Shown here: positions 1 to 64,000 of the stretch, piece after piece
Layout of the letters: each line of letters begins with the position of its first letter
Position numbering within the stretch: position 1 is the stretch's first letter
Source of the DNA: Candidatus Wallbacteria bacterium
GTDB lineage: Bacteria; Muiribacteriota; UBA6191; JACPRK01
DNA length: 64,000 bases
Direction: 5' to 3'
Assembly (NCBI GenBank): GCA_016213845.1
Contig: JACQZN010000071.1
Location: 62,001 to 126,000 of the forward strand
The notes under the pieces: generated by a model
Seen by the model: the letters and a program-made list of their open reading frames with translations, nothing else
Told to the model about the DNA's origin: nothing
Databases searched by the model: none
Made by a program: the position numbers and the translations under genes

Positions 1-403
1 TCACGCGGACCCCTCCATAGTCCTGCCCGTCGGACAGGTCCTCGGACAGGATCACGGAGCAACCGATCGCCCGGGCAGCTTCCACGATCGCTGCATCCCA
101 GTAGGAGATCTTGAATCGGCGTGCTGTCGCCAGCGCTGCTTGCATGACGCCGACGGTCATCTCCTGCACCGGGAATCGCAGGAAGGACTCGATGAGCTGG
201 GAGGCCTGTTCGTGGCTCAACCTTGCGGGCTTCGTAGCACGAGTGGCCTGCACGTAGAACTCCTGGAGCACCTGCACCGACAGGGAGAGGTCGTCCCGGT
301 CGAGCAGAGACCTCGCGCGCTCGGCCTTCTTCCGCTCGGCCGGCACGGTGCTCACCGCATACAGCAAGACGTTGGTGTCAACGAATTCTGCGGCCGTGGA
401 CAT
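1..403 (-). CDS. VapC-type PIN-domain ribonuclease toxin (3' end beyond window)
   Basis: Reads off the window after 134 codons, so it is nearly full length for a VapC (about 130-140 residues). The start is the ATG at 403. The N-terminus contains VDTNVLLY with the first PIN aspartate, followed by a mid-region glutamate (LQEFYVQ) and the downstream acidic pair in SYWDAAIVEAA and LSEDLSDGQ. That is the usual acidic set for metal-dependent RNA cleavage. Its start overlaps the end of the upstream antitoxin gene by 26 nt, the normal antitoxin-first arrangement. Family membership is clear from the motifs; the RNA target is unknown. Confidence 0.85.
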   Translation of the reverse strand, partial: MSTAAEFVDTNVLLYAVSTVPAERKKAERARSLLDRDDLSLSVQVLQEFYVQATRATKPARLSHEQASQLIESFLRFPVQEMTVGVMQAALATARRFKISYWDAAIVEAARAIGCSVILSEDLSDGQDYGGVRV

Positions 404-617
404 CGTCGCGGGAAAGGCGATCACCGGCGCTGAAGCCATCGATTGAAGCGAAAACCTCGGTCTGCAGTCGCCTGCGGCGCTCCCCATCCGTTTCTTCCTG
501 CCCCAACCTCGACAGGAAATCGCGCACCAACGCACTCAAAGACGTATCCCGCTCTGCAGCCTTGACTCGGGCCCGCCGGTAAACCTCGTCTGGAAGTGAT
601 ACTGTGAGATTCTTCAC
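378..617 (-). CDS. VapB-type ribbon-helix-helix antitoxin
   Basis: 79 residues starting at a GTG (617). No in-frame ATG lies between this and the upstream stop-free tail, and translation from here begins with the ribbon strand VKNLTVSLPDEVYRRARVKAAERD, typical of RHH/CopG-type DNA-binding antitoxins. The C-terminal half is charged (EETDGERRRRLQTEV) and would be the toxin-neutralising part. It is co-transcribed with the PIN toxin, whose ATG lies inside its last codons. An inverted repeat covers its start codon and is a likely autoregulatory operator. Confidence 0.75.
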   Translation of the reverse strand: MKNLTVSLPDEVYRRARVKAAERDTSLSALVRDFLSRLGQEETDGERRRRLQTEVFASIDGFSAGDRLSRDDVHGRRIR

Positions 618-629
618 ATTATCACAGTA
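600..629. promoter_or_regulatory. Inverted repeat over antitoxin start, probable VapB operator
   Basis: Perfect 8-bp arms TACTGTGA (600-607) and TCACAGTA (622-629) separated by 14 bp. They flank the antitoxin GTG start at 615-617. RHH antitoxins commonly bind such palindromes to repress their own operon. The operator role is inferred. Confidence 0.5.
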
Positions 630-706
630 CCACAGACCTGTCTTTCGGCCAACCACCTTCGCCTGAAGCGCCGCCCTCCCCCTCGACTCCCCCGCGCCCT
701 CGGGGC

Positions 707-712
707 TATACT
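707..712 (+). promoter_or_regulatory. TATACT -10-like element upstream of gcvT
   Basis: TATACT lies 20 nt before the gcvT ATG. No good -35 box is seen at 16-19 bp. The same hexamer recurs before several other genes in the window, which raises its credibility a little. Confidence 0.35.
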
Positions 713-732
713 GGCGCCGCATCGCTCGCGTC

Positions 733-1818
733 ATGCCGCCTCTGCAACAGACTGCCCTCCACGACCGCCACGTGCGCGCCAAGGCTCGCATGGTGGAGTT
801 CGGCGGCTGGTCGATGCCGGTGCAGTACGCGGGCATTCTGGAAGAGCACCGTCACGTCCGTTCGGCCTGCGGCCTCTTCGACCTCAGCCACATGGGCGAG
901 TTCTACCTCTCCGGCTCGACGGCAACGGGCGACTTGCAGCTGCTGGTCACCAACGACGTCGCCCGGGCCCAGCCCGGCCAGTGCGTCTACTCCCCGATGT
1001 GCAACGAGCGCGGCGGCGTCGTCGACGACCTGGTCGCCTACCGCCTCGAATCCGACCGCTGGTTGCTGGTCGTGAACGCCTCCAACCACGACAAGGATCT
1101 CGCCTGGGTGCGCGCCCACACCTCGCCCACCACCGTCGTCGACGACCAGAGCTTCGGCACCTCGCTCCTGGCCCTGCAGGGACCATTCGCCGCTACCGTC
1201 CTGGGAGATCACCTCGAGGAGGCCTCGCAGCTCAAGGCGTTCCGGTGCTCGCAGGCCCGGCTGGCAGGCCACGACGTCCTCCTCTCACGCACGGGCTACA
1301 CAGGCGAAGACGGGTTCGAGATCTACTGCACGGACGCGGCCGCGGGCCCGCTCTGGGACCTGTTCATGGCCGACCCGCGCGTGAAGCCGATCGGCCTGGG
1401 CGCGCGCGACACCCTCCGCTTCGAAGCGCGCCTGCTGCTCTACGGCAACGATCTCGACGAAGAGACCACTCCGCTGGAGGCCGGGCTCGATTGGACCGTC
1501 AAGTTCGACAAGCCCGACTTCATCGGCCGCGCCGCGCTCCTGGCCCAGCGCGATAGCGGCCCCCCGCGCAAGCTGGTCGGCTTCAAGATGACCGGCCGCG
1601 GCGTTGCCCGCCACGGCTACGCGATCGTCGCCGGCAACGCCCCGATCGGCCACGTCGCCAGCGGCACCTTCAGCCCCACTCTGGAGCAAAACCTGGGCCT
1701 GGGATTCGTCCAGCCCGCCTTCGCAGCAGAGGGTTCCCGCTTCGCAGTCCAGATCCGCGCTCAGCAGGTCGAGGCCGAGGTCGTCAAGACCCCGTTCTAC
1801 CGCCGCCCCCGTCCGTGA
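733..1818 (+). CDS. gcvT: Glycine cleavage system T protein (aminomethyltransferase)
   Basis: 361 residues, normal for GcvT. It transfers the methylene carbon from the aminomethyl-lipoyl arm of GcvH to tetrahydrofolate and releases ammonia. Visible features are the N-terminal folate-binding region (ARMVEFGGWSMPVQY, GLFDLSHMGEF), the LVTNDV segment carrying the conserved aspartate, the GYTGEDGFEIY motif, and the C-terminal barrel domain ending KTPFYRR. It is the first gene of a gcvT-glyA-gcvH-gcvPA-gcvPB-lipM island. No Shine-Dalgarno is evident, so the message may have a short leader. Confidence 0.96.
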   Translation: MPPLQQTALHDRHVRAKARMVEFGGWSMPVQYAGILEEHRHVRSACGLFDLSHMGEFYLSGSTATGDLQLLVTNDVARAQPGQCVYSPMCNERGGVVDDLVAYRLESDRWLLVVNASNHDKDLAWVRAHTSPTTVVDDQSFGTSLLALQGPFAATVLGDHLEEASQLKAFRCSQARLAGHDVLLSRTGYTGEDGFEIYCTDAAAGPLWDLFMADPRVKPIGLGARDTLRFEARLLLYGNDLDEETTPLEAGLDWTVKFDKPDFIGRAALLAQRDSGPPRKLVGFKMTGRGVARHGYAIVAGNAPIGHVASGTFSPTLEQNLGLGFVQPAFAAEGSRFAVQIRAQQVEAEVVKTPFYRRPRP

Positions 1819-1991
1819 GGTGAGCCCTCAGGACGTCGACAGAGTCGTCGGAAATCAGATCCAGGCACCGCCCCCCGCGCAACCCGCTCGGCGTGCGTCA
1901 GATTTCGTGCAGGGCTTCGGATTCAGTTCCCGAATTCCCCCTCCGCTGCTCCGACTTCGTCCGTAGCCCTGAGGGGCGCCCTCGCTGCCGC

Positions 1992-2020
1992 TTGACAGCC
2001 GCGGCTACTCGGCCTATTCT
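1992..2020 (+). promoter_or_regulatory. Sigma70-type promoter for glyA
   Basis: TTGACA (1992-1997), 17-bp spacer, TATTCT (2015-2020). This is the best consensus promoter seen in the window. It lies 85 nt before the glyA ATG, in a 286-nt gap that otherwise shows nothing recognisable, so glyA and the downstream gcv genes can be transcribed independently of gcvT. Confidence 0.6.
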
Positions 2021-2104
2021 CCGTCGCTCGACGCCGCCCTTCCCGAGGCCTCCGGCCGGAGGCTCGACCGGGGCCGCGACGCCGGGGAAGCCAGAGGCCA
2101 GATC

Positions 2105-3376
2105 ATGCAAGGACCCAGTCTGCGCGATGTCGATCCCGCCATCGCCGACCTCATCGACAAGGAAGAACGCCGTCAGGTCGAGAACATCGAGCTGATCGCC
2201 AGCGAGAACATCGTCAGCCGGGCCGTCCTGGAGGCGATGGGAAGCGTCCTCACCAACAAGTACGCCGAGGGCTATCCGGCCAAGCGCTACTACGGTGGAT
2301 GCGAGGTTGTCGACCAGGTCGAGTCGCTGGCCATCGAGCGCGCCCGCAAGCTCTTCGGCGCCGAGCACGCCAACGTCCAGCCCCACTCGGGCTCCCAGGC
2401 CAACCTCGTGATGTACGACGCCCTGCTCCAGCCGGGCGACACCGTCCTCGGCATGAACCTCTCCATGGGCGGCCACCTCACGCACGGAAGCCCGGTCAAC
2501 TTCTCCGGCAAGCGCTACCGGATCATCCCCTACGGCGTCGGCCGCGAAACCGAGACGGTCGACTACGACGAGGTGGAGCGGCTGGCCCACCAGGAGAAAC
2601 CGAAGATGGTCCTGGCCGGCTGGTCGGCCTACCCGCGCATCCTCGATTTCCCGCGCTTCCGCGCCATCGCCGACTCGGTGGGCGCGCTGTTCGTCGTCGA
2701 CATGGCTCACTTCGCTGGCCTGGTCGCCGCGGGCCTGCACCCCAATCCGTGCGAGACCGCCGACGTCGTGACGACCACCACCCACAAGACGCTCCGGGGC
2801 CCGCGCGGCGGCATGATCCTCTGCCGCGAGAAGTACAAGGAAGCGATCGACAAGGCGCTCTTCCCGGGCGACCAGGGAGGACCATTGATGCACGTTATCG
2901 CCGGCAAGGCCGTGGCCCTGGCCGAGGCTGCGACCGAGGATTTCCGCGCCTACCAGCGGCAGATCCTGGCCAACAGCCGCGCCCTGGTCGGCGAGCTGGC
3001 AAAGCGCGGCTTTCGCGCGGTCAGCGGCGGCACGGACACGCACCTGGGTTTGATGGACGTTTCGGGCCTGGGCGTGAGCGGCAGCAAGGCCGAAAAGGCG
3101 CTGGACGTGGCCGCCATCACGGTGAACAAGAACATGATCCCCTTCGACACCCGCAAGCCGTTCGTGACCAGCGGCATCCGCGTCGGTACGCCGGCCGTGA
3201 CGACCCGAGGAATGAAGGAAGAGCACATGGCGCACATCGCCGGCTGGATGGCCGAAGCCGTGGCCGCGCGCGAGGACGAGAACGCCCTCGGCGCCGTTCG
3301 CGGGAAAGTGGTGAACTTCACGCGAGAGTTTCCCCTGCACGTGCCTGTAGACATGAGGCGGTCTGGAAGTCTATAA
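2105..3376 (+). CDS. glyA: Serine hydroxymethyltransferase
   Basis: 423 residues, usual length. A PLP enzyme interconverting serine and glycine with tetrahydrofolate, thus consuming the methylene-THF made by the glycine cleavage complex. Visible motifs are [19 protein letters not shown], the [11 protein letters not shown] segment, and the PLP lysine K228 in [14 protein letters not shown]. The C-terminus has the [12 protein letters not shown] motif. It sits between gcvT and gcvH, an arrangement that couples glycine cleavage to serine synthesis. Confidence 0.97.
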
Positions 3377-3444
3377 GGAGTTTCCCCGGAGGCCTGGCGA
3401 CGATGAGCAGAAAGCCCAAGCGAGACATAGGGAGGACCGATTCG

Positions 3445-3921
3445 ATGAAATCTCATTTCCCCGAGCAGCTTCGCTACACGAAGGACCACGAGTGGGTGGA
3501 GCTCCTCGAAGACAACCATGCGCGCGTGGGCATCACCGACTATGCCCAGGAGCAGCTGGGGGACATCGTCTTCGTGGAAGTGCCCGAACCCGAGACCGAG
3601 TTCGAGCAGGGCGACACCTTCGGCGTCGTGGAGTCCGTCAAGGCCGTCTCGGACCTCTACATGCCGGTCGGCGGCAAGGTCCTGGAGGTCAATCCCGACC
3701 TCGAGGACCAGCCCGAGCTCGTCAACCAGGCCCCGTATGGAGACGGCTGGATGCTCGAAATCGAGCTGACCGACACCGACGAGTACGAGAACCTCATGGG
3801 CGCCGAGGAGTACGAAGAGTACGTCCAGAGCGAGCGCGACTCGAAGGAAGACGAGGCCGACGACGACGACGAAGAGGACGACGATCGCGGCTTCAAGGAC
3901 GACGAAGACGATCGCGACTGA
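3445..3921 (+). CDS. gcvH: Glycine cleavage system H protein with acidic C-terminal tail
   Basis: 158 residues from the ATG at 3445, which has GGAGG nine bases upstream. An in-frame ATG at 3403 lacks such a site. GcvH shuttles the aminomethyl group on its lipoyl arm. The lipoyl lysine is K66 in VVESVKAVSDLY, and the TKDHEWV N-terminus is canonical. Typical GcvH ends near residue 130. Here an extra tail (about residues 130-158) is almost all Asp/Glu with a few Lys/Arg and no predicted fold. The tail is seen directly; its function is unknown. Confidence 0.95.
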   Translation: MKSHFPEQLRYTKDHEWVELLEDNHARVGITDYAQEQLGDIVFVEVPEPETEFEQGDTFGVVESVKAVSDLYMPVGGKVLEVNPDLEDQPELVNQAPYGDGWMLEIELTDTDEYENLMGAEEYEEYVQSERDSKEDEADDDDEEDDDRGFKDDEDDRD

Positions 3922-4131
3922 GTCTCTCTGGGCCCGCGCCGGCTGCCGCCCGGGTCGCGGCGCCGCCGTCAAGCCTGCCACCCGCGGCGGGCAGGTTGGC
4001 CGCCAGATCGTCGCCTGGCCCGTCACCGGCACCTTGGGCGGCTCGAGCACCGCTCCTACCGTCCGCCCCCCGGAACCGTGTGGGGCCGGCACGGCCTTCC
4101 TCAGTTTCCTCACACCTGCAGGAGTTTCGAA

Positions 4132-5481
4132 GTGACACATCCCTACATCCCCCTCACGGCCGCTGAAGAGTCGAAGATGCTCCAGGCGTGCGGTCTGGCG
4201 TCGGTGGAGCAACTCTTCGAGTGCATCCCTGAGCCGATCCGCAAAGCTTTCCAAGTCGACGGTCTGCCTCCCGGGCCGCTGTCCGAGCCGGCGATCGTGA
4301 GCGAGCTGACGAGGCTGGCCGGCGCCAACTGGGCCTGCGATCGACTGGTCACGTTTCTCGGCGGCGGTGCCTACGACCACCACGTGCCGAGCATCATTCC
4401 GAGCCTGCTGTTCCGCTCGGAGTTCGCGACGGCCTACACGCCCTACCAGCCCGAAGTGAGCCAGGGGACCCTGCAGGCAATCTTCGAGTTCCAGACGCTG
4501 GTGTGCAACCTGACCGGCCTCGAGATCGCCAACGCCAGCATGTACGACGGCGCCACGGCTGCGGCCGAGGCCGCGTTGATGGCGTGCGGGGCGAACGGGC
4601 GAGACCAGGTGCTGCTTTCCTCGGGCGTGCACCCGAGCTATCGCGACGTCGTCGGCACGTACCTGCGCGCCACGGATCGCGAGGCGACCCTCGTGGAGCT
4701 CGACACCACCGGGCAGACTCCGCACGCGGCAGTGGCGGGGGCGGATGTCGCGGCGCTGGTCGTCGGCTATCCGAACTACTTCGGCGTTATCGAGTCGCTG
4801 GCCGCGTTGAGGCGCGCGCTCGACCCGAAGGCGCTGCTGGTTGTCGTTGCCAACCCGATCGCGCTCGGGCTCTTCGCGGCGCCCGGCGCCTGCGGGGCGG
4901 ACGTGGTCGTGGGGGAGGGGATGCCGCTCGGGGCGGGCCTCAATTACGGGGGGCCTGGGTTGGGGTTCATGGCCGTCAAGGAGTCGCTGATGCGGCGCAT
5001 TCCCGGGCGGCTGGTGGGGATGGCGCGCGATCACCACGGCCGCTCGGGCTACGTGCTCACGCTCCAGGCGCGCGAGCAGCACATCCGCCGGGCCCGGGCA
5101 GCTTCGAACATCTGCACCAACCAGGCCCTGGCGGCGCTGGCCTCCACCATCTACATGTGCACACTGGGGCGCCAGGGGATGATTGAGCTGGCGAAGCTCA
5201 ACTACCACAAGGCGCACTACGCCTTCCGGGCGCTCGAGGGAATCGAAGGCGTCCGGGCCGTCTTCCCGTCGCCGTTCTTCAACGAGTTCGCCATCCGGTT
5301 GCCGAGGGAGCCTCGCGCGGTGCTCGAACGGCTGGAGCGGGAGGACGGCATCGCGGGTGGAATCGAGCTAGGGGGCGACTACAAGGGGCTGGAGGATGCG
5401 CTCCTGATTGCCGTCACCGAGAAGAGGACTCGCCAGGAGATCGACCGGCTGGTCGCCGGCGTCCGAAGGAGCGTGAAGTGA
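4132..5481 (+). CDS. gcvPA: Glycine dehydrogenase (decarboxylating) subunit 1
   Basis: 449 residues from the GTG at 4132, preceded by GGAG seven bases upstream. This start matches the usual P1 N-terminus (HPYIPLTAAEESKML). It is one half of the split P protein, which decarboxylates glycine with PLP and loads the aminomethyl group on GcvH. Recognisable segments are AYDHHVPSIIPSLL, the YTPYQPEVSQGTLQ motif and the glycine-rich GLNYGGPGLGFMA. The PLP lysine is in the partner subunit. The stop overlaps the start of gcvPB. Confidence 0.95.
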   Translation: MTHPYIPLTAAEESKMLQACGLASVEQLFECIPEPIRKAFQVDGLPPGPLSEPAIVSELTRLAGANWACDRLVTFLGGGAYDHHVPSIIPSLLFRSEFATAYTPYQPEVSQGTLQAIFEFQTLVCNLTGLEIANASMYDGATAAAEAALMACGANGRDQVLLSSGVHPSYRDVVGTYLRATDREATLVELDTTGQTPHAAVAGADVAALVVGYPNYFGVIESLAALRRALDPKALLVVVANPIALGLFAAPGACGADVVVGEGMPLGAGLNYGGPGLGFMAVKESLMRRIPGRLVGMARDHHGRSGYVLTLQAREQHIRRARAASNICTNQALAALASTIYMCTLGRQGMIELAKLNYHKAHYAFRALEGIEGVRAVFPSPFFNEFAIRLPREPRAVLERLEREDGIAGGIELGGDYKGLEDALLIAVTEKRTRQEIDRLVAGVRRSVK

Positions 5482-6992
5482 AGATGTCCGGCGAGAAGTC
5501 GATCTTTGGGCTCTCCGCTGCGGGCAGGCGCGGCATGGTCCTGCCGGAGCTGGACGTGCCGGCCGACGGGTCACTCGAGGAGCTTCCGGCCGAGCTCTTG
5601 CGCGCGGAGCTCGATTTTCCCGAGGTGAGCCAGGTGGATGTCGTGCGCCATTTCACCAGGCTCTCGTCGCTCAACTACCACATAGACAAGGGGATGTACC
5701 CGCTCGGGTCGTGCACGATGAAGTACAACCCGAAGGTGAACGACCTGATGGCCGCTTTGCCCGGGTTCGCGCAGCTGCACCCGCGATCGCCCGACAGGCT
5801 GGCCCAGGGGGCGCTGGAGCTGATCGACCGTCTGGGCGGGTTCCTGGCGGCGGTAGCGGGAATGGACGCGACGACGCTTCTGCCGGCGGCCGGGGCGCAC
5901 GGGGAGCTGGCCGCGTTGATGATGGTGAAGGCGCACTTCCGAAAGATGGGAGCGGGCCGCACGCGCGTGCTGGTGCCCGACTCGGCGCACGGGACGAACC
6001 CGGCGAGCGCGGCGATGTGCGGCTTCGACGTCACGGAGGTGCCGTCCAACGCGCGCGGTTCGACGGACCTGGCGGCGCTCGGCAAGGCGCTGGACGAGCG
6101 CGTGGCGCTGGTGATGCTGACGAACCCGAACACGCTGGGTCTCTTCGAGGAGCAGATCCTGGAAGTGATCGAGCTGTGCCATCGGGCCGGGGCGCTGGTC
6201 TACTGCGACGGAGCCAACTCGAACGCTCTTTTGGGTCACGCGAGGCCGGGCGACATGGGTTTCGACGTGATGCACTTCAATCTGCACAAGACGTTCTCGA
6301 CACCGCACGGGGGCGGCGGTCCTGGCGCGGGCGCCGTCTGCGTGAAGCACGTGCTGGAGCCGTATCTGCCGGTGCCTCGAGTCGTGAACGAGGGGGGCGC
6401 CTATCGCTGGTCGCGCGACTTCCCGGACTCGATCGGGCGCATCCACGGGTTCTACGGGAACTTCGGCAACCAGGTCCGGGCGTTCACCTACATCCTGGCG
6501 CTGGGGCTTTCGGGCCTGCGGCGGATTGCCGATGCGGCCGTGCTGAATGCCAACTATGTCAAGGCCCGGCTGGCCGGCGCCTACGACGTCGCCTACGACC
6601 GCAGCTGCATGCACGAGTTCGTCCTCACGGGCAAGAGGATGGCTCGCGCGAAGGGGGTCAAGACGCTGGACGTAGCCAAGCGGTTGCTCGATCTGGGGTA
6701 CCATGCTCCGACGATCTACTTTCCGTTGATCGTCGAAGAGGCGATGATGATCGAGCCGACCGAGTCGGAGAGCCTGGAGAGCCTGGACGGCTTCGTGGAC
6801 GCGATGCTGGCCATCGCGCGCGAGGTCGAGACCGAGCCGGAGCTGGTGAGACACGCGCCGCACACGACGCCGGTCAGCCGCTTCGACGAGGTGGAGGCCG
6901 CGCGCAAGCCCGTCCTGCGCTGGCGGGGCGCGGAAGCGGCCGCACGTCCGCCGGCCAAGCCGGCGAAGACGAAGGAGCGGGAGGCACGATGA
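5478..6992 (+). CDS. gcvPB: Glycine dehydrogenase (decarboxylating) subunit 2
   Basis: 504 residues from a GTG overlapping the gcvPA stop; an ATG two codons later (5484) is the alternative. This is the PLP-carrying half of the P protein. PLP lysine K271 sits in HFNLHKTFSTPHGGGGPGAG. The N-terminal SLNYHIDKGMYPLGSCTMKYNPK segment region is characteristic. Its last codons form an ATGA overlap with the lipM-like gene, so the two are translationally coupled. Confidence 0.96.
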   Translation: MKMSGEKSIFGLSAAGRRGMVLPELDVPADGSLEELPAELLRAELDFPEVSQVDVVRHFTRLSSLNYHIDKGMYPLGSCTMKYNPKVNDLMAALPGFAQLHPRSPDRLAQGALELIDRLGGFLAAVAGMDATTLLPAAGAHGELAALMMVKAHFRKMGAGRTRVLVPDSAHGTNPASAAMCGFDVTEVPSNARGSTDLAALGKALDERVALVMLTNPNTLGLFEEQILEVIELCHRAGALVYCDGANSNALLGHARPGDMGFDVMHFNLHKTFSTPHGGGGPGAGAVCVKHVLEPYLPVPRVVNEGGAYRWSRDFPDSIGRIHGFYGNFGNQVRAFTYILALGLSGLRRIADAAVLNANYVKARLAGAYDVAYDRSCMHEFVLTGKRMARAKGVKTLDVAKRLLDLGYHAPTIYFPLIVEEAMMIEPTESESLESLDGFVDAMLAIAREVETEPELVRHAPHTTPVSRFDEVEAARKPVLRWRGAEAAARPPAKPAKTKEREAR

Positions 6993-7825
6993 AGAGCGAA
7001 CGGGTCCCGGAGATGCTCCGGGTCCTGTTCACTCCGCCGGCCGACGGGCCATGGAACATGGCCGTCGACGTGGCGCTCCTGCGATCGGTGGCGCGCCTGG
7101 CGGAGCCGCCGACGCTCAGGCTCTACCGCTGGCGTGGCCTTTGGGTGTCCATCGGGTACTCCCAGGAGCCGTCGGGGGCCGTCGATCTCGACGCCTGCGA
7201 TGAGCTCGGGATCGGAGTGGTGCGACGCCCGACGGGCGGGAAGGGGCTGCTCCACGGGCTCGACCTCACGTACAGCCTGACGCTGCCCTCTACCCATCGC
7301 ATCGCACGCGCGAGCGTGGCCGAATCACACGCGGTGATCTCTCGGGTGATCCTCGAAGCGTTGGGAGACCTGGGGGTCGCGGCCGATCTGGTCTCGGGCG
7401 AGGCATGCGCGCCCGAGCCCGCGCGCCCCAAGAGCGCCCCGGGCGAATCCCGGGCCTGCTTCGATCAGCACCGCCAGGAGACGGTCCGCTCGGGCGGCCG
7501 CAAGCTGGTCGGCAGCGCCCAGGCGCGCCGCGACGGCGGCCTGCTGCAGCACGGCTCGATCCCCCTCACCAACGACTACGAGCTCCTGGCCCGTCTCTTC
7601 TGCCCGTCCGGCCAGGACCCGGCGGTCTTCGCCGCAGCCCACCGCGCAAAGGTCACCTCCTTCTCCGAGGCCTCTCCCGGCACCCACCCTTCGCGGCTGG
7701 CCGCCGCTCTGACCGCCGCCTTCAGCCGCGCGCTGGGCCCCGCCGACGCCTGCGAGATGTCCGAGTGGGAGCGCCGCGAGGCCGCCCGCCAGCTCCACCC
7801 GGACATCGCCTGGTGGCGCGTCTAG
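6989..7825 (+). CDS. Octanoyltransferase LipM-like (BPL/LplA/LipB fold)
   Basis: 278 residues. The fold family is shown by WNMAVDVALL, RRPTGGKGLLHG and YSLTLP. The LipM-type signature is present: a catalytic-position cysteine C157 in ACFDQH, followed by lysine K172 in GGRKLVGSAQARR and LLQHGSIPL. LplA ligases lack that cysteine, so octanoyl transfer from acyl-ACP, as in Bacillus LipM, is favoured over ATP-dependent lipoate ligation. It overlaps gcvPB by ATGA, which suggests it modifies GcvH in the same operon. LipA, needed for sulfur insertion, is not in the window. Confidence 0.8.
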   Translation: MKSERVPEMLRVLFTPPADGPWNMAVDVALLRSVARLAEPPTLRLYRWRGLWVSIGYSQEPSGAVDLDACDELGIGVVRRPTGGKGLLHGLDLTYSLTLPSTHRIARASVAESHAVISRVILEALGDLGVAADLVSGEACAPEPARPKSAPGESRACFDQHRQETVRSGGRKLVGSAQARRDGGLLQHGSIPLTNDYELLARLFCPSGQDPAVFAAAHRAKVTSFSEASPGTHPSRLAAALTAAFSRALGPADACEMSEWERREAARQLHPDIAWWRV

Positions 7826-7871
7826 CCGCCTCCCGTCCGTTGCGCACTCCACGTACGGGAACGCGTCTGGC

Positions 7872-7941
7872 GGAAACTCGTGGCGTCTACCTGTACCGGG
7901 TTTTCTCGAAAACCCGGTACAGGTAGACGCCACGGGTTTCC
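7872..7941. repeat. Long perfect-type hairpin element, copy 1
   Basis: Arms of 34 bp with one mismatch around a 2-nt centre (7906-7907). The arm core contains GGCGTCTACCTGTACCGGG. It lies between the convergent ends of the lipM-like gene and the MBL hydrolase, so it could act as a bidirectional terminator. The same arm sequence recurs at 53466-53531, so this is a dispersed element (REP or MITE-like), not just a local terminator. Confidence 0.85.
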
Positions 7942-7968
7942 CGCCCGGGCTCTGTCCCGGAGGCCCGC

Positions 7969-8952
7969 TCACTCCACGTTCGGGAAGATCGTTCGTGCCT
8001 CGGCCAGGCTGGGCTCGAGCTCGCCGTCGTACTTGCGGGAGACGTGGAAGAGGACCAGCTTGCGCGCCCCCGCCGCCTGCGCGAATCGGGCCGCCTGCGC
8101 GGCCGTCAGGTGGGAGGTGGCAGCGGCGCGCGCAGCGTCGGCCTCGCGGAAGTTCGCCTCGCAATAAAGCTCGCTGGCATCACGAGCCAGCTGCGCGACC
8201 GACTCCAGTGTCCGGTCCGTGAAGAGCGTGTCGGTCACATAGGCGATTCGATCGCCCGCCCTCATCTCGAGCAGCTCGCGGGCCAGCTCCTCGGCCGGCC
8301 AGTCTCGCCCCTGGGCCGCGATCCGGCCCTGGGGCCCTGTCGCGGACAACGCCTCCTCCTTGAGCGTGTTCAGCCAGCCTCCGGGCCTCAACCCTAGCCG
8401 CTCCAGCGCCCCCGCGCGCACCGAAGGGAAGGCCGAGCTGGACACGCAGTAGCCCAGCACCGTCACTCCGTGCTCGAGCGGGACACACCGCACCTCCACG
8501 CCCTCTTCCGACGAGAGGACCCCTCCCGGGGCCAGCGGCTCCTCCACGATCTCGCCCCCCCGGAACTGGCGGGCGCCCGGGAAGACGCGCGTCCGGAGAC
8601 GCTCGCCCTCGACCTCATGGCCGACGAAGGTCGGCCCCGCTTCCTGCAGGTTCCAGAGGTAGCCCGAGAACTTGCCCTCCAGGTTGGAGAGCAGACCGGC
8701 GGGGCCGTAGACGTGCACCTCGATCGCCTCGCCCAGAGAGTGTCTCAGCAGCCGGTCGAAGCCGATGAAGTGATCGACGTGCGTGTGGCTCACGAAGACG
8801 CGCGCGATGCGCCGAAGATCGCGCTTGGAGATCCGCTCGATCGAGCCGCAGTCGAAAAGGTAGAACCGCCCCAGGCCGATCAGTTCCACCAGCAGCCCGG
8901 GATCGCCGTCCTTCTTGTTCACCAGCTTCGCCTCGAGCCGGACGCGTCTCAT
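7969..8952 (-). CDS. Metallo-beta-lactamase-fold hydrolase, RNase Z-like
   Basis: 327 residues. The metal-binding HTHVDHFIG motif follows a conserved FDCGSIERI strand. Later histidines occur in LEHGVTVLGY, and further acidic and histidine positions in YVTDTLF and LVLFHVSRKY. This order resembles the RNase Z/ElaC branch, which trims tRNA 3' ends. However, the inserted segment around residues 90-180 differs from canonical RNase Z, so a related phosphodiesterase remains possible. A TATACT hexamer lies 10 nt before the ATG. The gene is converged on by the lipM-like gene with the hairpin element between them. Confidence 0.7.
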   Translation of the reverse strand: MRRVRLEAKLVNKKDGDPGLLVELIGLGRFYLFDCGSIERISKRDLRRIARVFVSHTHVDHFIGFDRLLRHSLGEAIEVHVYGPAGLLSNLEGKFSGYLWNLQEAGPTFVGHEVEGERLRTRVFPGARQFRGGEIVEEPLAPGGVLSSEEGVEVRCVPLEHGVTVLGYCVSSSAFPSVRAGALERLGLRPGGWLNTLKEEALSATGPQGRIAAQGRDWPAEELARELLEMRAGDRIAYVTDTLFTDRTLESVAQLARDASELYCEANFREADAARAAATSHLTAAQAARFAQAAGARKLVLFHVSRKYDGELEPSLAEARTIFPNVE

Positions 8953-8962
8953 CGGAGCGACG

Positions 8963-8968
8963 AGTATA
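8963..8968 (-). promoter_or_regulatory. TATACT -10-like element upstream of the MBL hydrolase gene
   Basis: Reads TATACT on the minus strand, ending 10 nt before the ATG at 8952. Same hexamer as before gcvT. No clear -35. Confidence 0.35.
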
Positions 8969-9065
8969 CCCCTTCGGCCGCCCTGGGCCCTACGGCATCC
9001 GGCTTCCCGAGCCGATAGGAGAGGGGAGGGGGTAGGCGCGATTTCATCCAGGAGGAGTGCAGTCC

Positions 9066-10094
9066 ATGTCGGTTCGAGTTCGGGCGATGCGGCCGGTGCT
9101 GTGGCTTGCGGTCGTGGGTGCCCTGGCGCTGACTGTCCCGGCGCGCTGCGAAACGGACGGGGCCGAGAGCGGCGTCCGGCCGCTGATGGAGCGGCTGCTG
9201 CACCTGGTCAAGCGCGACTACGCCGAGGTCGCCACTCTCGACGCGCGACTGAGGCGCCCCGCTCCGGGAGCCGATGTCGATTCGCTCCAGACCGAGCTCG
9301 CTACCCGGATCGCCGCTTTCCAGGAACGTGAACGGAAGATCTTGGCGAGGATGCCCAGGGTCGAGTCGGAGGACCCCGAGATGGCGCGTGAACTCGCCGC
9401 GTACCGCCGAGAGCTCGAGCGCATGGAGTCCCGCGTCCTCGAGATGGCCAGCCGCCACGACCTGGAGACGCGGGTCGCCGATCTCGTCGCAGCCAGCGAG
9501 TCCGAGGAGGCCGACGAGGGCGTCGCCAGGGACCCCCAGCCGCGCGCCCGCGCCGACGAAGAGCCCTCCGAATGGGAGCAGGCCCGCGCCGGTGCCCCGG
9601 CGCCTCGGCGTCAGGCCCGGATGGTGACTGCGCTCGGGAGCCGCGCTCTCCCGGAGCCGTCCAGAAACTCCTCGAGCGGGGACATTGCCGAGCTGGTCCA
9701 GCGCGTGCGCGAGTCGCACAAGGCCGCTGCCGACAAGCAGATCCAGATCGACCTCGACAAACCTGCACCCGCCGCGCCGGCCGCCGTGGCCGCCCGGCCC
9801 GAGAATCGCATCGTCCCCGTCGTCCTCGAAGTCCGCGACCAGGCCGATCAGCCGGTCGTCCGCAGGCGCGTCGAGTTCATTGTTGAAACCGATCCCGGCG
9901 CGCCCGTCACCGCTCAACTTCTGGAGGGTGGCAACCGCGTGACCGGCACGAGCCTGGTCGAGATCACCGACGAGTCCGGCCGCGCGTACGTCGACTTGAA
10001 GCTCGAGGGCGAAGACCGCAAGGTTCGCATCGAGCGCACCGTCATCGCCCAGCCCGACCGCACCGTCTGTCGCATGCGCGTGATGCCGCTCTAG
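9066..10094 (+). CDS. Exported coiled-coil protein with C-terminal Ig-like domain, unknown function
   Basis: 342 residues from the ATG at 9066 (GGAGG ten bases upstream; a GTG at 9057 is less likely). An N-terminal signal sequence (VLWLAVVGALALTVPARC) is followed by charged helical sequence (about residues 40-150), a Pro/Ala/Arg-rich linker, and a C-terminal region of about 100 residues (VVLEVRDQADQPVVRRRVEF... ITDESGRAYVDLKLEG). That C-terminal pattern is typical of bacterial Ig-like or carboxypeptidase-regulatory-like beta domains. The cysteine after the signal could be a lipidation site but the lipobox is poor. No family recognised. Confidence 0.6.
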   Translation: MSVRVRAMRPVLWLAVVGALALTVPARCETDGAESGVRPLMERLLHLVKRDYAEVATLDARLRRPAPGADVDSLQTELATRIAAFQERERKILARMPRVESEDPEMARELAAYRRELERMESRVLEMASRHDLETRVADLVAASESEEADEGVARDPQPRARADEEPSEWEQARAGAPAPRRQARMVTALGSRALPEPSRNSSSGDIAELVQRVRESHKAAADKQIQIDLDKPAPAAPAAVAARPENRIVPVVLEVRDQADQPVVRRRVEFIVETDPGAPVTAQLLEGGNRVTGTSLVEITDESGRAYVDLKLEGEDRKVRIERTVIAQPDRTVCRMRVMPL

Positions 10095-10180
10095 GCCGGC
10101 GACCGTGCCGCCGCTGGCTAGCGCGGCCATTTCCGCCGCTGCCCCACGGCGCCTTCGCTGAGGCATCTCACCCCTGAGAC

Positions 10181-10256
10181 CCTGCCCCAGCCCAAGCCCC
10201 AGCCCCTGCCCCAGCCCCTGCCCAAGCCCCAGCCCCTGCCCAAGCCCCAGCCCTTG
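10181..10256. repeat. Short tandem C-rich repeat (CCCCAGCCC / CCTGCC units)
   Basis: About 76 bp of imperfect 6-mer and 12-mer units alternating CCCCAG, CCCAAG and CCCCTG. It fills much of the 263-nt gap between the exported coiled-coil gene and the zincin gene. Purine/pyrimidine strand bias is strong. No gene is seen here. Confidence 0.8.
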
Positions 10257-10357
10257 CGCAAGCGGAGGCGAGGCGCTCCCTGGCGGCCCCGCCCCCACGC
10301 CCACTCTGTTCCTCCCCGGCGGCGCGAGTAGCATGAGAGGGTTGGCGGACAGTCTCC

Positions 10358-10852
10358 ATGCGACGCCCTATTCCGGACTACGAAGAGTTCTCTCGGCTGC
10401 TCCAAGAGCTGGTCGAGAGCGTGCCGCCCGAGTTCCTGCGCGGCCTGAGCGGCGTCTTTGCCGTCCGCGAGGAGAAGCGCGACCGGTCCCTGGCCGACGT
10501 GTTCCTCCTGGGCGAGTACCACGAGCGAGCAGACGGCAAGTACGTCTATCTCTACTACGGCTCGTTCCTGGCGATGGGGTGGCGCGACGCCCGCAAGTTC
10601 GAGCGCGAGATGCGCGACACGCTGCTCCACGAGCTGGAGCATCACTGGGAGGAGGCCGCCGGTCTGCCCGACTTGCGCGAGGAGGACGAGCGGCGGCTGG
10701 AGGGGTTTCGCCGCCGTGGCGGTCCGAGGCGTCGCCGCCGCCGCGTAGCCGCCGGCCCAACCTGGCTTGTGGCCCGCGCCGTCGCCTATGTCTTGGCCGT
10801 GCTGGCCGCCGTCATGGCCCTGGGTTTCCTGCTCGAACGGCTCGGGATGTGA
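10358..10852 (+). CDS. Small membrane-anchored zincin-type metallopeptidase
   Basis: 164 residues. The HELEH motif (H91, E92, H95) in TLLHELEHHWEEAAGL matches the minimal MMP-like zincin family (PF06262 type, usually 110-140 residues). After the catalytic domain there is an Arg-rich stretch (residues about 123-132) and a single C-terminal transmembrane helix (WLVARAVAYVLAVLAAVMALGF), so the enzyme is probably tail-anchored. Substrate unknown. The added membrane helix is not typical of the soluble family. Confidence 0.7.
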   Translation: MRRPIPDYEEFSRLLQELVESVPPEFLRGLSGVFAVREEKRDRSLADVFLLGEYHERADGKYVYLYYGSFLAMGWRDARKFEREMRDTLLHELEHHWEEAAGLPDLREEDERRLEGFRRRGGPRRRRRRVAAGPTWLVARAVAYVLAVLAAVMALGFLLERLGM

Positions 10853-11009
10853 CCGAGATTCCGCTACCGACGACTCCGGAAACCAGCCCGCGCCCCTCGC
10901 CGCATCTCGACGGTGGACAGCACGCAGGGGAGGGGGTAAGCTCAGACTGACACCACCAGCGACGACGCCGCACGGGCTGCGATCGCTCCGAGCGCAAGGA
11001 GACACGGCC

Positions 11010-11450
11010 ATTCGCATCTATGTCGGGAATCTTCCCTACCAGGTAACAGAAGAGGACGTGAAAGGGTTGTTCACGGCCCACGGTGAAGTGAAGAGCATCG
11101 AGCTCCCCTGGGACCAGGCTAGCGGCAGGCCGCGCGGCTTTTGCTTCATCGACATGCCGAACGCCGAGGAGGCCGCAGCAGCCGTGAACGCTGTGAACGG
11201 CCACAGTCTGGGTGGGCGCACGCTTGTCGTGAACGAGGCCCGCCCGATGGCGCCCCGATCCGGCCCGCCCCGTGACAGCATGGGCGGTGGCGGTGGCGGC
11301 GGCGGTGGTGGCGGCTGGCGTGGCGGCAGCGGCGGTGGCGGCGGCGGTGGCGGTGGTGGCGGTGGTGGCGGCGGCGGTGGCCGCGGCCGCGGCCGCAACG
11401 AGGACCGCCCCGGCAAGAGCAGCTGGGAGAAGCGGCGCCGCCGGCGCTAG
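11010..11450 (+). CDS. Glycine-rich RRM RNA-binding protein, apparent ATT start
   Basis: 146 residues if translation begins at the ATT at 11010, which has AAGGAG (10996-11001) eight bases upstream. It then starts exactly where bacterial RRM proteins start (IRIYVGNLPYQVTEEDV). RNP2 is IYVGNL; RNP1 is RPRGFCFIDM. The RRM spans residues 1-80, followed by a very long glycine run (about 90-130) broken by Trp, Ser and Arg, and an Arg/Lys-rich end. The layout matches cold-inducible Rbp proteins. There is no ATG, GTG or TTG near the domain start in this frame; upstream CTG codons are the alternative. Confidence 0.8.
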   Translation: MRIYVGNLPYQVTEEDVKGLFTAHGEVKSIELPWDQASGRPRGFCFIDMPNAEEAAAAVNAVNGHSLGGRTLVVNEARPMAPRSGPPRDSMGGGGGGGGGGGWRGGSGGGGGGGGGGGGGGGGGRGRGRNEDRPGKSSWEKRRRRR

Positions 11451-11519
11451 GCTCGGTTCCAGTCGTCAGTGGCTCCGGGCGCTCGAGGGCGCCTGGAGCT
11501 CTTCTCTCTCGCTAACCGG

Positions 11520-12320
11520 ATGCCCGCCCGCTGGCCCTTCGCCAAGTACCACGGCCTGGGAAACGACTTTCTCGTCGGACCGGACTCGCGCGGCTTCGAC
11601 GCCGGCCGGGCCCAGCGTCTCTGCGCCCGCCACACGGGCGTCGGCGCCGACGGCGTGATGCTCGTCTCCAGCCGGCGCGGTCGCCATGCCGTGCGAATCT
11701 TCAACGCCGACGGCTCCGAGGCGACCTTTAGCGGCAACGGAATCCGCTGCGCGGCGGCCTACCTCTTTGCCGCCGGCGTCGCGAGCCCCCTGGAGCTGGC
11801 CACGCCAGCCGGTCCCGTCCGGGTGGAGCGCCTGCGGGGCGTCTCCATGCGGCTTTCCTTCGCCATCGACGCCCTGCGGCGTCCGGGCGATCCTCCCGTG
11901 CGGTCCGTGGCGCTGCCTGCCGGACTTGGCAAGTCCTTCTGGCGCGCCTTCCACGTGGTCCTGGGCAATCCGCACCTGATCTTGCCTGTGGACGACGCCG
12001 AGCGGCTCGAGCCCGGCGCCGCCGAGGCGCTCGATCGGGCCAGAGGTTCGAGCCGACGGTTTCCGGGCGGCATCAACGTGAGCCTGGTGGCGCCCATCTC
12101 CCGCGACAGCTTCCGGCTGCGGACCTGGGAGCGCGGCGTCGGGCTCTCGCCTTCCTGCGCTTCGGGCGCCTGCGCCGCGCTTCTGGCCGGCGTGACGGCA
12201 CGTTTCCTGCCGTCCGCCGTCCGGTTCGTTCAGGACGGAGGAACCGTGGGTGTCAGGACAGGCGACGGCCAGATGTCCCTCGAAGGGCCGATCGAGCTCG
12301 CCTTCACGGGCGAGGCTTGA
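11520..12320 (+). CDS. dapF: Diaminopimelate epimerase
   Basis: 266 residues from the ATG at 11520; a GTG at 11469 would add an unconserved extension. Converts LL- to meso-diaminopimelate for lysine and peptidoglycan. Visible features are KYHGLGNDF at the N-terminus, catalytic C77 in SGNGIRCAAAYL and catalytic C213 in SPSCASGACAALL. The second motif deviates slightly from the common ACGTGA form but keeps the cysteine. The 3' end overlaps by 17 nt with the convergent gene. Confidence 0.93.
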   Translation: MPARWPFAKYHGLGNDFLVGPDSRGFDAGRAQRLCARHTGVGADGVMLVSSRRGRHAVRIFNADGSEATFSGNGIRCAAAYLFAAGVASPLELATPAGPVRVERLRGVSMRLSFAIDALRRPGDPPVRSVALPAGLGKSFWRAFHVVLGNPHLILPVDDAERLEPGAAEALDRARGSSRRFPGGINVSLVAPISRDSFRLRTWERGVGLSPSCASGACAALLAGVTARFLPSAVRFVQDGGTVGVRTGDGQMSLEGPIELAFTGEA

Positions 12321-13380
12321 GCGGGGCGGCCCCGCCGCGCACCTCGTCCAGCACCCGGCCTGCGACCGGGCCGTGGAGCACGGCTCGAAGGAAAGGGGAG
12401 GCCGCCCCTCCGTCCGGATCAACGGCCAGCAGCACCTCGATGGCGTCGGTGTCGAAACCGAGCGCCACGATCCCCTCCACCTTCTGGCGAGCGAGCGAGC
12501 CGTCCGGGTTGCGCAGCGGCGACTGCAGCGCACGCCCGTCGGAAGAGAGGAACCCGATCAGCGCGCCGACCGTTGGGCCGTCCTGGTAGACGTCGGCGCT
12601 GGCCTCGGCGGAGGCCGCGTAGAGGAGCCAGTCGGCGGAGAGCTCGTCGGCGCCCGAGAAGGTAGCCCGCACCGTTTCGAGCCTACCCAGGTCATAGGCG
12701 TAGATGTTGCAGATGGTCTCGTGGGGGAACGGCGCGGCGGGGTTGGCCATGGCGGCCTCGAAGTACTCGGTCCAGTCCGTCAGCCCGATGTCGAAGACGG
12801 TGTTGTGACCATGCCGCTCGGCGCGGACGGCGCCGTTGCCCCGTTGCATGAAGCGAACGCAGTCCCCCAGGCCTGCGGCGCCCTCGAGGTTGAGCTCGGT
12901 TCCGACGATGTCCCAGCGGACGGCCAGATGCTCGAAGAAGGACTCCAGTCGGCCCGAGGCGACCAGCGGCGCGTCGGGGCGGGAGGGGTCGAGCAGGGCG
13001 GCGTGGCGCCGGACGGCCGTGGCGCCGCTGGAGAGCGCCAGAAGCCTGGGTCCCTCGGGGGTCTGCAAGCGCGCCAGACATTCGACGTCGGGCCGCTCGG
13101 GCTTTGGCAACGGACCCGTGCCGTGTCGGGCCGCGAGCTCCGGGAAAAGTGGAGACAGTCGCGCCACTGGAGCCGACGACTCCTTGAAGGGCCACTCGAC
13201 CAGGGCCACGTGGGCCCTGTCGTCGCACGCCACCCAGAGCTGCCCGTTCACCAGGCGCAGATCGGAGGCCCCGGTCAGGAACCCGGCGCCGGCGCACTCC
13301 ACGCGCGTACCCGAGATCGGCTCGCGCAGCTCTGCCTTGAGGTAGGGCTCCGACCAGCTCGCGCGGACTCGCTTCTGCAT
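12304..13380 (-). CDS. Conserved protein of unknown function
   Basis: 358 residues, no signal peptide or membrane segment. Sequence is rich in short beta-type stretches with GW/DG turns (LRLVNGQLWVACDDRAHVALVEW, LLALSSGATAVRRHAALL), which suggests a beta-propeller-like or all-beta fold. The second half holds conserved-looking DIGLTDWTEYFEAAM and ICNIYAYDLG. I do not recognise the family. It lies seven bases downstream of the cupredoxin gene on the same strand and may be co-transcribed. Confidence 0.6.
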   Translation of the reverse strand: MQKRVRASWSEPYLKAELREPISGTRVECAGAGFLTGASDLRLVNGQLWVACDDRAHVALVEWPFKESSAPVARLSPLFPELAARHGTGPLPKPERPDVECLARLQTPEGPRLLALSSGATAVRRHAALLDPSRPDAPLVASGRLESFFEHLAVRWDIVGTELNLEGAAGLGDCVRFMQRGNGAVRAERHGHNTVFDIGLTDWTEYFEAAMANPAAPFPHETICNIYAYDLGRLETVRATFSGADELSADWLLYAASAEASADVYQDGPTVGALIGFLSSDGRALQSPLRNPDGSLARQKVEGIVALGFDTDAIEVLLAVDPDGGAASPFLRAVLHGPVAGRVLDEVRGGAAPLKPRP

Positions 13381-13387
13381 GGCCGGC

Positions 13388-14098
13388 TCACTCGAACGCG
13401 AAGTCGGCCTTCAGCGCCTGGCCGGGCTTCACCTCGACTCGCTTCATGATGGCCGGGAACTTCTCGTGCCAGCCGACCAGCTCGTAGCTGCCGGCCGGGA
13501 TCCCGCTGAGCGTGTACTTGCCGTCCGCCGCGGGCTTGGAGAAGAACGGGTTCTCCAGCACCTGGATGATCGCCCGCATCTGCGAGTGGATGTTGCAGTA
13601 GACCTTCACCTGCCCGGGCTTGTCGAACGTCTCCGACTTCGACAACCCCGACTTGTAGAGCCCCAGATCGAACTTCTTCACGCTCGAGAGGCTGAAGATG
13701 TTGTGATTGAAGTCGTCGTTGTTCGGAAAGTCCACCGTCGTGCCCACCAGGATCGGCAGAACGTGCGGCGTCAGGCGTTTCTGGAACTGGACGAGCTTGG
13801 GGTGCTCCTTCGGCGGGGCAAACGGTCCACCGGGCACTTTCCCCGCAATGTAGACGACGACGTTCTCGGGCTCCGATTCGGTCATCGCCACGCCCTTGTC
13901 CGGACTGCCTCGGACGCCGTCCCCGTACGCGTCTGGCCCGGCGTTCCCCGCCGCCTTCATCTCGTCGCGGGCCACCCCTCCCTTGATTTCGACCGTCCCC
14001 TCGATGGACCCAACAGCTCCATCGGCTCCAAATACCCCCGCCACGCCGATGGCCAGCACCAGCCACGCTTCCACCGCTGTCTTGCTCAATCTCGACAT
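13388..14098 (-). CDS. Exported cupredoxin-domain protein (methylamine-utilisation/plastocyanin-like)
   Basis: 236 residues from the ATG at 14098, with a strong Shine-Dalgarno (AAGGAG) six bases upstream. Signal peptide residues 1-24 (AWLVLAIGVAGVFGADG). The cupredoxin copper site is visible: His in FNHNIFSLSS, then Cys-x2-His-x2-Met in VYCNIHSQM. After it comes a carboxypeptidase-regulatory-like segment (DGKYTLSGIPAGSYELVGWHEKF). The whole has the layout of periplasmic methylamine-utilisation-type blue-copper proteins. An outer-membrane porin gene lies directly upstream on the same strand, so the two may act together at the cell envelope. Confidence 0.75.
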   Translation of the reverse strand: MSRLSKTAVEAWLVLAIGVAGVFGADGAVGSIEGTVEIKGGVARDEMKAAGNAGPDAYGDGVRGSPDKGVAMTESEPENVVVYIAGKVPGGPFAPPKEHPKLVQFQKRLTPHVLPILVGTTVDFPNNDDFNHNIFSLSSVKKFDLGLYKSGLSKSETFDKPGQVKVYCNIHSQMRAIIQVLENPFFSKPAADGKYTLSGIPAGSYELVGWHEKFPAIMKRVEVKPGQALKADFAFE

Positions 14099-14125
14099 CT
14101 CAGCTCCTTCCGGTGGTGAGGATAC

Positions 14126-14177
14126 AGTAGTGAGTAGTGAGTAGTGAGTAGTGAGTAGTGAGTAGTGAGTAGCGAGT
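14126..14177. repeat. Heptamer tandem repeat, family A (GTAGTGA)
   Basis: About seven copies of a 7-bp unit, last units drifting to AGTAGCG. On the plus strand it has stop codons in all frames; on the minus strand it is stop-free and can be read LLTTHYS. It lies in the upstream region of the cupredoxin gene. Confidence 0.95.
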
Positions 14178-14194
14178 GGGCGACATTGCGTTCC

Positions 14195-14280
14195 CTCGAG
14201 CCTCACTTCTCGAGCCTCAAGCCTCAAGCCTCACTCCTCAAGCCTCACTCCTCGAGCCTCAAGCCTCACACCTCAAGCCT
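14195..14280. repeat. Heptamer tandem repeat, family B (GCCTCAA/GCCTCAC)
   Basis: About twelve imperfect 7-bp units. The array ends at the stop codon (14279-14281) of the minus-strand porin gene. The minus strand carries TGAGG in each unit. Confidence 0.95.
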
Positions 14281-15757
14281 AGAATGCCAGCCGATACGAC
14301 AACCGGAAGAGATCGTCGCGGATGTCCCGGCCGGGGCTCAGGACGGGCGAGGCGGGATTGAACCCTGGGTTGGAAATCGGGTTGCTCACGTCGGCAATCA
14401 GCGTCTGACGCTCGGCAAGCCGGTGGCTGAGCGAGAGGGTGCGACCCGTCGTCACGCGCGTCGTGACCGTCCCGTCCCCGATGGTCGCGTAGTCGTAGCG
14501 AAACGCGGCGTCCGTGTTGGCCAGGAGCTTCCAGACCGCCGTCATGTACCAGGCGTCCCACTCCGCGTTGGCACCGGTCGACTGCACGATGTCGGCGGTC
14601 CCCACCTCTGCCATCACGGTCAGACGTCGGTGCGGTCCCCAGGTGAAGCCGCCGGCAAATCCCGTCCACGTGAAGAAGCCGGGCTCGCCGCCGTTGTCCC
14701 AGTAGTTGACGTCCCAGTCGAAGCGGTTGAACTTCCCCTGGACGCTTCCGTAGAAGCCCAACTTGGAGTTGTCCGGCGCACCCGGCCGCTGCCAGGCGAA
14801 GTTGCCCGCATGGCTGAAGGCCACGGTCCCCGGCAGGCTGAACGCCTTGTCCCCGCTGGTCAGTCCAAAGCCGTACTGGATGCGGCTCTTGTTGTGCGAT
14901 TGCAGGAAGACGCCGGTCTGGTTTTCCGCCTGCGAGAATCCGTCCTTGTAGTAGAGGGAGTTGCTGTTGAAGTGCGGGTTGAGGCGCAGGAGGCCCTTCA
15001 CTTCGCGGCCCCACGGCAGCCAGAAGTACCCCACCTTCAGGTCGAGCTGCTCCCGGAAGACGTCCTTCACCTCGGCGAAGAGAGCTTCGCCCTGCACCGT
15101 CGGCGTGCCCAGCTCGAATCCGTTGGCGAACGTGTTGTTCGCCTGTGCGCCCGGGTTCCACGCCATCAAGGCCGTCAGCGAGTACTTCGGGCCGAAAGCG
15201 CTCGACAGGCCCAGCTTGTAGTAGTCCACCGCGAAGAACCTCTTACCTTCCAGGTTCGCCGCCGTCACGCCGGCAAGCGGCGTCTGATCCCAGTCGTACG
15301 GAAACCGCAACAGCGGGCTCAGGCTGGCCTCGTCATCCGTCGCCGAGAAGCTCATCTCGCCCACGCCGAAGAAGATGGTCCGGCCTCGCTTCTCTTTCTC
15401 CTGACGCTCCTTCCTGAGATGAAATTCGAAGTCGTCCCGCACGCCGCTGACGTCGTTCTGCACCTGGCCAAGCGACGCCTTGACCCTCGAGACCTCCTCC
15501 TGCAGCTCGGTCGAGGCCGCTTCCGGCCCCTCTGCGGCCGGACTGGAGCAGCTCTCGTACCCTCTCTGCTCGACCTGCGCCAGCTTCTGCACCACGCGCT
15601 CGACCAGCTCCGCGGCCTCGCGACGCGTCAGCGGCCGCTCCCCGGCCGGCCGCCGCGGGGCCGCCGTCACCTCGAGCGCCCCGGCGAGGCCGCAGCAGAT
15701 GACGAGCCAGGAGCTCCAGGTCCGGATTGCCGACCTCGTTGCGATTGCCCTTCTCAT
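14279..15757 (-). CDS. Outer-membrane beta-barrel protein (porin-like) with N-terminal coiled coil
   Basis: 492 residues. Signal sequence (WSSWLVICCGLAGALEVTAA), then an SLH-like or helical anchor segment (LTRREAAELVERVVQKLAQVEQ) and a coiled coil (about residues 80-120). The rest alternates short amphipathic beta strands rich in aromatic girdle residues (FFGVGEMSF, FFAVDYYKLGL, FDWDVNYWDNG), and the last residue is Phe, as expected for barrel assembly. The layout resembles OprP/O-like or anchored porins of diderms with OmpM-type N-termini. Substrate unknown. Downstream of it on the same strand is the cupredoxin gene. Confidence 0.75.
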   Translation of the reverse strand: MRRAIATRSAIRTWSSWLVICCGLAGALEVTAAPRRPAGERPLTRREAAELVERVVQKLAQVEQRGYESCSSPAAEGPEAASTELQEEVSRVKASLGQVQNDVSGVRDDFEFHLRKERQEKEKRGRTIFFGVGEMSFSATDDEASLSPLLRFPYDWDQTPLAGVTAANLEGKRFFAVDYYKLGLSSAFGPKYSLTALMAWNPGAQANNTFANGFELGTPTVQGEALFAEVKDVFREQLDLKVGYFWLPWGREVKGLLRLNPHFNSNSLYYKDGFSQAENQTGVFLQSHNKSRIQYGFGLTSGDKAFSLPGTVAFSHAGNFAWQRPGAPDNSKLGFYGSVQGKFNRFDWDVNYWDNGGEPGFFTWTGFAGGFTWGPHRRLTVMAEVGTADIVQSTGANAEWDAWYMTAVWKLLANTDAAFRYDYATIGDGTVTTRVTTGRTLSLSHRLAERQTLIADVSNPISNPGFNPASPVLSPGRDIRDDLFRLSYRLAF

Positions 15758-15928
15758 GCGATCTCCTCGCTCCGTCCGGCGGAGCGCCTCGCATGAATCA
15801 TCGGTGCGCGTCCGGCGCGATCTGAATCTTGGTGCTCGCCGTTTCGCTCTGGATGCCGATAGATCTCATGGTCGAGCCGCGCAGCCAGGTCATGACTGCG
15901 CCCGCTCCAAGGAGTGATCCGAAGTCTC

Positions 15929-16909
15929 ATGAGAAGGGGTGGACTCATCACCGCCGCACTGGCTGCCAGCCTGCTGGCCCGGCCGGCTACCGCCGCCGGT
16001 TACCCGCATCACGCGCGAGGCGCCGTCGTCTACGAGGTCGGCGCGCCCGCCACCAGTGGCGCCATCGTCCGCTCCTCGGCCAGCGGCGCCGTCGTCATCA
16101 ATGTTCGCCGCGGCTCGGGATTCGCCGGCCCGCAGGCCTCCTTCAAGCTCAAGGGCGACCCCAGGTCCGTCCTCGTCGAGATGATGGGCAACGTCCATCC
16201 GGTCCAGTCCCAGGCGCGCCTGGTCGAGGACTACTTCCGCAGGCTCGGCATCGTCGTCCCTGCCGGCTTCTCCGAGCAGACGCTCTTCGGGATGGCTGCT
16301 CCCATCGCCCGCCGGCGCACGGGCGACCTGCTCTACTACGCCGGCGCCGACGGCCGCGCGCCCGCCCACGTCGCCATCCTGCTCGAGCCTGACCGGCTCG
16401 TCTACTACAACTCCGGCTCGGGAAAAGTTGAGCATGCGCAGCTCGGCCACACTCCCTGGGAGGGCCGGTTCCTCTTCACACGACGCATCCTCGGCACCGT
16501 CTTCGCCGGCTATCTGCGCCGCGGCGGCGGCGGCCCCACGGCTCCCCGCCCAGGCAAGCCGAAGCCCGCCCCTCTGCCGGAGCACTACGAAACCGAGATG
16601 GCGGGCATCGCCTCGCTCTACGGCAACGGCGACGGAAGCCACGGCAAGGAGACGGCCAACGGCGAGCGCTACGACGAGGAAGCGCTCACGGCCGCCCACC
16701 GCACCTTGCCCTTCCACACCTGGCTTCTCGTCACCAATGTCGACAACGGGCGCCGCGTCATCGTGCGCGTCAACGACCGCGGCCCCTTCGCCCAGAAGGA
16801 GCGCGTCATCGACCTGAGCTACCGGGCCGCCCGACTCCTCGGCATGGACCACCGCGGCACCGCCCGGGTCAAGCTCTCCGTCATCCGCGTCGCCACCGAG
16901 AACCGCTGA
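15929..16909 (+). CDS. Exported protein with NlpC/P60-like N-terminal region and RlpA-like DPBB domain
   Basis: 326 residues from the ATG at 15929, giving a clean signal peptide (GLITAALAASLLARPATA); a GTG at 15914 is the alternative. Residues about 80-200 contain GDLLYYAGADGRAPAHVAILLE, the pattern of NlpC/P60 or CHAP-type cell-wall domains, though the catalytic cysteine is not obvious. Residues about 225-320 are a double-psi beta-barrel with YGNGDGSHGKETANGERYD and VRVNDRGPF, the RlpA lytic-transglycosylase signature with its catalytic aspartate. Likely acts on peptidoglycan in the periplasm. Confidence 0.75.
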   Translation: MRRGGLITAALAASLLARPATAAGYPHHARGAVVYEVGAPATSGAIVRSSASGAVVINVRRGSGFAGPQASFKLKGDPRSVLVEMMGNVHPVQSQARLVEDYFRRLGIVVPAGFSEQTLFGMAAPIARRRTGDLLYYAGADGRAPAHVAILLEPDRLVYYNSGSGKVEHAQLGHTPWEGRFLFTRRILGTVFAGYLRRGGGGPTAPRPGKPKPAPLPEHYETEMAGIASLYGNGDGSHGKETANGERYDEEALTAAHRTLPFHTWLLVTNVDNGRRVIVRVNDRGPFAQKERVIDLSYRAARLLGMDHRGTARVKLSVIRVATENR

Positions 16910-16930
16910 GCGCTGCGAAGGCCCTGGCCG

Positions 16931-17000
16931 TCCTTCGACACGACCGCTGCTCGGTCTGCTCAGGATGAGCGGGCCCTTCGACAAGCTCTGGATGAGCGGG
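16931..17000. repeat. CTTCGACA...GGATGAGCGGG dispersed repeat, copy 1 (two units)
   Basis: Two degenerate units, each beginning CCTTCGACA and ending GGATGAGCGGG, in the 281-nt gap between the convergent RlpA-like and arginase genes. A related inverted form is at 40518-40579. Confidence 0.65.
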
Positions 17001-17190
17001 GGGGGCTTAGCGGAGCTTCCAGAAGACGTAGCGGGCGTACCAGGGGACGACTCCCCGGTGAGAACGGCGGGAGCGGAACAGTCTGACCATGGGCGGATAC
17101 CTCCTCTTCTGACCATTCATCGGACGCGCGCATGCCGCGCCGAAGCTCTGGCCTTGAAGGCACGCCCACGCCCCCGAGGCACCGCCAGGG

Positions 17191-18165
17191 CTACAGGACC
17201 CGACGGCCCAGCAGCGTCGCCAGGAGGTTCACGACGATCTTTGCGGTGATGTTCTGGTGGTCCAGGATCGGGTTCACCTCGACCATGTCGACGCTGGTCA
17301 GGCCGGGCGTCTCCGACAGCATCTCCATCGCCAGGAGCGATTCGCGATACGTCAGACCGCCGATGGCCGGTGTCCCCACGCCCGGCGCGCACCCGGGGTC
17401 CAGCACGTCCACGTCGAAGCTGACGTGAAACGGAGCCCCGCCCTTGGTGGCGGTGTCAATCGCCTGCCGCATCACCGACTGCAACCCGAAGCGGTCGATC
17501 GCCTCCATCGTGTAGACCTTGATCCCCGCCTTCTTCAGCAGTTGACGCTCCCCCTCGTCGGTATCCCGCACGCCCACCAGCGCGCTCCTGTGGGCGTCGA
17601 CGATGCTCCCCTTGCAGAGCGCCCTCATCGCGGGAGAGCCGTACTGGAAGATCGCCGCCAGCGGCATCCCGTGCACGTTCCCCGTGGGGCTGGTCCGCGG
17701 CGTGTTGAAGTCCGCGTGCGCGTCGAACCAGATCAGCCCCAGCTTATCGTGACAGCGCGAGGCGCCCACGATGCTCCCCATAGCCAGGCTGTGGTCGCCT
17801 CCCAGCACCACCGCCACGCGGTCCCGCTGGATCGCTTGCGACACCATCCGCGACAGCCGGCGGCAACCCCGCACGATCTCCTCGGCGTACTTGGCCCGCA
17901 CGTTGCGCGGTGGATGCGATTCCGGCGCCGGGATGTTCACGTTGCCCAGGTCCTCGACCTCGATGCCGATCCGCTCCAGCTCGTGCTTGAGCCCCGCGTA
18001 GCGAATGGCGCTCGGCCCCATGTCGACACCGCGGCGGTCGGCCCCCAGGTCCAGAGGCATCCCGATCACCGTCACGGGCCTGGCCTGCACCGGCTCCCCG
18101 GGCAGCGGCAGCAGGTGCGCCATCGACGCGTCCGTCTGCCGGCGCAGCTTCGCCGTTCGCCTCAT
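17191..18165 (-). CDS. rocF: Arginase
   Basis: 324 residues from the ATG at 18165 (GGAGAGG just upstream). Hydrolyses arginine to ornithine and urea with a binuclear Mn site. The ligand motifs are all present: GGDHSLAMGS, DAHADFNTP, and SFDVDVLDPGCAPGVGTP. The TSPTGNVHGMPLA segment is the arginase rather than agmatinase signature. The stop codon of the upstream unknown gene overlaps the start by ATGA, so the two are translationally coupled. Together with the arginine decarboxylase at 34817 the organism has two arginine-consuming routes. Confidence 0.92.
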   Translation of the reverse strand: MRRTAKLRRQTDASMAHLLPLPGEPVQARPVTVIGMPLDLGADRRGVDMGPSAIRYAGLKHELERIGIEVEDLGNVNIPAPESHPPRNVRAKYAEEIVRGCRRLSRMVSQAIQRDRVAVVLGGDHSLAMGSIVGASRCHDKLGLIWFDAHADFNTPRTSPTGNVHGMPLAAIFQYGSPAMRALCKGSIVDAHRSALVGVRDTDEGERQLLKKAGIKVYTMEAIDRFGLQSVMRQAIDTATKGGAPFHVSFDVDVLDPGCAPGVGTPAIGGLTYRESLLAMEMLSETPGLTSVDMVEVNPILDHQNITAKIVVNLLATLLGRRVL

Positions 18166-18932
18166 GCAGCCTCTCCGTAGAAGTACTTGCGTGCCCGCTC
18201 CACGTGCTCGCGCGTCACGGCGGTCTCGCCCATCAACGCCGTCGGGTCCAGCTCGTCCTGCGTCAGGATCGAGGCCAGCCGCCGCACGGCCTCCGCTTTC
18301 TTGTCGTGCCCGGGCAGCTCCGGCGCGCTCTCGATGTAGTCGGCCACCTGCTTCCACTCGCCGTCGAAGTCCGCGTCGCGTGTCAGCGTCAGCCACAAAT
18401 CCGAACCCGTGATCCGGTGGGCCAGCCCCGTGTTGGGCCCATTCAGCCACCCGATCAGCTCCCCCGCAGTCATCGGCGGGCGCGGGATCGGGCGCGGCGC
18501 GCTGCCCGAGAAGATCTGCTCGAGCGCCCGGTCGGCTGCGGCCGTGCTCGCCAGGCCCCCCTTCTGCTTGAGGAATCCGAGGAAAGCCACGACTGTCGAG
18601 AGCAGCTCGCGCTTGCGGGCTGGGTCCGCGGCGAGAGGATCGTACACTTCCGACTCCAGGAACTCGAACACCAGCCGCGAGTACTCCCAGGGCTCCAACT
18701 CTTCGAGCCCCCGGCTCGTCGGGTGCGCCTCCAGGTAGGCGCAGAAGTACTCCAGATCCGTCCAGGCGGCCTCGACCCCGGGCATGGAGCCGCCGGCGGC
18801 AAGCTGCTCGTCCAGGAAGCCGACGACCTGCGCGGCCTCGAGGTCCTGCGCAATCTCCAGCTCTGCGAAGTACTCTGCGATGAGCCCCGCCAGCTCGTCG
18901 CGCGACCGGTTGGGTGTTGGACGGATGGTCAT
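18162..18932 (-). CDS. Conserved protein of unknown function coupled to arginase
   Basis: 256 residues from the ATG at 18932; no strong ribosome site is seen and a longer start is possible. Acidic and almost entirely helical by composition (ELAGLIAEYFAELEIAQDLEAAQVVGFLDEQL). No signal peptide, membrane helix or metal motif. I do not recognise the family. ATGA overlap with arginase suggests a related role, for example regulation or substrate sensing, but that is inference only. Confidence 0.6.
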   Translation of the reverse strand: MTIRPTPNRSRDELAGLIAEYFAELEIAQDLEAAQVVGFLDEQLAAGGSMPGVEAAWTDLEYFCAYLEAHPTSRGLEELEPWEYSRLVFEFLESEVYDPLAADPARKRELLSTVVAFLGFLKQKGGLASTAAADRALEQIFSGSAPRPIPRPPMTAGELIGWLNGPNTGLAHRITGSDLWLTLTRDADFDGEWKQVADYIESAPELPGHDKKAEAVRRLASILTQDELDPTALMGETAVTREHVERARKYFYGEAA

Positions 18933-19007
18933 GGCTGAACTATGATGCTCCCGCCGGCTCCCCGCCTCTGACCGGCGCCGCGTGCCCCCGTATCGGAAGC
19001 CGCTCAT

Positions 19008-19013
19008 TATACT
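19008..19013 (+). promoter_or_regulatory. TATACT -10-like element upstream of the acyl-CoA dehydrogenase gene
   Basis: TATACT ends 13 nt before the GTG at 19027. If it is a real -10 box it excludes the more upstream GTG start at 18982. Confidence 0.35.
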
Positions 19014-19026
19014 ACCTCTCACCGCT

Positions 19027-20871
19027 GTGTCTCAAGTCACTCCCGAACCCTCCCCCCCTAGGCCCGCCCCGTTCCAGACCACGGACGAGCAGTCGGCACT
19101 GGCCGACGAGGTCCTGAAGTTTGCCCGGGCCGAGGCCGCCCCGCATGAACTGGCCGAGGAGTTCGCGATGCCGCTGTGGCGGAAGATGGCCGAGCTCGGG
19201 CTGATGGGCCTGCCAATTCCTCGAGAGTACGGCGGCGGCGACTCGGACCTGACCACCACGGTGCTGGCCGTGGAGGCGTTCGTCCGGGGCGGCGGCTCGC
19301 TTTCTATGGCGCTTTCCTGGGGAGCCTCGACCGTCCTGTTCGGCATTCCGGTTCTGGTTTTCGGCACCTCCGAGCAGAAGCGGCGCTATCTGCCGCGCAT
19401 CGCCTCGGGCGAGTCGATCGGCGCCTTTGCCCTCACGGAGCCAGGGGCCGGCTCCGACGCTGCCAGCCTCCGCACGCGCGCCCGGCGCACCGACGGCGGC
19501 TGGGTGCTGGACGGCGCCAAGATGTTCATCACCAACGGCCCGATCGCCGACGCGTTCCTCGTGTTCGCCTCCACCGATCCCGCCCGCGGCCGCAACGGCA
19601 TCTCCGCCTTCGTGATCGATCGAGAGACGCCCGGGTTCACCTGCGGCCAGCCGCTCCACAAGATGGGCCACCGAGGCTCTCCCACTTCCGAGCTTGTCCT
19701 GCAGGACTGCCGGGTGCCCGACACGGCGCTCCTGGGCAAGGAAGGGCGCGGTTTCGTCGAGGTCGCTTTCTCGACCCTGGAGTGGGAGCGCAGCTGTCTG
19801 CTGGGGCCGGGCGCCGGGGCCTGCGCGCTGGCGCTGGAGCGATCGGCCCGCTACGCGCTCTCGCGCGCCCAGTTCGGCCGGCCGGTCGCCGAGTTCGGCG
19901 CCGTGCGGCAGCTGCTGGGCGACATGCAGGCGCGCTGCTTTGCCGCGGCGCTCCACTGGCGGCGGCTTGGCTGGCTCAAGGACGCAGGTGTCCCCGCCGT
20001 CACCGAGTCCTCCATCGCCAAGCTCGTGATCTCGGAGGACTGCCTGCGCGTCGCCGACAGCGCGGTGCAGATTCACGGCGGCTACGGATACATCCGCGAA
20101 TACCCGGTCGAGCAGTTCTACCGCGACGTGAAGCTCTACACGCTGGGTGGCGGCACCAGCGAAATCCAGCAGCGAATCCTGGCCGAAACGCTCCTCAAGG
20201 AGCACCGCGACGGGCGGCATCCCGAGAGGCTCTCGACCCGCGACCCGCTGCTGCGGGCGCTGGCCGGCGACGCCGCTGTCGATCGAATCCAGGAGATGCG
20301 GGCGCTGGGACGCGCAACGGCGGCCTCCGTGCTGGAGGCCTCGCTGCGCCACGACCAGCCTGAGCTAGCCTGGGCCGTGGCGCTCGACGAGCTGGCGGCC
20401 CAGGACCGTCTCGAGAGCCTGCCGTGCGGGCCCGCCCAGGGTCCGGTGCCGCCGCGGGTCCATATCCGCGCGGCCGCGTGCGCTTGCGGGCTGGCGGCGG
20501 CAGCGCTTGAGCGCGGGCTCGACCTGGCGCTCTCGCTCCGGACCGACCATCCGGACCATGAGCTCCAGGAGCAGATCTTTCCGCTGGCCCGCGCGCGCGC
20601 CGAGCTCGACACCGCCCGGCTCCTGGTCTGGCGGGCCGCGCTTTCGACCGACGCGGCCGGCCGTGAGACTGCCCCCCTGGCCGCGGCTGCCCGGCTGCGC
20701 GCCTCCGCCGCTGCCACGCAGGCCCTGCTGGCCGTTTCCGACTTGACCGGCGATGTCCCCTGGGCCGCATCCCTCTTCCGGTCGGTGGCGGAGCTGCGCC
20801 GCGCCGGCGGCACGGATTCGGAGCTGAGGGAGGCCCTGGCGGGTTTTGCAATCGCCCAGGCCCAATGTTAG
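19027..20871 (+). CDS. Acyl-CoA dehydrogenase with long C-terminal helical extension
   Basis: 614 residues from the GTG at 19027; a GTG at 18982 would add 15 residues. FAD enzyme of acyl-CoA beta-oxidation or amino-acid degradation. FAD/substrate motifs are AFALTEPGAGSDAAS, FITNGPIADAFLV and QIHGGYGYIREYPVEQFYRD. The usual C-terminal catalytic Glu of YEGT is replaced by Gly (LGGGTSEIQ), whereas E254 in STLEWERSC lies at the isovaleryl-/long-chain-type position, so that type of enzyme is favoured. Residues about 400-614 form an extra Ala/Leu/Arg-rich helical region beyond the usual 380-residue enzyme. Confidence 0.85.
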   Translation: MSQVTPEPSPPRPAPFQTTDEQSALADEVLKFARAEAAPHELAEEFAMPLWRKMAELGLMGLPIPREYGGGDSDLTTTVLAVEAFVRGGGSLSMALSWGASTVLFGIPVLVFGTSEQKRRYLPRIASGESIGAFALTEPGAGSDAASLRTRARRTDGGWVLDGAKMFITNGPIADAFLVFASTDPARGRNGISAFVIDRETPGFTCGQPLHKMGHRGSPTSELVLQDCRVPDTALLGKEGRGFVEVAFSTLEWERSCLLGPGAGACALALERSARYALSRAQFGRPVAEFGAVRQLLGDMQARCFAAALHWRRLGWLKDAGVPAVTESSIAKLVISEDCLRVADSAVQIHGGYGYIREYPVEQFYRDVKLYTLGGGTSEIQQRILAETLLKEHRDGRHPERLSTRDPLLRALAGDAAVDRIQEMRALGRATAASVLEASLRHDQPELAWAVALDELAAQDRLESLPCGPAQGPVPPRVHIRAAACACGLAAAALERGLDLALSLRTDHPDHELQEQIFPLARARAELDTARLLVWRAALSTDAAGRETAPLAAAARLRASAAATQALLAVSDLTGDVPWAASLFRSVAELRRAGGTDSELREALAGFAIAQAQC

Positions 20872-20910
20872 ATTGAGGTCGCGCCGCGTGACGCGGCCCT
20901 TCGTTCAAAC

Positions 20911-21906
20911 ATGGCTGCAGGCGATACGATCAATCAGGACCTCCTGACCCGCTTCAAAGGCACCGTGCTCGGGTGCGCGGTCGGCGACGCCTTGGGCGCT
21001 CCCTTCGAGGGCAAGCCGCGTTCCTTCTTTCTTGCGGGCACGGTCATGCTCGACGAGTTCCAGCGGCTCCCCGGCTACCAGCCCGGGCAGTTCACCGACG
21101 AGACCCAGCTGAGCGTGGCGGTCGCCGAATCCCTCATCCACTGCGGCCGCCTCGATTGCGCCGACGTGGCGCGGCGGTTCGCCCAGCTCTTCGCGCGCGG
21201 CGAGGTGGTGGCCCCCGGGCGCGTCACCAGCCTGGCCGTTGGCCGGATCGTCAGCGGAGCCGACTGGCGCGAGGCCGCCGCCGAGGAAGGCGAGGCGGGC
21301 AACGGCCCCTCGGCGCGAGTGCTGGCGCTGGCCCTCTGGCACCACGACCGGCTCGACAAGCTTCGTGCCGACGCCATCCAGCTCTGCCGCCTGACGCACC
21401 GCGACACGCGAGTCCAGGCAGGCACCGTCGCCATGGCGCGCGCCATCTCGCACTGCCTGGAGTCGAAGAAGATCGACGCCGGCAGCTTCCTGCGCGTCGT
21501 GAGCGAATCGGTCGCCGGCATCAATGGCGAGTTCAGCAGCCTGGTCGAGGATCTCGAGGGCTGGGTCGCGCTGCCGGAAGAGTCGGCGCTGCCCCTCATC
21601 ATCGCGGCCGGTGCCGCTTCCTCGGCCGAGGTCGATACCAGCGGCGGCATCCCCTCCTTCGTCGTCCCGACCGTTCTCGCCGTCTTTTACTTCTTCCTGC
21701 GCTACCACGACGACTTCGAGCTCTGCATGCAGGAGTCGATTCGCGCCGGCGGAGACGTCGACACGCTGGCCAGCATGGTGGCCAGCCTCTACGGCGCCTC
21801 CCACGGCCTCGACGCGCTCCCCGAGAACCTCGTCAGCAACGTGCAGAACTACAAGTACTTGCTCGAGGTGGCCGAGCGCCTCTTCCGCCGCAAGACCTCC
21901 AACTGA
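20911..21906 (+). CDS. ADP-ribosylglycohydrolase family protein (DraG-like)
   Basis: 331 residues. The N-terminal GTVLGCAVGDALGAPFEGK, the FTDETQLSVAVAESL motif (usual form TDDT) and the C-terminal SIRAGGDVDTLASMVASLYGA give the metal-binding pattern of ADP-ribosyl hydrolases. These remove ADP-ribose from modified proteins such as dinitrogenase reductase, but no nitrogen-fixation gene is nearby, so the substrate is open. One Asp of the first metal motif is Glu here. The histidine kinase gene follows 37 bp downstream on the same strand. Confidence 0.8.
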   Translation: MAAGDTINQDLLTRFKGTVLGCAVGDALGAPFEGKPRSFFLAGTVMLDEFQRLPGYQPGQFTDETQLSVAVAESLIHCGRLDCADVARRFAQLFARGEVVAPGRVTSLAVGRIVSGADWREAAAEEGEAGNGPSARVLALALWHHDRLDKLRADAIQLCRLTHRDTRVQAGTVAMARAISHCLESKKIDAGSFLRVVSESVAGINGEFSSLVEDLEGWVALPEESALPLIIAAGAASSAEVDTSGGIPSFVVPTVLAVFYFFLRYHDDFELCMQESIRAGGDVDTLASMVASLYGASHGLDALPENLVSNVQNYKYLLEVAERLFRRKTSN

Positions 21907-21943
21907 TCACCGTCCACCCGATGCCAGCTCGAGGCCACTCCGA

Positions 21944-22636
21944 ATGGGATTGACGAACGGAGCCAAGTCGGAGCTCGAAGCGCTCATCCATAACATCGTC
22001 CACGACCTGCGTTCCCCGCTGGTCACCATCGAGAGCATGGTCGTCCTGCTGAGGGAAAGTGCCTCCAGCCGCCTCGACAAGGACGAGACCAGCTACCTGG
22101 AGCACATCGAGAGCGGTGCCCGGCTGATGAGGGATCTCTTGAGCGATCTGACCGAGTACACGCTGCTGGCCGAGAAGGTCGACCCGATCGGAGCCGTGGA
22201 CCTGCGCGACGTGATGGATCAGCTCCTGGTCGAGCTGGCGCCCGAGATCGCCCGCGCGAAGGGCGACGTGCGGCTCGACGGCGACCTGCCGACCGTGCAC
22301 GCAGACGCGGCGGCCGTCCAGACGATCCTGCGCCAGCTGCTGGAGAACTCGCTCAAGTTCGTGCGGCCCGGAGTCGCGCCCGCCGTGAGCGTGAGCTCCC
22401 GCCGCCAGGGCGGTTTCTACGAGATCGAGGTCGCCGACGAAGGGATCGGCATCCCCGAAGCCTCACGCCAGCGGGTGTTCGGGATCTTCACCAAGCTGCA
22501 TCCGCGTGCCAAGTATGGAGGCAACGGGATCGGACTGGCGCTGGTGAAGCGGGCCGTGGAGAGTCACGGCGGGCAGGTGCGGATCGAGCCCAGGGAGCCG
22601 GCCGGCACCCGGGTGATCTTCACCCTTCCCGCGTGA
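21944..22636 (+). CDS. Cytoplasmic sensor-less histidine kinase
   Basis: 230 residues. H-box HDLRSPLVTIESM with the phospho-acceptor His near residue 20, then N-box ENSLKF, G1 DEGIGIPE, F-box FGIFTKL and G2 GNGIGLALVKRAVESHGG. It has no sensor or membrane domain: the protein begins directly at the dimerisation helix, like the kinase core of bacteriophytochrome-type kinases. It must receive input from a partner. No response regulator is adjacent. The last 17 nt overlap the convergent mqnA gene. Confidence 0.88.
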   Translation: MGLTNGAKSELEALIHNIVHDLRSPLVTIESMVVLLRESASSRLDKDETSYLEHIESGARLMRDLLSDLTEYTLLAEKVDPIGAVDLRDVMDQLLVELAPEIARAKGDVRLDGDLPTVHADAAAVQTILRQLLENSLKFVRPGVAPAVSVSSRRQGGFYEIEVADEGIGIPEASRQRVFGIFTKLHPRAKYGGNGIGLALVKRAVESHGGQVRIEPREPAGTRVIFTLPA

Positions 22637-23450
22637 GCTGGCAATCGGCCGCGGAGCTTTCGGCCAGAGACGGGGCGTTTTCGAGCTCGCCCAGCTCGCC
22701 TGCCATGCGGAAGTAGAGGGCCAACCCGGCGGCGTGGCGCTCCTCGAAGCGGAACTGGAGCCCCAGGAGGTAGGCGCGCACGAGCGGCAGCGGCAGGCGC
22801 ATCCGGGCCGCCGCGGGGGCGGCCACCGCCTCGAGGTCCTCGGGCCAGCGGCGCGCGTTCTCCTGGAAGAGTCGGGAGAGCCGTTGAATCTCTTCGCTCT
22901 GCTGGCGCTCGGCCTCCCGGCGGAAGCAGACGAGCGCAAAGGTCATCGGCAGGCCGGTCATGCGGACCCACTCGTCTGCCAGGTCGTAAACATGGCCGTG
23001 CGACGGCGTCGCGCGAGCCGCCAGCGCCGGGTCGCCGATGATCAGCACGGGGCCCGGCGGCAGGCCCCCCGAGAGCTCCCAGCTCTCGTAGCGCGGCTCC
23101 ACCCGGAACCGGTGGCGCATCAGGATCTTGAGCAGCACGACCGTCGTGGCGGACTCCGTGCAGAGGTACACGGTCCGGCCTTCGAGCGCCGTGACCGGCT
23201 CGGGCGAGAGCAGCAGGACGCTCTGGATCGGGCCGCTGGCGCTGATTCCGACGCCTGGGACGCGGCCGTAGAGCTCTCCGCCGCGCGCGTACTCGATCGA
23301 ACTGATCGCGCTCAGGTCGAGCAGCCCGCTCCGCATGCGGCGGTTCAACTCGCTCGGAACGGCCGCGGTGAGCTCGCGTCCGGGCCCGGGCGCGAGCCCG
23401 ACGAAGAGCGGATCGCAGTTGACGTAGTCGATACGGCCGATGCGCAACAC
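22620..23450 (-). CDS. mqnA: Chorismate dehydratase (futalosine pathway of menaquinone synthesis)
   Basis: 276 residues with a GTG start at 23450. The N-terminal RIGRIDYVNCDPLFVGL and SAISSIEYAR are MqnA hallmarks, and the fold is a periplasmic-binding-protein-like domain (VYLCTESATTVVLLKILM, VLIIGDPAL). MqnA dehydrates chorismate to 3-[(1-carboxyvinyl)oxy]benzoate, the first step of futalosine-dependent menaquinone synthesis. The other mqn genes are not in the window. Its presence implies menaquinone-based respiration. Confidence 0.88.
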   Translation of the reverse strand: MLRIGRIDYVNCDPLFVGLAPGPGRELTAAVPSELNRRMRSGLLDLSAISSIEYARGGELYGRVPGVGISASGPIQSVLLLSPEPVTALEGRTVYLCTESATTVVLLKILMRHRFRVEPRYESWELSGGLPPGPVLIIGDPALAARATPSHGHVYDLADEWVRMTGLPMTFALVCFRREAERQQSEEIQRLSRLFQENARRWPEDLEAVAAPAAARMRLPLPLVRAYLLGLQFRFEERHAAGLALYFRMAGELGELENAPSLAESSAADCQLTREG

Positions 23451-23489
23451 AGGCCGCGCAGGATACCACGCCCGCGCGCCGCGAGGCCA

Positions 23490-24464
23490 CTATGCCGCCG
23501 CCGCGGGCTCGGAGCGCGAGAAGAAGTCGCGAGGGTTGTCGATCAGCATCGTGTCGATCGTCTTCTGGGCGACGCCGGCGGCCAGCAGCTTCGGGATGAT
23601 GTTTCTGAAGAGGTGCGTGGCGCTCCAGTTCTCCACCAGCTTCAGTGCCTCCGGCGGTACGTGCGGGAAGCGCCCCGCCCAGCACTGGACGAAATCGTGC
23701 GAGAGCACGAGCTGGCGCTCGTAGCCCACGCCCAGAAGCCCGATCAGCGCCGCCAGCCGCAGCTTGTCGGGGTGAAAGAACTCCAGCCCGAAGCGGTCGA
23801 ATCCCAGCGTGGCGCCCCGGTCCAGCATCTCCGTGTGGACCCGCAAATCCGAGGCGCCGCAGCTGTGGCCGACGATCACGTTGCGCAGGTCGACCCCTTC
23901 GCTGGCCAGGATGTCGAGCTGCTCCTTGCCCATCGTCCCGCCGTCGGTGTGCGTGGTGATCGGGACGCCCGTCAGCCTGTGGGCACGGCTGGCCGCTCGC
24001 AGCAGCGTCTCCTCGTACGCAGTCACCTTGCCCAGCCCCGTGGCGCACTTGATCAGGCCCGCCCTCACGCCGGTCGTGCCGATGCCGACCCGCAGCTCGT
24101 GCAGGTAGAGCTCGACGATGTCCTCGATCGGACGCTGCTTGAAGTAGGACCCGTTGCCCAGGTCCTCCTTGTACAGCCCGGTCGCGCAGACGATCTTCAT
24201 TCCGGTCGCCTCCGACACCTCCGCCATGAAGGTGACGTCCCGCCCGATGTCCATGGGACAGGGGTCGACGAAGGTCTGCACCCCCAGGTCCATCAGCTCC
24301 GCAAGGCGCGTCACGCAGTAGCTCTTCGCCGCTGCGCGGTCGAACTTCGGCGCCGGCCAGTCGAAGTCCCACCCGCCCCAGCCGACCAGGAGGTGTTCGT
24401 GCATCAGGGTCTTGCCGAGCGCCGCCGGGGCGCAGGTGCCGGTCACGGTCTGGATTGAGTTCAT
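23490..24464 (-). CDS. Phosphotriesterase-family metal hydrolase
   Basis: 324 residues. The binuclear metal site of the PTE family is visible: HEH in KTLMHEHLLVGW, the carbamylated-lysine position in AGLIKCATG, His in PITTHTDGG and VIVGHSCG, and the last Asp in VLSHDFVQ. Family members act as lactonases, phosphotriesterases or sugar-phosphate lactonases, and the true substrate cannot be read from sequence. It is transcribed in the same direction as, and just upstream of, mqnA with a 39-bp gap. Confidence 0.85.
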   Translation of the reverse strand: MNSIQTVTGTCAPAALGKTLMHEHLLVGWGGWDFDWPAPKFDRAAAKSYCVTRLAELMDLGVQTFVDPCPMDIGRDVTFMAEVSEATGMKIVCATGLYKEDLGNGSYFKQRPIEDIVELYLHELRVGIGTTGVRAGLIKCATGLGKVTAYEETLLRAASRAHRLTGVPITTHTDGGTMGKEQLDILASEGVDLRNVIVGHSCGASDLRVHTEMLDRGATLGFDRFGLEFFHPDKLRLAALIGLLGVGYERQLVLSHDFVQCWAGRFPHVPPEALKLVENWSATHLFRNIIPKLLAAGVAQKTIDTMLIDNPRDFFSRSEPAAAA

Positions 24465-24488
24465 CGTTTTCGTCCTCGACTTGGTCGT

Positions 24489-27400
24489 TCAGCTCACAGG
24501 GTCGAAACTAGGTTCCGGAAGCTCGAGTTGCCGGAGCAGCTCACCGGCCGCGCGCGACATCTCGCCGCCCGCGTCGCTGCCCAGCATCCGGCCCGCATGG
24601 TAGCCCGCCCACGCGCTCTCGTAGCGCATCCCCAGCTTTTCGCTGAGCGCCAGACTGGCCGTCCAGGCGGCCCGCGCCTCGCGCGGCTTGCCGGAAAGCC
24701 ACGCGAGTGTGCCGGAGAGCCAGAGCGCGCGCGGCCGGGCCAGCGAGAAGGTCCGCGCGAACCGGCCGAAGGCGTCCGAGACGGCTTGCGCCGAGCCGAG
24801 GAGCCGGGCGCGTGGGTCTCCGCTTTCCCGCTCGGCCAGCGCGATGTAGACCTGGGCCGGCCCAGCGAACGCCTCCGACACCAGCCCTTTCTTGGCTTTC
24901 AGCAACAGCGTCAGCTCGGCCAGGATCGTGTCTGCCGTCGCCAGTGCCCGCTGGGTCTCTCCCCGGGCCAGGAAGAGCATCGCACGGCTTCCCATCAGCC
25001 GCAGCAGGTCCGGCCGGCTCGACTTCGGCGCCGTCGCCTCCGCCTGGTAGCCGAGCTCCAGCACCTCGGTCATCAGTCCGGGCTCCCGCAGTCGCGCCGC
25101 GCACTCCGACTGGCCGCACGCCGAGACCAGCCGGATGTGGTTGTCTCCGGTCGTGAGCGTCCGCCGGTAGCAGCGCTGCCAGGCCGTGAGCCCCGCGCGC
25201 ACTTCGCCCGAGTGGTTCAGCGCGCCTCCGAGCACGGCCTCGCAGACCACGGCCGTCCTGCCGTCGCCCAGCTTCTCGCTCACGGCCAGCCCCTCCCGCG
25301 CATGACGCGTTGCGTCAGCCATCCGCGCCTGCATCAGGCCGTGGAGCGCCGCGCCGCTCAGCGGCAGGCACTGCGCCGCCAGGTCGTCCAGCTCCCGGGC
25401 CGCCGCCACCGCCCGAGTCAGGTAGCTGTCGGCCAGCCCGCCCAGCCGCAGCATGCTCGTCAGCATCCCGAGCGCCGCCAGCGCGTCGACCTGCTCGCGG
25501 AAGGGCGCCGAGCCCGCCGAGAGGTTCAGGGCGCAGAACGTGGAGTAGCACAGGTCTCGCACGTTGCCGCTGTCGTAGGCGATGCGGAAGAGCGAGTGGT
25601 GGGCCTTGATCGCCTCCAGCCGCGTCTCATCGGGCACCTGCGAGGAGCCCCCAATCCGACCGTGCAGCGCCACCTGCAGGAGCTGTCGGGCCAGCTGCAG
25701 CGCAAACGAGGCGGCGTACGCTGTCGGCGACGCCGGCACACCGTGCGCCAGCAGCGTCAGCGCCTCCTTGAGGAACGCCACGCTCTCGGTGTGGCGGCCC
25801 AGGTAGAAGCAGGCGACTCCGCGGCACCTCTGGCGGTGCGCTCGCGCCAGGCTCGCGCCCGAGGCGTGCCCGGCCTCCGGCTCCATCCGGGCCTCCAGCT
25901 CCGCGGCTTCAGCCAGGAACCGGGCCGCCGCCTCGTTGGCGAAGGCGTTCAGCGACTGCTCGCCTGCCTTGTCGAGGTACTTCAATGCGTTGCGCGGCTC
26001 ATCGGCCGCCTTCCAGTGGTGCGCCAGCGTCGGGTAGAAGCGGGAGAGGTCCTCCTTGTAGGCCCACTCGTGCCAGCGGGCCACCTCGCGGTGCAGGTGG
26101 CGGCGCTGCGAAAACGTCAGCAGCCCGTACGCCACGTCCTGGACCAGCGCGTGCTTGAAGCGGTAGCGCGGATTGCGGCCGCCCGACTCGCAGATGAGGA
26201 TGGCCGAGTGCTCGAGCGCCTCGAGCTCCCGAGCGATGGCGTCCTTCTCACCCGCGCCCGGGTGCACGTCCCGCAGGTTCTCGAAGGTGAAGTCGAACCC
26301 GATGACGCTGGCCACCTTGACCAGCATCTGCTGCTGCGCCGGAAGCCGATCGATCCGGCTGGTGAGCAGCGCCTGCACCGTGCCGGGCAGTTCCAGGCTG
26401 GCAACGTCTGGCTGGCCCGCCACCAGGCGGCAGACGCCGTCAGCCACCGCCAGCACACCCGTATCCCGCAGGTGATAGGCCAGCTCCTCGCTGAACAGGG
26501 GATGTCCGGCCGAGCGCGCCGAGATGAGCGACACCAGCTCCAGCGGCAGCGAGCCTACCCCCAGGCGCTGGCAGAGCAGCCCGTAGATCTCCGAGGCGCC
26601 CAGCCCCTCGAGACGCCTGTGGACCACACCCGGAACCGCCGCCAGCCGGTCGTGCTCGGCCTCGGAGAGATACGGCGGCGGTCGCGTTCCGACGATCGTG
26701 ACGGCCGGTAGCTCCTCCCTGCAGATCGCATGCAACAGGGCCATGGAGGGACCGTCCAGCCAGTGCGCGTCGTCCAGGACCAGTAGAAACGGGCCAAGCT
26801 TTCCCTGGCGCCGCAAGAGCCCCAGCAGGATCTCTCGAGTATTGTCGGCGCGCAGCGGACCGGTCAACGCGGCCGTCCGGCGCGTCTGGGGCAGCCGGAG
26901 CTGCAGCACCTCGTTCAACAGCGGCGCCAGCTCCAGGTCCACGCCCTCCGCGGCGAGCACCTCGCGCGCGTGGGCCTCTCGCCGGCCGGCTTCGGGAGCT
27001 ACGGTTTCCAGTCCCAGAAGGGCGCTGAACACCGGGTGCCAGGCGTGGTACAGCGTGGCGCTGCGCAAGGCGTCGCCCGCGCCCGAGAACATCACGAGCG
27101 CGCACTCCCGGGCCCACTCGCCGGCCGCGGCGATCAGCCGGGACTTGCCGATGCCGGCTTCGCCCTCGAAGAGGAACACCGCCCCCTGGCGCCCGGTCCG
27201 AAGCCGCTCGAGGCGCTCGTGCAGCAGCGACAGCTCCTCGATTCGGCCGAAGAGCGGTGTCACGCGCGGGTCCTGACCCAACCGCTCCTCCTGCGGCGTG
27301 TAGACGGCCACCGCCTTCGACTTTCCCTTGAGCTTCACCGGGGCGCCCTCCGAGAAGCTCATCCTCGAGGATGCGGCACGGAAGGTCGGCTCATCGGCCA

Positions 27401-28658
27401 GGATGCCGCCGTGCGCCGTCTGCATCAGTCGCGCCGCCACATTCACGACGTCCCCGAGAATCGTGTACTCGCGCCTCTCCCGGCTGCCCACCTCTCCACA
27501 AAAGGCCGAGCCGGTCGCAACTCCCACGCTGCACGTCCAGCCCAGTCCCGCCACCGCCTTCTGGATCGCCAGCCCCGCCCGGACTCCCCGCACCGGGTCC
27601 TCCTCGTGGGACACCGGCGGAAGACCGAAGACCGCGATCGCGGACTGGCCTTTGCCGTCCACGTTGATCTTGTTGAGCGAGCCCTCGTACTGGTAGACGA
27701 TCCGCTGGATCTCCGCCACACCCTCCTGTGCCCTCGAAAGGTCCACCGGATACTCCAGGTCCGGAAGGTGGATGAAGACGCAGGTGATCCGCCGCAGCTC
27801 TCCCAGCCAGGTCTCTTGCCCCGAGGAGAGCTTCCAGAGAATCGACTCCGGCACCATCGAGCGCAAGAGCGCGGCTGGGCGCCATCGCTCCTGGGGGGCG
27901 GGCGACGGGGCCCCGGGCGCGATCGGGCGGGTGACCTCTCGCAGGTGAACGCTCCCGGCGTTGCCGGCCCCGGCTCCCTGGATCGGCGCGCCCCGGCAGC
28001 AGCTTGCGAGCAGGTCCCACGCGGCCGGTCCGACCACCACCTGTCCCGGCGGCGCGATCCCCTCGGAGGCGCTCGCCTCACGGATGCCTGGGCCGTGCGC
28101 CAGGAGCGACCACCGGTTCGAGACGCCGCCCAGGAGCATGGTCGCGACCCTGCCGGCGCCCACGCCGACTCGCATCGACAGCCCCGACCCGTCCCGGGCC
28201 GAAAGCTCCCGAAACGCCCCCTGCGCCTCCAGACCGCTCTGGGCCGCAAGCTTCGTTGCGACCGCCAGCTCCGTAGCCCCTCCGGACGCTGGCCACATCG
28301 CCAGCAACGCGTCGCCCGCGAACTTCACGACGTCCCCTCCGTGCGCCAGGATCACCTCCACGAGCCTGCCCAGGTAGACGTTCAACACACGGGCGATCGC
28401 TTCGGGGCCCTCGGCGCCCTGGCGCGCAAGCCGCTCCGTGAGCGGCGTGAAGCCCGCAATGTCCGCGAAGAGAAGCGCGGCGTCGAGCTCCTGACGCACC
28501 GGCGCCAGCGCCAGCGGCGAATCCTCCCGACCGCGCTCGAGCGACCTCAGCGCCACTTGCGGCCAGTAGCTGGCCAGGAACGTGACGGGGTCCGCGCCGG
28601 GTGCCGAGAGCCCGTCACCCGGCCACTCGAGCCGCTGGGTCATCGCTGACTGCTGCAC
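24489..28658 (-). CDS. Soluble adenylyl cyclase-like protein: two class III cyclase domains, AAA ATPase, TPR region
   Basis: About 1389 residues from a GTG at 28658 (GGGAGGG ten bases upstream); an ATG at 28643 is close behind. Cyclase domain 1 (about 55-240) has the metal-binding LLFADIAGFTPLTERL and GGDVVKFAGDALLAMWP. Domain 2 (about 285-470) has the degenerate INVDGKGQSAIAVFGLPP plus YTILGDVVNVAARL. A P-loop GEAGIGKSRL lies near residue 500, with VLDDAHW as Walker B, and the C-terminal half is helical TPR-like. This domain order is that of bicarbonate-responsive soluble adenylyl cyclases (ADCY10 type, also in cyanobacteria and myxobacteria). cAMP production is probable; bicarbonate response is inference. 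Confidence 0.85.
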   Translation of the reverse strand: MQQSAMTQRLEWPGDGLSAPGADPVTFLASYWPQVALRSLERGREDSPLALAPVRQELDAALLFADIAGFTPLTERLARQGAEGPEAIARVLNVYLGRLVEVILAHGGDVVKFAGDALLAMWPASGGATELAVATKLAAQSGLEAQGAFRELSARDGSGLSMRVGVGAGRVATMLLGGVSNRWSLLAHGPGIREASASEGIAPPGQVVVGPAAWDLLASCCRGAPIQGAGAGNAGSVHLREVTRPIAPGAPSPAPQERWRPAALLRSMVPESILWKLSSGQETWLGELRRITCVFIHLPDLEYPVDLSRAQEGVAEIQRIVYQYEGSLNKINVDGKGQSAIAVFGLPPVSHEEDPVRGVRAGLAIQKAVAGLGWTCSVGVATGSAFCGEVGSRERREYTILGDVVNVAARLMQTAHGGILADEPTFRAASSRMSFSEGAPVKLKGKSKAVAVYTPQEERLGQDPRVTPLFGRIEELSLLHERLERLRTGRQGAVFLFEGEAGIGKSRLIAAAGEWARECALVMFSGAGDALRSATLYHAWHPVFSALLGLETVAPEAGRREAHAREVLAAEGVDLELAPLLNEVLQLRLPQTRRTAALTGPLRADNTREILLGLLRRQGKLGPFLLVLDDAHWLDGPSMALLHAICREELPAVTIVGTRPPPYLSEAEHDRLAAVPGVVHRRLEGLGASEIYGLLCQRLGVGSLPLELVSLISARSAGHPLFSEELAYHLRDTGVLAVADGVCRLVAGQPDVASLELPGTVQALLTSRIDRLPAQQQMLVKVASVIGFDFTFENLRDVHPGAGEKDAIARELEALEHSAILICESGGRNPRYRFKHALVQDVAYGLLTFSQRRHLHREVARWHEWAYKEDLSRFYPTLAHHWKAADEPRNALKYLDKAGEQSLNAFANEAAARFLAEAAELEARMEPEAGHASGASLARAHRQRCRGVACFYLGRHTESVAFLKEALTLLAHGVPASPTAYAASFALQLARQLLQVALHGRIGGSSQVPDETRLEAIKAHHSLFRIAYDSGNVRDLCYSTFCALNLSAGSAPFREQVDALAALGMLTSMLRLGGLADSYLTRAVAAARELDDLAAQCLPLSGAALHGLMQARMADATRHAREGLAVSEKLGDGRTAVVCEAVLGGALNHSGEVRAGLTAWQRCYRRTLTTGDNHIRLVSACGQSECAARLREPGLMTEVLELGYQAEATAPKSSRPDLLRLMGSRAMLFLARGETQRALATADTILAELTLLLKAKKGLVSEAFAGPAQVYIALAERESGDPRARLLGSAQAVSDAFGRFARTFSLARPRALWLSGTLAWLSGKPREARAAWTASLALSEKLGMRYESAWAGYHAGRMLGSDAGGEMSRAAGELLRQLELPEPSFDPVS

Positions 28659-28915
28659 GATCGCAGCGCCCTCCCGCGGGAGCCGCGCTCTCCTCATCGG
28701 GCCGCCCGGACCCGATTGGAATCCTGTCCCGCCGATGCCCCGGACAGCCGGGCCCGCCTGCTCGAACCACCTGGGAGACGGACCCCGCGGGCTCTCGTCC
28801 CGCTGTCGGACCCGGCTCCCTGCCGAATTCTTCCCGACCCCGCCAGCCTTGTCAATAGAGCCGGCGGGGAGCTCCAGCGGCTGCCGGTGCTCCAGGCGCC
28901 GGCCAGCCGCCGGAA

Positions 28916-30256
28916 TCAGAACGTCGCGAAGAGCTGGACGTAGGCGGTGTCCGTGTCGTCCACGGTCACGCCCGGGGCCAGGGCGTCCGTGACCCTCCGG
29001 ACCACGGCGGCGTTGAGGCGGATGTTCGGCACCATCTGCCGCTGGAAGAGCACCCGATACTCCTCGATGCCCGCCGGCCACTCCGCGATGAAGCTGGTGG
29101 CCGCGTCGCCCGTCTTCGTGTAGTAGAAATCCAGCTCGTTCTCACCCACGTGGTCGGCGTTGCCGATCGCCACGCCGCCGAAGAAGGAGGCCCGATCGCC
29201 GGCCGAGGCCGCGGGGCGATCCAGGAAGGTGACGCCGTCGGTGTGCGTGAACTGCTGGGCGCCGCTGGCAAAGGCGGAGAACTTCGGCGTGAAGCGATGG
29301 TCGATGCGCAGCACGGCCTGGCGGAACGGCTTCTGGCCGCCGCTGTAGAAGATTGGCCGCCTGGGGTCGAGGCTGCCCGCGAAGAAGTGCAGCGAGGTCT
29401 GCTCGTCGAACTTGTGGGCCAGCGCTGCAGCGTAGGCCTCGATCGTGAACCTGGGGCCGGGAAGCTGCAGGTTGGTGTTGAAGATGGGGGAGTAGATCAC
29501 GTAACCCGTCGTGTCCTTCGACATCATCCGCGTGACCGTGATCGAGTCGGCGTTGAAGTCGTCCTCGTCGAAGCGGCCCGTGCCTACGACCAGGTCGGCC
29601 TCGTACTGCCTGGAGCCGCCACGGCCGATGTTGACCAGCGTCTTCGGCGTCAACCAGTAGCCGAGGTAGATCTGGTCCAGACGGACGTCGGGCTGCTTGA
29701 GGCCCGTGCCGCCGGTGGCGTCGAAATCGCCGATGCGGGCCAGCGACGTGGTGGCTCGGGCGCCGGCTCCGAACTTGGGCGTGATCTGCGTGAAGCCGTT
29801 GACCCGGATGCGGTGCACGGCGAAGGAGTCGATGGCGTCCGGCGAAGCGGGCGGGTTGCGATCGCGGGCGACGCGCGAGATGCGGAGCTTGTAGTCGGCG
29901 CCGAGGTAGGTCTTCTGCAGGAGCGCCGCGGTCATCGGCGGGATGGGCGGCGTGGCCGGCAGAGCGGCCGTCGCGGGGGCCGCTGCGGTCGCGGGGGCAG
30001 ATGCGGCCTGCGATTTCGGTGAGGGAGCGCTTGCTGGCTGCGTCACGGGTGCGGACGTGGTGACGCTTGCCGCGGTACTTGCCGCGGCACTCGCCGCTGC
30101 GTTCGCGGTTGGCGCGTGCTTGCGCTTCTGCTTGTGCTTGGACCGGGAGTGCTTGGCGCGGCCCGGCGTGGCAGATTCCACGGCCGAAGGCGTCGCCATG
30201 CTCGCAAGCATGAAGACCAAAGTCGCCCCTAGAATGCTTGTTCTTGTTCGTCTCAT
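28916..30256 (-). CDS. Outer-membrane beta-barrel protein with Ala/Ser/Pro linker
   Basis: 446 residues. Signal sequence (SILGATLVFMLASMATPSAVES), then a basic stretch (HSRSKHKQKRKH) and an Ala/Ser/Thr/Pro-rich linker (about 45-105), probably crossing the periplasm or peptidoglycan. The remainder is a 14-18-strand type barrel with alternating patterns (INGFTQITPKF-like, YVIYSPIFNTNLQL, ELDFYYTKTG) and a terminal Phe. Charged arginine-rich strands suggest a porin. The protein it serves is unknown. It lies divergently from the lipoxygenase with a 223-bp shared upstream region. Confidence 0.7.
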   Translation of the reverse strand: MRRTRTSILGATLVFMLASMATPSAVESATPGRAKHSRSKHKQKRKHAPTANAAASAAASTAASVTTSAPVTQPASAPSPKSQAASAPATAAAPATAALPATPPIPPMTAALLQKTYLGADYKLRISRVARDRNPPASPDAIDSFAVHRIRVNGFTQITPKFGAGARATTSLARIGDFDATGGTGLKQPDVRLDQIYLGYWLTPKTLVNIGRGGSRQYEADLVVGTGRFDEDDFNADSITVTRMMSKDTTGYVIYSPIFNTNLQLPGPRFTIEAYAAALAHKFDEQTSLHFFAGSLDPRRPIFYSGGQKPFRQAVLRIDHRFTPKFSAFASGAQQFTHTDGVTFLDRPAASAGDRASFFGGVAIGNADHVGENELDFYYTKTGDAATSFIAEWPAGIEEYRVLFQRQMVPNIRLNAAVVRRVTDALAPGVTVDDTDTAYVQLFATF

Positions 30257-30479
30257 GGTTCATGTCTTCGGCGGGACCTGTGACTGGCATTACGAAAACG
30301 GCTCTCTCCGCAGCAATCATGTGCAAGGCGTCGATCACGGGCGATCGGGATTTCTCGGCCGATCCGTGCTAGAACAGCCATGACTCTGGCCACCTGGGTT
30401 ACCAACGCTGATAGCGCCGAGCACGCGAGCTGCAAGCCAAGGAACGCCTCCCGGGGGAGGCCTGGAAGGGAGAGCCAGC

Positions 30480-32141
30480 ATGAGCGTCATACCGAGCCTG
30501 CCTCAGAACGATCCGGAGCCCGAGAAGCGGCGCTGGGGCATCGACGAGATGCAGCAGATGTACGACTACGATCACCGCTATCTCGCCCCGATGGCCATCA
30601 TCAAGCGGCTGCCGTCGCGAGACTTCTTCTCGCCCTTCATCAAGGGGACCTCGGACCGGATGCAGATGGACGCGGGCCGGGCGCTCGCCGCGGGTTCGGT
30701 CGCCGCCGGGCCTGGACACCTCGATTCGCTCGACGCCTACGATCGGCTGCTGGCGCCCTACAAGCGCCCCACCGTCTTCCGCGGGCACCTGATGGACCGC
30801 TACTTCGCCGAGCAGCGCATTGCGGGCCTCAACCCGATGAAGCTCCAGCGGCTCAGGGAGCTCCCGAAGGACTTCCCGTTCTCGGACGCGCACCTGCAGA
30901 TGGCCTTCGACAACTCCACTCGCGTGTCGCTCGAAGGGGAGTGCAATGCGGGCCGGCTCTACGTGACCGACTACCGCGACTTCGACGGCCTGCCCCCGGG
31001 CAACCGCGAGGACGGCCTGAAGTTCCTGCCGGCGCCGCTGGCGCTCTACTGCTGGCGCGAAGGCAGCTTCGGCGGACTGGGCGAGCTGGTACCGATCGCC
31101 ATCTCCGTGCGGCCGGGCATCAGCTCGGAGCGCGTCATCGAGACTCCGCGCTCCAAGCCCATGCGATGGAAGCTGGCGAAGCTGGCGGTCCAGATCGCCG
31201 ACTCCAACCACCACGAGATGAGCAGCCACCTCTGCCGCACGCACTTCGTGATGGAACCCGTCGCCATCGCCACGCCCAGGCACCTGAGCTTCCGCCATCC
31301 CGTCTTCGTGCTGCTGCGCCCGCACCTGCGCTTCACGCTCGCGCAGAACAGCTACGGCCGCGACGTCCTGATGTCCCCCGGCCGGGGCATCGTCGACCGG
31401 CTCTTCGGCGCCACGCTCGACGCGTCCTTTTCCATCCTCAAGAACTCTTACGACTCCTGGACATTCGAGCTCTGCAACCCGGCCGCCGAGCTCGACTCCC
31501 GCGGCCTCTCCCGGCAGCAGGACCTTCCCTGCTTCCCCTACCGCGATGACGCACTGCTCCTGTGGCAAGCGATCACTGCCTTCGTCGAGAGCTACCTGGC
31601 CCTCTACTACCAGAGCGATCCCGCCGACGTCCTGGCCGATTCCGAGCTGCAGGCCTGGGCGACCGAGCTGGCGGCGCCCTCGGGCGGCAAGCTCCGAGGG
31701 TTCCCCGGCCAGATCACCTCGCGCTCCCAGCTCGCCAACGTGCTCTCCACGATCATCTTCACCTGCGGCCCGCAGCACGCCGCCATGAATTTCCCCCAGT
31801 TCGACTTCATGGCGCACGTGCCCAACATGCCGCTCGCCGCCTACGCCGAGCTGCCCATGGAAAACGCCACCGAGGCCGAGATCTGGGAGCGTGTGCTGCC
31901 TACGCGCGAGCTGGCCATCGCGCAGATCCAGATCTGCTACACGCTCACCGCCTTTCGCCACGACCGGCTCGGTGTCTACCTGCCCGGCGATTTCGAGGAC
32001 CCGATCGCCCAGCCGGTCTTGACCAGCTTCTTCCACACCCTCAACGACGTCGAGCGCACCATCCTCGCCGCCAATGACAGACGCGTCCTGCCCTACCCCT
32101 ACCTGCAACCCTCTCTCGTCCCCAACAGCATTGCCATCTGA
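30480..32141 (+). CDS. Bacterial lipoxygenase
   Basis: 553 residues; GGGAG lies upstream of the ATG. The H-x4-H-x4-H motif is complete (H245, H250, H255 in NHHEMSSHLCRTH), the third and fourth iron positions are H433 and N437 in CGPQHAAMNF, and the protein ends NSIAI, giving the C-terminal isoleucine carboxylate ligand. It should therefore dioxygenate polyunsaturated fatty acids. There is no PLAT/C2 domain and no signal peptide, so it is probably cytoplasmic, unlike the secreted Pseudomonas enzyme. No fatty-acid gene is adjacent. Lipoxygenases are patchy in bacteria, so transfer is possible. Confidence 0.93.
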   Translation: MSVIPSLPQNDPEPEKRRWGIDEMQQMYDYDHRYLAPMAIIKRLPSRDFFSPFIKGTSDRMQMDAGRALAAGSVAAGPGHLDSLDAYDRLLAPYKRPTVFRGHLMDRYFAEQRIAGLNPMKLQRLRELPKDFPFSDAHLQMAFDNSTRVSLEGECNAGRLYVTDYRDFDGLPPGNREDGLKFLPAPLALYCWREGSFGGLGELVPIAISVRPGISSERVIETPRSKPMRWKLAKLAVQIADSNHHEMSSHLCRTHFVMEPVAIATPRHLSFRHPVFVLLRPHLRFTLAQNSYGRDVLMSPGRGIVDRLFGATLDASFSILKNSYDSWTFELCNPAAELDSRGLSRQQDLPCFPYRDDALLLWQAITAFVESYLALYYQSDPADVLADSELQAWATELAAPSGGKLRGFPGQITSRSQLANVLSTIIFTCGPQHAAMNFPQFDFMAHVPNMPLAAYAELPMENATEAEIWERVLPTRELAIAQIQICYTLTAFRHDRLGVYLPGDFEDPIAQPVLTSFFHTLNDVERTILAANDRRVLPYPYLQPSLVPNSIAI

Positions 32142-32232
32142 CAGCTTCTCCCCCGGCGCCCGACGCCGTGCCGGGGGCACAACCCCTCCCGATGTGGACC
32201 TGGCTCGGGACCCCGTGCTAGGATCGAGCCGG

Positions 32233-32595
32233 ATGGAAAGCCTGCTCGGCATCGAGGTCGTCGACCGCAACAACGTCAAGCTCATCCGTGTGAATGGCAA
32301 CATCGGCACGGAGAACTCGGCGGACTTCCGGGAGAAGCTGCTCGGGGCCATCGAGGACGGAATCAGCCAGATCGTCCTCGACGTGGAGCGGATGAACTAC
32401 ATCAACAGCATGGGCATCGGCGCCATGGTCGATGCCTACAACCGCGTCAAGCAGTCCGACGGCGCGCTGGCCCTCGTCAACCCCTCCAAGGAGCTGGCGC
32501 AGCTGCTCAAGATTCTCCGGCTCGACAAGCTCTTCAAGTACGTCGCCACGTACGACGAGGCGCTCGAGTACTTCTTGAAGCGCAAGCTCCTCTGA
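32233..32595 (+). CDS. STAS-domain anti-sigma factor antagonist-like protein
   Basis: 120 residues forming a single STAS domain. The phosphorylation-site loop is VERMNYINSMGIGAMVDAY with the serine in NSMG, as in SpoIIAA (DSSGLG). Flanking strands IRVNGNIGTENSADF and the C-terminal KILRLDKLFKYVATYDEALEYF fit the family. Such proteins bind an anti-sigma factor or kinase and are switched by serine phosphorylation. A second STAS gene follows 38 bp later. No RsbW-type kinase or phosphatase is visible nearby. Confidence 0.85.
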   Translation: MESLLGIEVVDRNNVKLIRVNGNIGTENSADFREKLLGAIEDGISQIVLDVERMNYINSMGIGAMVDAYNRVKQSDGALALVNPSKELAQLLKILRLDKLFKYVATYDEALEYFLKRKLL

Positions 32596-32633
32596 CTCGA
32601 CCCGGAAGGGCCTAAACCGCTGGTGGCACGCCG

Positions 32634-32978
32634 ATGGATCACGAGCTGACAGTCGAAGGAACCAACCGAATCCTCCTGCTCCGGGAGAAGTCGATCGACG
32701 TCAACAACATCGCCGAGTTTCGCGACCTCCTCGAGAAGCACGCCACCGAGGGCGCCGGAAACATCGTGCTGGGCCTGGACGGCGTCGACTATATGGGCTC
32801 CGTGGCCCTCGGCATGATCAGCCTCGCCTCGATCATGGTCGACAAGCGCGGCGGCAAGTTCATCGTGGTTTGCGGCAAGGACAGCATCCTCAAGCTCTTC
32901 ATCGTCAGCGGTCTGTATCGCGTCATCCGCATCGTCGAGACCCTCGAGGCGGCCCGCCAGCACGTGGAGCGGCGGTGA
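32634..32978 (+). CDS. STAS-domain anti-sigma factor antagonist-like protein
   Basis: 114 residues, one STAS domain. The phosphosite loop reads GVDYMGSVALGMISLASIM, retaining a serine at the expected place. It differs clearly from the STAS protein upstream, so it is not a recent duplicate. Its stop overlaps the VanZ-like gene start (GTGA), which indicates co-translation. Confidence 0.82.
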   Translation: MDHELTVEGTNRILLLREKSIDVNNIAEFRDLLEKHATEGAGNIVLGLDGVDYMGSVALGMISLASIMVDKRGGKFIVVCGKDSILKLFIVSGLYRVIRIVETLEAARQHVERR

Positions 32979-33391
32979 ACCGGCCGGGGGGCCGCGCCGG
33001 GCAGCTTGCAGCCTGGCTGCCGGCTGTCGTCTGGATGGCTCTGATCTTCGCGCTCTCGAGCGGCCCATCGGGTGCCGAGAGGCTGCCGCGCTGGTGGCTG
33101 TTTCCCGGCATCGACAAGCTGGGCCATCTCTTCGAGTACGTGGTCCTGGCCCTGCTCCTGCGCCGGCCTCTGAAAGGCACCCCCCTGGAAGCTGCAGCCG
33201 GCCATGCCGGCGCAGTCATCCTCGTGACGTCTCTCTACGGCGCCACGGACGAGCTCCACCAGTACTTCGTCCCCAGCCGCTCCATGGAGCTCTCGGATTG
33301 GATCTTCGACACCCTCGCCGCCATGCTGGGCGCCGCGCTCCCGCTGCGGCGCTCTGCGACCTCGCCCCTCCGGGCCCGCCCGTACAAGTAG
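32975..33391 (+). CDS. VanZ-like membrane protein
   Basis: 138 residues with a GTG start overlapping the STAS stop. Four hydrophobic helices are seen (AWLPAVVWMALIFALSS; HLFEYVVLALLLR; AGAVILVTSLYG; DTLAAMLGAALPL). The VanZ-family signature KLGHLFEYVVLALLL and DELHQYFVPSRSMELSDWIF is present. Function of the family is poorly known; a few members affect glycopeptide resistance or surface properties. Coupling with STAS genes is unusual. Confidence 0.8.
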   Translation: MNRPGGRAGQLAAWLPAVVWMALIFALSSGPSGAERLPRWWLFPGIDKLGHLFEYVVLALLLRRPLKGTPLEAAAGHAGAVILVTSLYGATDELHQYFVPSRSMELSDWIFDTLAAMLGAALPLRRSATSPLRARPYK

Positions 33392-33471
33392 CGGGCTGGG
33401 CCCTCAAGTCGGGGGGAACCTCGCGTGAGCGCTCGACCTCCCCCCGACACCCCCCCGGCCCGGGGGGCCTG

Positions 33472-33606
33472 TCAGTAACAGTCGGGGACCAGATCCAGCA
33501 CGACCACGCTCGAGCCGGTGTCCTGCGCGTCGGAGGCCTCTTCCGAATCGTCCCAGACGATCTCCAGGTATACCCTGTTACCAATGATTCGCTCGCGGGT
33601 GTTCAT
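33472..33606 (-). CDS. Small acidic protein, unknown
   Basis: 44 residues starting at the ATG at 33606, with AGGAG seven bases upstream. The sequence begins [20 protein letters not shown], is acidic in the middle (SEEASDAQD) and ends [11 protein letters not shown]. It is divergent from the STAS gene at 33709 and lies in the 317-nt gap after the VanZ-like gene, which otherwise shows only an AT-rich promoter-like stretch near 33660. No family recognised. Support is a good ribosome site and plausible composition only. Confidence 0.45.
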
Positions 33607-33708
33607 CTGCGGGCTCCTCTCGGTTGACCGTCTACGAGTCGTTCGTGATATCCTCGTCCAGAATTATAGAAATTTGCGACGGGGAGTGTCAATCCGGGGA
33701 GGCGCGCT

Positions 33709-34056
33709 TTGCGGCATCTCATCGAGGAAAAAGAAAGCGTCAAGATTGTCCGGATCCAGGAGGATCTCGGCAGCAAGAGCACGCGCCCCTTCCGCCATCT
33801 CGTGGAGCAAGTCGCCAGCAAGGGTTTCGAGCGCATTCTCTTCGACTTCTCGGGCGTCCGCTTTGTCGCCAGCATGTCCATCACCTCGCTCTTCAGCGCC
33901 TACAAGAAGCTCAAGGACGGAGGCGGGGAGCTCGGCCTGGTCGGCGTTTCACCCGAGCTGGCCAAGATTTTCGAGGTGGTTGGTCTCCCGGCCCTGGTCA
34001 AGAGTTTCCCGACCGAGAGAGAGGCCCTCGACTACTTCAAGGAGAAGGAGGGTTGA
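33709..34056 (+). CDS. STAS-domain protein, TTG start
   Basis: 115 residues from a TTG at 33709 with GGGGAGG six bases upstream; no ATG lies before the domain. It is a single STAS domain with loop [18 protein letters not shown], the serine in the phosphosite position, and the conserved [15 protein letters not shown] segment. This is the third STAS protein within 1.9 kb. Its stop overlaps the thpR start. Confidence 0.8.
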
Positions 34057-34730
34057 GCTTCGAACGCGGCAGGTTCGATCGCCCTCCCAGGGGCGGACGC
34101 GACTTCCGGGACCGCCCCGACGATCGCCCCCCGCGGGAAGAGAAGCTGCGCGTTTTCGTGGCGCTGCAGATGCCCGACGTGGCGCTCGAAGCCTTGGCCA
34201 AGCTCCAGGGCGAGCTGCGCGCCGAGCCCGAGCTGGCCTGGAACGTCAACTTCCCTCGCGGCACCGGTCTCCACGTGACCCTCCAGTTCCTGGGCGAGAT
34301 CTCCGCCGGCCGCGCCAGGGCCGTGTCGAGGGCGGTCCAGGAGGTCGCCGCCGAGCATGCGCCCTTCCGACTCGACCTCGCAGGCCTGGGCGCCTTCCCC
34401 AAGCCGGGCCGCGCCCGGGTCGTCTGGACCGGGCTCAGAAGCGGGCTCGAGCTTCTCAGCCGCATCCAGCGCCAGCTCGAAGATCTGCTCATCAAGAACG
34501 GATTTCCCAGGGAGGACCGCAGATTCGAACCGCACCTCACCCTGGCCCGCCTCAAGGACCCGGCCGACCTGAGGCGCCTGGTCGAGAAGTACGCCACCTT
34601 CGCCGTTCCCGGAGTCCCGGCCGCCGCTCTTCACGTGATGAAGAGCGAGCTGCAACGCGATGGCTCCGTCTACACCGCGCTGTCGACCGCCCCCCTGGGC
34701 GTTCCGGCACCCGCCGTGCAATCCGCTTGA
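34053..34730 (+). CDS. thpR: RNA 2',3'-cyclic phosphodiesterase (2H family)
   Basis: 225 residues from a TTG overlapping the STAS stop, with AAGGAG eight bases upstream. Both catalytic HxT motifs are present (H74 in [11 protein letters not shown]161 in EPHLTLAR), as in ThpR/LigT. They open 2',3'-cyclic phosphates on RNA. An N-terminal extension of about 30 residues ([19 protein letters not shown]) is Arg/Asp/Pro-rich, unlike the bare family, and may bind RNA. Confidence 0.9.
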
Positions 34731-34816
34731 CTCCAACCCGGCCCGGCTCCAAACTCGGAAAACTTTCCGGCTACCATCCATCCCCCCCCCACGCTGCTAC
34801 AAGGAGTGCCCAGACC

Positions 34817-35386
34817 GTGCCTTTCCAGCGCCTCGTTCCGAAGAAAATGTTCCTCACCAAGGGCGTCGGGACTCACAAGGAGTACCTGAACAGCTTCGAG
34901 GTCGCGCTGCGCGACGCCGGTATCGAGAAGTACAACCTCGTCACCGTGTCGAGCATCTTCCCCCCCGATTGCAAAATCATCACCCGAGCCGAGGGTCTCA
35001 AATACCTGGAGCCCGGCCAGATCGTCCCCGTGGTGATGAGCCGTCAGTCGACCAACGAGCCCAATCGCCTCATCGCCGCCAGCGTCGGCCTGGCCCTGCC
35101 CGCCAAGAGCAAGAAGCGCGAGCAGACCTACGGCTACCTGTCCGAGCACCACTCCTTCGGCGAAACCGAGGAGAAGGCCGGCGACTACTGCGAGGACATG
35201 GCCGCTCAGATGCTGGCCACCATCATGGGGCTCGAGTTCGATATGGAGAAGGCCTACGACGAGCGCAAGGACCTCTGGCGCGTCAGCGGCCACACCATCC
35301 ACACGCGCAATATCACCCAGTCCGCCGTCGGCAACAAGAAGGGTCTCTGGACCACCGTCGTCGCGGCCTCCGTCCTGATCGTCTGA
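34817..35386 (+). CDS. Pyruvoyl-dependent arginine decarboxylase
   Basis: 189 residues from the GTG at 34817 with AAGGAG ten bases upstream. Decarboxylates arginine to agmatine. Self-cleavage should occur between S45 and S46 in [10 protein letters not shown], giving the pyruvoyl group. Other family parts are [40 protein letters not shown] and the [14 protein letters not shown]-terminus. The next gene is a deoxyhypusine synthase homologue, so the pair probably makes a polyamine. Confidence 0.92.
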
Positions 35387-35451
35387 AGCCGAGCGCCGCA
35401 GCCGGCGACAGGGGGGCGTGAAGTGAGGGGTTTCACCCCGGGGTACCCGAC

Positions 35452-36648
35452 ATGAAGAAGAAGACGACCCACAAAGGCGCATCGCAGGCCCATCCCCACG
35501 AGCTCCGCGTCGGAAGCGGCCACCCGGCCGCCATTCATGGCAGCAAGTGCGATCGCATGGTGGCCAAGCTGCCGCCGGTGGAGCCCTGGCGACCCAAGCC
35601 GAAGATGTCCGTCGTCGACCTGGTAGCCGGATTCAGCGCGCGAGGCGCCTTCAACGGCGGACGTCTCGCCGAGGCTTGCCGCCTCTACGAGCACGTACTG
35701 GGCGCCAACACCACCGTGGCCCTGACGCTCTCGGGCGCCATGATCCCGGCCGGGCTCGGAGGCACGCTGATCGAGCTGATGGAGCGCGGCTTCGTCGACT
35801 GCATCATCTCCACCGGTGCCAACCTCTATCACGATCTGCACTTCGCCCTCGACATGCCCGTCGTGCAGGGCGATTTCCGGGTCGACGACGAGGCGCTCGC
35901 CAAGGACGGCGTCGTGCGCATCTACGACGTCTTCATCACCGAGAAGGTCCTGCTCGACACCGATCTCTACATCCGCAAGATCGTCGAGCGAATACCCGCC
36001 CGTGAACCACTCTCCACCGCGCGCCTCCACCGCATCCTCGGAGAGCACGTCCTGGAGCATGCGCCGCACCCCGAGCGCTCCTTCGTCGCAGCTGCCGCCC
36101 GGCTCGGGGTCCCCATCTACACCAGCTCTCCCGGCGACAGCTCCATCGGAATGAACCTGGCCGGCGTGAAGTTCGACGGCGGCCGGCTCCTCATCGACCC
36201 CGACCTCGACGTCCTCGAAACCAGCGCCATCGTCCACGATGCAGAGCAGAACGCCGTCATCATGATCGGCGGCGGGTCGCCCAAGAACTTCTACCTCCAG
36301 ACCCAGCCGACGCTCTGGCAGATCCTCGGCGTCAACAAGGGCGGCCACGACTACTTCATCCAGCTCACCACCGACAGCCCCCACTGGGGCGGCCTCTCCG
36401 GCGCTACCCCCCAGGAGGCCGTCAGCTGGGGCAAGGTGAAGCCTGGCCAGTTGAAGAACAACGTCGTGGTCTACAGCTGCGCCACCGTCACCGCTCCCGT
36501 GCTCTTCGGTTACGCCGTCGCCCGCTGCAAGCCCCGCAAGCCCAAGCGGCTGCTGGATCGGATCGACGACATCCTCGCCGACCTGCGTCGCGCCACCGGC
36601 GCCAAGCGCAAGCCCGGCGCCTCCGGCAAAGGCACCTCCAAGAAGTAG
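35452..36648 (+). CDS. Deoxyhypusine synthase homologue, probable polyamine-transfer enzyme
   Basis: 398 residues. The NAD-binding aminobutyl-transfer fold is evident: LTLSGAMIPAGLGG, IISTGANLYHDLHFALDMPV, YTSSPGDSSIGMN, VIMIGGGSPKNF, and catalytic lysine K328 in EAVSWGKVKPG. Bacteria lack eIF5A, so the substrate is not that protein. Bacterial members have been linked to homospermidine-type polyamine synthesis. Placement 65 bp after arginine decarboxylase supports a polyamine role. The C-terminal Lys-rich tail is extra. Confidence 0.88.
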   Translation: MKKKTTHKGASQAHPHELRVGSGHPAAIHGSKCDRMVAKLPPVEPWRPKPKMSVVDLVAGFSARGAFNGGRLAEACRLYEHVLGANTTVALTLSGAMIPAGLGGTLIELMERGFVDCIISTGANLYHDLHFALDMPVVQGDFRVDDEALAKDGVVRIYDVFITEKVLLDTDLYIRKIVERIPAREPLSTARLHRILGEHVLEHAPHPERSFVAAAARLGVPIYTSSPGDSSIGMNLAGVKFDGGRLLIDPDLDVLETSAIVHDAEQNAVIMIGGGSPKNFYLQTQPTLWQILGVNKGGHDYFIQLTTDSPHWGGLSGATPQEAVSWGKVKPGQLKNNVVVYSCATVTAPVLFGYAVARCKPRKPKRLLDRIDDILADLRRATGAKRKPGASGKGTSKK

Positions 36649-36676
36649 CCCCCGAACTCCCGAGGCCAGCTCCCCG

Positions 36677-36746
36677 AAGCCTCGAGCCTCACCCCTCGAG
36701 CCTCGAGCCTCAAGCCTCGAGCCTCACCCCTCAAGCCTCGAGCCTC
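36677..36746. repeat. Heptamer tandem repeat, family B
   Basis: About ten imperfect units of GCCTCGA/GCCTCAA/CCCCTCA between the deoxyhypusine synthase homologue and the glycosyltransferase. It ends two bases before the glycosyltransferase ATG. Confidence 0.95.
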
Positions 36747-36748
36747 CC

Positions 36749-37486
36749 ATGTCCTCCCCCGATGGCCCCGACCCTGTCGTCAGCCTCGTCATCCCCGTCT
36801 TCAACGAAGAAGAGTGCCTCGAGGGCCTGCTGGCCGAGATCACGGCGGCGATGGGAACGGTCGCCGGGCTCGACGGCCGCTACGAGGTCATCCTCGTCGA
36901 CGACGGGAGCACCGACGGCACCCCGGCCCTGATGCAGCGGCTGCGCGCCTCCGATCCGCGCGTGCGGGTGGTGCGCTTCCGCAAGAACGCCGGCCAGACG
37001 GCCGCCTTCGACGCCGGCTTCAAGGCTGCCCGTGGCGGCGCCGTCGTGACGCTGGACGCCGACGGCCAAAACGACCCGGCAGATATTCCGAAGCTTTTGC
37101 CAATGCTCGAGCAGGCCGACGCTGTCTGCGGTATCCGCGCACGCAGGCAGGATAGCGTTGTTCGGCGGCTCAGCAGCCGCATCGGCAACGGCGTGCGAAA
37201 CTGGGCCACGGGCGAGGACATCGTCGACACGGGCTGCTCCCTGAAGGCGTTCCGCCGGTCCATCCTGGCCAGGTTCCAGCTCTACACGGGCATGCACAGG
37301 TTCCTGCCGACGCTGGTGCGGCTCGCCGGCGGCACCGTGCTGCAGGTGGAGGTCCATCACCGCCCCCGTCAGGCCGGCACGGCCAAGTACGGCGTGGGCA
37401 ACCGGATGTTCCGGACCATCGCGGACCTGGCCGCCGTGGTCTGGATGAAGCGGCGCTGGCTCAGCTACGAGATCGCCGAGGAGTGA
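36749..37486 (+). CDS. Family 2 glycosyltransferase (polyprenyl-phosphate sugar transferase type)
   Basis: 245 residues. GT-A fold motifs: SLVIPVFNEEECLEGLL, LVDDGSTDGTPALM and TLDADGQNDPADIP, then the R-rich loop AVCGIRARRQDS. The lack of C-terminal membrane helices and the size match dolichol/undecaprenyl-phosphate mannose or glucose synthases. It is preceded by the heptamer repeat and its end touches the LAB_N gene, an arrangement often seen with lipid-A or polyprenyl sugar systems. Confidence 0.85.
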   Translation: MSSPDGPDPVVSLVIPVFNEEECLEGLLAEITAAMGTVAGLDGRYEVILVDDGSTDGTPALMQRLRASDPRVRVVRFRKNAGQTAAFDAGFKAARGGAVVTLDADGQNDPADIPKLLPMLEQADAVCGIRARRQDSVVRRLSSRIGNGVRNWATGEDIVDTGCSLKAFRRSILARFQLYTGMHRFLPTLVRLAGGTVLQVEVHHRPRQAGTAKYGVGNRMFRTIADLAAVVWMKRRWLSYEIAEE

Positions 37487-37491
37487 CGGCC

Positions 37492-37770
37492 ATGTCGGAT
37501 ACGCAGTGGGTCTGGTTCGGCATCATGGGAAACTTCGTCTTCGGCGGGCGCTTCATCGTGCAGTGGATCGCCAGCGAACGTGCCGGCAAGAGTGTCATCC
37601 CCATCGCCTTCTGGTACCTCTCCATCCTCGGCAGCGCCATCATCTTGAGCTACGGCCTCCACAAGGTCGATCCCGTCATCATCCTGGGGCAGTTGATGGG
37701 TTTCGTCGTCTACATCCGGAACTTGATGCTGCTGGCCCGCCGGCAGGACGCCGCCATGGAGCCGGGTTGA
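37492..37770 (+). CDS. LAB_N (lipid-A-disaccharide synthase N-terminal) domain membrane protein
   Basis: 92 residues from the ATG at 37492, with GAGGAG upstream. Three hydrophobic segments (WFGIMGNFVFGGRFIVQWI; FWYLSILGSAIILSYG; IILGQLMGFVVYIRNLMLL). The WFGxxGxxxFxxRFxxQWxxSE pattern and QxxGFxxYxRNLxLL are the LAB_N/DUF-type signature, normally fused to LpxB or standalone beside polyprenyl-sugar GT2 enzymes. Likely a partner of the glycosyltransferase in glycolipid modification; exact role unknown. Confidence 0.8.
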   Translation: MSDTQWVWFGIMGNFVFGGRFIVQWIASERAGKSVIPIAFWYLSILGSAIILSYGLHKVDPVIILGQLMGFVVYIRNLMLLARRQDAAMEPG

Positions 37771-37935
37771 GCCAGCGTGCTCGCCGATACTTCGAACATT
37801 TTGGCTCATTTGAGCCGATGATTTGAATGGTGATCGCGAGCGTCCATCGCCGGCGCCCCCGCGCGAGGGCGCGGTTGGCAGGCGCGCGATCGCAGTAGAG
37901 TTTCTTCAGGTCGCCTCCCGGGCCCAGTCGCAGCC

Positions 37936-39342
37936 ATGGCCAGACCCACCATCCGCAAGCTTCCCCAGCCGCCGTCAGAGCCTCCGGAGTTCGGAGAAGA
38001 GTTCCCGCCCGAGCCGCGGGAGATGCCGAGGACACGGTTCGCGCTGGTGTTCGGAGCGCTCTCGTTGGCGTTTCTGGCCGGCTTTTTCGCGGCGAACTTC
38101 ATGTGGTCGCAGCAGCGCAGCATGGACGAGGTCACGCTTCTCGACAGCGCCCGCCGCAAGTCGGGTGAGGTGAAGCTCGCCGTGCTCTGGGAGGCCTACC
38201 GCGAGGTCGGCTGGGTGCTGAGCACCAACCCCGCCAACCAGGAGGCGAAGGACCTGTCGGAGCGCATCCGGGAGAAGATCGCCAGCGCTGCGGTGAACAA
38301 GACGCGGGGCGAGATTCGCGAGGAGATCGATCGCGAGAAGCGGGACCACTACGCCGACTTCCGTCGCAAGGGCCTTGCAGCCTGGCGGCGGGGTCAGCTC
38401 GAGGACGCCGCCGGCTACTTCGAGATCGCGCTCGACACCTATGCCACTGGTGCCTTGAAGCGGGACCTCTTCTACATCTACAAGGCCTTGGGCGAGCAGA
38501 TGGCGCGCCGCAAGGAACCGGAGGCTGCGGAGCGCTGGGCCGAGAAGGCCCGGCGGCTGGGCGTGTGGGTCGCCGGCAAGCTCCAGGCTCCGCGCATCCT
38601 GCCCGAGCGGCTCTTGAACGAGATCGACGGGGCCGAGATGATGCTGGTGCCCGACGGCTGGGTCAAGATGGGCAACCCGATCGGCGCGCCCGACGAGCGC
38701 CCCGTGCACAACGTGTTCGTCGAGGCCTTCTTCCTGGACCGGCTCGAGATCACGAACTCCCAGTATGGACGATTTCTGGCTGCAACCAGCCGCAAGGAGC
38801 CACGCTACTGGCGGGACCCCCGCTTCGATCGGCCGGAGCAGCCCGTGGTCGGCGTCACCTGGACCGACGCGATGGCCTACGCCCGCTGGGCCGGAAAGCG
38901 GCTGCCGACGGAGGCCGAGTGGGAGCGCGCGGCGCGCGGCGAGCAGAACGCGCCTTACCCCTGGGGTGGCGATCTGCCCAGCGAGAACGGAGTCCTGCGG
39001 GCCTGCTTTGCCTCCGGCACCCTGGTCGCCGGCGCGCCACGGACGGTCATGGGACCCGTCGTTGCCGGCAGCTATCCGACCGGCGCCTCTCCCTTCGGGT
39101 TTCTCGACATGGCCGGGAATGTCTCCGAGTGGACCTCGGATCGCTACTCCGAGACCTACTATGCGGGCAGTCCCGAGCGCAATCCCCGAGGCCCGGCTAC
39201 CGGCGCCGAGCGCGCGGTGCGTGGCGGCTCCTGGGCCGATCCAGCCGAGAAGATCACGGTCAGCGTCAGGGCCCATCTGCACCCAGACTCCGAGGAGAGC
39301 ACCGTCGGGTTCCGCTGCGCCGTGGACACGCGCGCCCGCTGA
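37936..39342 (+). CDS. Membrane-anchored FGE-sulfatase (SUMF1-type) domain protein
   Basis: 468 residues. Residues 1-35 are Pro/Glu-rich; a transmembrane helix follows (ALVFGALSLAFLAGFFAANFMW), then a helical TPR/coiled-coil-like region (about 65-220). The C-terminal 240 residues are a C-type-lectin-like FGE-sulfatase domain (MMLVPDGWVKMGNP, RLPTEAEWERAARGEQNAPYPWG, GFLDMAGNVSEWTSD, RGGSWADP). The catalytic cysteines of formylglycine enzymes are not clearly present, so it may be a binding module, as in many bacterial copies. No sulfatase is nearby. Confidence 0.78.
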   Translation: MARPTIRKLPQPPSEPPEFGEEFPPEPREMPRTRFALVFGALSLAFLAGFFAANFMWSQQRSMDEVTLLDSARRKSGEVKLAVLWEAYREVGWVLSTNPANQEAKDLSERIREKIASAAVNKTRGEIREEIDREKRDHYADFRRKGLAAWRRGQLEDAAGYFEIALDTYATGALKRDLFYIYKALGEQMARRKEPEAAERWAEKARRLGVWVAGKLQAPRILPERLLNEIDGAEMMLVPDGWVKMGNPIGAPDERPVHNVFVEAFFLDRLEITNSQYGRFLAATSRKEPRYWRDPRFDRPEQPVVGVTWTDAMAYARWAGKRLPTEAEWERAARGEQNAPYPWGGDLPSENGVLRACFASGTLVAGAPRTVMGPVVAGSYPTGASPFGFLDMAGNVSEWTSDRYSETYYAGSPERNPRGPATGAERAVRGGSWADPAEKITVSVRAHLHPDSEESTVGFRCAVDTRAR

Positions 39343-39346
39343 GCCA

Positions 39347-40030
39347 TCACGGCTCGCGCTGCTCCACGAGCGCCAGGACGCCCCGCTCGATCCGGACTTC
39401 GGCCCGCTCCGAGAGAATTCGGTTACTCACGCCGCGCGCCCGCCAGGGCGACAGCGTCTCGCCGGCCAGGTTCCACTGCAGCCCCCGCGTGCGTACTCCG
39501 GCAACCTCGCCGCCGAGCGGCACCAGCGAGGTGATCGGGTAGGCCGGCTCGGGCCGTAGCATTTCGCCAGCACCCGGTACCACGAACCGGATGCGGCAGT
39601 GATCCCCGTGCAGCGCGATCAGCCCGTGCTGCGCTCGGAACGCACCGGCCAGGTGCAAGTTGGCGAGCTCGTGATCCAGCCTTCCCCCCAGCGCGCCCAA
39701 CAACGCCACCGGAAAGAGCCGACGCCGCGCCACTTCCTCGAGCACAAGTTCCAGATCGGTCTCGTCCTTTTCGGTCGGAAACCGGTGGCTCTCGGCAGCC
39801 CCCGGTATCGCCGTGACGGAGTCGCCGTCTCCCATCCAGAGCTGCGTCACCAACCCCAGCGCTCCAAGATGATCGGCCCCGGAGTCGGCGCAGGCCACGA
39901 ACGCGCTCCGCGCGTCCAGCTCGGCGAGCAGCTCCGCAGGCGAGCCGATCGGGCCACCCGCGATGACCACGCAGGCCGGCCTCCACCCGCGACCCAGCCA
40001 GCCCTCCGATCGCTGCCGCCGGGACGTCAC
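39347..40030 (-). CDS. thiN: Thiamine pyrophosphokinase
   Basis: 227 residues. The GDGDS motif, EKDETDLE, and GALGGRLDHELANLHL are the catalytic and substrate motifs of the family, which transfers pyrophosphate from ATP to thiamine. C-terminal RTRGLQWNLAGETLSP is the typical thiamine-binding strand. The gene overlaps the dtd stop by four bases (ATGA), so both are co-expressed. No TPP riboswitch is visible upstream. Confidence 0.88.
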   Translation of the reverse strand: MTSRRQRSEGWLGRGWRPACVVIAGGPIGSPAELLAELDARSAFVACADSGADHLGALGLVTQLWMGDGDSVTAIPGAAESHRFPTEKDETDLELVLEEVARRRLFPVALLGALGGRLDHELANLHLAGAFRAQHGLIALHGDHCRIRFVVPGAGEMLRPEPAYPITSLVPLGGEVAGVRTRGLQWNLAGETLSPWRARGVSNRILSERAEVRIERGVLALVEQREP

Positions 40031-40509
40031 GCCGGCTTCGGAGCTCCCCGGCGGCTGACCTTCTCCTCGATCCGGCTGTCGAGGATGAGGGTGACCGGCC
40101 CGTCATTGACCAGCTCGACTTCCATCGTGGCCCTGAAAACGCCAGTCTCGGCGGCCACGCCCGCAGACCGGAACGCCGCCACCAGCTCTTCGAAGAGCGG
40201 CCCCGCCACCTCGGGTGGGGCCGCGCTGCTGAAGCTGGGCCGCCGGCCGCGCCGGCAGTCGGCCAGCAACGTGAACTGGCTCACCAGGAGCAACCCGCCC
40301 CCCGATTCGCGGAGCGAAAGATCCATCTTGCCCTCTGCATCCTCGAACAACCTGAGCTCCGGCACCTTGCGGACCATCCAGTCTACGTCTTGCCGGTCAT
40401 CCCCCTCGCCAATCCCGACCAGCGCCAGCAACCCGCGCCCGATCGAAGCGACCCGCTCGCCGCCAACGGACACGGACGCTCGTCCGACTCTCTGCAGCAC
40501 CGCGATCAT
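40027..40509 (-). CDS. dtd: D-aminoacyl-tRNA deacylase
   Basis: 160 residues. N-terminal MIAVLQRVGRASVSVGGERV, the SQFTLLADCRRGRRPSFSSA signature and NDGPVTLILDSR are canonical for Dtd, which removes D-amino acids (and glycine from tRNA-Ala) as proofreading. ATGA overlap with thiN downstream. Confidence 0.94.
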   Translation of the reverse strand: MIAVLQRVGRASVSVGGERVASIGRGLLALVGIGEGDDRQDVDWMVRKVPELRLFEDAEGKMDLSLRESGGGLLLVSQFTLLADCRRGRRPSFSSAAPPEVAGPLFEELVAAFRSAGVAAETGVFRATMEVELVNDGPVTLILDSRIEEKVSRRGAPKPA

Positions 40510-40517
40510 CTCTTACT

Positions 40518-40579
40518 GAGCCTGTCGAAGAGTCATCCTGAGCCCTTCGGCATGCTTAGGACACTCTTGTCGAAGGACC
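40518..40579. repeat. TGTCGAAG...CTTCGG dispersed repeat, copy 2
   Basis: Contains CCTGTCGAAG, CATCCTGAGCCCTTCGG and TTGTCGAAGGA. This is the inverted, rearranged form of the motif at 16931-17000, lying upstream of dtd and past the end of the 40597 gene. Confidence 0.6.
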
Positions 40580-40596
40580 CCGCGACGTGCCATTCG

Positions 40597-42213
40597 CTAG
40601 CGCTCGTCGGCTTCGCTTCGGATGCGCTCGTCGTCGCCGGCGGCAGGCGCCCCGAAGGTCCCTACCGAGCGCGAGGGGTTCGCCTCGGGCCTCGTGTTCG
40701 TCACCTGCGACGGCTCGCGCACGGACCCCTCGGGAAGCGATCCACCGGAGCCGGTGGACCCTTCGACTCCTTCTGTCGTCGGCCGCTCGTCGGCGGTGAC
40801 TCCCGACTGCGCCATGAGCTGCTGCAGTACGGCGTAGTCGAGGTTCTTGTTCTCGTACTGGCCTGGCGGGGCGTTCGACTGAGGCACCCAGACGAAGTCG
40901 GGGTGGTCGAATTCGCTTCCGCCCGTCCAGTCGCTCGCCACGATGCGGTTCCGGTCGTCCAGCTTCATCCGGAAGGCGTACTTCACGACCTTCGGATTCG
41001 GCCCGTCGAGGTCGTAGGGGCCGTAGGTGGCATACGTCACGAGCGCCTCGAACCGGTACTCGCGCCGGTCCGCGTCGTAGCGCTGGACGTACTTGTACCC
41101 GTAGGTCGGGTGGTTGTCCTTGGCGTTGTCCGCGTCGATCTCCGTAACGAAAGCCTGGTTGCGCTGCCCCAGGTAGTCGAGGCAGATGCGATGGAAGTTG
41201 TGTGGGTAGATGTCCCGGAACGGCTCTCCGCCGTTGGCCCGCAAGGCCTCCATCGCCCGCACCTGGTCGTCGCCCGAGAAGTTCCCGAGCGTGATGCCGT
41301 TGTAGACGTAGCCGCGCTCGCGTACGCCTCGGCCCTCGAGGTAGCGGCTCCGGATGATGGGGTGGGACATGTCGGCGATGCAGTCCATGAACGACTCGCT
41401 CAGCAGGCCCTTCATGTCGGGCCGCGAGAACTCCAGGGTTCCCGATCGCTGTTGCTCGACCGTGTACTGATCGTCGCCTTCACCGTTCATGTCGTAGGCG
41501 GCGGCGTAGCTCTCGTAGCGCAGTCGCGCGGCCTTCAGCGGCCCGCGGAGCTTCACCTGGGTCACCGCTGGCGGCAGCGGCACCAGGCAGGCGGCAGCCG
41601 CCCAGCCGTTGCAGTGACCGAACCAGCCGTACCGGGCGGCGCCCGGGATCTCCGTCTCGCGCCCGTCCGGTCCTGCCACCTTGATGCCTTTTTGTCGCGG
41701 CTTCTTCTCCTCTTCGGCGGAGACGGGCTTCTCGAAGGCCTTCTGGAAGTAGTTGTGCTTGTTGGCCGGGTTGGCCTCCCAGGCCGCCGCGCGCGGATTC
41801 TTGCCCGTCTGCGTCAGCACGTAGCTGTCGTACTTCTCCAGCGGGGACAGCCACTCCCTTCCGGTCCGGCCCAGCGCCAACCGGCAGGAAATGAACGGCC
41901 AGTAGCCGCTGGACCACGGCAAGCTCTCCTTCTGGACCGTCATGTTGCGCTCGTAGCGCTCCTTGACGACCGGGAAGGACTGGCTGCCCACGACCCGGTT
42001 TCCGCTCACCCAGCGCAGGTCGTAGCTCTCCAGCCGCGTCGACTCGTCGCCCGCCCTGACGATCACGTCGTCGAAGTTGAGCGTGTCTCCCTGGACCCGG
42101 ACCATGCGGTCCAGAGCATCCGCCGAGAGTGCGTCCGGCGTCTCGTCCGGCTGGGCCGACACAATGGCCGTCGCCAGGGCCAGGAGCATGATCGATAGGA
42201 GCAGATGTCGCAT
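40597..42213 (-). CDS. Exported protein with GHCNGWA motif, putative transglutaminase-elicitor-like enzyme
   Basis: 538 residues; signal peptide (LLLSIMLLALATAIVSA). The centre holds ARYGWFGHCNGWAAAACL, a Cys-containing motif resembling the active site of transglutaminase-elicitor (GP42-like) proteins. Later conserved-looking segments are HNFHRICLDYLGQRNQAF and EIDADN, which could supply His and Asp. The C-terminal 90 residues are Ser/Gly/Glu-rich and disordered. Calling it a cysteine-dependent transferase or peptidase is inference. It forms an operon with the exported gene upstream (8-bp gap). Confidence 0.55.
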   Translation of the reverse strand: MRHLLLSIMLLALATAIVSAQPDETPDALSADALDRMVRVQGDTLNFDDVIVRAGDESTRLESYDLRWVSGNRVVGSQSFPVVKERYERNMTVQKESLPWSSGYWPFISCRLALGRTGREWLSPLEKYDSYVLTQTGKNPRAAAWEANPANKHNYFQKAFEKPVSAEEEKKPRQKGIKVAGPDGRETEIPGAARYGWFGHCNGWAAAACLVPLPPAVTQVKLRGPLKAARLRYESYAAAYDMNGEGDDQYTVEQQRSGTLEFSRPDMKGLLSESFMDCIADMSHPIIRSRYLEGRGVRERGYVYNGITLGNFSGDDQVRAMEALRANGGEPFRDIYPHNFHRICLDYLGQRNQAFVTEIDADNAKDNHPTYGYKYVQRYDADRREYRFEALVTYATYGPYDLDGPNPKVVKYAFRMKLDDRNRIVASDWTGGSEFDHPDFVWVPQSNAPPGQYENKNLDYAVLQQLMAQSGVTADERPTTEGVEGSTGSGGSLPEGSVREPSQVTNTRPEANPSRSVGTFGAPAAGDDERIRSEADER

Positions 42214-42221
42214 GAGGAAAA

Positions 42222-43088
42222 TCAGGGCTTCCCATGACTCCTACGCGGGACGCCTGGAGGTTGTTGCGGCAGGGCGGGAGGCTCCACGAGGTAGCTGATG
42301 CCGAGCTGGCTTCGTGAGTAGATGGCCCACGGCCGCCCGGGGCTCCAGATCTGGTGCACCAGCGCCCCGTCAGCGGGCCGTGACAGCACCCACTCGACGT
42401 CCCGGGCGGCATCGGTCGCCACCTTCGGCGCAATCGGCTCCCTGGGGCCCTGGAAGAGCAGCGCTTCCTCTCGCGGGTACCGAGCCCCGGCCGCGGGTGC
42501 GCGCACGGCCTGCATGACATCGCGAGCGAACGGCAGCCCACCCAGCATCTCGGTCACCTCGAACGTCACGGCCGTCGTGGCCGGCGTGCTGGCAGCGTCG
42601 AAGAGGGGGAAGTCTGCGGGAATCAGCGAGTCCTCTCCGACCACGGGGTGCGGGGTCGCCCCGTCCTTGCGATAGTCCCGGCTCAGCCGCTGAAGGCGGC
42701 CCTTCACGGGCGACTCGAACGTCGCGCTCGCCAGCGCCAGTCCTTGCGGCCGCCCCGCCGGATCGAGCCGGGAGAGAAAGATGAATCCCGCGCGTCTGGG
42801 GTCCCTGCCCGCCGAATCGCGCGCCAGCACCTGGTAGTACTTGAGCGCCCCCTGCGTTCGCACCGAGGCGACCCGGTACTCCCAGGTCGTCGCCGGCGAG
42901 GCTTGCTCGCTCGGCCGGGGAGTGCCCTCGTGGAGGCTCAGCACTACCCGCCGCGACTCCACGAACCAGCAGTCGCCCTCGCGCCACTCGGGCACCGGAA
43001 ACGGCTCCGCCGCCCAGCCCGCGCACACCGCGGCCAGAGCGATCCAGCCGAGCCCTGCCGGCGCCAGCCTCCATCGCGACCCGTTCAC
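42222..43088 (-). CDS. Exported protein of unknown function, operon with the GHCNGWA protein
   Basis: 288 residues from the GTG at 43088. Signal peptide VNGSRWRLAPAGLGWIALA with cleavage around AGWAAEP. The mature part is all-beta in appearance (WEYRVASVRTQGALKYYQVLA) with no enzyme motif recognised. A TATACT hexamer lies just six bases upstream of the start, so the transcript may be leaderless. Function unknown. Confidence 0.6.
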   Translation of the reverse strand: MNGSRWRLAPAGLGWIALAAVCAGWAAEPFPVPEWREGDCWFVESRRVVLSLHEGTPRPSEQASPATTWEYRVASVRTQGALKYYQVLARDSAGRDPRRAGFIFLSRLDPAGRPQGLALASATFESPVKGRLQRLSRDYRKDGATPHPVVGEDSLIPADFPLFDAASTPATTAVTFEVTEMLGGLPFARDVMQAVRAPAAGARYPREEALLFQGPREPIAPKVATDAARDVEWVLSRPADGALVHQIWSPGRPWAIYSRSQLGISYLVEPPALPQQPPGVPRRSHGKP

Positions 43089-43094
43089 TCCGCC

Positions 43095-43100
43095 AGTATA
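43095..43100 (-). promoter_or_regulatory. TATACT -10-like element, possible leaderless start
   Basis: TATACT on the minus strand ends six bases before the GTG at 43088, the spacing expected for a leaderless mRNA. Confidence 0.4.
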
Positions 43101-43273
43101 CGGAGCCCTCCCCGCTTCCAGGGCAGATTTCACGCGATTTCAGCCCCGGTTCAGTCTTCCCCGGCGTAGCCTCCCGCCTGTTCTTGCGAGCACGGCCGGT
43201 TTGCGGCTGCGGCACCGCCCGCTCCCGCAAATGAGAACCGCCCCGGGCGGTCTGACGGGCCTTCCGGGGCGTT

Positions 43274-43367
43274 GGAGGCGTGGCAGAGTGGTTGATTGCA
43301 CCGGACTGTGACTCCGGCAAAGGCTCCAGCACGGGGTCTTTCGTGGGTTCGAATCCCACCGCCTCCG
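43274..43367 (+). tRNA. Class II serine-type tRNA with GTG (His-codon) anticodon
   Basis: 94 nt. Acceptor GGAGGCG (43274-43280) pairs with CGCCTCC (43360-43366); discriminator G (43367). D stem is 3 bp (GCA/TGC). Anticodon stem CCGGA/TCCGG with loop CTGTGAC, so the anticodon is GTG at 43308-43310. The variable region is 25 nt (43318-43342) and can form a 9-bp arm with two G-U pairs. T stem GTGGG/CCCAC with loop TTCGAAT. No CCA is encoded. The body matches bacterial tRNA-Ser (3-bp D stem, long variable arm, G73), not tRNA-His (which needs an extra 5' G and C73). Decoding and charging specificity conflict; see findings. Confidence 0.88.
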
Positions 43368-43448
43368 CCCCCGACTCTACCGCCCCCGCCCCCAAGCCGC
43401 AAGCCCGCGCCCGAGCCCTCGCCCCTGCCCGAGCCCGCCGACCCCGCC

Positions 43449-44108
43449 CTACTGACCCCGCGAGATCTCCAGCTTCAGCACGGTCGAGCCGTCCTTCTGC
43501 TCGGCGACCTCGATGATGCGGATCTGGCCCTCGCCCGACGTCTTGCGCAGCTCCTGCAGCATCTCGTCGATCCGGCGCGCCACTTCGATGCTTGGGTAGT
43601 GGTTGGCGTCGAGCTGCTTGGCGAGCAGGTCGACTACCTGCTGGTAGTTCTCCAGGTCCTGTACCGTGACCCCGACCTTGCGCAGCGCGCCCTTCTTGTA
43701 GACGTCCAGTAGCCGGTCGTACGTGCGCGCCACCATCCGCGCCACCACCGTGACGTTGTCGAACCCGGCCTCCAGCATCATCGCCGAGGAGCGGTCCGGC
43801 AGCAGCCCCTTCTTGTGGAAGGTCCTCAGCGTGCCGAGCACGAACTTCTTCCTCGGCACCGGCTTGAACGGGTTGAGATCCACCACCGACCACGCCGCCG
43901 GCTTGAGCTTGAAGCGGGGAGGGGGCTTTACGGGCTCAACCTTCGGCGGCACCCGGATGCTCATGCTCACGCGTTCCGACGGAACGCCCGTCGCGTTGGG
44001 CAAGGGCAGCGTCAAAGTGGACTCCGCCAGCGCGCACGTGGCCGCCAACGTCCCCACTGCCGCTGCCATCCCCAGCGCCCGCAATCGCGAGCCGTTCTTC
44101 CTGAGCAC
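43449..44108 (-). CDS. Exported protein of unknown function
   Basis: 219 residues. Signal peptide (ALGMAAAVGTLAATCALA), a Pro-rich stretch (VPPKVEPVKPPPRFKLKP), then mostly helical sequence (MLEAGFDNVTVVARMVARTYDRLLDVYKKGAL) with a Lys/Asp-rich middle. No family recognised. It is the last gene of a seven-gene minus-strand run, 147 bp after the M16 peptidase gene. Confidence 0.6.
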   Translation of the reverse strand: MLRKNGSRLRALGMAAAVGTLAATCALAESTLTLPLPNATGVPSERVSMSIRVPPKVEPVKPPPRFKLKPAAWSVVDLNPFKPVPRKKFVLGTLRTFHKKGLLPDRSSAMMLEAGFDNVTVVARMVARTYDRLLDVYKKGALRKVGVTVQDLENYQQVVDLLAKQLDANHYPSIEVARRIDEMLQELRKTSGEGQIRIIEVAEQKDGSTVLKLEISRGQ

Positions 44109-44255
44109 GCCGTCGTCCCTTCGTCACGCCCGGAGCCGGTCTTCGGCCCCTCATGGGACACTTTCGGCCGTTTCTCACCGACTCCTGAATGCTGGCCCTG
44201 CTGATGCTCGGGGACGCGTAACCGTCTTCCCCTTCCAACTTCTAACTTCCGGCCC

Positions 44256-45557
44256 CTACTTCGGCCCCACCACCGCGATCGAGTGGAAGTCCTCCCGGAA
44301 GAGCTCCCCGGCCACCCGCAGGACGTCGTCGTTGTTGATCGCGTCGATGCGGGCCAGGACCTCGTCGACGGCGTAGGTGCGCCCGAAGTAGATGTGCGAC
44401 ACACCCAGGCGGTTCATCCGGAACCCGGTCTTCTCCAGGCCCAGCAGGAAGCTGCCGCGAACCTGCCGCTTGAGCTGCCCCAACCGCTTCGTGCTCAGCC
44501 CCTTGTCGGCCACCCGTTCCAGCTCCGACTTCACGATCGCCGTGACCTTGTCGATGCGGTTGGGGCTCGTGCCGCAATAGATGCCGAAGAAGCCGATGTC
44601 GCGGTAGGCCTGCACGAACGTGTAGATGCTGTAGGCCATCCCTCGCTTCTCCCGGACCTCCTGGAAGAGCCTGCTGCTCATGCCGCCCCCCAGGTAGTTG
44701 CTGATGAGGTGCAGCACGAAGCGGTCGTCGTGCACGACGGGCAGCCCCGGCATCCCGAGGCAGAGGTGAACCTGCTCGATCTCCTTCTTGATCTGCGTCT
44801 CGCCGCGGCGGAACCGCGTCTTGCCGTCCACGGGCGCCAGCCCCTTGGCCGAGGCGCCATCAGGCCAGAACTTGCGGATGCCCTTCTCGAACTCCTCCTC
44901 GGTCAGGTTGCCCACGACTGTGATGAAGAGGTTCTTCGGGTGGTAGTAGTCGCGATAGAACTTGGCTACCTGATCGCGGTTCATTCCGCTGATGATGGCG
45001 CGGGTTCCGATGATCGGATGGCCCAACCTCTGATCGAAGATCTTCGCCACCAGGTGCTCGTGCGAGAGCTCCTCGGGGTTGTCCTCGTACATCGAGATCT
45101 CCTCGAGGATCACCTTTCGCTCTTTCTCCAGCTCGGAGGCGTCGAAGGTGCTGTTGCTTACGATGTCGGAGAGCACGTCGACGGCCAGATTCCAGTCGGT
45201 GTTGGCGACCTTCGCGTAGTAGCAGGAGTACTCGCGTGAGGTGAAGGCGTTGCTCTCGCCACCGATGAACTCGAGTGACTCGGCGATCTGGCGGGCCGAG
45301 CGGCGTCGAGTCCCCTTGAAGATCATGTGCTCGACCACGTGGGCGATGCCGTACTCTTCGGGCCGCTCGTGGCGAGAGCCGATGAGCGCCCAGACCGCCA
45401 CCGTGACGGAGCGCAAGTTCTCCATGCGCTCGAACAGCACTGGGATTCCATTTTCCAGGACGAGCGTGACGACGCCCGGGTCCCCCTGAGGGGCTCTCTT
45501 CTTTCCGCTGCCCGGCTTCGCCGCTGGCGCAGTCCCTTTCACCATGAGTGCTCTCAT
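44256..45557 (-). CDS. M16-family zinc peptidase
   Basis: 433 residues from the ATG at 45557, which overlaps the rluB stop by ATGA. The inverted zinc motif HVVEHMIFKGT and the downstream Glu in ERKVILEEISMYEDNPEE give the M16 zinc site. C-terminal half has GMPGLPVVHDD and GGGMSSRLFQEVREKRGMAYSIY with the R/Y substrate pair. Resembles PqqL/mitochondrial-processing-type peptidases. Cytoplasmic; substrate unknown. Confidence 0.9.
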   Translation of the reverse strand: MRALMVKGTAPAAKPGSGKKRAPQGDPGVVTLVLENGIPVLFERMENLRSVTVAVWALIGSRHERPEEYGIAHVVEHMIFKGTRRRSARQIAESLEFIGGESNAFTSREYSCYYAKVANTDWNLAVDVLSDIVSNSTFDASELEKERKVILEEISMYEDNPEELSHEHLVAKIFDQRLGHPIIGTRAIISGMNRDQVAKFYRDYYHPKNLFITVVGNLTEEEFEKGIRKFWPDGASAKGLAPVDGKTRFRRGETQIKKEIEQVHLCLGMPGLPVVHDDRFVLHLISNYLGGGMSSRLFQEVREKRGMAYSIYTFVQAYRDIGFFGIYCGTSPNRIDKVTAIVKSELERVADKGLSTKRLGQLKRQVRGSFLLGLEKTGFRMNRLGVSHIYFGRTYAVDEVLARIDAINNDDVLRVAGELFREDFHSIAVVGPK

Positions 45558-46446
45558 CGCTCCTTCCGAACGCGCGTTCGCCGCTGCCGGCGAGGCGTCA
45601 TCGGGTCGCCAACACGTCTCGACCGGGCGGACGTGCCCCGGCCCGGGGCGGTCCTCCGGGGTTTGGGCAGGGCCCATCCCTTCTTGCGTCCCCGAGCCAC
45701 CGGCTCCCCGAGGCCCGCCGCCCCCTTGAGTTTGCGCAGCTCCGCTTCCGTCAGCGGCCGCGTCTCGCCAGGCTCGAGCCGCCCCAGCTCGACCGGGCCG
45801 ACTGCCACACGGGTCAGCTTCTGCACGCGGTTGCCGAGCGCCTCGAACATCCGGCGGACCTGCCGGTTGCGGCCCTCGGTCAGCACGACCTCGTACCAGA
45901 TGCCGCTTCGATCCGGCAACACGCGCAGCTTCGCCGGAAGCGTCCTGCGGCCATCGAGGACGATCCCGGTGCGGAATCGTTCTGCCGCTTCCGGCTCGAA
46001 CGGGCGCGCCGCCTTGACGCGGTAGACCTTGGGCACGCCGGAGGATGGCCGTGTCAGCCGCTGGGCCAGCTCCCCGTCGTTGGTCAGGAGGATCAGCCCT
46101 GACGTGTGGTAGTCGAGGCGTCCCACGGTGCTGAGCAGCCCCGCGCCCTTCGGCACCAGCTCCATCACGGTGCGCCGGCCCTTCGGGTCCTCCCGGGTGC
46201 AGAGGAACTCGCGCGGCTTGTGCAGCGCCAGGTAGATTCGCTCCCGGGCCAGCTCCACCCGCCGTCCCTCTACCGTCACCCTGTCGGCCTGGGGGTCCAC
46301 CGACATTCCCAGCTCCGCAGGCTTGCCGTTCACTTTCACCGAGCCGTCCCGGATCAGCTCTTCGGCCTGACGGCGCGACGCGATGCCGGCCATTGCCAGG
46401 TACCGCTGGAGCCTGAGCTTCTCGGGGGCGGCGCTTGCGGCCCGCG

Positions 46447-46450
<4 letters not shown>
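45554..46450 (-). CDS. rluB: RsuA/RluB-family rRNA pseudouridine synthase
   Basis: 298 residues. N-terminal S4 domain (LRLQRYLAMAGIASRRQAEELIRDGSVKVNG) then the catalytic domain with Asp in VGRLDYHTSGLILLTNDGEL and the REGRNRQVRRMFEALG-type motif (TEGRNRQVRRMFEAL). RluB modifies 23S rRNA; RsuA-type 16S specificity cannot be excluded. A C-terminal basic tail of about 50 residues (RRTAPGRGTSARSRRV) is extra. Overlaps trpG by ATGA on its 5' side. Confidence 0.9.
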
Positions 46451-47073
<623 letters not shown>

Positions 47074-47124
47074 GGTGGTGCGCCTGCGGAGAGCGGAATC
47101 CTACCACGCTCGGGGCCGCCGCCC

Positions 47125-47997
47125 CTATTGATCTCGGAGCTGGAGGCTGCGCAGGTACTCGCGAAACTCCTTGCCGATCTCCTCCCGGCGGAGCGCGTAC
47201 TCCACGGTGGCTTTCAGGAAGCCGAGCTTGTCGCCCGTGTCGTGACGTGTGCCCTCGAAGATGAACCCGTAGACGGCCTGGCGGCGCAGCAGCCGGCGGA
47301 TGGCGTCCGTGAGCTGGATCTCGCCGCCCTTGCCGGGTGTCGTCTCGTCGAGCTCGCGGAAGATCTCCGGCGTCAGGATGTAGCGGCCGATGATGGCCAG
47401 ATCGCTCGGCGCTTCGTCCGGGCTTGGCTTCTCGACCATGTCGAGGACCTGGAAGACGCGCTCATCGATCTGCCTGGGCTGCACGATCCCGTAAGAAGAG
47501 GTCTGGTTCTTCGCGACCCGCTGGAGAGCAACCACGCTGCAGTGGTAGCGCTCGAACACCTCCAGCATCTGACGCATGCAGGGCACCTCGGAGTCGATGA
47601 CGTCGTCGCCCAGGAAGACCGTGAAGGGCTCGTTCTCTACCAGGTGGCGAGCGACCAGGATGGCGTGGCCCAGGCCCTTGGCCTGCTTCTGCCGGACGTA
47701 GCAAGGGTTGATCAGGTTCGAGATGCCGTTCAGCTCGGCCAGCTCGCCCCGTTTGTTCTTGGTTCGGAGAAACTCCTCCAGCTCGAACGACAGGTCGAAG
47801 TAGTTCTCGATGGCCACCTGGCCTCGGCCCGTGATGAAGATGATGTCCTCGATCCCGCTCTGGACGGCCTCCTCGACCACGTAGTGAATGATCGGCTTGT
47901 CGACCAGCGGCAACATCACCTTGGGCTGGGCCTTGGTCGCAGGCAGAAAGCGCGTGCCCAGGCCCGCTACCGGAAAGATCCCCTTTCGGACTTTCAT
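47125..47997 (-). CDS. galU: UTP-glucose-1-phosphate uridylyltransferase
   Basis: 290 residues. GIFPVAGLGTRFLPATKAQPKVMLPLVDKPIIHYVVEEA is the nucleotide-binding signature, with later FLGDDVIDSE, VALQRVAKNQTSSYGIVQP and GTRHDTGDKLGFLKATVEYAL. Makes UDP-glucose for glycan, trehalose or capsule synthesis. The Hint-domain gene upstream overlaps its ATG by four bases. Confidence 0.95.
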   Translation of the reverse strand: MKVRKGIFPVAGLGTRFLPATKAQPKVMLPLVDKPIIHYVVEEAVQSGIEDIIFITGRGQVAIENYFDLSFELEEFLRTKNKRGELAELNGISNLINPCYVRQKQAKGLGHAILVARHLVENEPFTVFLGDDVIDSEVPCMRQMLEVFERYHCSVVALQRVAKNQTSSYGIVQPRQIDERVFQVLDMVEKPSPDEAPSDLAIIGRYILTPEIFRELDETTPGKGGEIQLTDAIRRLLRRQAVYGFIFEGTRHDTGDKLGFLKATVEYALRREEIGKEFREYLRSLQLRDQ

Positions 47998-49148
47998 GGC
48001 GACCTCGCCTCCCCGCTTCCCGATTCCCCCTCGGAGGAGCTTTCGAGTCGACTGACTGCGATCGGCTCCGGCGCCCGGGCACCGGGGTCCCGCTGCAGCC
48101 CCATCACCAGCCCGCCCGCCACGAGCGGCTCCTCGCCCTCCAGCTCCAGCCCGTACACCGGGCCCTCATAGCGCTCCATCAGCGTCTGCTCCACCAGCTC
48201 CTCGCGCAGCCCCTCCGGCGTCGTCGCCACGCAGACCATTCCGGCCCGGACGTAGGCGATCGGCATCAGGAAGTACGGCTTCGATGGCCCGATCCGCACG
48301 CGCTCCTGCACGTCCACGAACGGGTCCTTGCGGGCCGACTCCACCCGCGTCGCCACCTCCTGCCTCGTGGCCACCACCTCGTGGCGCACCTGGCGCGTCA
48401 TCAGGTTTCGCAGCTTCTCGCCGCTGATTCGCAGGCTCTCGCCCAGCGGGTGGCGGCTGACGACGTGGCCTGCGTGCCCCCCGGCGTCGCCGGCGAAGTA
48501 GACGACGTCCAGAAGCTGCCGGTGCGGCAGCTCGGCCTCCGGAAGCGCCCGCATCAGCCAGTGCGGGAGCTCCTCGTCCAGGTGGCGGTCGGCCAGCAGC
48601 CGCCGCGCCCGGGCAAACGTGTTCACCTCGATCAGCAGTCGCCGGAACAGTTCCTCCGGCATCGTCCGTTCGCCCTTGCGAGTGCCTGCGGGGTAGGTCG
48701 GGATGCCGTACTGGCACGACAGCAGCGCTTGCTCGTAGTTGGCCTGGTTGGCGCTCGGATACGCCGAGAGCAGCCAGACCGATTCCTTGCTCTGGGGCTC
48801 CTGACGCTTGAAGAGGATGCGGGTCTCGACATTGTCCCGGAACAAGCCGTTGGCCACGACCAGGAAAAAACCCAGCCCCTCCCGCTTCACCAGCATCAGA
48901 TCATGGTGGAGACGCGTGGATTGGGAACCGTACGGAAACGGTTGGTCCGGAGTTGCGCAGAAGCGCCGCCCGGTCGTCGTCGACAGGCAGAAGAGCCTAC
49001 CCGGCGCGCTCCCCATGTAGACGCGTTTGATGGAACGGTAGGCCAGCTGTCCGTTCGGCAGGCAGACCTGCAGCTTCTCGTTGCCGTGCAGACGGCGGAC
49101 GTCGACGGGGCCGGATTCGGTCTGGACCAGTGTGCCGGGTGGGAACAT
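47994..49148 (-). CDS. Degenerate Hint (intein-like) domain protein
   Basis: 384 residues from the ATG at 49148. The start, PGTLVQTESGPVDVRRLHGNEKLQV, resembles Hint block A (CFxxGTxVxT..G), but the nucleophilic Cys is replaced (FPPGT). Block B reads RRFCATPDQPFPYGS, with Gln at the usual His of TPDHPF. The C-terminal strand YEGPVYGLELEGEEPLVAGGLVMG resembles the end of Hint domains. Between the two parts lie about 200 residues of helical charged sequence (about 110-320) that look like an insertion. All splicing residues appear lost, so it is probably a structural or binding Hint relic. It overlaps galU by ATGA. Hint assignment is inference. Confidence 0.5.
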   Translation of the reverse strand: MFPPGTLVQTESGPVDVRRLHGNEKLQVCLPNGQLAYRSIKRVYMGSAPGRLFCLSTTTGRRFCATPDQPFPYGSQSTRLHHDLMLVKREGLGFFLVVANGLFRDNVETRILFKRQEPQSKESVWLLSAYPSANQANYEQALLSCQYGIPTYPAGTRKGERTMPEELFRRLLIEVNTFARARRLLADRHLDEELPHWLMRALPEAELPHRQLLDVVYFAGDAGGHAGHVVSRHPLGESLRISGEKLRNLMTRQVRHEVVATRQEVATRVESARKDPFVDVQERVRIGPSKPYFLMPIAYVRAGMVCVATTPEGLREELVEQTLMERYEGPVYGLELEGEEPLVAGGLVMGLQRDPGARAPEPIAVSRLESSSEGESGSGEARSP

Positions 49149-49177
49149 CGGGGCTCGGCTCGGGGACCGTTGGCGCG

Positions 49178-49753
49178 CTACCGGCGCGACTCCTCGGTCT
49201 CGAGCCACTTCTCCTTGAGGATCTGCATGGCGTAGTGCTTGCGGAACTTCACGGTGGTCAGCGGCAGTCCCATGATCTTCGCGATGTCCTGGAACGCGAA
49301 CCCCTGGACGAACCGCAGCGTGAGCACCTCGCGGTACTTGATGTCGAGCCCGTCGATCAGCGTCGACAGTGTGCCCGGTGTCATCTTGAGGACAATCTCC
49401 TCGGGCGACTCGATCGGGGTCGAGGAGAGGCTGCCGTGAACGCGCTGCTCGGTCAGCTCGTCGGCAAAATCTGCGCTGAAGGCATCGACCCGGCGCTTCT
49501 TGATGTGGTCCAGGCCCAAGTTGTGCGCGACCTGCATGATCCAGGCTCCCAGCTTGTTGCGTTCCTTGAGATCCGCCAGCCGCTGGTAGACCTTCAGGAA
49601 GACTTCTTGCGTCAGGTCCTGCGCGGTCTCGCGATCTCGCAGGAGCCGGTAGAGCAGCGTGTACACCCGGTGCTGATGGGCTCGAACCAGGCTCTCGAAG
49701 GCGTCCCGGTCTCCCGCCAGCACCCGATCGATCAGCGCACTGTCATCCGCCAC
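49178..49753 (-). CDS. ECF-type RNA polymerase sigma factor
   Basis: 191 residues from the GTG at 49753 (GGAGAG upstream). Region 2: FESLVRAHQHRVYTLLYRLLRDRETAQDLTQEVFLKVYQRL; region 4: LDIKYREVLTLRFVQGFAFQDIAKIMGLPLTTVKFRKHYA. No region 3, so ECF class. No anti-sigma gene is adjacent. It is first of the minus-strand run (sigma, Hint, galU, trpG/pabA, rluB, M16 peptidase, exported unknown). Confidence 0.92.
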   Translation of the reverse strand: MADDSALIDRVLAGDRDAFESLVRAHQHRVYTLLYRLLRDRETAQDLTQEVFLKVYQRLADLKERNKLGAWIMQVAHNLGLDHIKKRRVDAFSADFADELTEQRVHGSLSSTPIESPEEIVLKMTPGTLSTLIDGLDIKYREVLTLRFVQGFAFQDIAKIMGLPLTTVKFRKHYAMQILKEKWLETEESRR

Positions 49754-49994
49754 TGTAGACCGTCTCTCTCCCCAGTCGGGTGCACGGAGGGGCCGCAAGG
49801 ATAACATGCACGCCCGATCCGCGCAACCGTTCGAGTCCCCAATTTCCCATCTATCCCGGCGTCGATGGCGCTCGTCTCACTTCCCGGAAAGCGCGAAACC
49901 GATGCCACGGCCGGCCGGCCAAGAGCCCCGATGAAAAGGTCCCCGAACTCGACGAAGTGATACGATGAATCCGATTTCCAGAAAGGAGCAACCG

Positions 49995-50570
49995 ATGAGG
50001 TCTTCCAGCAGCAACTCCCGCTACGCCATCATGGCGCTCGCCTTCGGCGCTATCGTCTTCACCACCGGCTGCGACGACCCGGCCTCCTCGGCCATCAAGT
50101 CGTCCCAGCAGGCCCAGGCAGAGAAGGAGAAGGCCGAGACCGAGCGCTACAAGGCCAAGCTCCAGGCCGAGACCGATCGCGAGAAGCTCAACTTCGAGCG
50201 CGAGAAGGAGCGCAACCGCTCCCGCGAGGAGCGCCAGCGGGCCGAGCTCGCAGCCCAGAAGGCCGAAGCCGGCAGCACCACTCCGACCGCCCAGCCCGCC
50301 GCAGGCGCGCCCGCCGGCACCACGGGCGAAGCCACCAAGGACGCGACCAAGCCGCCCACGGACGAAGGCGCTGCCATCGGCGGCGGCGCGGGCCAGAACC
50401 CCCAGGCCCCCGCCGAGACCCCTGCAGCCGGCAGCCAGACCAAGACCGAGGAAAAGCCCGCAGAAGCACCTGCAGCACCCGCCACCGAAACCCCGAAGCC
50501 CGAAGAGAAGCCGGCCGAGACCCCGGCGCCTCCGGCAAACCAGACTCCGGCCCCCGCTTCTGGCAACTGA
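49995..50570 (+). CDS. Lipoprotein with coiled coil and Pro/Ala/Glu tail
   Basis: 191 residues from the ATG at 49995 (AGGAG six bases upstream). Signal peptide with lipobox FTTGCDD, so the mature protein is lipidated at Cys. A charged coiled coil follows (KEKAETERYKAKLQAETDRE), then about 100 residues of Ala/Pro/Glu/Thr low complexity (EEKPAEAPAAPATETPKPEE). Probably a spacer or surface tether. Function unknown. Confidence 0.75.
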   Translation: MRSSSSNSRYAIMALAFGAIVFTTGCDDPASSAIKSSQQAQAEKEKAETERYKAKLQAETDREKLNFEREKERNRSREERQRAELAAQKAEAGSTTPTAQPAAGAPAGTTGEATKDATKPPTDEGAAIGGGAGQNPQAPAETPAAGSQTKTEEKPAEAPAAPATETPKPEEKPAETPAPPANQTPAPASGN

Positions 50571-50714
50571 TCACGGGGGACCTGCCGGACGACCCTTCCG
50601 GGGCTTGCCGCAACGTCTGCGGCGGCCCCGGCCGGGCCCCACCATGCGGCCATACGGGCCGCGCTCCGGGTAACGTGCGGCCCAGCACGCCCCAGTCCGC
50701 GTGAGGTGAGAGAA

Positions 50715-51077
50715 ATGAAGAACCCGGGTCTAAAGCTGGTGCTTGCGACAGTGCTTTGCAGTCTGACCGTCTCCAACACCGGCTGCTCGTTTCTACAAAC
50801 GATAATGCAGATGCTGAGCGGGCCCGCGGGCCAGGCGGTCACCAAGCAGACCGGAAGCTCCGAGCTCGGAGGCGTCACGAAGAGCGCCATGAATTCCTAC
50901 TCGTCCTCGAGCGCGTCCAAGACCCCGCCGGCCTCGCAGCGCACTGCCACATCCGGCTCGAACAAGACCTCGACGGCGGACGCAGGGAAGACGGACGCGC
51001 CTTCCAAGCCCGCGGCGCCGGCCAAGCAGGAGGCCAAGTCCGAGGTGACCCGCATCAAGGCCGGTGATGAACCCTAG
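50715..51077 (+). CDS. Small lipoprotein, start of pilin cluster
   Basis: 120 residues from the ATG at 50715. Lipobox SNTGCSF after a hydrophobic signal (LKLVLATVLCSLTV). The mature part is Ser/Ala/Thr/Lys-rich without fold (SSSSASKTPPASQRTATSGS). It overlaps the PilX-like gene by 11 nt, suggesting co-translation. Function unknown. Confidence 0.65.
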   Translation: MKNPGLKLVLATVLCSLTVSNTGCSFLQTIMQMLSGPAGQAVTKQTGSSELGGVTKSAMNSYSSSSASKTPPASQRTATSGSNKTSTADAGKTDAPSKPAAPAKQEAKSEVTRIKAGDEP

Positions 51078-52707
51078 GCCGTCTTTCCCGAGACGCCAAG
51101 CGGGCGTCGGCTCGCTCGTCATCGTCGTCCTGGTCCTGCTTCTGGCCGTGGCCGTCATGGGCCTTGGCCAGAGCTTTTTTTCCAGCCATCTCATAGACAA
51201 GGCGCAGCGCTCCAGTCTCGGCGGCGTCGCGCTGGCTCTTGCCGAGTCCGCCGTGCAGGAGGCGCTGCTGTCGGTGCAGCTGCTGGTGAACGATCCGGCC
51301 TCGCAGGTCTACAAGAAGTTCCGGGAGCCCACCGACGCGCAGGGCGACGACGGATTCAGCATCAGCGTTCCGGGTAACCCGGCCTCCCAGCCGCCCCTGC
51401 CAGCGACCCAGAGGCTGCTGGCCCGGCCGGAGCTCGGCGGCTACACCCTGGAGCCGATGCTGATCGACGTCTGCTTCCGCCGGCCTGTCAATTCGATCAG
51501 CTACGAAACCTCGGGTCTCCTGAGATTCTCGGCAAAGGTCTCGAGCGACCGGATGGGGTCGGTCGTGCGGGGAGTGGATCTGTACAAGGACTTCCGCGTC
51601 AATCTCGTCTGCCCGCCGCGACCGTTCGACCAGGTGAGTTTCTTCTTGAACGAGCCCGACTCGCTCCTCGGCTCGCCGGTGGCCGAGGCCAACGATCGGA
51701 TCAAGACCGCCTACGAACGGCTGCAGCAGTTCGTCAAAGAAGTGTTGCCGAAGGCCAAGCAGCAGGTCCGGGACGCCGGAGGTAGCAGCACCGTCGAGAA
51801 GGCCATCGACGACTGTCTCGCAAAGCTCGGCGCCTGGGTCCCTCCGAGCATCGAGAAGCCGCCCGGGGACGACAACGTCTGGACCCACTACTTCAAGGAC
51901 CCGCTGTTGGTCCTCTCGATCGCCGACGTGCCGGACCTGGCAGCGCTCGATCTGAGGGCGCGACTGCAATCCTCGCGGGACGCGCTCAAGGCTGCCGAGG
52001 ACGCCATTTCGGCCAAGGCCGAGGCGCTCTCCAAGGCCAGCTCCATCTCGGAGGGAGAGCCTCGCGCCATCGAGCTGGTCGAGGCGATCGATGGCGCCGG
52101 GACGCTCTACCGCGCTCGGCTGGAGCTCTACCGGGAGTTCCAGAAGGCCTTCTTCGAGAAGGCGGGCCCCGACTACCAGAAGTGGCAAGAGCAGTTTCTC
52201 CCGAAGCTGGAGCCGGACCGGTGGAAGCAGAAGGCAAGCTTCGTCGTCGAGTCCCAGCGCCAGTTCGACGAGCTCCACTCGCGCCTGGGCAATCGACTCA
52301 ACGGAGTGGTTTACGCCAAATGTGGTCTCGAAGTCCCGCCCGCTTGGAAGGGGAAGGCGGTGCTGGTCGCGGAGGGCCCGGTGGAGCTCAAGGACGTGGC
52401 GCTGGAGGATCGCTCCAAGGACCAGCTGACGGTGCTGGGATTTTCCGAGATCCGCGTCACGGGCGCCAAGTGCGAGGCGGCCATCCTCTGCGGTCCTGCT
52501 GCGGACCTCACGATCGCGGGTCCGGTGAAGTTCTACGGTCAGCTCGTGTTCTCGGGCCGGGTCCGGCGCCCAGAGGAGCTGAAGGGGCAGCTCGAGAAGA
52601 ACCGCTATCTCTTCAGCGGCTACAGTGAGGACCCGCAACCCAAGATCGATCATCTCATGGTGAGCATCAGCCCCCAGGTGAGGTTCCGGGGGGTGTATCG
52701 CAGGTGA
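51067..52707 (+). CDS. PilX-like minor pilin/type IV pilus assembly protein
   Basis: 546 residues from the ATG at 51067; the preceding GTG at 51064 is the alternative. N-terminal RRQAGVGSLVIVVLVLLLAVAVMGLG is a prepilin-type hydrophobic segment with basic leader, and there is no signal peptidase site. The mature part has a long helical region (ARLQSSRDALKAAEDAISAK) and C-terminal beta-rich part. The length is larger than PilX (about 200). Followed by PilV-like and PilW-like genes. The stop codon is the first unit of a GTAGTGA repeat array. Confidence 0.65.
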   Translation: MNPRPSFPRRQAGVGSLVIVVLVLLLAVAVMGLGQSFFSSHLIDKAQRSSLGGVALALAESAVQEALLSVQLLVNDPASQVYKKFREPTDAQGDDGFSISVPGNPASQPPLPATQRLLARPELGGYTLEPMLIDVCFRRPVNSISYETSGLLRFSAKVSSDRMGSVVRGVDLYKDFRVNLVCPPRPFDQVSFFLNEPDSLLGSPVAEANDRIKTAYERLQQFVKEVLPKAKQQVRDAGGSSTVEKAIDDCLAKLGAWVPPSIEKPPGDDNVWTHYFKDPLLVLSIADVPDLAALDLRARLQSSRDALKAAEDAISAKAEALSKASSISEGEPRAIELVEAIDGAGTLYRARLELYREFQKAFFEKAGPDYQKWQEQFLPKLEPDRWKQKASFVVESQRQFDELHSRLGNRLNGVVYAKCGLEVPPAWKGKAVLVAEGPVELKDVALEDRSKDQLTVLGFSEIRVTGAKCEAAILCGPAADLTIAGPVKFYGQLVFSGRVRRPEELKGQLEKNRYLFSGYSEDPQPKIDHLMVSISPQVRFRGVYRR

Positions 52708-52760
52708 GTAGCGAGTAGTGAGTAGTGAGTAGTGAGTAGTGAGTAGTGAGTAGCGAGTAG
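52704..52760. repeat. Heptamer tandem repeat, family A (GTAGTGA)
   Basis: About eight copies (units GTAGTGA/GTAGCGA). The array starts at the stop codon of the PilX-like gene. In plus orientation it has stops in all frames. Confidence 0.95.
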
Positions 52761-52778
52761 GGGGGGGGCGAAGGTCAG

Positions 52779-52810
52779 GAATCGAGAATCGAGAATCGAG
52801 AATTGAGAGG
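52779..52810. repeat. Heptamer tandem repeat, family C (GAATCGA)
   Basis: Four copies (last GAATTGA), between the family A array and the PilV-like gene start. Confidence 0.9.
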
Positions 52811-52841
52811 CGAGAGGCGCTGGGTGTTTGAGCGAAGGAGA

Positions 52842-53444
52842 ATGTCGGAGGGAGCACTGCTGGCCGTTATGGGTCAGGGGGGGCGTTCGGGCGTTCGGGC
52901 GGGGCGCGCAGCGGCGGCCCAATCGCTACTCACTACTCACTACTCGCTACTCACTACTGGTCACGCCTTCAGTCTCGTGGAAGTATTGATCGCTCTCGGC
53001 ATTCTCACGTTCGGGCTGCTGCCGGTCGTGACGATGTACCAGAACACGACGCGCAAGGGCGGGCTCTCGGAGTTTCATATTTTCTTCCAGGCGCGCGCGG
53101 TGCGGGTCGCGGAGTTTTACAGCTCCTACAACTACGACTTCTTTCGCAACGCGCTGCTCTCCGCCGGGGCGCGCAGGGTGAGTCTGCCGATCGAGGGGAA
53201 GATCCCGGACCCGGCACTGCCGGTCGAGTATGCCCGGAAGCTGGCGGGAAACAACTTCGAGGAGAGCTGCACCATCGAGCTCGAGGACAACGCCGGGCTC
53301 GACCTGGTGCGGCTGACGGTCGCAATCCGGTGGCGCTTCCCGCTGGACGACAACCCCCACGGCTACACGCTGGTCCGGCTGTTCGCCCGGCCGGATGTGA
53401 CGCTCACCGAGAACGACGTCGTCTATGCCCCCGACGGACCCTGA
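52842..53444 (+). CDS. PilV-like prepilin with repeat-derived leader
   Basis: About 200 residues from the ATG at 52842; start is uncertain (ATG 52869 also possible). The prepilin segment is HAFSLVEVLIALGILTFGLLPVV with the +5 Glu; position -1 is Ala, not the usual Gly. The leader (about 40 residues) is partly encoded by an inverted family A heptamer array (reads LLTTHYSLLTT). The mature part is beta-rich with C-terminal NPHGYTLVRLF. Overlaps the PilW-like gene by 20 nt. Confidence 0.7.
   Translation: MSEGALLAVMGQGGRSGVRAGRAAAAQSLLTTHYSLLTTGHAFSLVEVLIALGILTFGLLPVVTMYQNTTRKGGLSEFHIFFQARAVRVAEFYSSYNYDFFRNALLSAGARRVSLPIEGKIPDPALPVEYARKLAGNNFEESCTIELEDNAGLDLVRLTVAIRWRFPLDDNPHGYTLVRLFARPDVTLTENDVVYAPDGP
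52924..52959. repeat. Heptamer tandem repeat, family A, inverted orientation, inside prepilin leader
   Basis: Units CTACTCA/CTACTCG on the plus strand, the stop-free orientation. Translated in frame into the prepilin leader just before the FSLVE segment. Confidence 0.9.
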
Positions 53445-54201
53445 GCCGATGTGGATGACGTGGGAAAACCCGTGGCGTCTACCTGTACCGGGTTTCTTTG
53501 GAAACCCGGTACAGGTAGACGCCACGGGTTTGCCCGCCACGGGCTCACGAGGGACGCGGCTTCGAACGCAGGCCTTCACGCTCATCGAGCTGATGGTGGC
53601 GCTGGTGATCGGGCTCATCGTGCTCGGGCTGCTCTGGACGCTCATCAGCGCAATGACGCGCGGGTTCGCTTCCAGCCGAGACCTGCTCAATTCCCTGCAG
53701 GGGGCGCATCTGCTGGTCGAGTACGTGAAGAACGACCTGGGCGGGTGCTTCTACGCGCCCGGAACTCGGCCGGTGGAGGTCTCCCCCGACTATTTCGAGC
53801 TGACGTTCTACTGTCACGACCCGGACGGCGCCGCGCCGCCCGCGCTTCCCGATCCGCAGGCGCCGCTCGAACGCGTCACGTACAAGTTCGACGCCGCCAC
53901 GGGGATGGTCAGCCGCAACGGCAAGGCCTTCAACTTCGCCCGCTTCGAGCGGGTCGTCTTCTACTACAAGCCCCCAGACTACGAAGCGGTCCCCGACAAG
54001 GTCTTTGGCAATTACGTGACGCTGCGGGTCACCTGTGCTTCCGACGAGGTCATCGAGATCAACCGCACCCGCTCCGACCGCGACCGCGTCACGCGCAACG
54101 TGGTGACTCTGATCACCAGTCTTGGCCTCTCCCAGAAGGCATCCCAGGAGATCTTCCCACGCTGGAACCCGCCCGAGGAGCCGGTGATGGCGGTGCGCTG
54201 A
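53425..54201 (+). CDS. PilW-like prepilin
   Basis: 258 residues from the ATG at 53425, overlapping the PilV-like gene; an ATG at 53449 is possible. The prepilin segment QAFTLIELMVALVIGLIVLGLLW has +5 Glu and Ala at -1. The leader (about 46 residues) includes a translation of the hairpin element at 53466-53531. The mature part is beta-rich (VFYYKPPDYEAVPDKVFGNYVTLRV). Together with the PilX- and PilV-like genes it forms a minor pilin set; the main pilus motor and major pilin are elsewhere. Confidence 0.7.
   Translation: MPPTDPEPMWMTWENPWRLPVPGFFGNPVQVDATGLPATGSRGTRLRTQAFTLIELMVALVIGLIVLGLLWTLISAMTRGFASSRDLLNSLQGAHLLVEYVKNDLGGCFYAPGTRPVEVSPDYFELTFYCHDPDGAAPPALPDPQAPLERVTYKFDAATGMVSRNGKAFNFARFERVVFYYKPPDYEAVPDKVFGNYVTLRVTCASDEVIEINRTRSDRDRVTRNVVTLITSLGLSQKASQEIFPRWNPPEEPVMAVR
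53466..53531. repeat. Long perfect hairpin element, copy 2, inside prepilin leader
   Basis: Perfect 31-bp arms with a 4-nt loop (53497-53500). Arm core is the same as the 7872-7941 copy. It lies in the leader of the PilW-like gene and is translated in frame (PWRLPVPGFFGNPVQVDATG). Confidence 0.9.
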
Positions 54202-54292
54202 GCGGAAGGCCGGGCGCGGGAAATTTTTGGATGAAAATCCGCCCCCCTTGGTGTACCCTGCATCGCATCAGACTGAAGGAGGTCTGCTGGTT

Positions 54293-54565
54293 ATGACTCA
54301 TGTGGTTTGCGAGCCGTGCATTGGGACGAAGGACCACGCTTGCGTCGGTGTGTGCCCGGTCGAGTGCTTCTACGAAGACGAGAAGATGCTGTACATCCAC
54401 CCAGACGAGTGCATCGACTGCGGCGCCTGCGTCGACGTCTGCCCCGTCACCGCCATCTTCCCGGCCGACGAGGTCCCCGCGCAGTGGCAGGCATTCACCC
54501 AGGAGAACGCGGACGTCTTCAAGCGCCCCACGCCTCCGCCGAAGGCCGCTCCGAAGGCCGAGTAG
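54293..54565 (+). CDS. Seven/eight-iron ferredoxin
   Basis: 90 residues; AAGGAGG ten bases upstream. Cysteines in VCEPCIGTKDHACVGVCPVECF and CIDCGACVDVCPVTAIF give the bacterial 7Fe/8Fe ferredoxin pattern (EPCIGTKD...CVxVCPV). Electron carrier. The C-terminal 30 residues after the second cluster are a Pro/Lys/Ala tail. No partner redox enzyme is adjacent. Confidence 0.93.
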   Translation: MTHVVCEPCIGTKDHACVGVCPVECFYEDEKMLYIHPDECIDCGACVDVCPVTAIFPADEVPAQWQAFTQENADVFKRPTPPPKAAPKAE

Positions 54566-54596
54566 ATCCTCGACTTTCCCCGATCAGTAGCTGACG

Positions 54597-54640
54597 CACG
54601 GCCTCCCCGCAACCCCTTCGGTTCGCGCGGAGGCCGTTTG
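54597..54640 (+). terminator. Probable terminator hairpin after ferredoxin
   Basis: Stem ACGGCCTCC (54598-54606) with GGAGGCCGT (54629-54637), followed by only three T. Spaced 32 nt after the ferredoxin stop. Confidence 0.5.
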
Positions 54641-54647
54641 CATTCTC

Positions 54648-54681
54648 AGTAGCGAGTAGTGAGTAGCGAGTAGTGAGTAGC
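54648..54681. repeat. Heptamer tandem repeat, family A
   Basis: Alternating GTAGCGA/GTAGTGA units; an inverted partial unit follows at about 54700-54715. In a gap downstream of the ferredoxin gene. Confidence 0.9.
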
Positions 54682-54734
54682 AGAAGGGCTACTCGACTCC
54701 TCGCAGCTCGCTACTGTTGTCTACCCCCTGATCC

Positions 54735-54775
54735 CTCAAGCCTGATCCCTCACGCCTCGAGCCTCACGCCTTCCC
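54735..54775. repeat. Heptamer tandem repeat, family B
   Basis: Degenerate units CCCTCAAGCCTGATC.../GCCTCGA/GCCTCAC. It covers the stop codon of the minus-strand membrane protein, whose last residues REGVRLEA are encoded by it. Confidence 0.8.
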
Positions 54776-55310
54776 TGACGTTCTGCGCCAGGACCAGAAC
54801 GGCGCCCAGCACCATCAGAGCGCCGCCCACGTTCATGCGAGTCATGAAGGCGGAGTCCTGGAAGATGGGAACCGCTTTGCCGGCGCGGTACTCGGCGACC
54901 GTGCCGAGGACGAAGTACTGGTCCCAGGTGGCGCCGAACATGGCGACGTTCAGGAAGAGCGCCAGGCCCGCGCTCGCAAGGAAGGCGCCGAGCTTGGCGC
55001 GACTCAGCAGAAGCGCCGCCGTGAGGTAACCAAAGAACATCCCCGACGCGTACCCTGCGAACACGCAGGGGCCCACCCAGGCCGGCACCCCGGCGGGCTC
55101 GAACATGTAGACCAGGCTCCAGTCTGGGTAGGCGTAATAGAAGTACCCGGCGACCGGCACGAAGCAGCCGACCGACCACGCCATCGCCCTGCCGAACACC
55201 CTATCGAATGGCGCTGCCGGCTTGTTCCAGAGCTGCTTCCACGCGCTCAGTGCAAACAGGTGCCCGACCAGCAGATTGGTCTGTACGTCGAGGAGTACTG
55301 TTGGACTCAC
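54750..55310 (-). CDS. Multi-pass membrane protein, unknown
   Basis: 186 residues with a GTG start at 55310. About five hydrophobic helices (NLLVGHLFALSAWKQLW; AWSVGCFVPVAGYFYYAY; WVGPCVFAGYASGMFFGYLT; LGAFLASAGLALFLNVAMFG; VGGALMVLGAVLVLAQNV). No family recognised. The stop codon and last residues fall in a heptamer repeat array. Confidence 0.55.
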   Translation of the reverse strand: MSPTVLLDVQTNLLVGHLFALSAWKQLWNKPAAPFDRVFGRAMAWSVGCFVPVAGYFYYAYPDWSLVYMFEPAGVPAWVGPCVFAGYASGMFFGYLTAALLLSRAKLGAFLASAGLALFLNVAMFGATWDQYFVLGTVAEYRAGKAVPIFQDSAFMTRMNVGGALMVLGAVLVLAQNVREGVRLEA

Positions 55311-55317
55311 CTCCGGG

Positions 55318-55341
55318 GGAGAATCGAGAATCGAGAATCGA
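55318..55341. repeat. Heptamer tandem repeat, family C (GAATCGA)
   Basis: Three copies GAGAATC/GAATCGA, in the upstream region of the membrane protein gene. Same family as 52779-52810. Confidence 0.85.
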
Positions 55342-55384
55342 TAGGTGCCGCTCCCCCAATCTTATCGCACTTCGCACCCACCGG

Positions 55385-55480
55385 CCCCTGACTCCTGATC
55401 CCTGACCCCTGAAGCCTCACTCCTCAAGCCTCACTCCTCATGCCTCAAGTCTCAAGCCTCAAGCCTCACTCCTCATGCCT
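55385..55480. repeat. Heptamer tandem repeat, family B
   Basis: Units GCCTCAA/GCCTCAC/CTCCTCA with degenerate CCCTGA at the left end. The right end covers the stop codon (55473-55475) of the GMC oxidoreductase. Confidence 0.9.
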
Positions 55481-57026
55481 GCATTCTCTGCCCCACGTGC
55501 GAGGCAAGCGCCATGATCGTCATCATCGGATTCACGATCGAGCTCTCTGGAAAGAGGCTGGCGTCGGCGACATAGAGGCCCTTGGTCCCGAAGACCCGCC
55601 CTTCGATGTCGGTGACGGCGGTGTCCGGGCTGCTTCCCATGCGAAGGGTGCCGTGCGGGTGATAGGCGCTGATCTCGATGTCGGCGGCGGGGATCTCCAG
55701 GTGCGCGAATGCCCTGGCCTCGTCGATGTTCGTGAGCAGCTCGCGGCCAGCGACGGGAAGGAACACACGGAGGGCGCCGGCGGCGAACAAGATCTCGGCT
55801 GAGAGCGACATGGCCCTCAAGAGCTTGCGGGTGTCCTCCCGTCCGATGTCGTACCAGACGATGGGAGTGCCCGCCACCGAGGGCCCGACGCTGCCCGAAG
55901 GCTGGTCGATGATGCGGTAGCCGAGCATCGCCATGCGGTCGTAGTCGCGCATCATGGCGGCATGGTGGGCGCCGAAGCCGGGCATCGCGGGGGCCAGCAC
56001 GGCGGGCGGAACGAAGATGCCTTCCAGGCTCAAGCCCTGCTCCAGGAACTGGGTCAGATGGTAGGACTGAGGAACGTCGAACTGGCCGCGGATCTCCCTA
56101 TCGAACAGCCCGACCACGCGTGAAGCCGGGTGAATGCGCAGGTGCTTGCCCGCGTGCCGGTGCTGCCTCCCGACCCCGCTTTTTCGCAGCAGCAGCGGGC
56201 TGAGCACGGCGCCTGCAGCCAGGACGACGTTCGGCGCGCGCACCGTCAGCCTCCGGCGGCGCCGCTCGCCCGGGGCGTCGACCGAGGCCTCTACGCCGAC
56301 GACCCGTCCGCCCTCGAGCAGGATGCGCTCGGCCCGTGCGCCGGTGAAGAGCCGCGCGCCCAGCTCGAGCGCGCGCGGCACGAAGCTGACGTTGGTGGAG
56401 CGCTTGGCGTTGCGCGGGCACCCGAGAAAGCAGCGGCCGCTGGCCTTGCAGCCATCCGCATTGCGAGTCAAAACCTCCCCCGAGTAGCCGAGCTTCTCGC
56501 TCCCGGTGCGGAAGATCTTCGAGTTCTCCCCCAGGAGCTCCTCGGCGACCGGGCCGACGCCCGAGGGCGGCTCCACGCGCTCGTAAAGCGACTGCAGCTC
56601 GCGCCAGGAGAGCGCTTCCAGCCCGTGCTCGAGCTGCCAGCGGCGAAAGGCCCACTCCGGCATTCTGAGCGCCGTGCCGGAGTTGATCACCGTGGTTCCG
56701 CCAACGCACTTTCCCAGCGGCATCAGGATGTTCGGAATTCCCATCGTGAAGGTGAAGCCGTGGTCCCGGTACAGCCGCCGCACCGACCGCATCGGCGTAT
56801 CCCCGGCGTAGTCGGCCGCCGTGTAGTAGAGCCCTTCCTCGAGCAGGATGACGTCCAGCCCCCGCTCGGCCAGCTCCTTGCCGACCACTGCCCCGCCTGC
56901 GCCCGTGCCGATCACGCAGACCTGCGCGTTCACCTCGCCATCGCCCGGTACGCGCTCCGGGGCGTACACGCGTTCGGCGGGAATCACCGGTTCCAGGCCG
57001 TGATCCGCAGGCCGCAGGCGCGTCAT
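55473..57026 (-). CDS. GMC-family FAD oxidoreductase with Cys-rich segment
   Basis: 517 residues. FAD Rossmann motif VCVIGTGAGGAVVGKELAERG, the GGTTVINSG loop, and the catalytic His in YHPHGTLRMGSS. Residues about 190-215 read NADGCKASGRCFLGCPRNAKRST, a C-x5-C-x3-C cluster seen in some alcohol/cholesterol-type GMC dehydrogenases. Substrate could be a sugar, steroid or long-chain alcohol. A small partner-like gene lies upstream, as in gluconate dehydrogenase-like systems. Confidence 0.85.
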   Translation of the reverse strand: MTRLRPADHGLEPVIPAERVYAPERVPGDGEVNAQVCVIGTGAGGAVVGKELAERGLDVILLEEGLYYTAADYAGDTPMRSVRRLYRDHGFTFTMGIPNILMPLGKCVGGTTVINSGTALRMPEWAFRRWQLEHGLEALSWRELQSLYERVEPPSGVGPVAEELLGENSKIFRTGSEKLGYSGEVLTRNADGCKASGRCFLGCPRNAKRSTNVSFVPRALELGARLFTGARAERILLEGGRVVGVEASVDAPGERRRRRLTVRAPNVVLAAGAVLSPLLLRKSGVGRQHRHAGKHLRIHPASRVVGLFDREIRGQFDVPQSYHLTQFLEQGLSLEGIFVPPAVLAPAMPGFGAHHAAMMRDYDRMAMLGYRIIDQPSGSVGPSVAGTPIVWYDIGREDTRKLLRAMSLSAEILFAAGALRVFLPVAGRELLTNIDEARAFAHLEIPAADIEISAYHPHGTLRMGSSPDTAVTDIEGRVFGTKGLYVADASLFPESSIVNPMMTIMALASHVGQRMQA

Positions 57027-57114
57027 CGGGTAGCCGCTCTTTCGACTTCCAGGTTCATCGGAATCCTACCTCCAGCGACCGATCCCCCCGCGCCCTCAGC
57101 CGGTTGCCGCCTGT

Positions 57115-57498
57115 CTAGCCTCTCCCCCGGCAGAAGTCCGCTTCGACCTCCGGCCGGTCGTAGACCAGCCCCATGACGACCACCTTGAGCGCGAAGAAGA
57201 GGCTGCGGATCGTGTAGCGGGGGCTGCGGTCCCAGCGGCTGAGATACCGGTCCGCTTGCTCGCGGTCCATCGAGGTGAACCGGGTCGGCCCAAATCCCCA
57301 GGCCAGCGGACCCAGCTCCACGGCCCATATCGCCAGCCGGGTCGAGAGCGTCAGCGCGGCGGGCGCGCCTTGCATGAAATCGTCGATCGACCCGGCGACG
57401 TCCACCCCCCGAAACAGCTCCTCCCGCATGGGCAACATCGCCCCGGCCAGGGCTCTGATGATGCGCCTTTCGGGCTCCGTCAGCACCGCCCCTCCCAC
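57115..57498 (-). CDS. Gluconate 2-dehydrogenase subunit 3-like small protein
   Basis: About 127 residues; start is a GTG at 57498 (alternative GTG at 57486). LTEPERRIIRALAGAMLP is the typical start of the small subunit of GMC-type dehydrogenases, followed by VDVAGSIDDFMQGAP and SLFFALKVVVMGLVY. The usual Tat signal is not evident here. It lies 88 bp upstream of the GMC gene on the same strand, supporting a heteromeric membrane or periplasmic dehydrogenase. Confidence 0.65.
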   Translation of the reverse strand: MGGAVLTEPERRIIRALAGAMLPMREELFRGVDVAGSIDDFMQGAPAALTLSTRLAIWAVELGPLAWGFGPTRFTSMDREQADRYLSRWDRSPRYTIRSLFFALKVVVMGLVYDRPEVEADFCRGRG

Positions 57499-57511
57499 GT
57501 CGAAATTAAAG

Positions 57512-57541
57512 TTGACAGAAAAGTATAGTTAGCGGTACTCT
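57512..57541 (+). promoter_or_regulatory. Promoter for the suf regulator/operon
   Basis: TTGACA (57512-57517), 18-bp spacer, TACTCT (57536-57541). An AT-rich island in the 96-bp divergent gap before the Rrf2-type gene. No clear IscR-type operator palindrome is seen. Confidence 0.5.
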
Positions 57542-57594
57542 GTCTCTCGAGGCGGTACGCGTGGGATCGTCTCGAGGTGGACACCGGAGCTGCG

Positions 57595-58080
57595 ATGAGA
57601 TTTACGGCACAGGAGGAGTACGGCCTCAGATGCCTGCTCCAAATTGCTCGGGAGCCCGGTGAGTTCATGACTATCACGGAAATCGCAAAAAGGGAAGGCC
57701 TCACTTCGGCTTACGTGGCCAAACTGATGCGCGCCCTCCGCAAGGCCGGCCTCGTCAAGTCGATCCGCGGCCAGAAGGGCGGTTTCCGGCTCGCCACCTC
57801 GCCCGAGCGGATCAACGTCGGAGAGGTGCTGGCCAGCCTGGGCGGACGCCTCTACACGAAGGACTTCTGCGGCCGATACACCGGCAACGAGCAGATCTGC
57901 ACCCACAGTCTGGAGTGCTCCATCCGCTCCCTGTGGATGACCCTCGACCTGGCCGTCCAGCGCGCCCTCTCGGGTATCACCCTGAAGCACATGCTGAACG
58001 GCGCCATGATCGAGGGCGTTCACCTCGCCCTGGTCGCGCTCTCGAGCGGCGCCCCCGAGCCGTTACCCGGAGCCGCCTGA
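57595..58080 (+). CDS. Rrf2/IscR-family iron-sulfur regulator of the suf operon
   Basis: 161 residues from the ATG at 57595 (GGAG five bases upstream). Winged helix: [64 protein letters not shown]. Three cysteines C92, C102, C108 could bind a cluster; C92 is at the IscR position but the spacing to the next Cys is longer (x9, not x5). It lies directly before sufB and probably controls the operon according to Fe-S status. Confidence 0.88.
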
Positions 58081-58144
58081 CCCCGCGCCATCACGATACC
58101 CACCGACCTCCCCTGGACTGAAACCGTACTTTTTCGTCGGATTT

Positions 58145-59617
58145 ATGCAAGACACCGAACCGCTGGCGACCGACTCCGAGACCGCCACTCTTCAGGAGCT
58201 CACCTCCAAGGAGTACAAGTACGGCTTCGTCACCGACATCGAGGCCGACGCCGTCCCCCGCGGGCTGAGCGAGGCGATCGTGCGCGAGATCTCGGCCCGC
58301 AAGCAGGAGCCCGAGTTCATGCTCGAATGGCGCCTCCAGGCGTTCCGCCACTGGCTCACCATGACCGAGCCGACCTGGCCCAACGTCCAGTATCCGCCGA
58401 TCGACTACCAGGACATCGTCTACTACTCGGCCCCCAAGTCGAAGAAGGACGGCCCCAAGAGCCTCGATGAGGTCGACCCCGAGCTCTTGAAGACTTTCGA
58501 GAAGCTGGGCGTGCCGCTCCACGAGCGCGCCCGGCTCGCTGGCGTCGCGGTCGACGCCGTCTTCGACAGCGTCTCGGTCGCGACGACCTTCAAGGAGAAG
58601 CTGGCCGAGAAAGGTGTCATTTTCTGCAGCTTCTCGGAGGCCCTCCGCGAGCACCCCGACCTCGTGCAGAAGTACCTCGGCAGCGTCGTCCCCTACAGCG
58701 ACAATTTCTTCGCGGCCTTGAACAGCGCCGTCTTCTCGGACGGCAGCTTCTGCTTCATTCCCAAGGGCGTCCGCTGCCCGATGGAGCTGTCGACCTACTT
58801 CCGTATCAACGCCATCGACACCGGCCAGTTCGAGCGCACGCTGATCGTCGCCGAGGAAGGCGCCCATGTCAGCTACCTGGAGGGCTGCACCGCCCCGATG
58901 CGCGACACCAACCAGCTCCACGCCGCCGTCGTCGAGCTCGTCGCCCTCTCGGGGGCAGAGATCAAGTACTCCACCGTCCAGAACTGGTACCCAGGCGACG
59001 CCCAGGGCAAGGGCGGCATCTACAATTTCGTCACCAAGCGCGGCAAGTGCGCGGGTGCGCGCTCCAAGATCTCCTGGACGCAGGTGGAGACCGGCAGCGC
59101 CATCACGTGGAAGTACCCGAGCGTCATCCTCCAGGGCGACGACTCCATCGGCGAGTTCTACTCCGTCGCCTTGACGAACAACTACCAGCAGGCCGACACC
59201 GGCACCAAGATGGTCCACATCGGCCGCAACACGCGCAGCACCATCATCTCCAAGGGCATCTCCGCCGGCCACGGCCAGAACACGTACCGAGGCCAGGTCA
59301 AAATACTCAAAAGCGCCGAAGGAGCCCGCAACTATTCTCAGTGCGATTCCCTCCTGATGGGTGAGCGCTGCGGCGCCCACACGTTCCCTTACATCGAGGT
59401 CAAGAACCCCACGGCCAAGGTGGAACACGAGGCCTCCACGTCCAAGATCGCCGAGGACCAGCTCTTCTACTGCAAGCAGCGCGGCATCCGCGAGGAGGAC
59501 GCCGTCTCGATGATCGTCAACGGCTTCTGCAAGGAGGTCTTCCGCAAGCTCCCAATGGAGTTTGCCGTAGAGGCCCAGAAGCTTCTCGGTGTCAGTCTCG
59601 AGGGTGCCGTCGGATAG
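58145..59617 (+). CDS. sufB: Fe-S cluster scaffold SufB
   Basis: 490 residues. SufB core: [37 protein letters not shown] and the C-terminal beta-helix with [25 protein letters not shown]. Forms SufBC2D, on which clusters are built. First structural gene after the regulator; 64-bp gap. Confidence 0.97.
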
Positions 59618-59654
59618 CCTCCTGCCTCCACCGCCCCACAAGAAGGTCCCAGCA

Positions 59655-60449
<795 letters not shown>

Positions 60450-60453
60450 CTCC

Positions 60454-61782
60454 ATGCCCGCTCTGGAGAGCTTCAGCCGTAACTTCCAGGCGCTGGCGGC
60501 CGCGCCCGGCGCCCCGGACTGGCTTTCGCCTCTGCGCGCGAGCGCCATGGGTGCCTTCCTCGCCGCCGGTCTCCCTACCACCAAGCACGAGGACTGGCGC
60601 TACACCAGCCTCACTGCCATCGCCGGGACCGACTTCTCCGAGCCCGCTGCCGCCGACCCCGACGAGGCCGCCCTGGCGTCGTTGCGCGCCGCCGACCTGG
60701 CCGAGCTGGACGGACTGGACGGACCGGTCCTCGTCTTCGTCAACGGCCGCTTCTCGCCGGGCCTCTCCAGCCCAGGCTCGCTTCCTGCGGGCGTCCGGGT
60801 CTCGAGCATGGCTTCCCAGCTCGCCTCGCGCCCGGCCATCCTCGAGAGTTCACTTGCTGCCACCGCGGGCGCGGCAGCTCCCTTCGCTCTCCTCAACACG
60901 GCGCTCTTCACCGACGGCGCCCTCATCGAGCTGCCGGCCGAGACCGAGCTCCAGGGAGCCATCCAGCTCGTCCACATCACCGTGCCGGGCCCGACCCCGC
61001 ACGCTGCCCATGTCCGCAACATCTTCTCGCTCGGGGCGGGTTGTCGCGCCACCATCCTCGAGTCCTGGGTCGGCACCGGCCCTCGGAGCTATCTGTCCAA
61101 TGCCGTCACCGACGTGCGGCTGGCCCCGCGTTCTGCGCTCCACCACTACCGGGTGCAGTGCGAGGGCGACGGCGCCTTCCACCTCTCAGACGTCCGGGTC
61201 GATCAGGCGGCCGAGAGCCGCTACGTCTCGTGGTCCGTGAGCTTGGGCGGCGCGCTCGTCCGAAACGACATCTCCGCCCTCCTGGCCGCTAGCCACGCCG
61301 AGTGCGTGCTGAACGGCCTCTACCTGGCCACCGACCGCCAGCACGTCGACAACCACACCTTCATCGACCACGCCCAGCCCCACTGCCGCTCCTCCGAGAC
61401 CTACAAGGGAGTGCTCGACCGCGCTGCCCGCGGCGTCTTCAACGGGAAGGTCCTGGTCCGGCCGGGCGCCCAGAAGACCGACGCCTCGCAGAGCAATCGC
61501 AACCTGCTCCTCACCCGCGAGGCCGAAGTCGATACCCGCCCCCAGCTCGAGATCTACGCCGACGACGTCAAGTGCACCCACGGCGCCGCCGTCGGTCAGC
61601 TCGACGAGGACGCCCTCTTCTACCTGCGCGCTCGAGGCATTCCCGCCGATGTCGCGCGCAACATGCTCACCTACGCCTTTGCCAGCGATGTGCTCGACGG
61701 GCTCGCGCTGCCGCCGGTGAAGCGCCGGCTCCAGGGGCTCGTGAGGCGCTGGCTCGACAAGTCCCAGGAGCGCCGCGGATGA
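60454..61782 (+). CDS. sufD: Fe-S assembly protein SufD
   Basis: 442 residues. Paralogue of SufB with weaker N-terminus; conserved [28 protein letters not shown] and [16 protein letters not shown] regions. Partner of SufB and SufC. Overlaps sufS by ATGA. Confidence 0.95.
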
Positions 61783-63056
61783 GCACGCTCGCCAAGGCCT
61801 CCGCTGCGACAGCCCCCGGCGCCGGTCCGGCCGCGCCGTTCGACGTCGAGCGCGTGCGCAGGGACTTCCCGATCCTCGATCAGGAGATCCACCACGGCAA
61901 GCACCTCGTCTACCTCGACAACGCGGCGACCAGCCAGAAGCCGCAAGTCGTGATGGACGCCCTGGGCCGCTACTACGGCGCCGACAACGCCAACGTCCAC
62001 CGCGGCGTCCACCGCCTCTCGGAGCGCGCCACCGAGGCCTACGAGGGCGCCCGACGCCGCATTCGCCAGTTCCTCAACGCTGGCGAGGACCGGGAGATCG
62101 TCTTCGTCCGAGGGACCACCGAGGCCATCAACCTGGTCGCCCACGGCTGGGGCCGCCGGTTCTTCAAGGCTGGCGATCGGGTGGTCGTCTCCGAGATGGA
62201 GCATCACTCCAACATCGTCCCCTGGCAGATGCTGCGCGATGAGCTCGGCATCGAGCTCGCCGTCATCCCGATGGACGACGAAGGGCAGCTCGAGCTCGAA
62301 GGGCTAGAGGAGCTGCTGACCGCCCGCACCAAGCTCGTCAGTGTCGTGCACGTCTCCAATGCGCTCGGGACCGTGAACCCGGTGGAGAGGATCGTGCAAC
62401 TGGCGCACGCCCGGGGCGTGCCCGTCCTGCTCGACGGCGCGCAGGCGGTGCCCCACATCGGCGTCGATGTCCGGGCTCTCGACGCCGACTTCTACGTCTT
62501 CTCGGGCCACAAGCTCTTTGGGCCCACCGGAATCGGCGTCCTCTACGGCAAGGCCGAACGGCTCGAGGCGATGCAGCCCTACCAGGGCGGCGGCGACATG
62601 ATCCGCTCGGTCACCTTCGAAAAGACCACCTACAACGTCATCCCCTACAAGTTCGAGGCGGGCACCCCGCATATCTCCGGGGCCATCGCTCTCGGCGAGG
62701 CGATCGAGTGGTTCCGTGCGCTCGACCTGGCCGGCGTCGAGGCCCACGAGCGCGCGCTCCTGGAGCTGGCCACCCGCAAGCTTCGAGAGGTCCCCGGCGT
62801 GCGCATCATCGGTACGGCCCGCGAGAAGCTGGGCGTCGTCAGCTTCGTGATGGAGGGCGTGCACCCCCACGACATCGGGACGGTGCTCGACCTCGAGGGC
62901 GTTGCAATCCGCACGGGTCACCACTGCGCCCAACCCGTCATGCAGCACTTCAAGGTACCGGCGACGGCCCGCGCCTCCTTCGCCCTCTACAACACCGCCT
63001 CCGAGATCGACGCGCTGGTCGCGGCTCTCGCAAAGGTCCGGGAGGTGTTCTGCTGA
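61779..63056 (+). CDS. sufS: Cysteine desulfurase SufS
   Basis: 425 residues. PLP lysine K245 in [13 protein letters not shown]; catalytic C383 in RTGHHCAQP. Type II desulfurase; provides sulfur to SufU. N-terminus has a 20-residue Ala/Pro extension. Stop overlaps sufU start (TGATG). Confidence 0.97.
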
Positions 63057-63508
63057 TGTCCGACCTGCGAGACCTCTACCAGGAGGTCATCCTCGATCAC
63101 AGCAAGAAACCCCGAAACTACCGCCGCATGGAGGACAGCTGCTCCAGGGCCGAGGGGTTCAACCCGCTCTGCGGCGACCAGCTCGTGCTGTTCGTCAAGG
63201 TCGCCTCGGGCATCATCCAGGACATCAGCTTCGAGGGTTCCGGCTGCGCCATATCCAAAGCCTCGGCTTCGATGATGACGGGCGCCGTCAAGGGGAAGAC
63301 CCTGGAAGAGGCCGACCGGGTTTTCGAGCACTTCCACAAGATGGTGACCGGCCAGCCCGGCGATCCGTTCGATGCGGAGATCCTGGGGAAGCTGGCCGTG
63401 TTCAGCGGCGTCTGCGAGTTCCCCGCGCGTGTCAAATGCGCCAGTCTCGCCTGGCATACCCTCAAGGCCGCCTTGAAGGGCGAGGGGCAGCAGGTAACCA
63501 CCGAATGA
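63056..63508 (+). CDS. sufU: SufU-type sulfur transfer/scaffold protein
   Basis: 150 residues. Cysteines in NPLCGDQ, GSGCAISKAS and FPARVKCASLAWHTL are the three IscU/SufU ligands; the 18-residue insert (KMVTGQPGDPFDAEIL) separating the last pair is SufU-specific. Accepts sulfur from SufS through its Zn site. Confidence 0.95.
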   Translation: MSDLRDLYQEVILDHSKKPRNYRRMEDSCSRAEGFNPLCGDQLVLFVKVASGIIQDISFEGSGCAISKASASMMTGAVKGKTLEEADRVFEHFHKMVTGQPGDPFDAEILGKLAVFSGVCEFPARVKCASLAWHTLKAALKGEGQQVTTE

Positions 63509-63538
63509 CTCCGGCTCGCTCCGAGCACCACTCCGACC

Positions 63539-64000
63539 ATGTACGAACCTCAACAGACCGTTAGCCTCCAGCGCGACTGCGAGGCCATTCAGATTCCCTT
63601 CGGAACGCGTGTTCCTCTCGAGAAGGGGACGATCGTCACCATTACCCAGACCCTGGGCGGCAACTTCACGGTCATGACCGACCGCGGGTTCCTGGCGCGC
63701 ATCGCCGGCAAGGACGCGGATGCCCTGGGGATGCAGCCCCCGCCGCCGCCACCCGCGCCCATCGTGGCCGCGGCCCCGGCCTCGCCCACCGTCCCCTCGG
63801 AGCCCGGCAAAGGGGTCGATGCCCAGCTCGTATGGGACCAGCTCAAGACCATCTATGACCCCGAGATCCCGGTCAACATCGTGGACCTCGGGCTGGTCTA
63901 CTGCTGCCAGGTCGTGCCCACCGAGTCCGAGGGCATCAAGGTCCAGGTGGCCATGACGATGACGGCGCCCGGGTGCGGGATGGGCGGCATGCTGCGCCAG
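63539..64000 (+). CDS. sufT: SufT-type DUF59/MIP18 protein (3' end beyond window)
   Basis: 154 codons visible from the ATG at 63539, open at the window edge. N-terminal part RDCEAIQIPFGTRVPLEKGTIVTITQ and LGGNFTVMTDRG is the SufT-specific extension. After a Pro/Ala linker (about 70-90) comes the DUF59 domain VWDQLKTIYDPEIPVNIVDLGLVY with the conserved Cys in TAPGCGMGG. SufT helps mature Fe-S proteins. The cut prevents checking its end. Confidence 0.9.
   Translation, partial: MYEPQQTVSLQRDCEAIQIPFGTRVPLEKGTIVTITQTLGGNFTVMTDRGFLARIAGKDADALGMQPPPPPPAPIVAAAPASPTVPSEPGKGVDAQLVWDQLKTIYDPEIPVNIVDLGLVYCCQVVPTESEGIKVQVAMTMTAPGCGMGGMLRQ

Follow-up and report, generated by a model that had tools for sequence, protein, structure and literature searches.

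Serine-type tRNA genes with non-serine anticodons share a promoter type with DNA-uptake and recombination genes in a genus of Candidatus Wallbacteria

The window, the whole stretch of 64,000 nucleotides (64 kb) analysed here, carries a tRNA gene preceded by a leader hairpin and a repeated promoter motif (Table 1). The gene was matched over its full length by the Rfam model RF00005, with 59.9 bits (E 1.9e-10) against a gathering score of 29, and ARAGORN, which reported no other tRNA in the 64-kb window, named it tRNA-His(gtg) at 43273-43370. Read directly, the molecule comprises a 7-bp acceptor stem (GGAGGCG/CGCCTCC), a 3-bp D stem (GCA/TGC), the anticodon stem CCGGA/TCCGG, a variable region of 25 nt and a 5-bp T stem (GTGGG/CCCAC), with one unpaired nucleotide between variable arm and T stem, as in the tRNA-Ser of its own genome. 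Four stems (acceptor, anticodon, variable and T) are present in the minimum-free-energy fold (-41.5 kcal/mol, z = -1.9). With T at position -1, no G-1 is encoded, nor is CCA, the discriminator G being followed by CCC. The initial annotation had described these stems and loops accurately. An ORF with a match to the transglutaminase-elicitor domain (PF16683) lies on the reverse strand at 40597-42213 of the window.

Table 1. Positions, strand and supporting evidence of the tRNA gene and its upstream elements in the window.
Feature	Position	Strand	Evidence or remark
Putative activator-type promoter; boxes TTTCAC 43128-43133, TTTCAG 43138-43143, GTTCAG 43149-43154	43126..43173	+	Pattern search, weight matrix
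-10 element TAGCCT of the tRNA promoter	43167-43172	+	Exactly 12 nt after box 3
Leader hairpin	43239..43271	+	-26.4 kcal/mol; ends 2 nt before the tRNA
Class II serine-type tRNA, anticodon GTG, 94 nt, 7/5, no CCA	43274..43367	+	RF00005, ARAGORN, family alignment, isotype tests
Anticodon loop CTGTGAC, anticodon GTG at 43308-43310	43306..43312	+	Read directly; anticodon same in G001 ortholog
Variable arm, 9 bp with 5-nt loop	43319..43341	+	Fold, family alignment, pair counts
Discriminator G73	43367..43367	+	Alignment; A73 in 5 other complete family members

The genome holding the window (G000; 6.23 Mb, 135 contigs, 84% complete) gave 50 tRNA matches. These include the normal tRNA-His that the initial annotation had proposed to seek, an ordinary class I tRNA-His(GTG) with C73 at G000 C121:76204-76277, and a complete tRNA-Ser set, with GCT and TGA on contig C113 and CGA and GGA on contig C8; the odd GTG tRNA therefore fills no decoding gap. 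CCA is encoded in 40 of the 47 normal tRNAs of G000 and in no member of the serine-type family described below. Apart from the main tRNA set, three low-scoring CCA-encoding tRNAs (Gln CTG, Asn GTT, Ser GGA), possibly with a fourth, degenerate one, are clustered at G000 C36:43297-43552 (L040:198-456), an arrangement that looks like a mobile-element tRNA cluster.

Two tandem paralogs of the window gene, with the same body, the anticodon GTC and A73, are located at G000 C110:93443-93536 and 93643-93736. They belong to a hairpin-plus-tRNA(GTC) unit that is tandemly duplicated in G000 (C110:93443-93736, L039; units 94% identical) and single in the congeneric genome G001, which also holds a GTG ortholog, clipped at a contig end, with its anticodon unchanged. 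The congeneric genome G002 has one GTC gene, one GAT gene in which position 33 is C, and one or two more family pieces clipped by contig ends; its contigs C82 and C389 (L062, L065) break off within family tRNA genes, close to the anticodon arm, and of these pieces, which may be halves of one gene, the 5' half has C33. This inventory is bounded by the completeness of the three genomes (84, 72 and 74%).

Across the six complete family sequences, every one of the 29 base pairs is intact throughout (100% of the aligned cells), five of them changed on both sides, and pairing falls to 39-56% when the partner columns are shifted by 1-3 as a control. Because paralogs and congeners preserve the pairs in this way, the window gene is an intact class II 7/5 tRNA and reflects more than chance pairing; stem decay in relatives, looked for in G001 and G002, was absent. 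The discriminator is A73 in five of the six complete members and G73 in the window gene only, while G34, A37 and C38 occur in every one of them and position 33 is C in the GAT gene. A37-C38 is not unusual alone, since normal tRNA-Ser(GGA), mostly alphaproteobacterial, were the class II tRNAs with G34, A37 and C38 among the examined matches listed in a contig pattern scan.

A covariance model of the family, whose E-values are rough, was run on 40 genomes of the phylum and a wider sample of 382 genomes, and members scoring above 100 bits were confined to one genus. The next-best matches in the 382 genomes reached 76-79 bits and were ordinary tRNA-Ser in every case checked. Scans of viral sequences returned no close family member, and the best similarity in phage records was only about 75%, to genes that are tRNA-Ser where annotated. 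Two class II serine-like tRNAs with the Ile anticodon GAT, on viral contigs L224:5230-5316 and L228:3295-3382, carry an identical odd 3' acceptor end, CCTTATT, and provide separate instances of a serine-type body combined with a foreign anticodon. A connection to Acidobacteria, raised by the initial annotation, found no support, as the phylum of the window gave 40 genomes, far too few for Acidobacteriota.

In G000, the family model scored its own three members at 111-117 bits, followed by the four real tRNA-Ser at 63-73 bits; the Leu and Tyr tRNAs of the genome were not among the matches listed. An alignment with the anticodon masked likewise placed Ser tRNAs first for every family member; since the Ser profile used there is built from more sequences than the other profiles, the pairwise ranking is to be preferred as a test. 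An origin from tRNA-Leu or tRNA-Tyr was rejected on these two rankings. The family carries G1-C72, G2-C71, A3-U70 and C11-G24, which are bacterial serine identity elements, the single nucleotide between its variable arm and T stem agrees with Ser tRNAs, and its T stem is identical to that of its own genome's tRNA-Ser(GGA). As judged from sequence, the acceptor stem, body and variable arm are serine-type. The members thus share with ordinary tRNA-Ser the class II body, the arm junction and the first three acceptor pairs, but have the anticodons GTG, GTC and GAT in place of NGA or GCU. Of the features of tRNA-His, neither G-1 opposite C73 nor a class I variable loop is present in the window gene, which has T-1, G73 and its long variable region. 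The serine-type body and the lack of HisRS determinants proposed initially were thereby borne out. The A73 of the other five complete members may mean weaker recognition by SerRS, and the C33 that replaces U33 in the GAT member should weaken decoding; changes of U33 comparable to C33 are reported in other mistranslating tRNAs (PMC11415595).

At every family locus with upstream sequence, a GC-rich hairpin of -20 to -31 kcal/mol ends 2-5 nt before the tRNA; ahead of 47 normal tRNAs the mean is -11.3 +/- 5.4 kcal/mol. Two of the hairpin pairs are kept despite changes on both sides, and the promoter box, the hairpin and the tRNA are the only parts alignable between G000 and G002, the remaining surroundings being unalignable. 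tRNA genes do not usually have such a hairpin in their 5' leader, and it may act as a processing guide.

In the promoter motif, a TTTCA(G) box occurs three times, at spacings of 10 and 11 nt, ahead of N12-TANNNT. With the weight matrix, the promoter of the window tRNA scored 51 and the rest of the 64-kb window at most 12. The triple-box pattern occurs 11 times in G000, and the two-box-plus-TANNNT pattern 13 times in G000, 9 in G001 and 15 in G002, with no occurrence of the reversed control pattern in these three genomes; their next relatives nearly lack the promoter pattern. About 35 promoters of the triple-box kind were counted in the three genomes, and the TTTCA letters of box 1, which was left out of the two-box search pattern behind the 35 sites, are conserved in 29-35 of them. 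The promoter precedes all seven family loci having upstream sequence (7/7), standing before the first copy only in the C110 GTC tandem, and no other tRNA locus of G000 has a triple-box promoter.

The genes that follow the other sites include ssb and recQ, as well as those for an integron integrase (400 bits with TIGR02249, whose cut-off is 265), a comEA-like protein with a double helix-hairpin-helix, a nucleotidyltransferase-like protein and a type IIG-like methyltransferase, besides several unknowns; dprA is without the box. Several of these genes have a triple-box promoter in G002 as well, among them recQ and the nucleotidyltransferase-like gene, the others being unknowns. The nucleotidyltransferase-like gene is small and conserved (L254/L271/L282) and is assigned by a weak Pfam match below cut-off; its predicted structure (pLDDT 58.5) is too poor to name a substrate and had no match in the PDB below E 0.001. 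Repetitive coiled-coil proteins of variable length are also encoded behind this promoter (L249, L270, L280). We read the triple-box sites as a putative activator-dependent regulon of the DNA uptake and recombination type. A phosphate box of the PhoB kind, considered from the repeat spacing, was rejected, as no phosphate gene was recognised among the genes behind the box.

In Vibrio, integron integrases belong to SOS- or LexA-controlled regulons, and the expression of the integrase with DNA-repair genes, putative here, is a point of likeness. The Vibrio site is a LexA-type palindrome, whereas the present box is a triple direct repeat; LexA was rejected as regulator on this ground, although two LexA-like genes exist in G000 (C54:1850-2464 and C69:55778-56362). 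The chromosomal integron integrase (L259, L275) sits behind a triple box, not a LexA box. Candida tRNA-Ser(CAG) is a further parallel, since it too joins a foreign anticodon and an odd position 33 (G33 there, C33 in one family member) to a serine tRNA; its codon has been reassigned, whereas here the normal tRNA-His is kept and at most ambiguity would result.

Two bacterial groups would be similar in working. As described in PMC7609411, allo-tRNAs (Mukai et al., 2017) are 8/4 or 9/3 serine-type tRNAs of Clostridia, Proteobacteria and Acidobacteria, with GUC among their commonest anticodons. By sequence and structure the family agrees with them in combining serine identity elements and a long variable arm with diverse non-serine anticodons, alongside normal tRNAs (PMC7609411). 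It differs in its defined common promoter, its leader hairpin and its apparent regulon, and it falls outside the allo-tRNAs because the 12-bp acceptor branch (8/4 or 9/3) is replaced in all members by the standard 7-bp acceptor and 5-bp T stem; nucleotide 8 (U) faces C, and the acceptor stem is not extendable. The tRNA-ProX of Streptomyces and Kitasatospora, which works with ProRSx (PMC10365949, PMC11415595), likewise puts several foreign anticodons on one body, has an odd position 33 in some members and probably serves programmed mistranslation. Its body is a proline one, with A34 anticodons and a dedicated synthetase alongside, whereas the family has a serine body and G34, and in the 84%-complete G000 a single full-length SerRS was found, on contig C126, another contig than that of the window tRNA, with no dedicated SerRS paralog. 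The family would resemble allo-tRNA and tRNA-ProX in working and is a member of neither.

The gene family, its conserved structure, its serine-type body and its shared promoter and gene set lead us to lean, slightly, towards inducible missense tRNAs that would place Ser at His, Asp and Ile codons while a recombination-type regulon is on; activator, induction, serine charging, decoding and benefit are what we infer from them. The window gene would then belong, as the one with GTG, to a set of additional serine tRNAs peculiar to the genus, in which the anticodons have been altered so as to read NNC/NNU codons other than those of serine (GUG for His, GUC for Asp, GAU for Ile). It would be transcribed from the activator-dependent promoter common to the integron integrase, RecQ, SSB and ComEA-like genes, the tRNA would be cut out of a leader ending in a strong hairpin, and CCA would be added later. 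Ordinary SerRS, reading the variable arm and the acceptor end and ignoring the anticodon, would charge it with serine. At CAC/CAU the product would compete with the normal tRNA-His, and Ser would take the place of some His residues, at a low level of misreading and only for as long as the regulon is active. As precedent, allo-tRNAs, with serine identity and non-serine anticodons, insert Ser in E. coli (PMC7609411). A promoter type held in common with DNA-uptake and recombination genes suggests deliberately timed mistakes in protein making, and the option of a controlled mistranslating tRNA, one of the fates first envisaged, fits this regulon-type promoter. More tentatively, and with some doubt on our part, missense tRNAs, DNA uptake, recombination and integron cassette shuffling might form one programme in which protein and gene diversity rise simultaneously.

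The main rival to missense decoding is a decoy or regulatory RNA. As a decoy or sponge, the regulon-made look-alike of tRNA-Ser and tRNA-His (or Asp) would absorb a tRNA-attacking enzyme outside translation, for which an anticodon nuclease or a nucleotidyltransferase acting on serine-tRNA ends may be proposed; we consider this unlikely. GTG and GTC both belong to the queuosine (GUN) anticodon class, which some nucleases attack, but GAT does not. Although C33 in the GAT member, A73 and the fact that CCA is not encoded make efficient translation less likely, normal EF-Tu binding would be expected because the T stem equals that of tRNA-Ser(GGA). The nucleotidyltransferase-like gene has the promoter of the family, and MenT3, a nucleotidyltransferase toxin of M. 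tuberculosis, selects tRNA-Ser through its variable arm (PMC11541572), but the link runs through a sub-cut-off Pfam match and a low-confidence structure. Rather improbable in our estimation is a regulatory or processed small RNA, in which leader hairpin and tRNA-like domain would act jointly, for example in transcript stabilising or processing control, and the anticodon would be irrelevant. Hairpin and tRNA do form one travelling unit in all members, alignable together with the promoter box between G000 and G002, and paralogs differ in anticodon; yet the full cloverleaf shows compensatory changes, with the anticodon stem included, the loop, apart from the C33 of the GAT gene, is of the normal decoding type, and the GTG anticodon is the same in G000 and G001.

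A serine donor for a peptide-bond-forming or lipid-modifying enzyme outside translation, its anticodon free to drift, would account for varied anticodons on a constant serine-type body. Most anticodon loops still look decoding-capable, however, and the annotated genes beside the window gene or under the shared promoter include none recognisable as a transferase of this sort, which leaves this explanation very improbable. We give least credence of all to a duplicated tRNA-Ser gene that is neutral or in decay and whose anticodon changed by accident. It would suit the narrow distribution in one genus and the GTG locus, where upstream flank and gene are both about 97-99% identical between G000 and G001, but not the several different anticodons, nor a promoter and hairpin conserved in three genomes while other flanks cannot be aligned with G002. 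The drifted gene of the initial annotation was rejected because the family is multi-copy, with compensatory stem changes, every pair kept, and a conserved promoter in three genomes.

Natural mistranslating tRNAs are known in bacteria, and a 2024 review names the expression of tRNA-ProX genes, in its timing and manner, and a possible benefit of the mistranslation to the host as still unknown (PMC11415595). Serine-type missense tRNAs of ordinary 7/5 shape would add to these, and similar families have probably been overlooked, because annotation tools label their members tRNA-His, tRNA-Asp or tRNA-Ile. In the present genus, a defined promoter links missense-type tRNAs to nameable genes, namely the integron integrase, recQ, ssb and the comEA-like gene, and this shared promoter makes the timing and purpose of such tRNAs directly testable.
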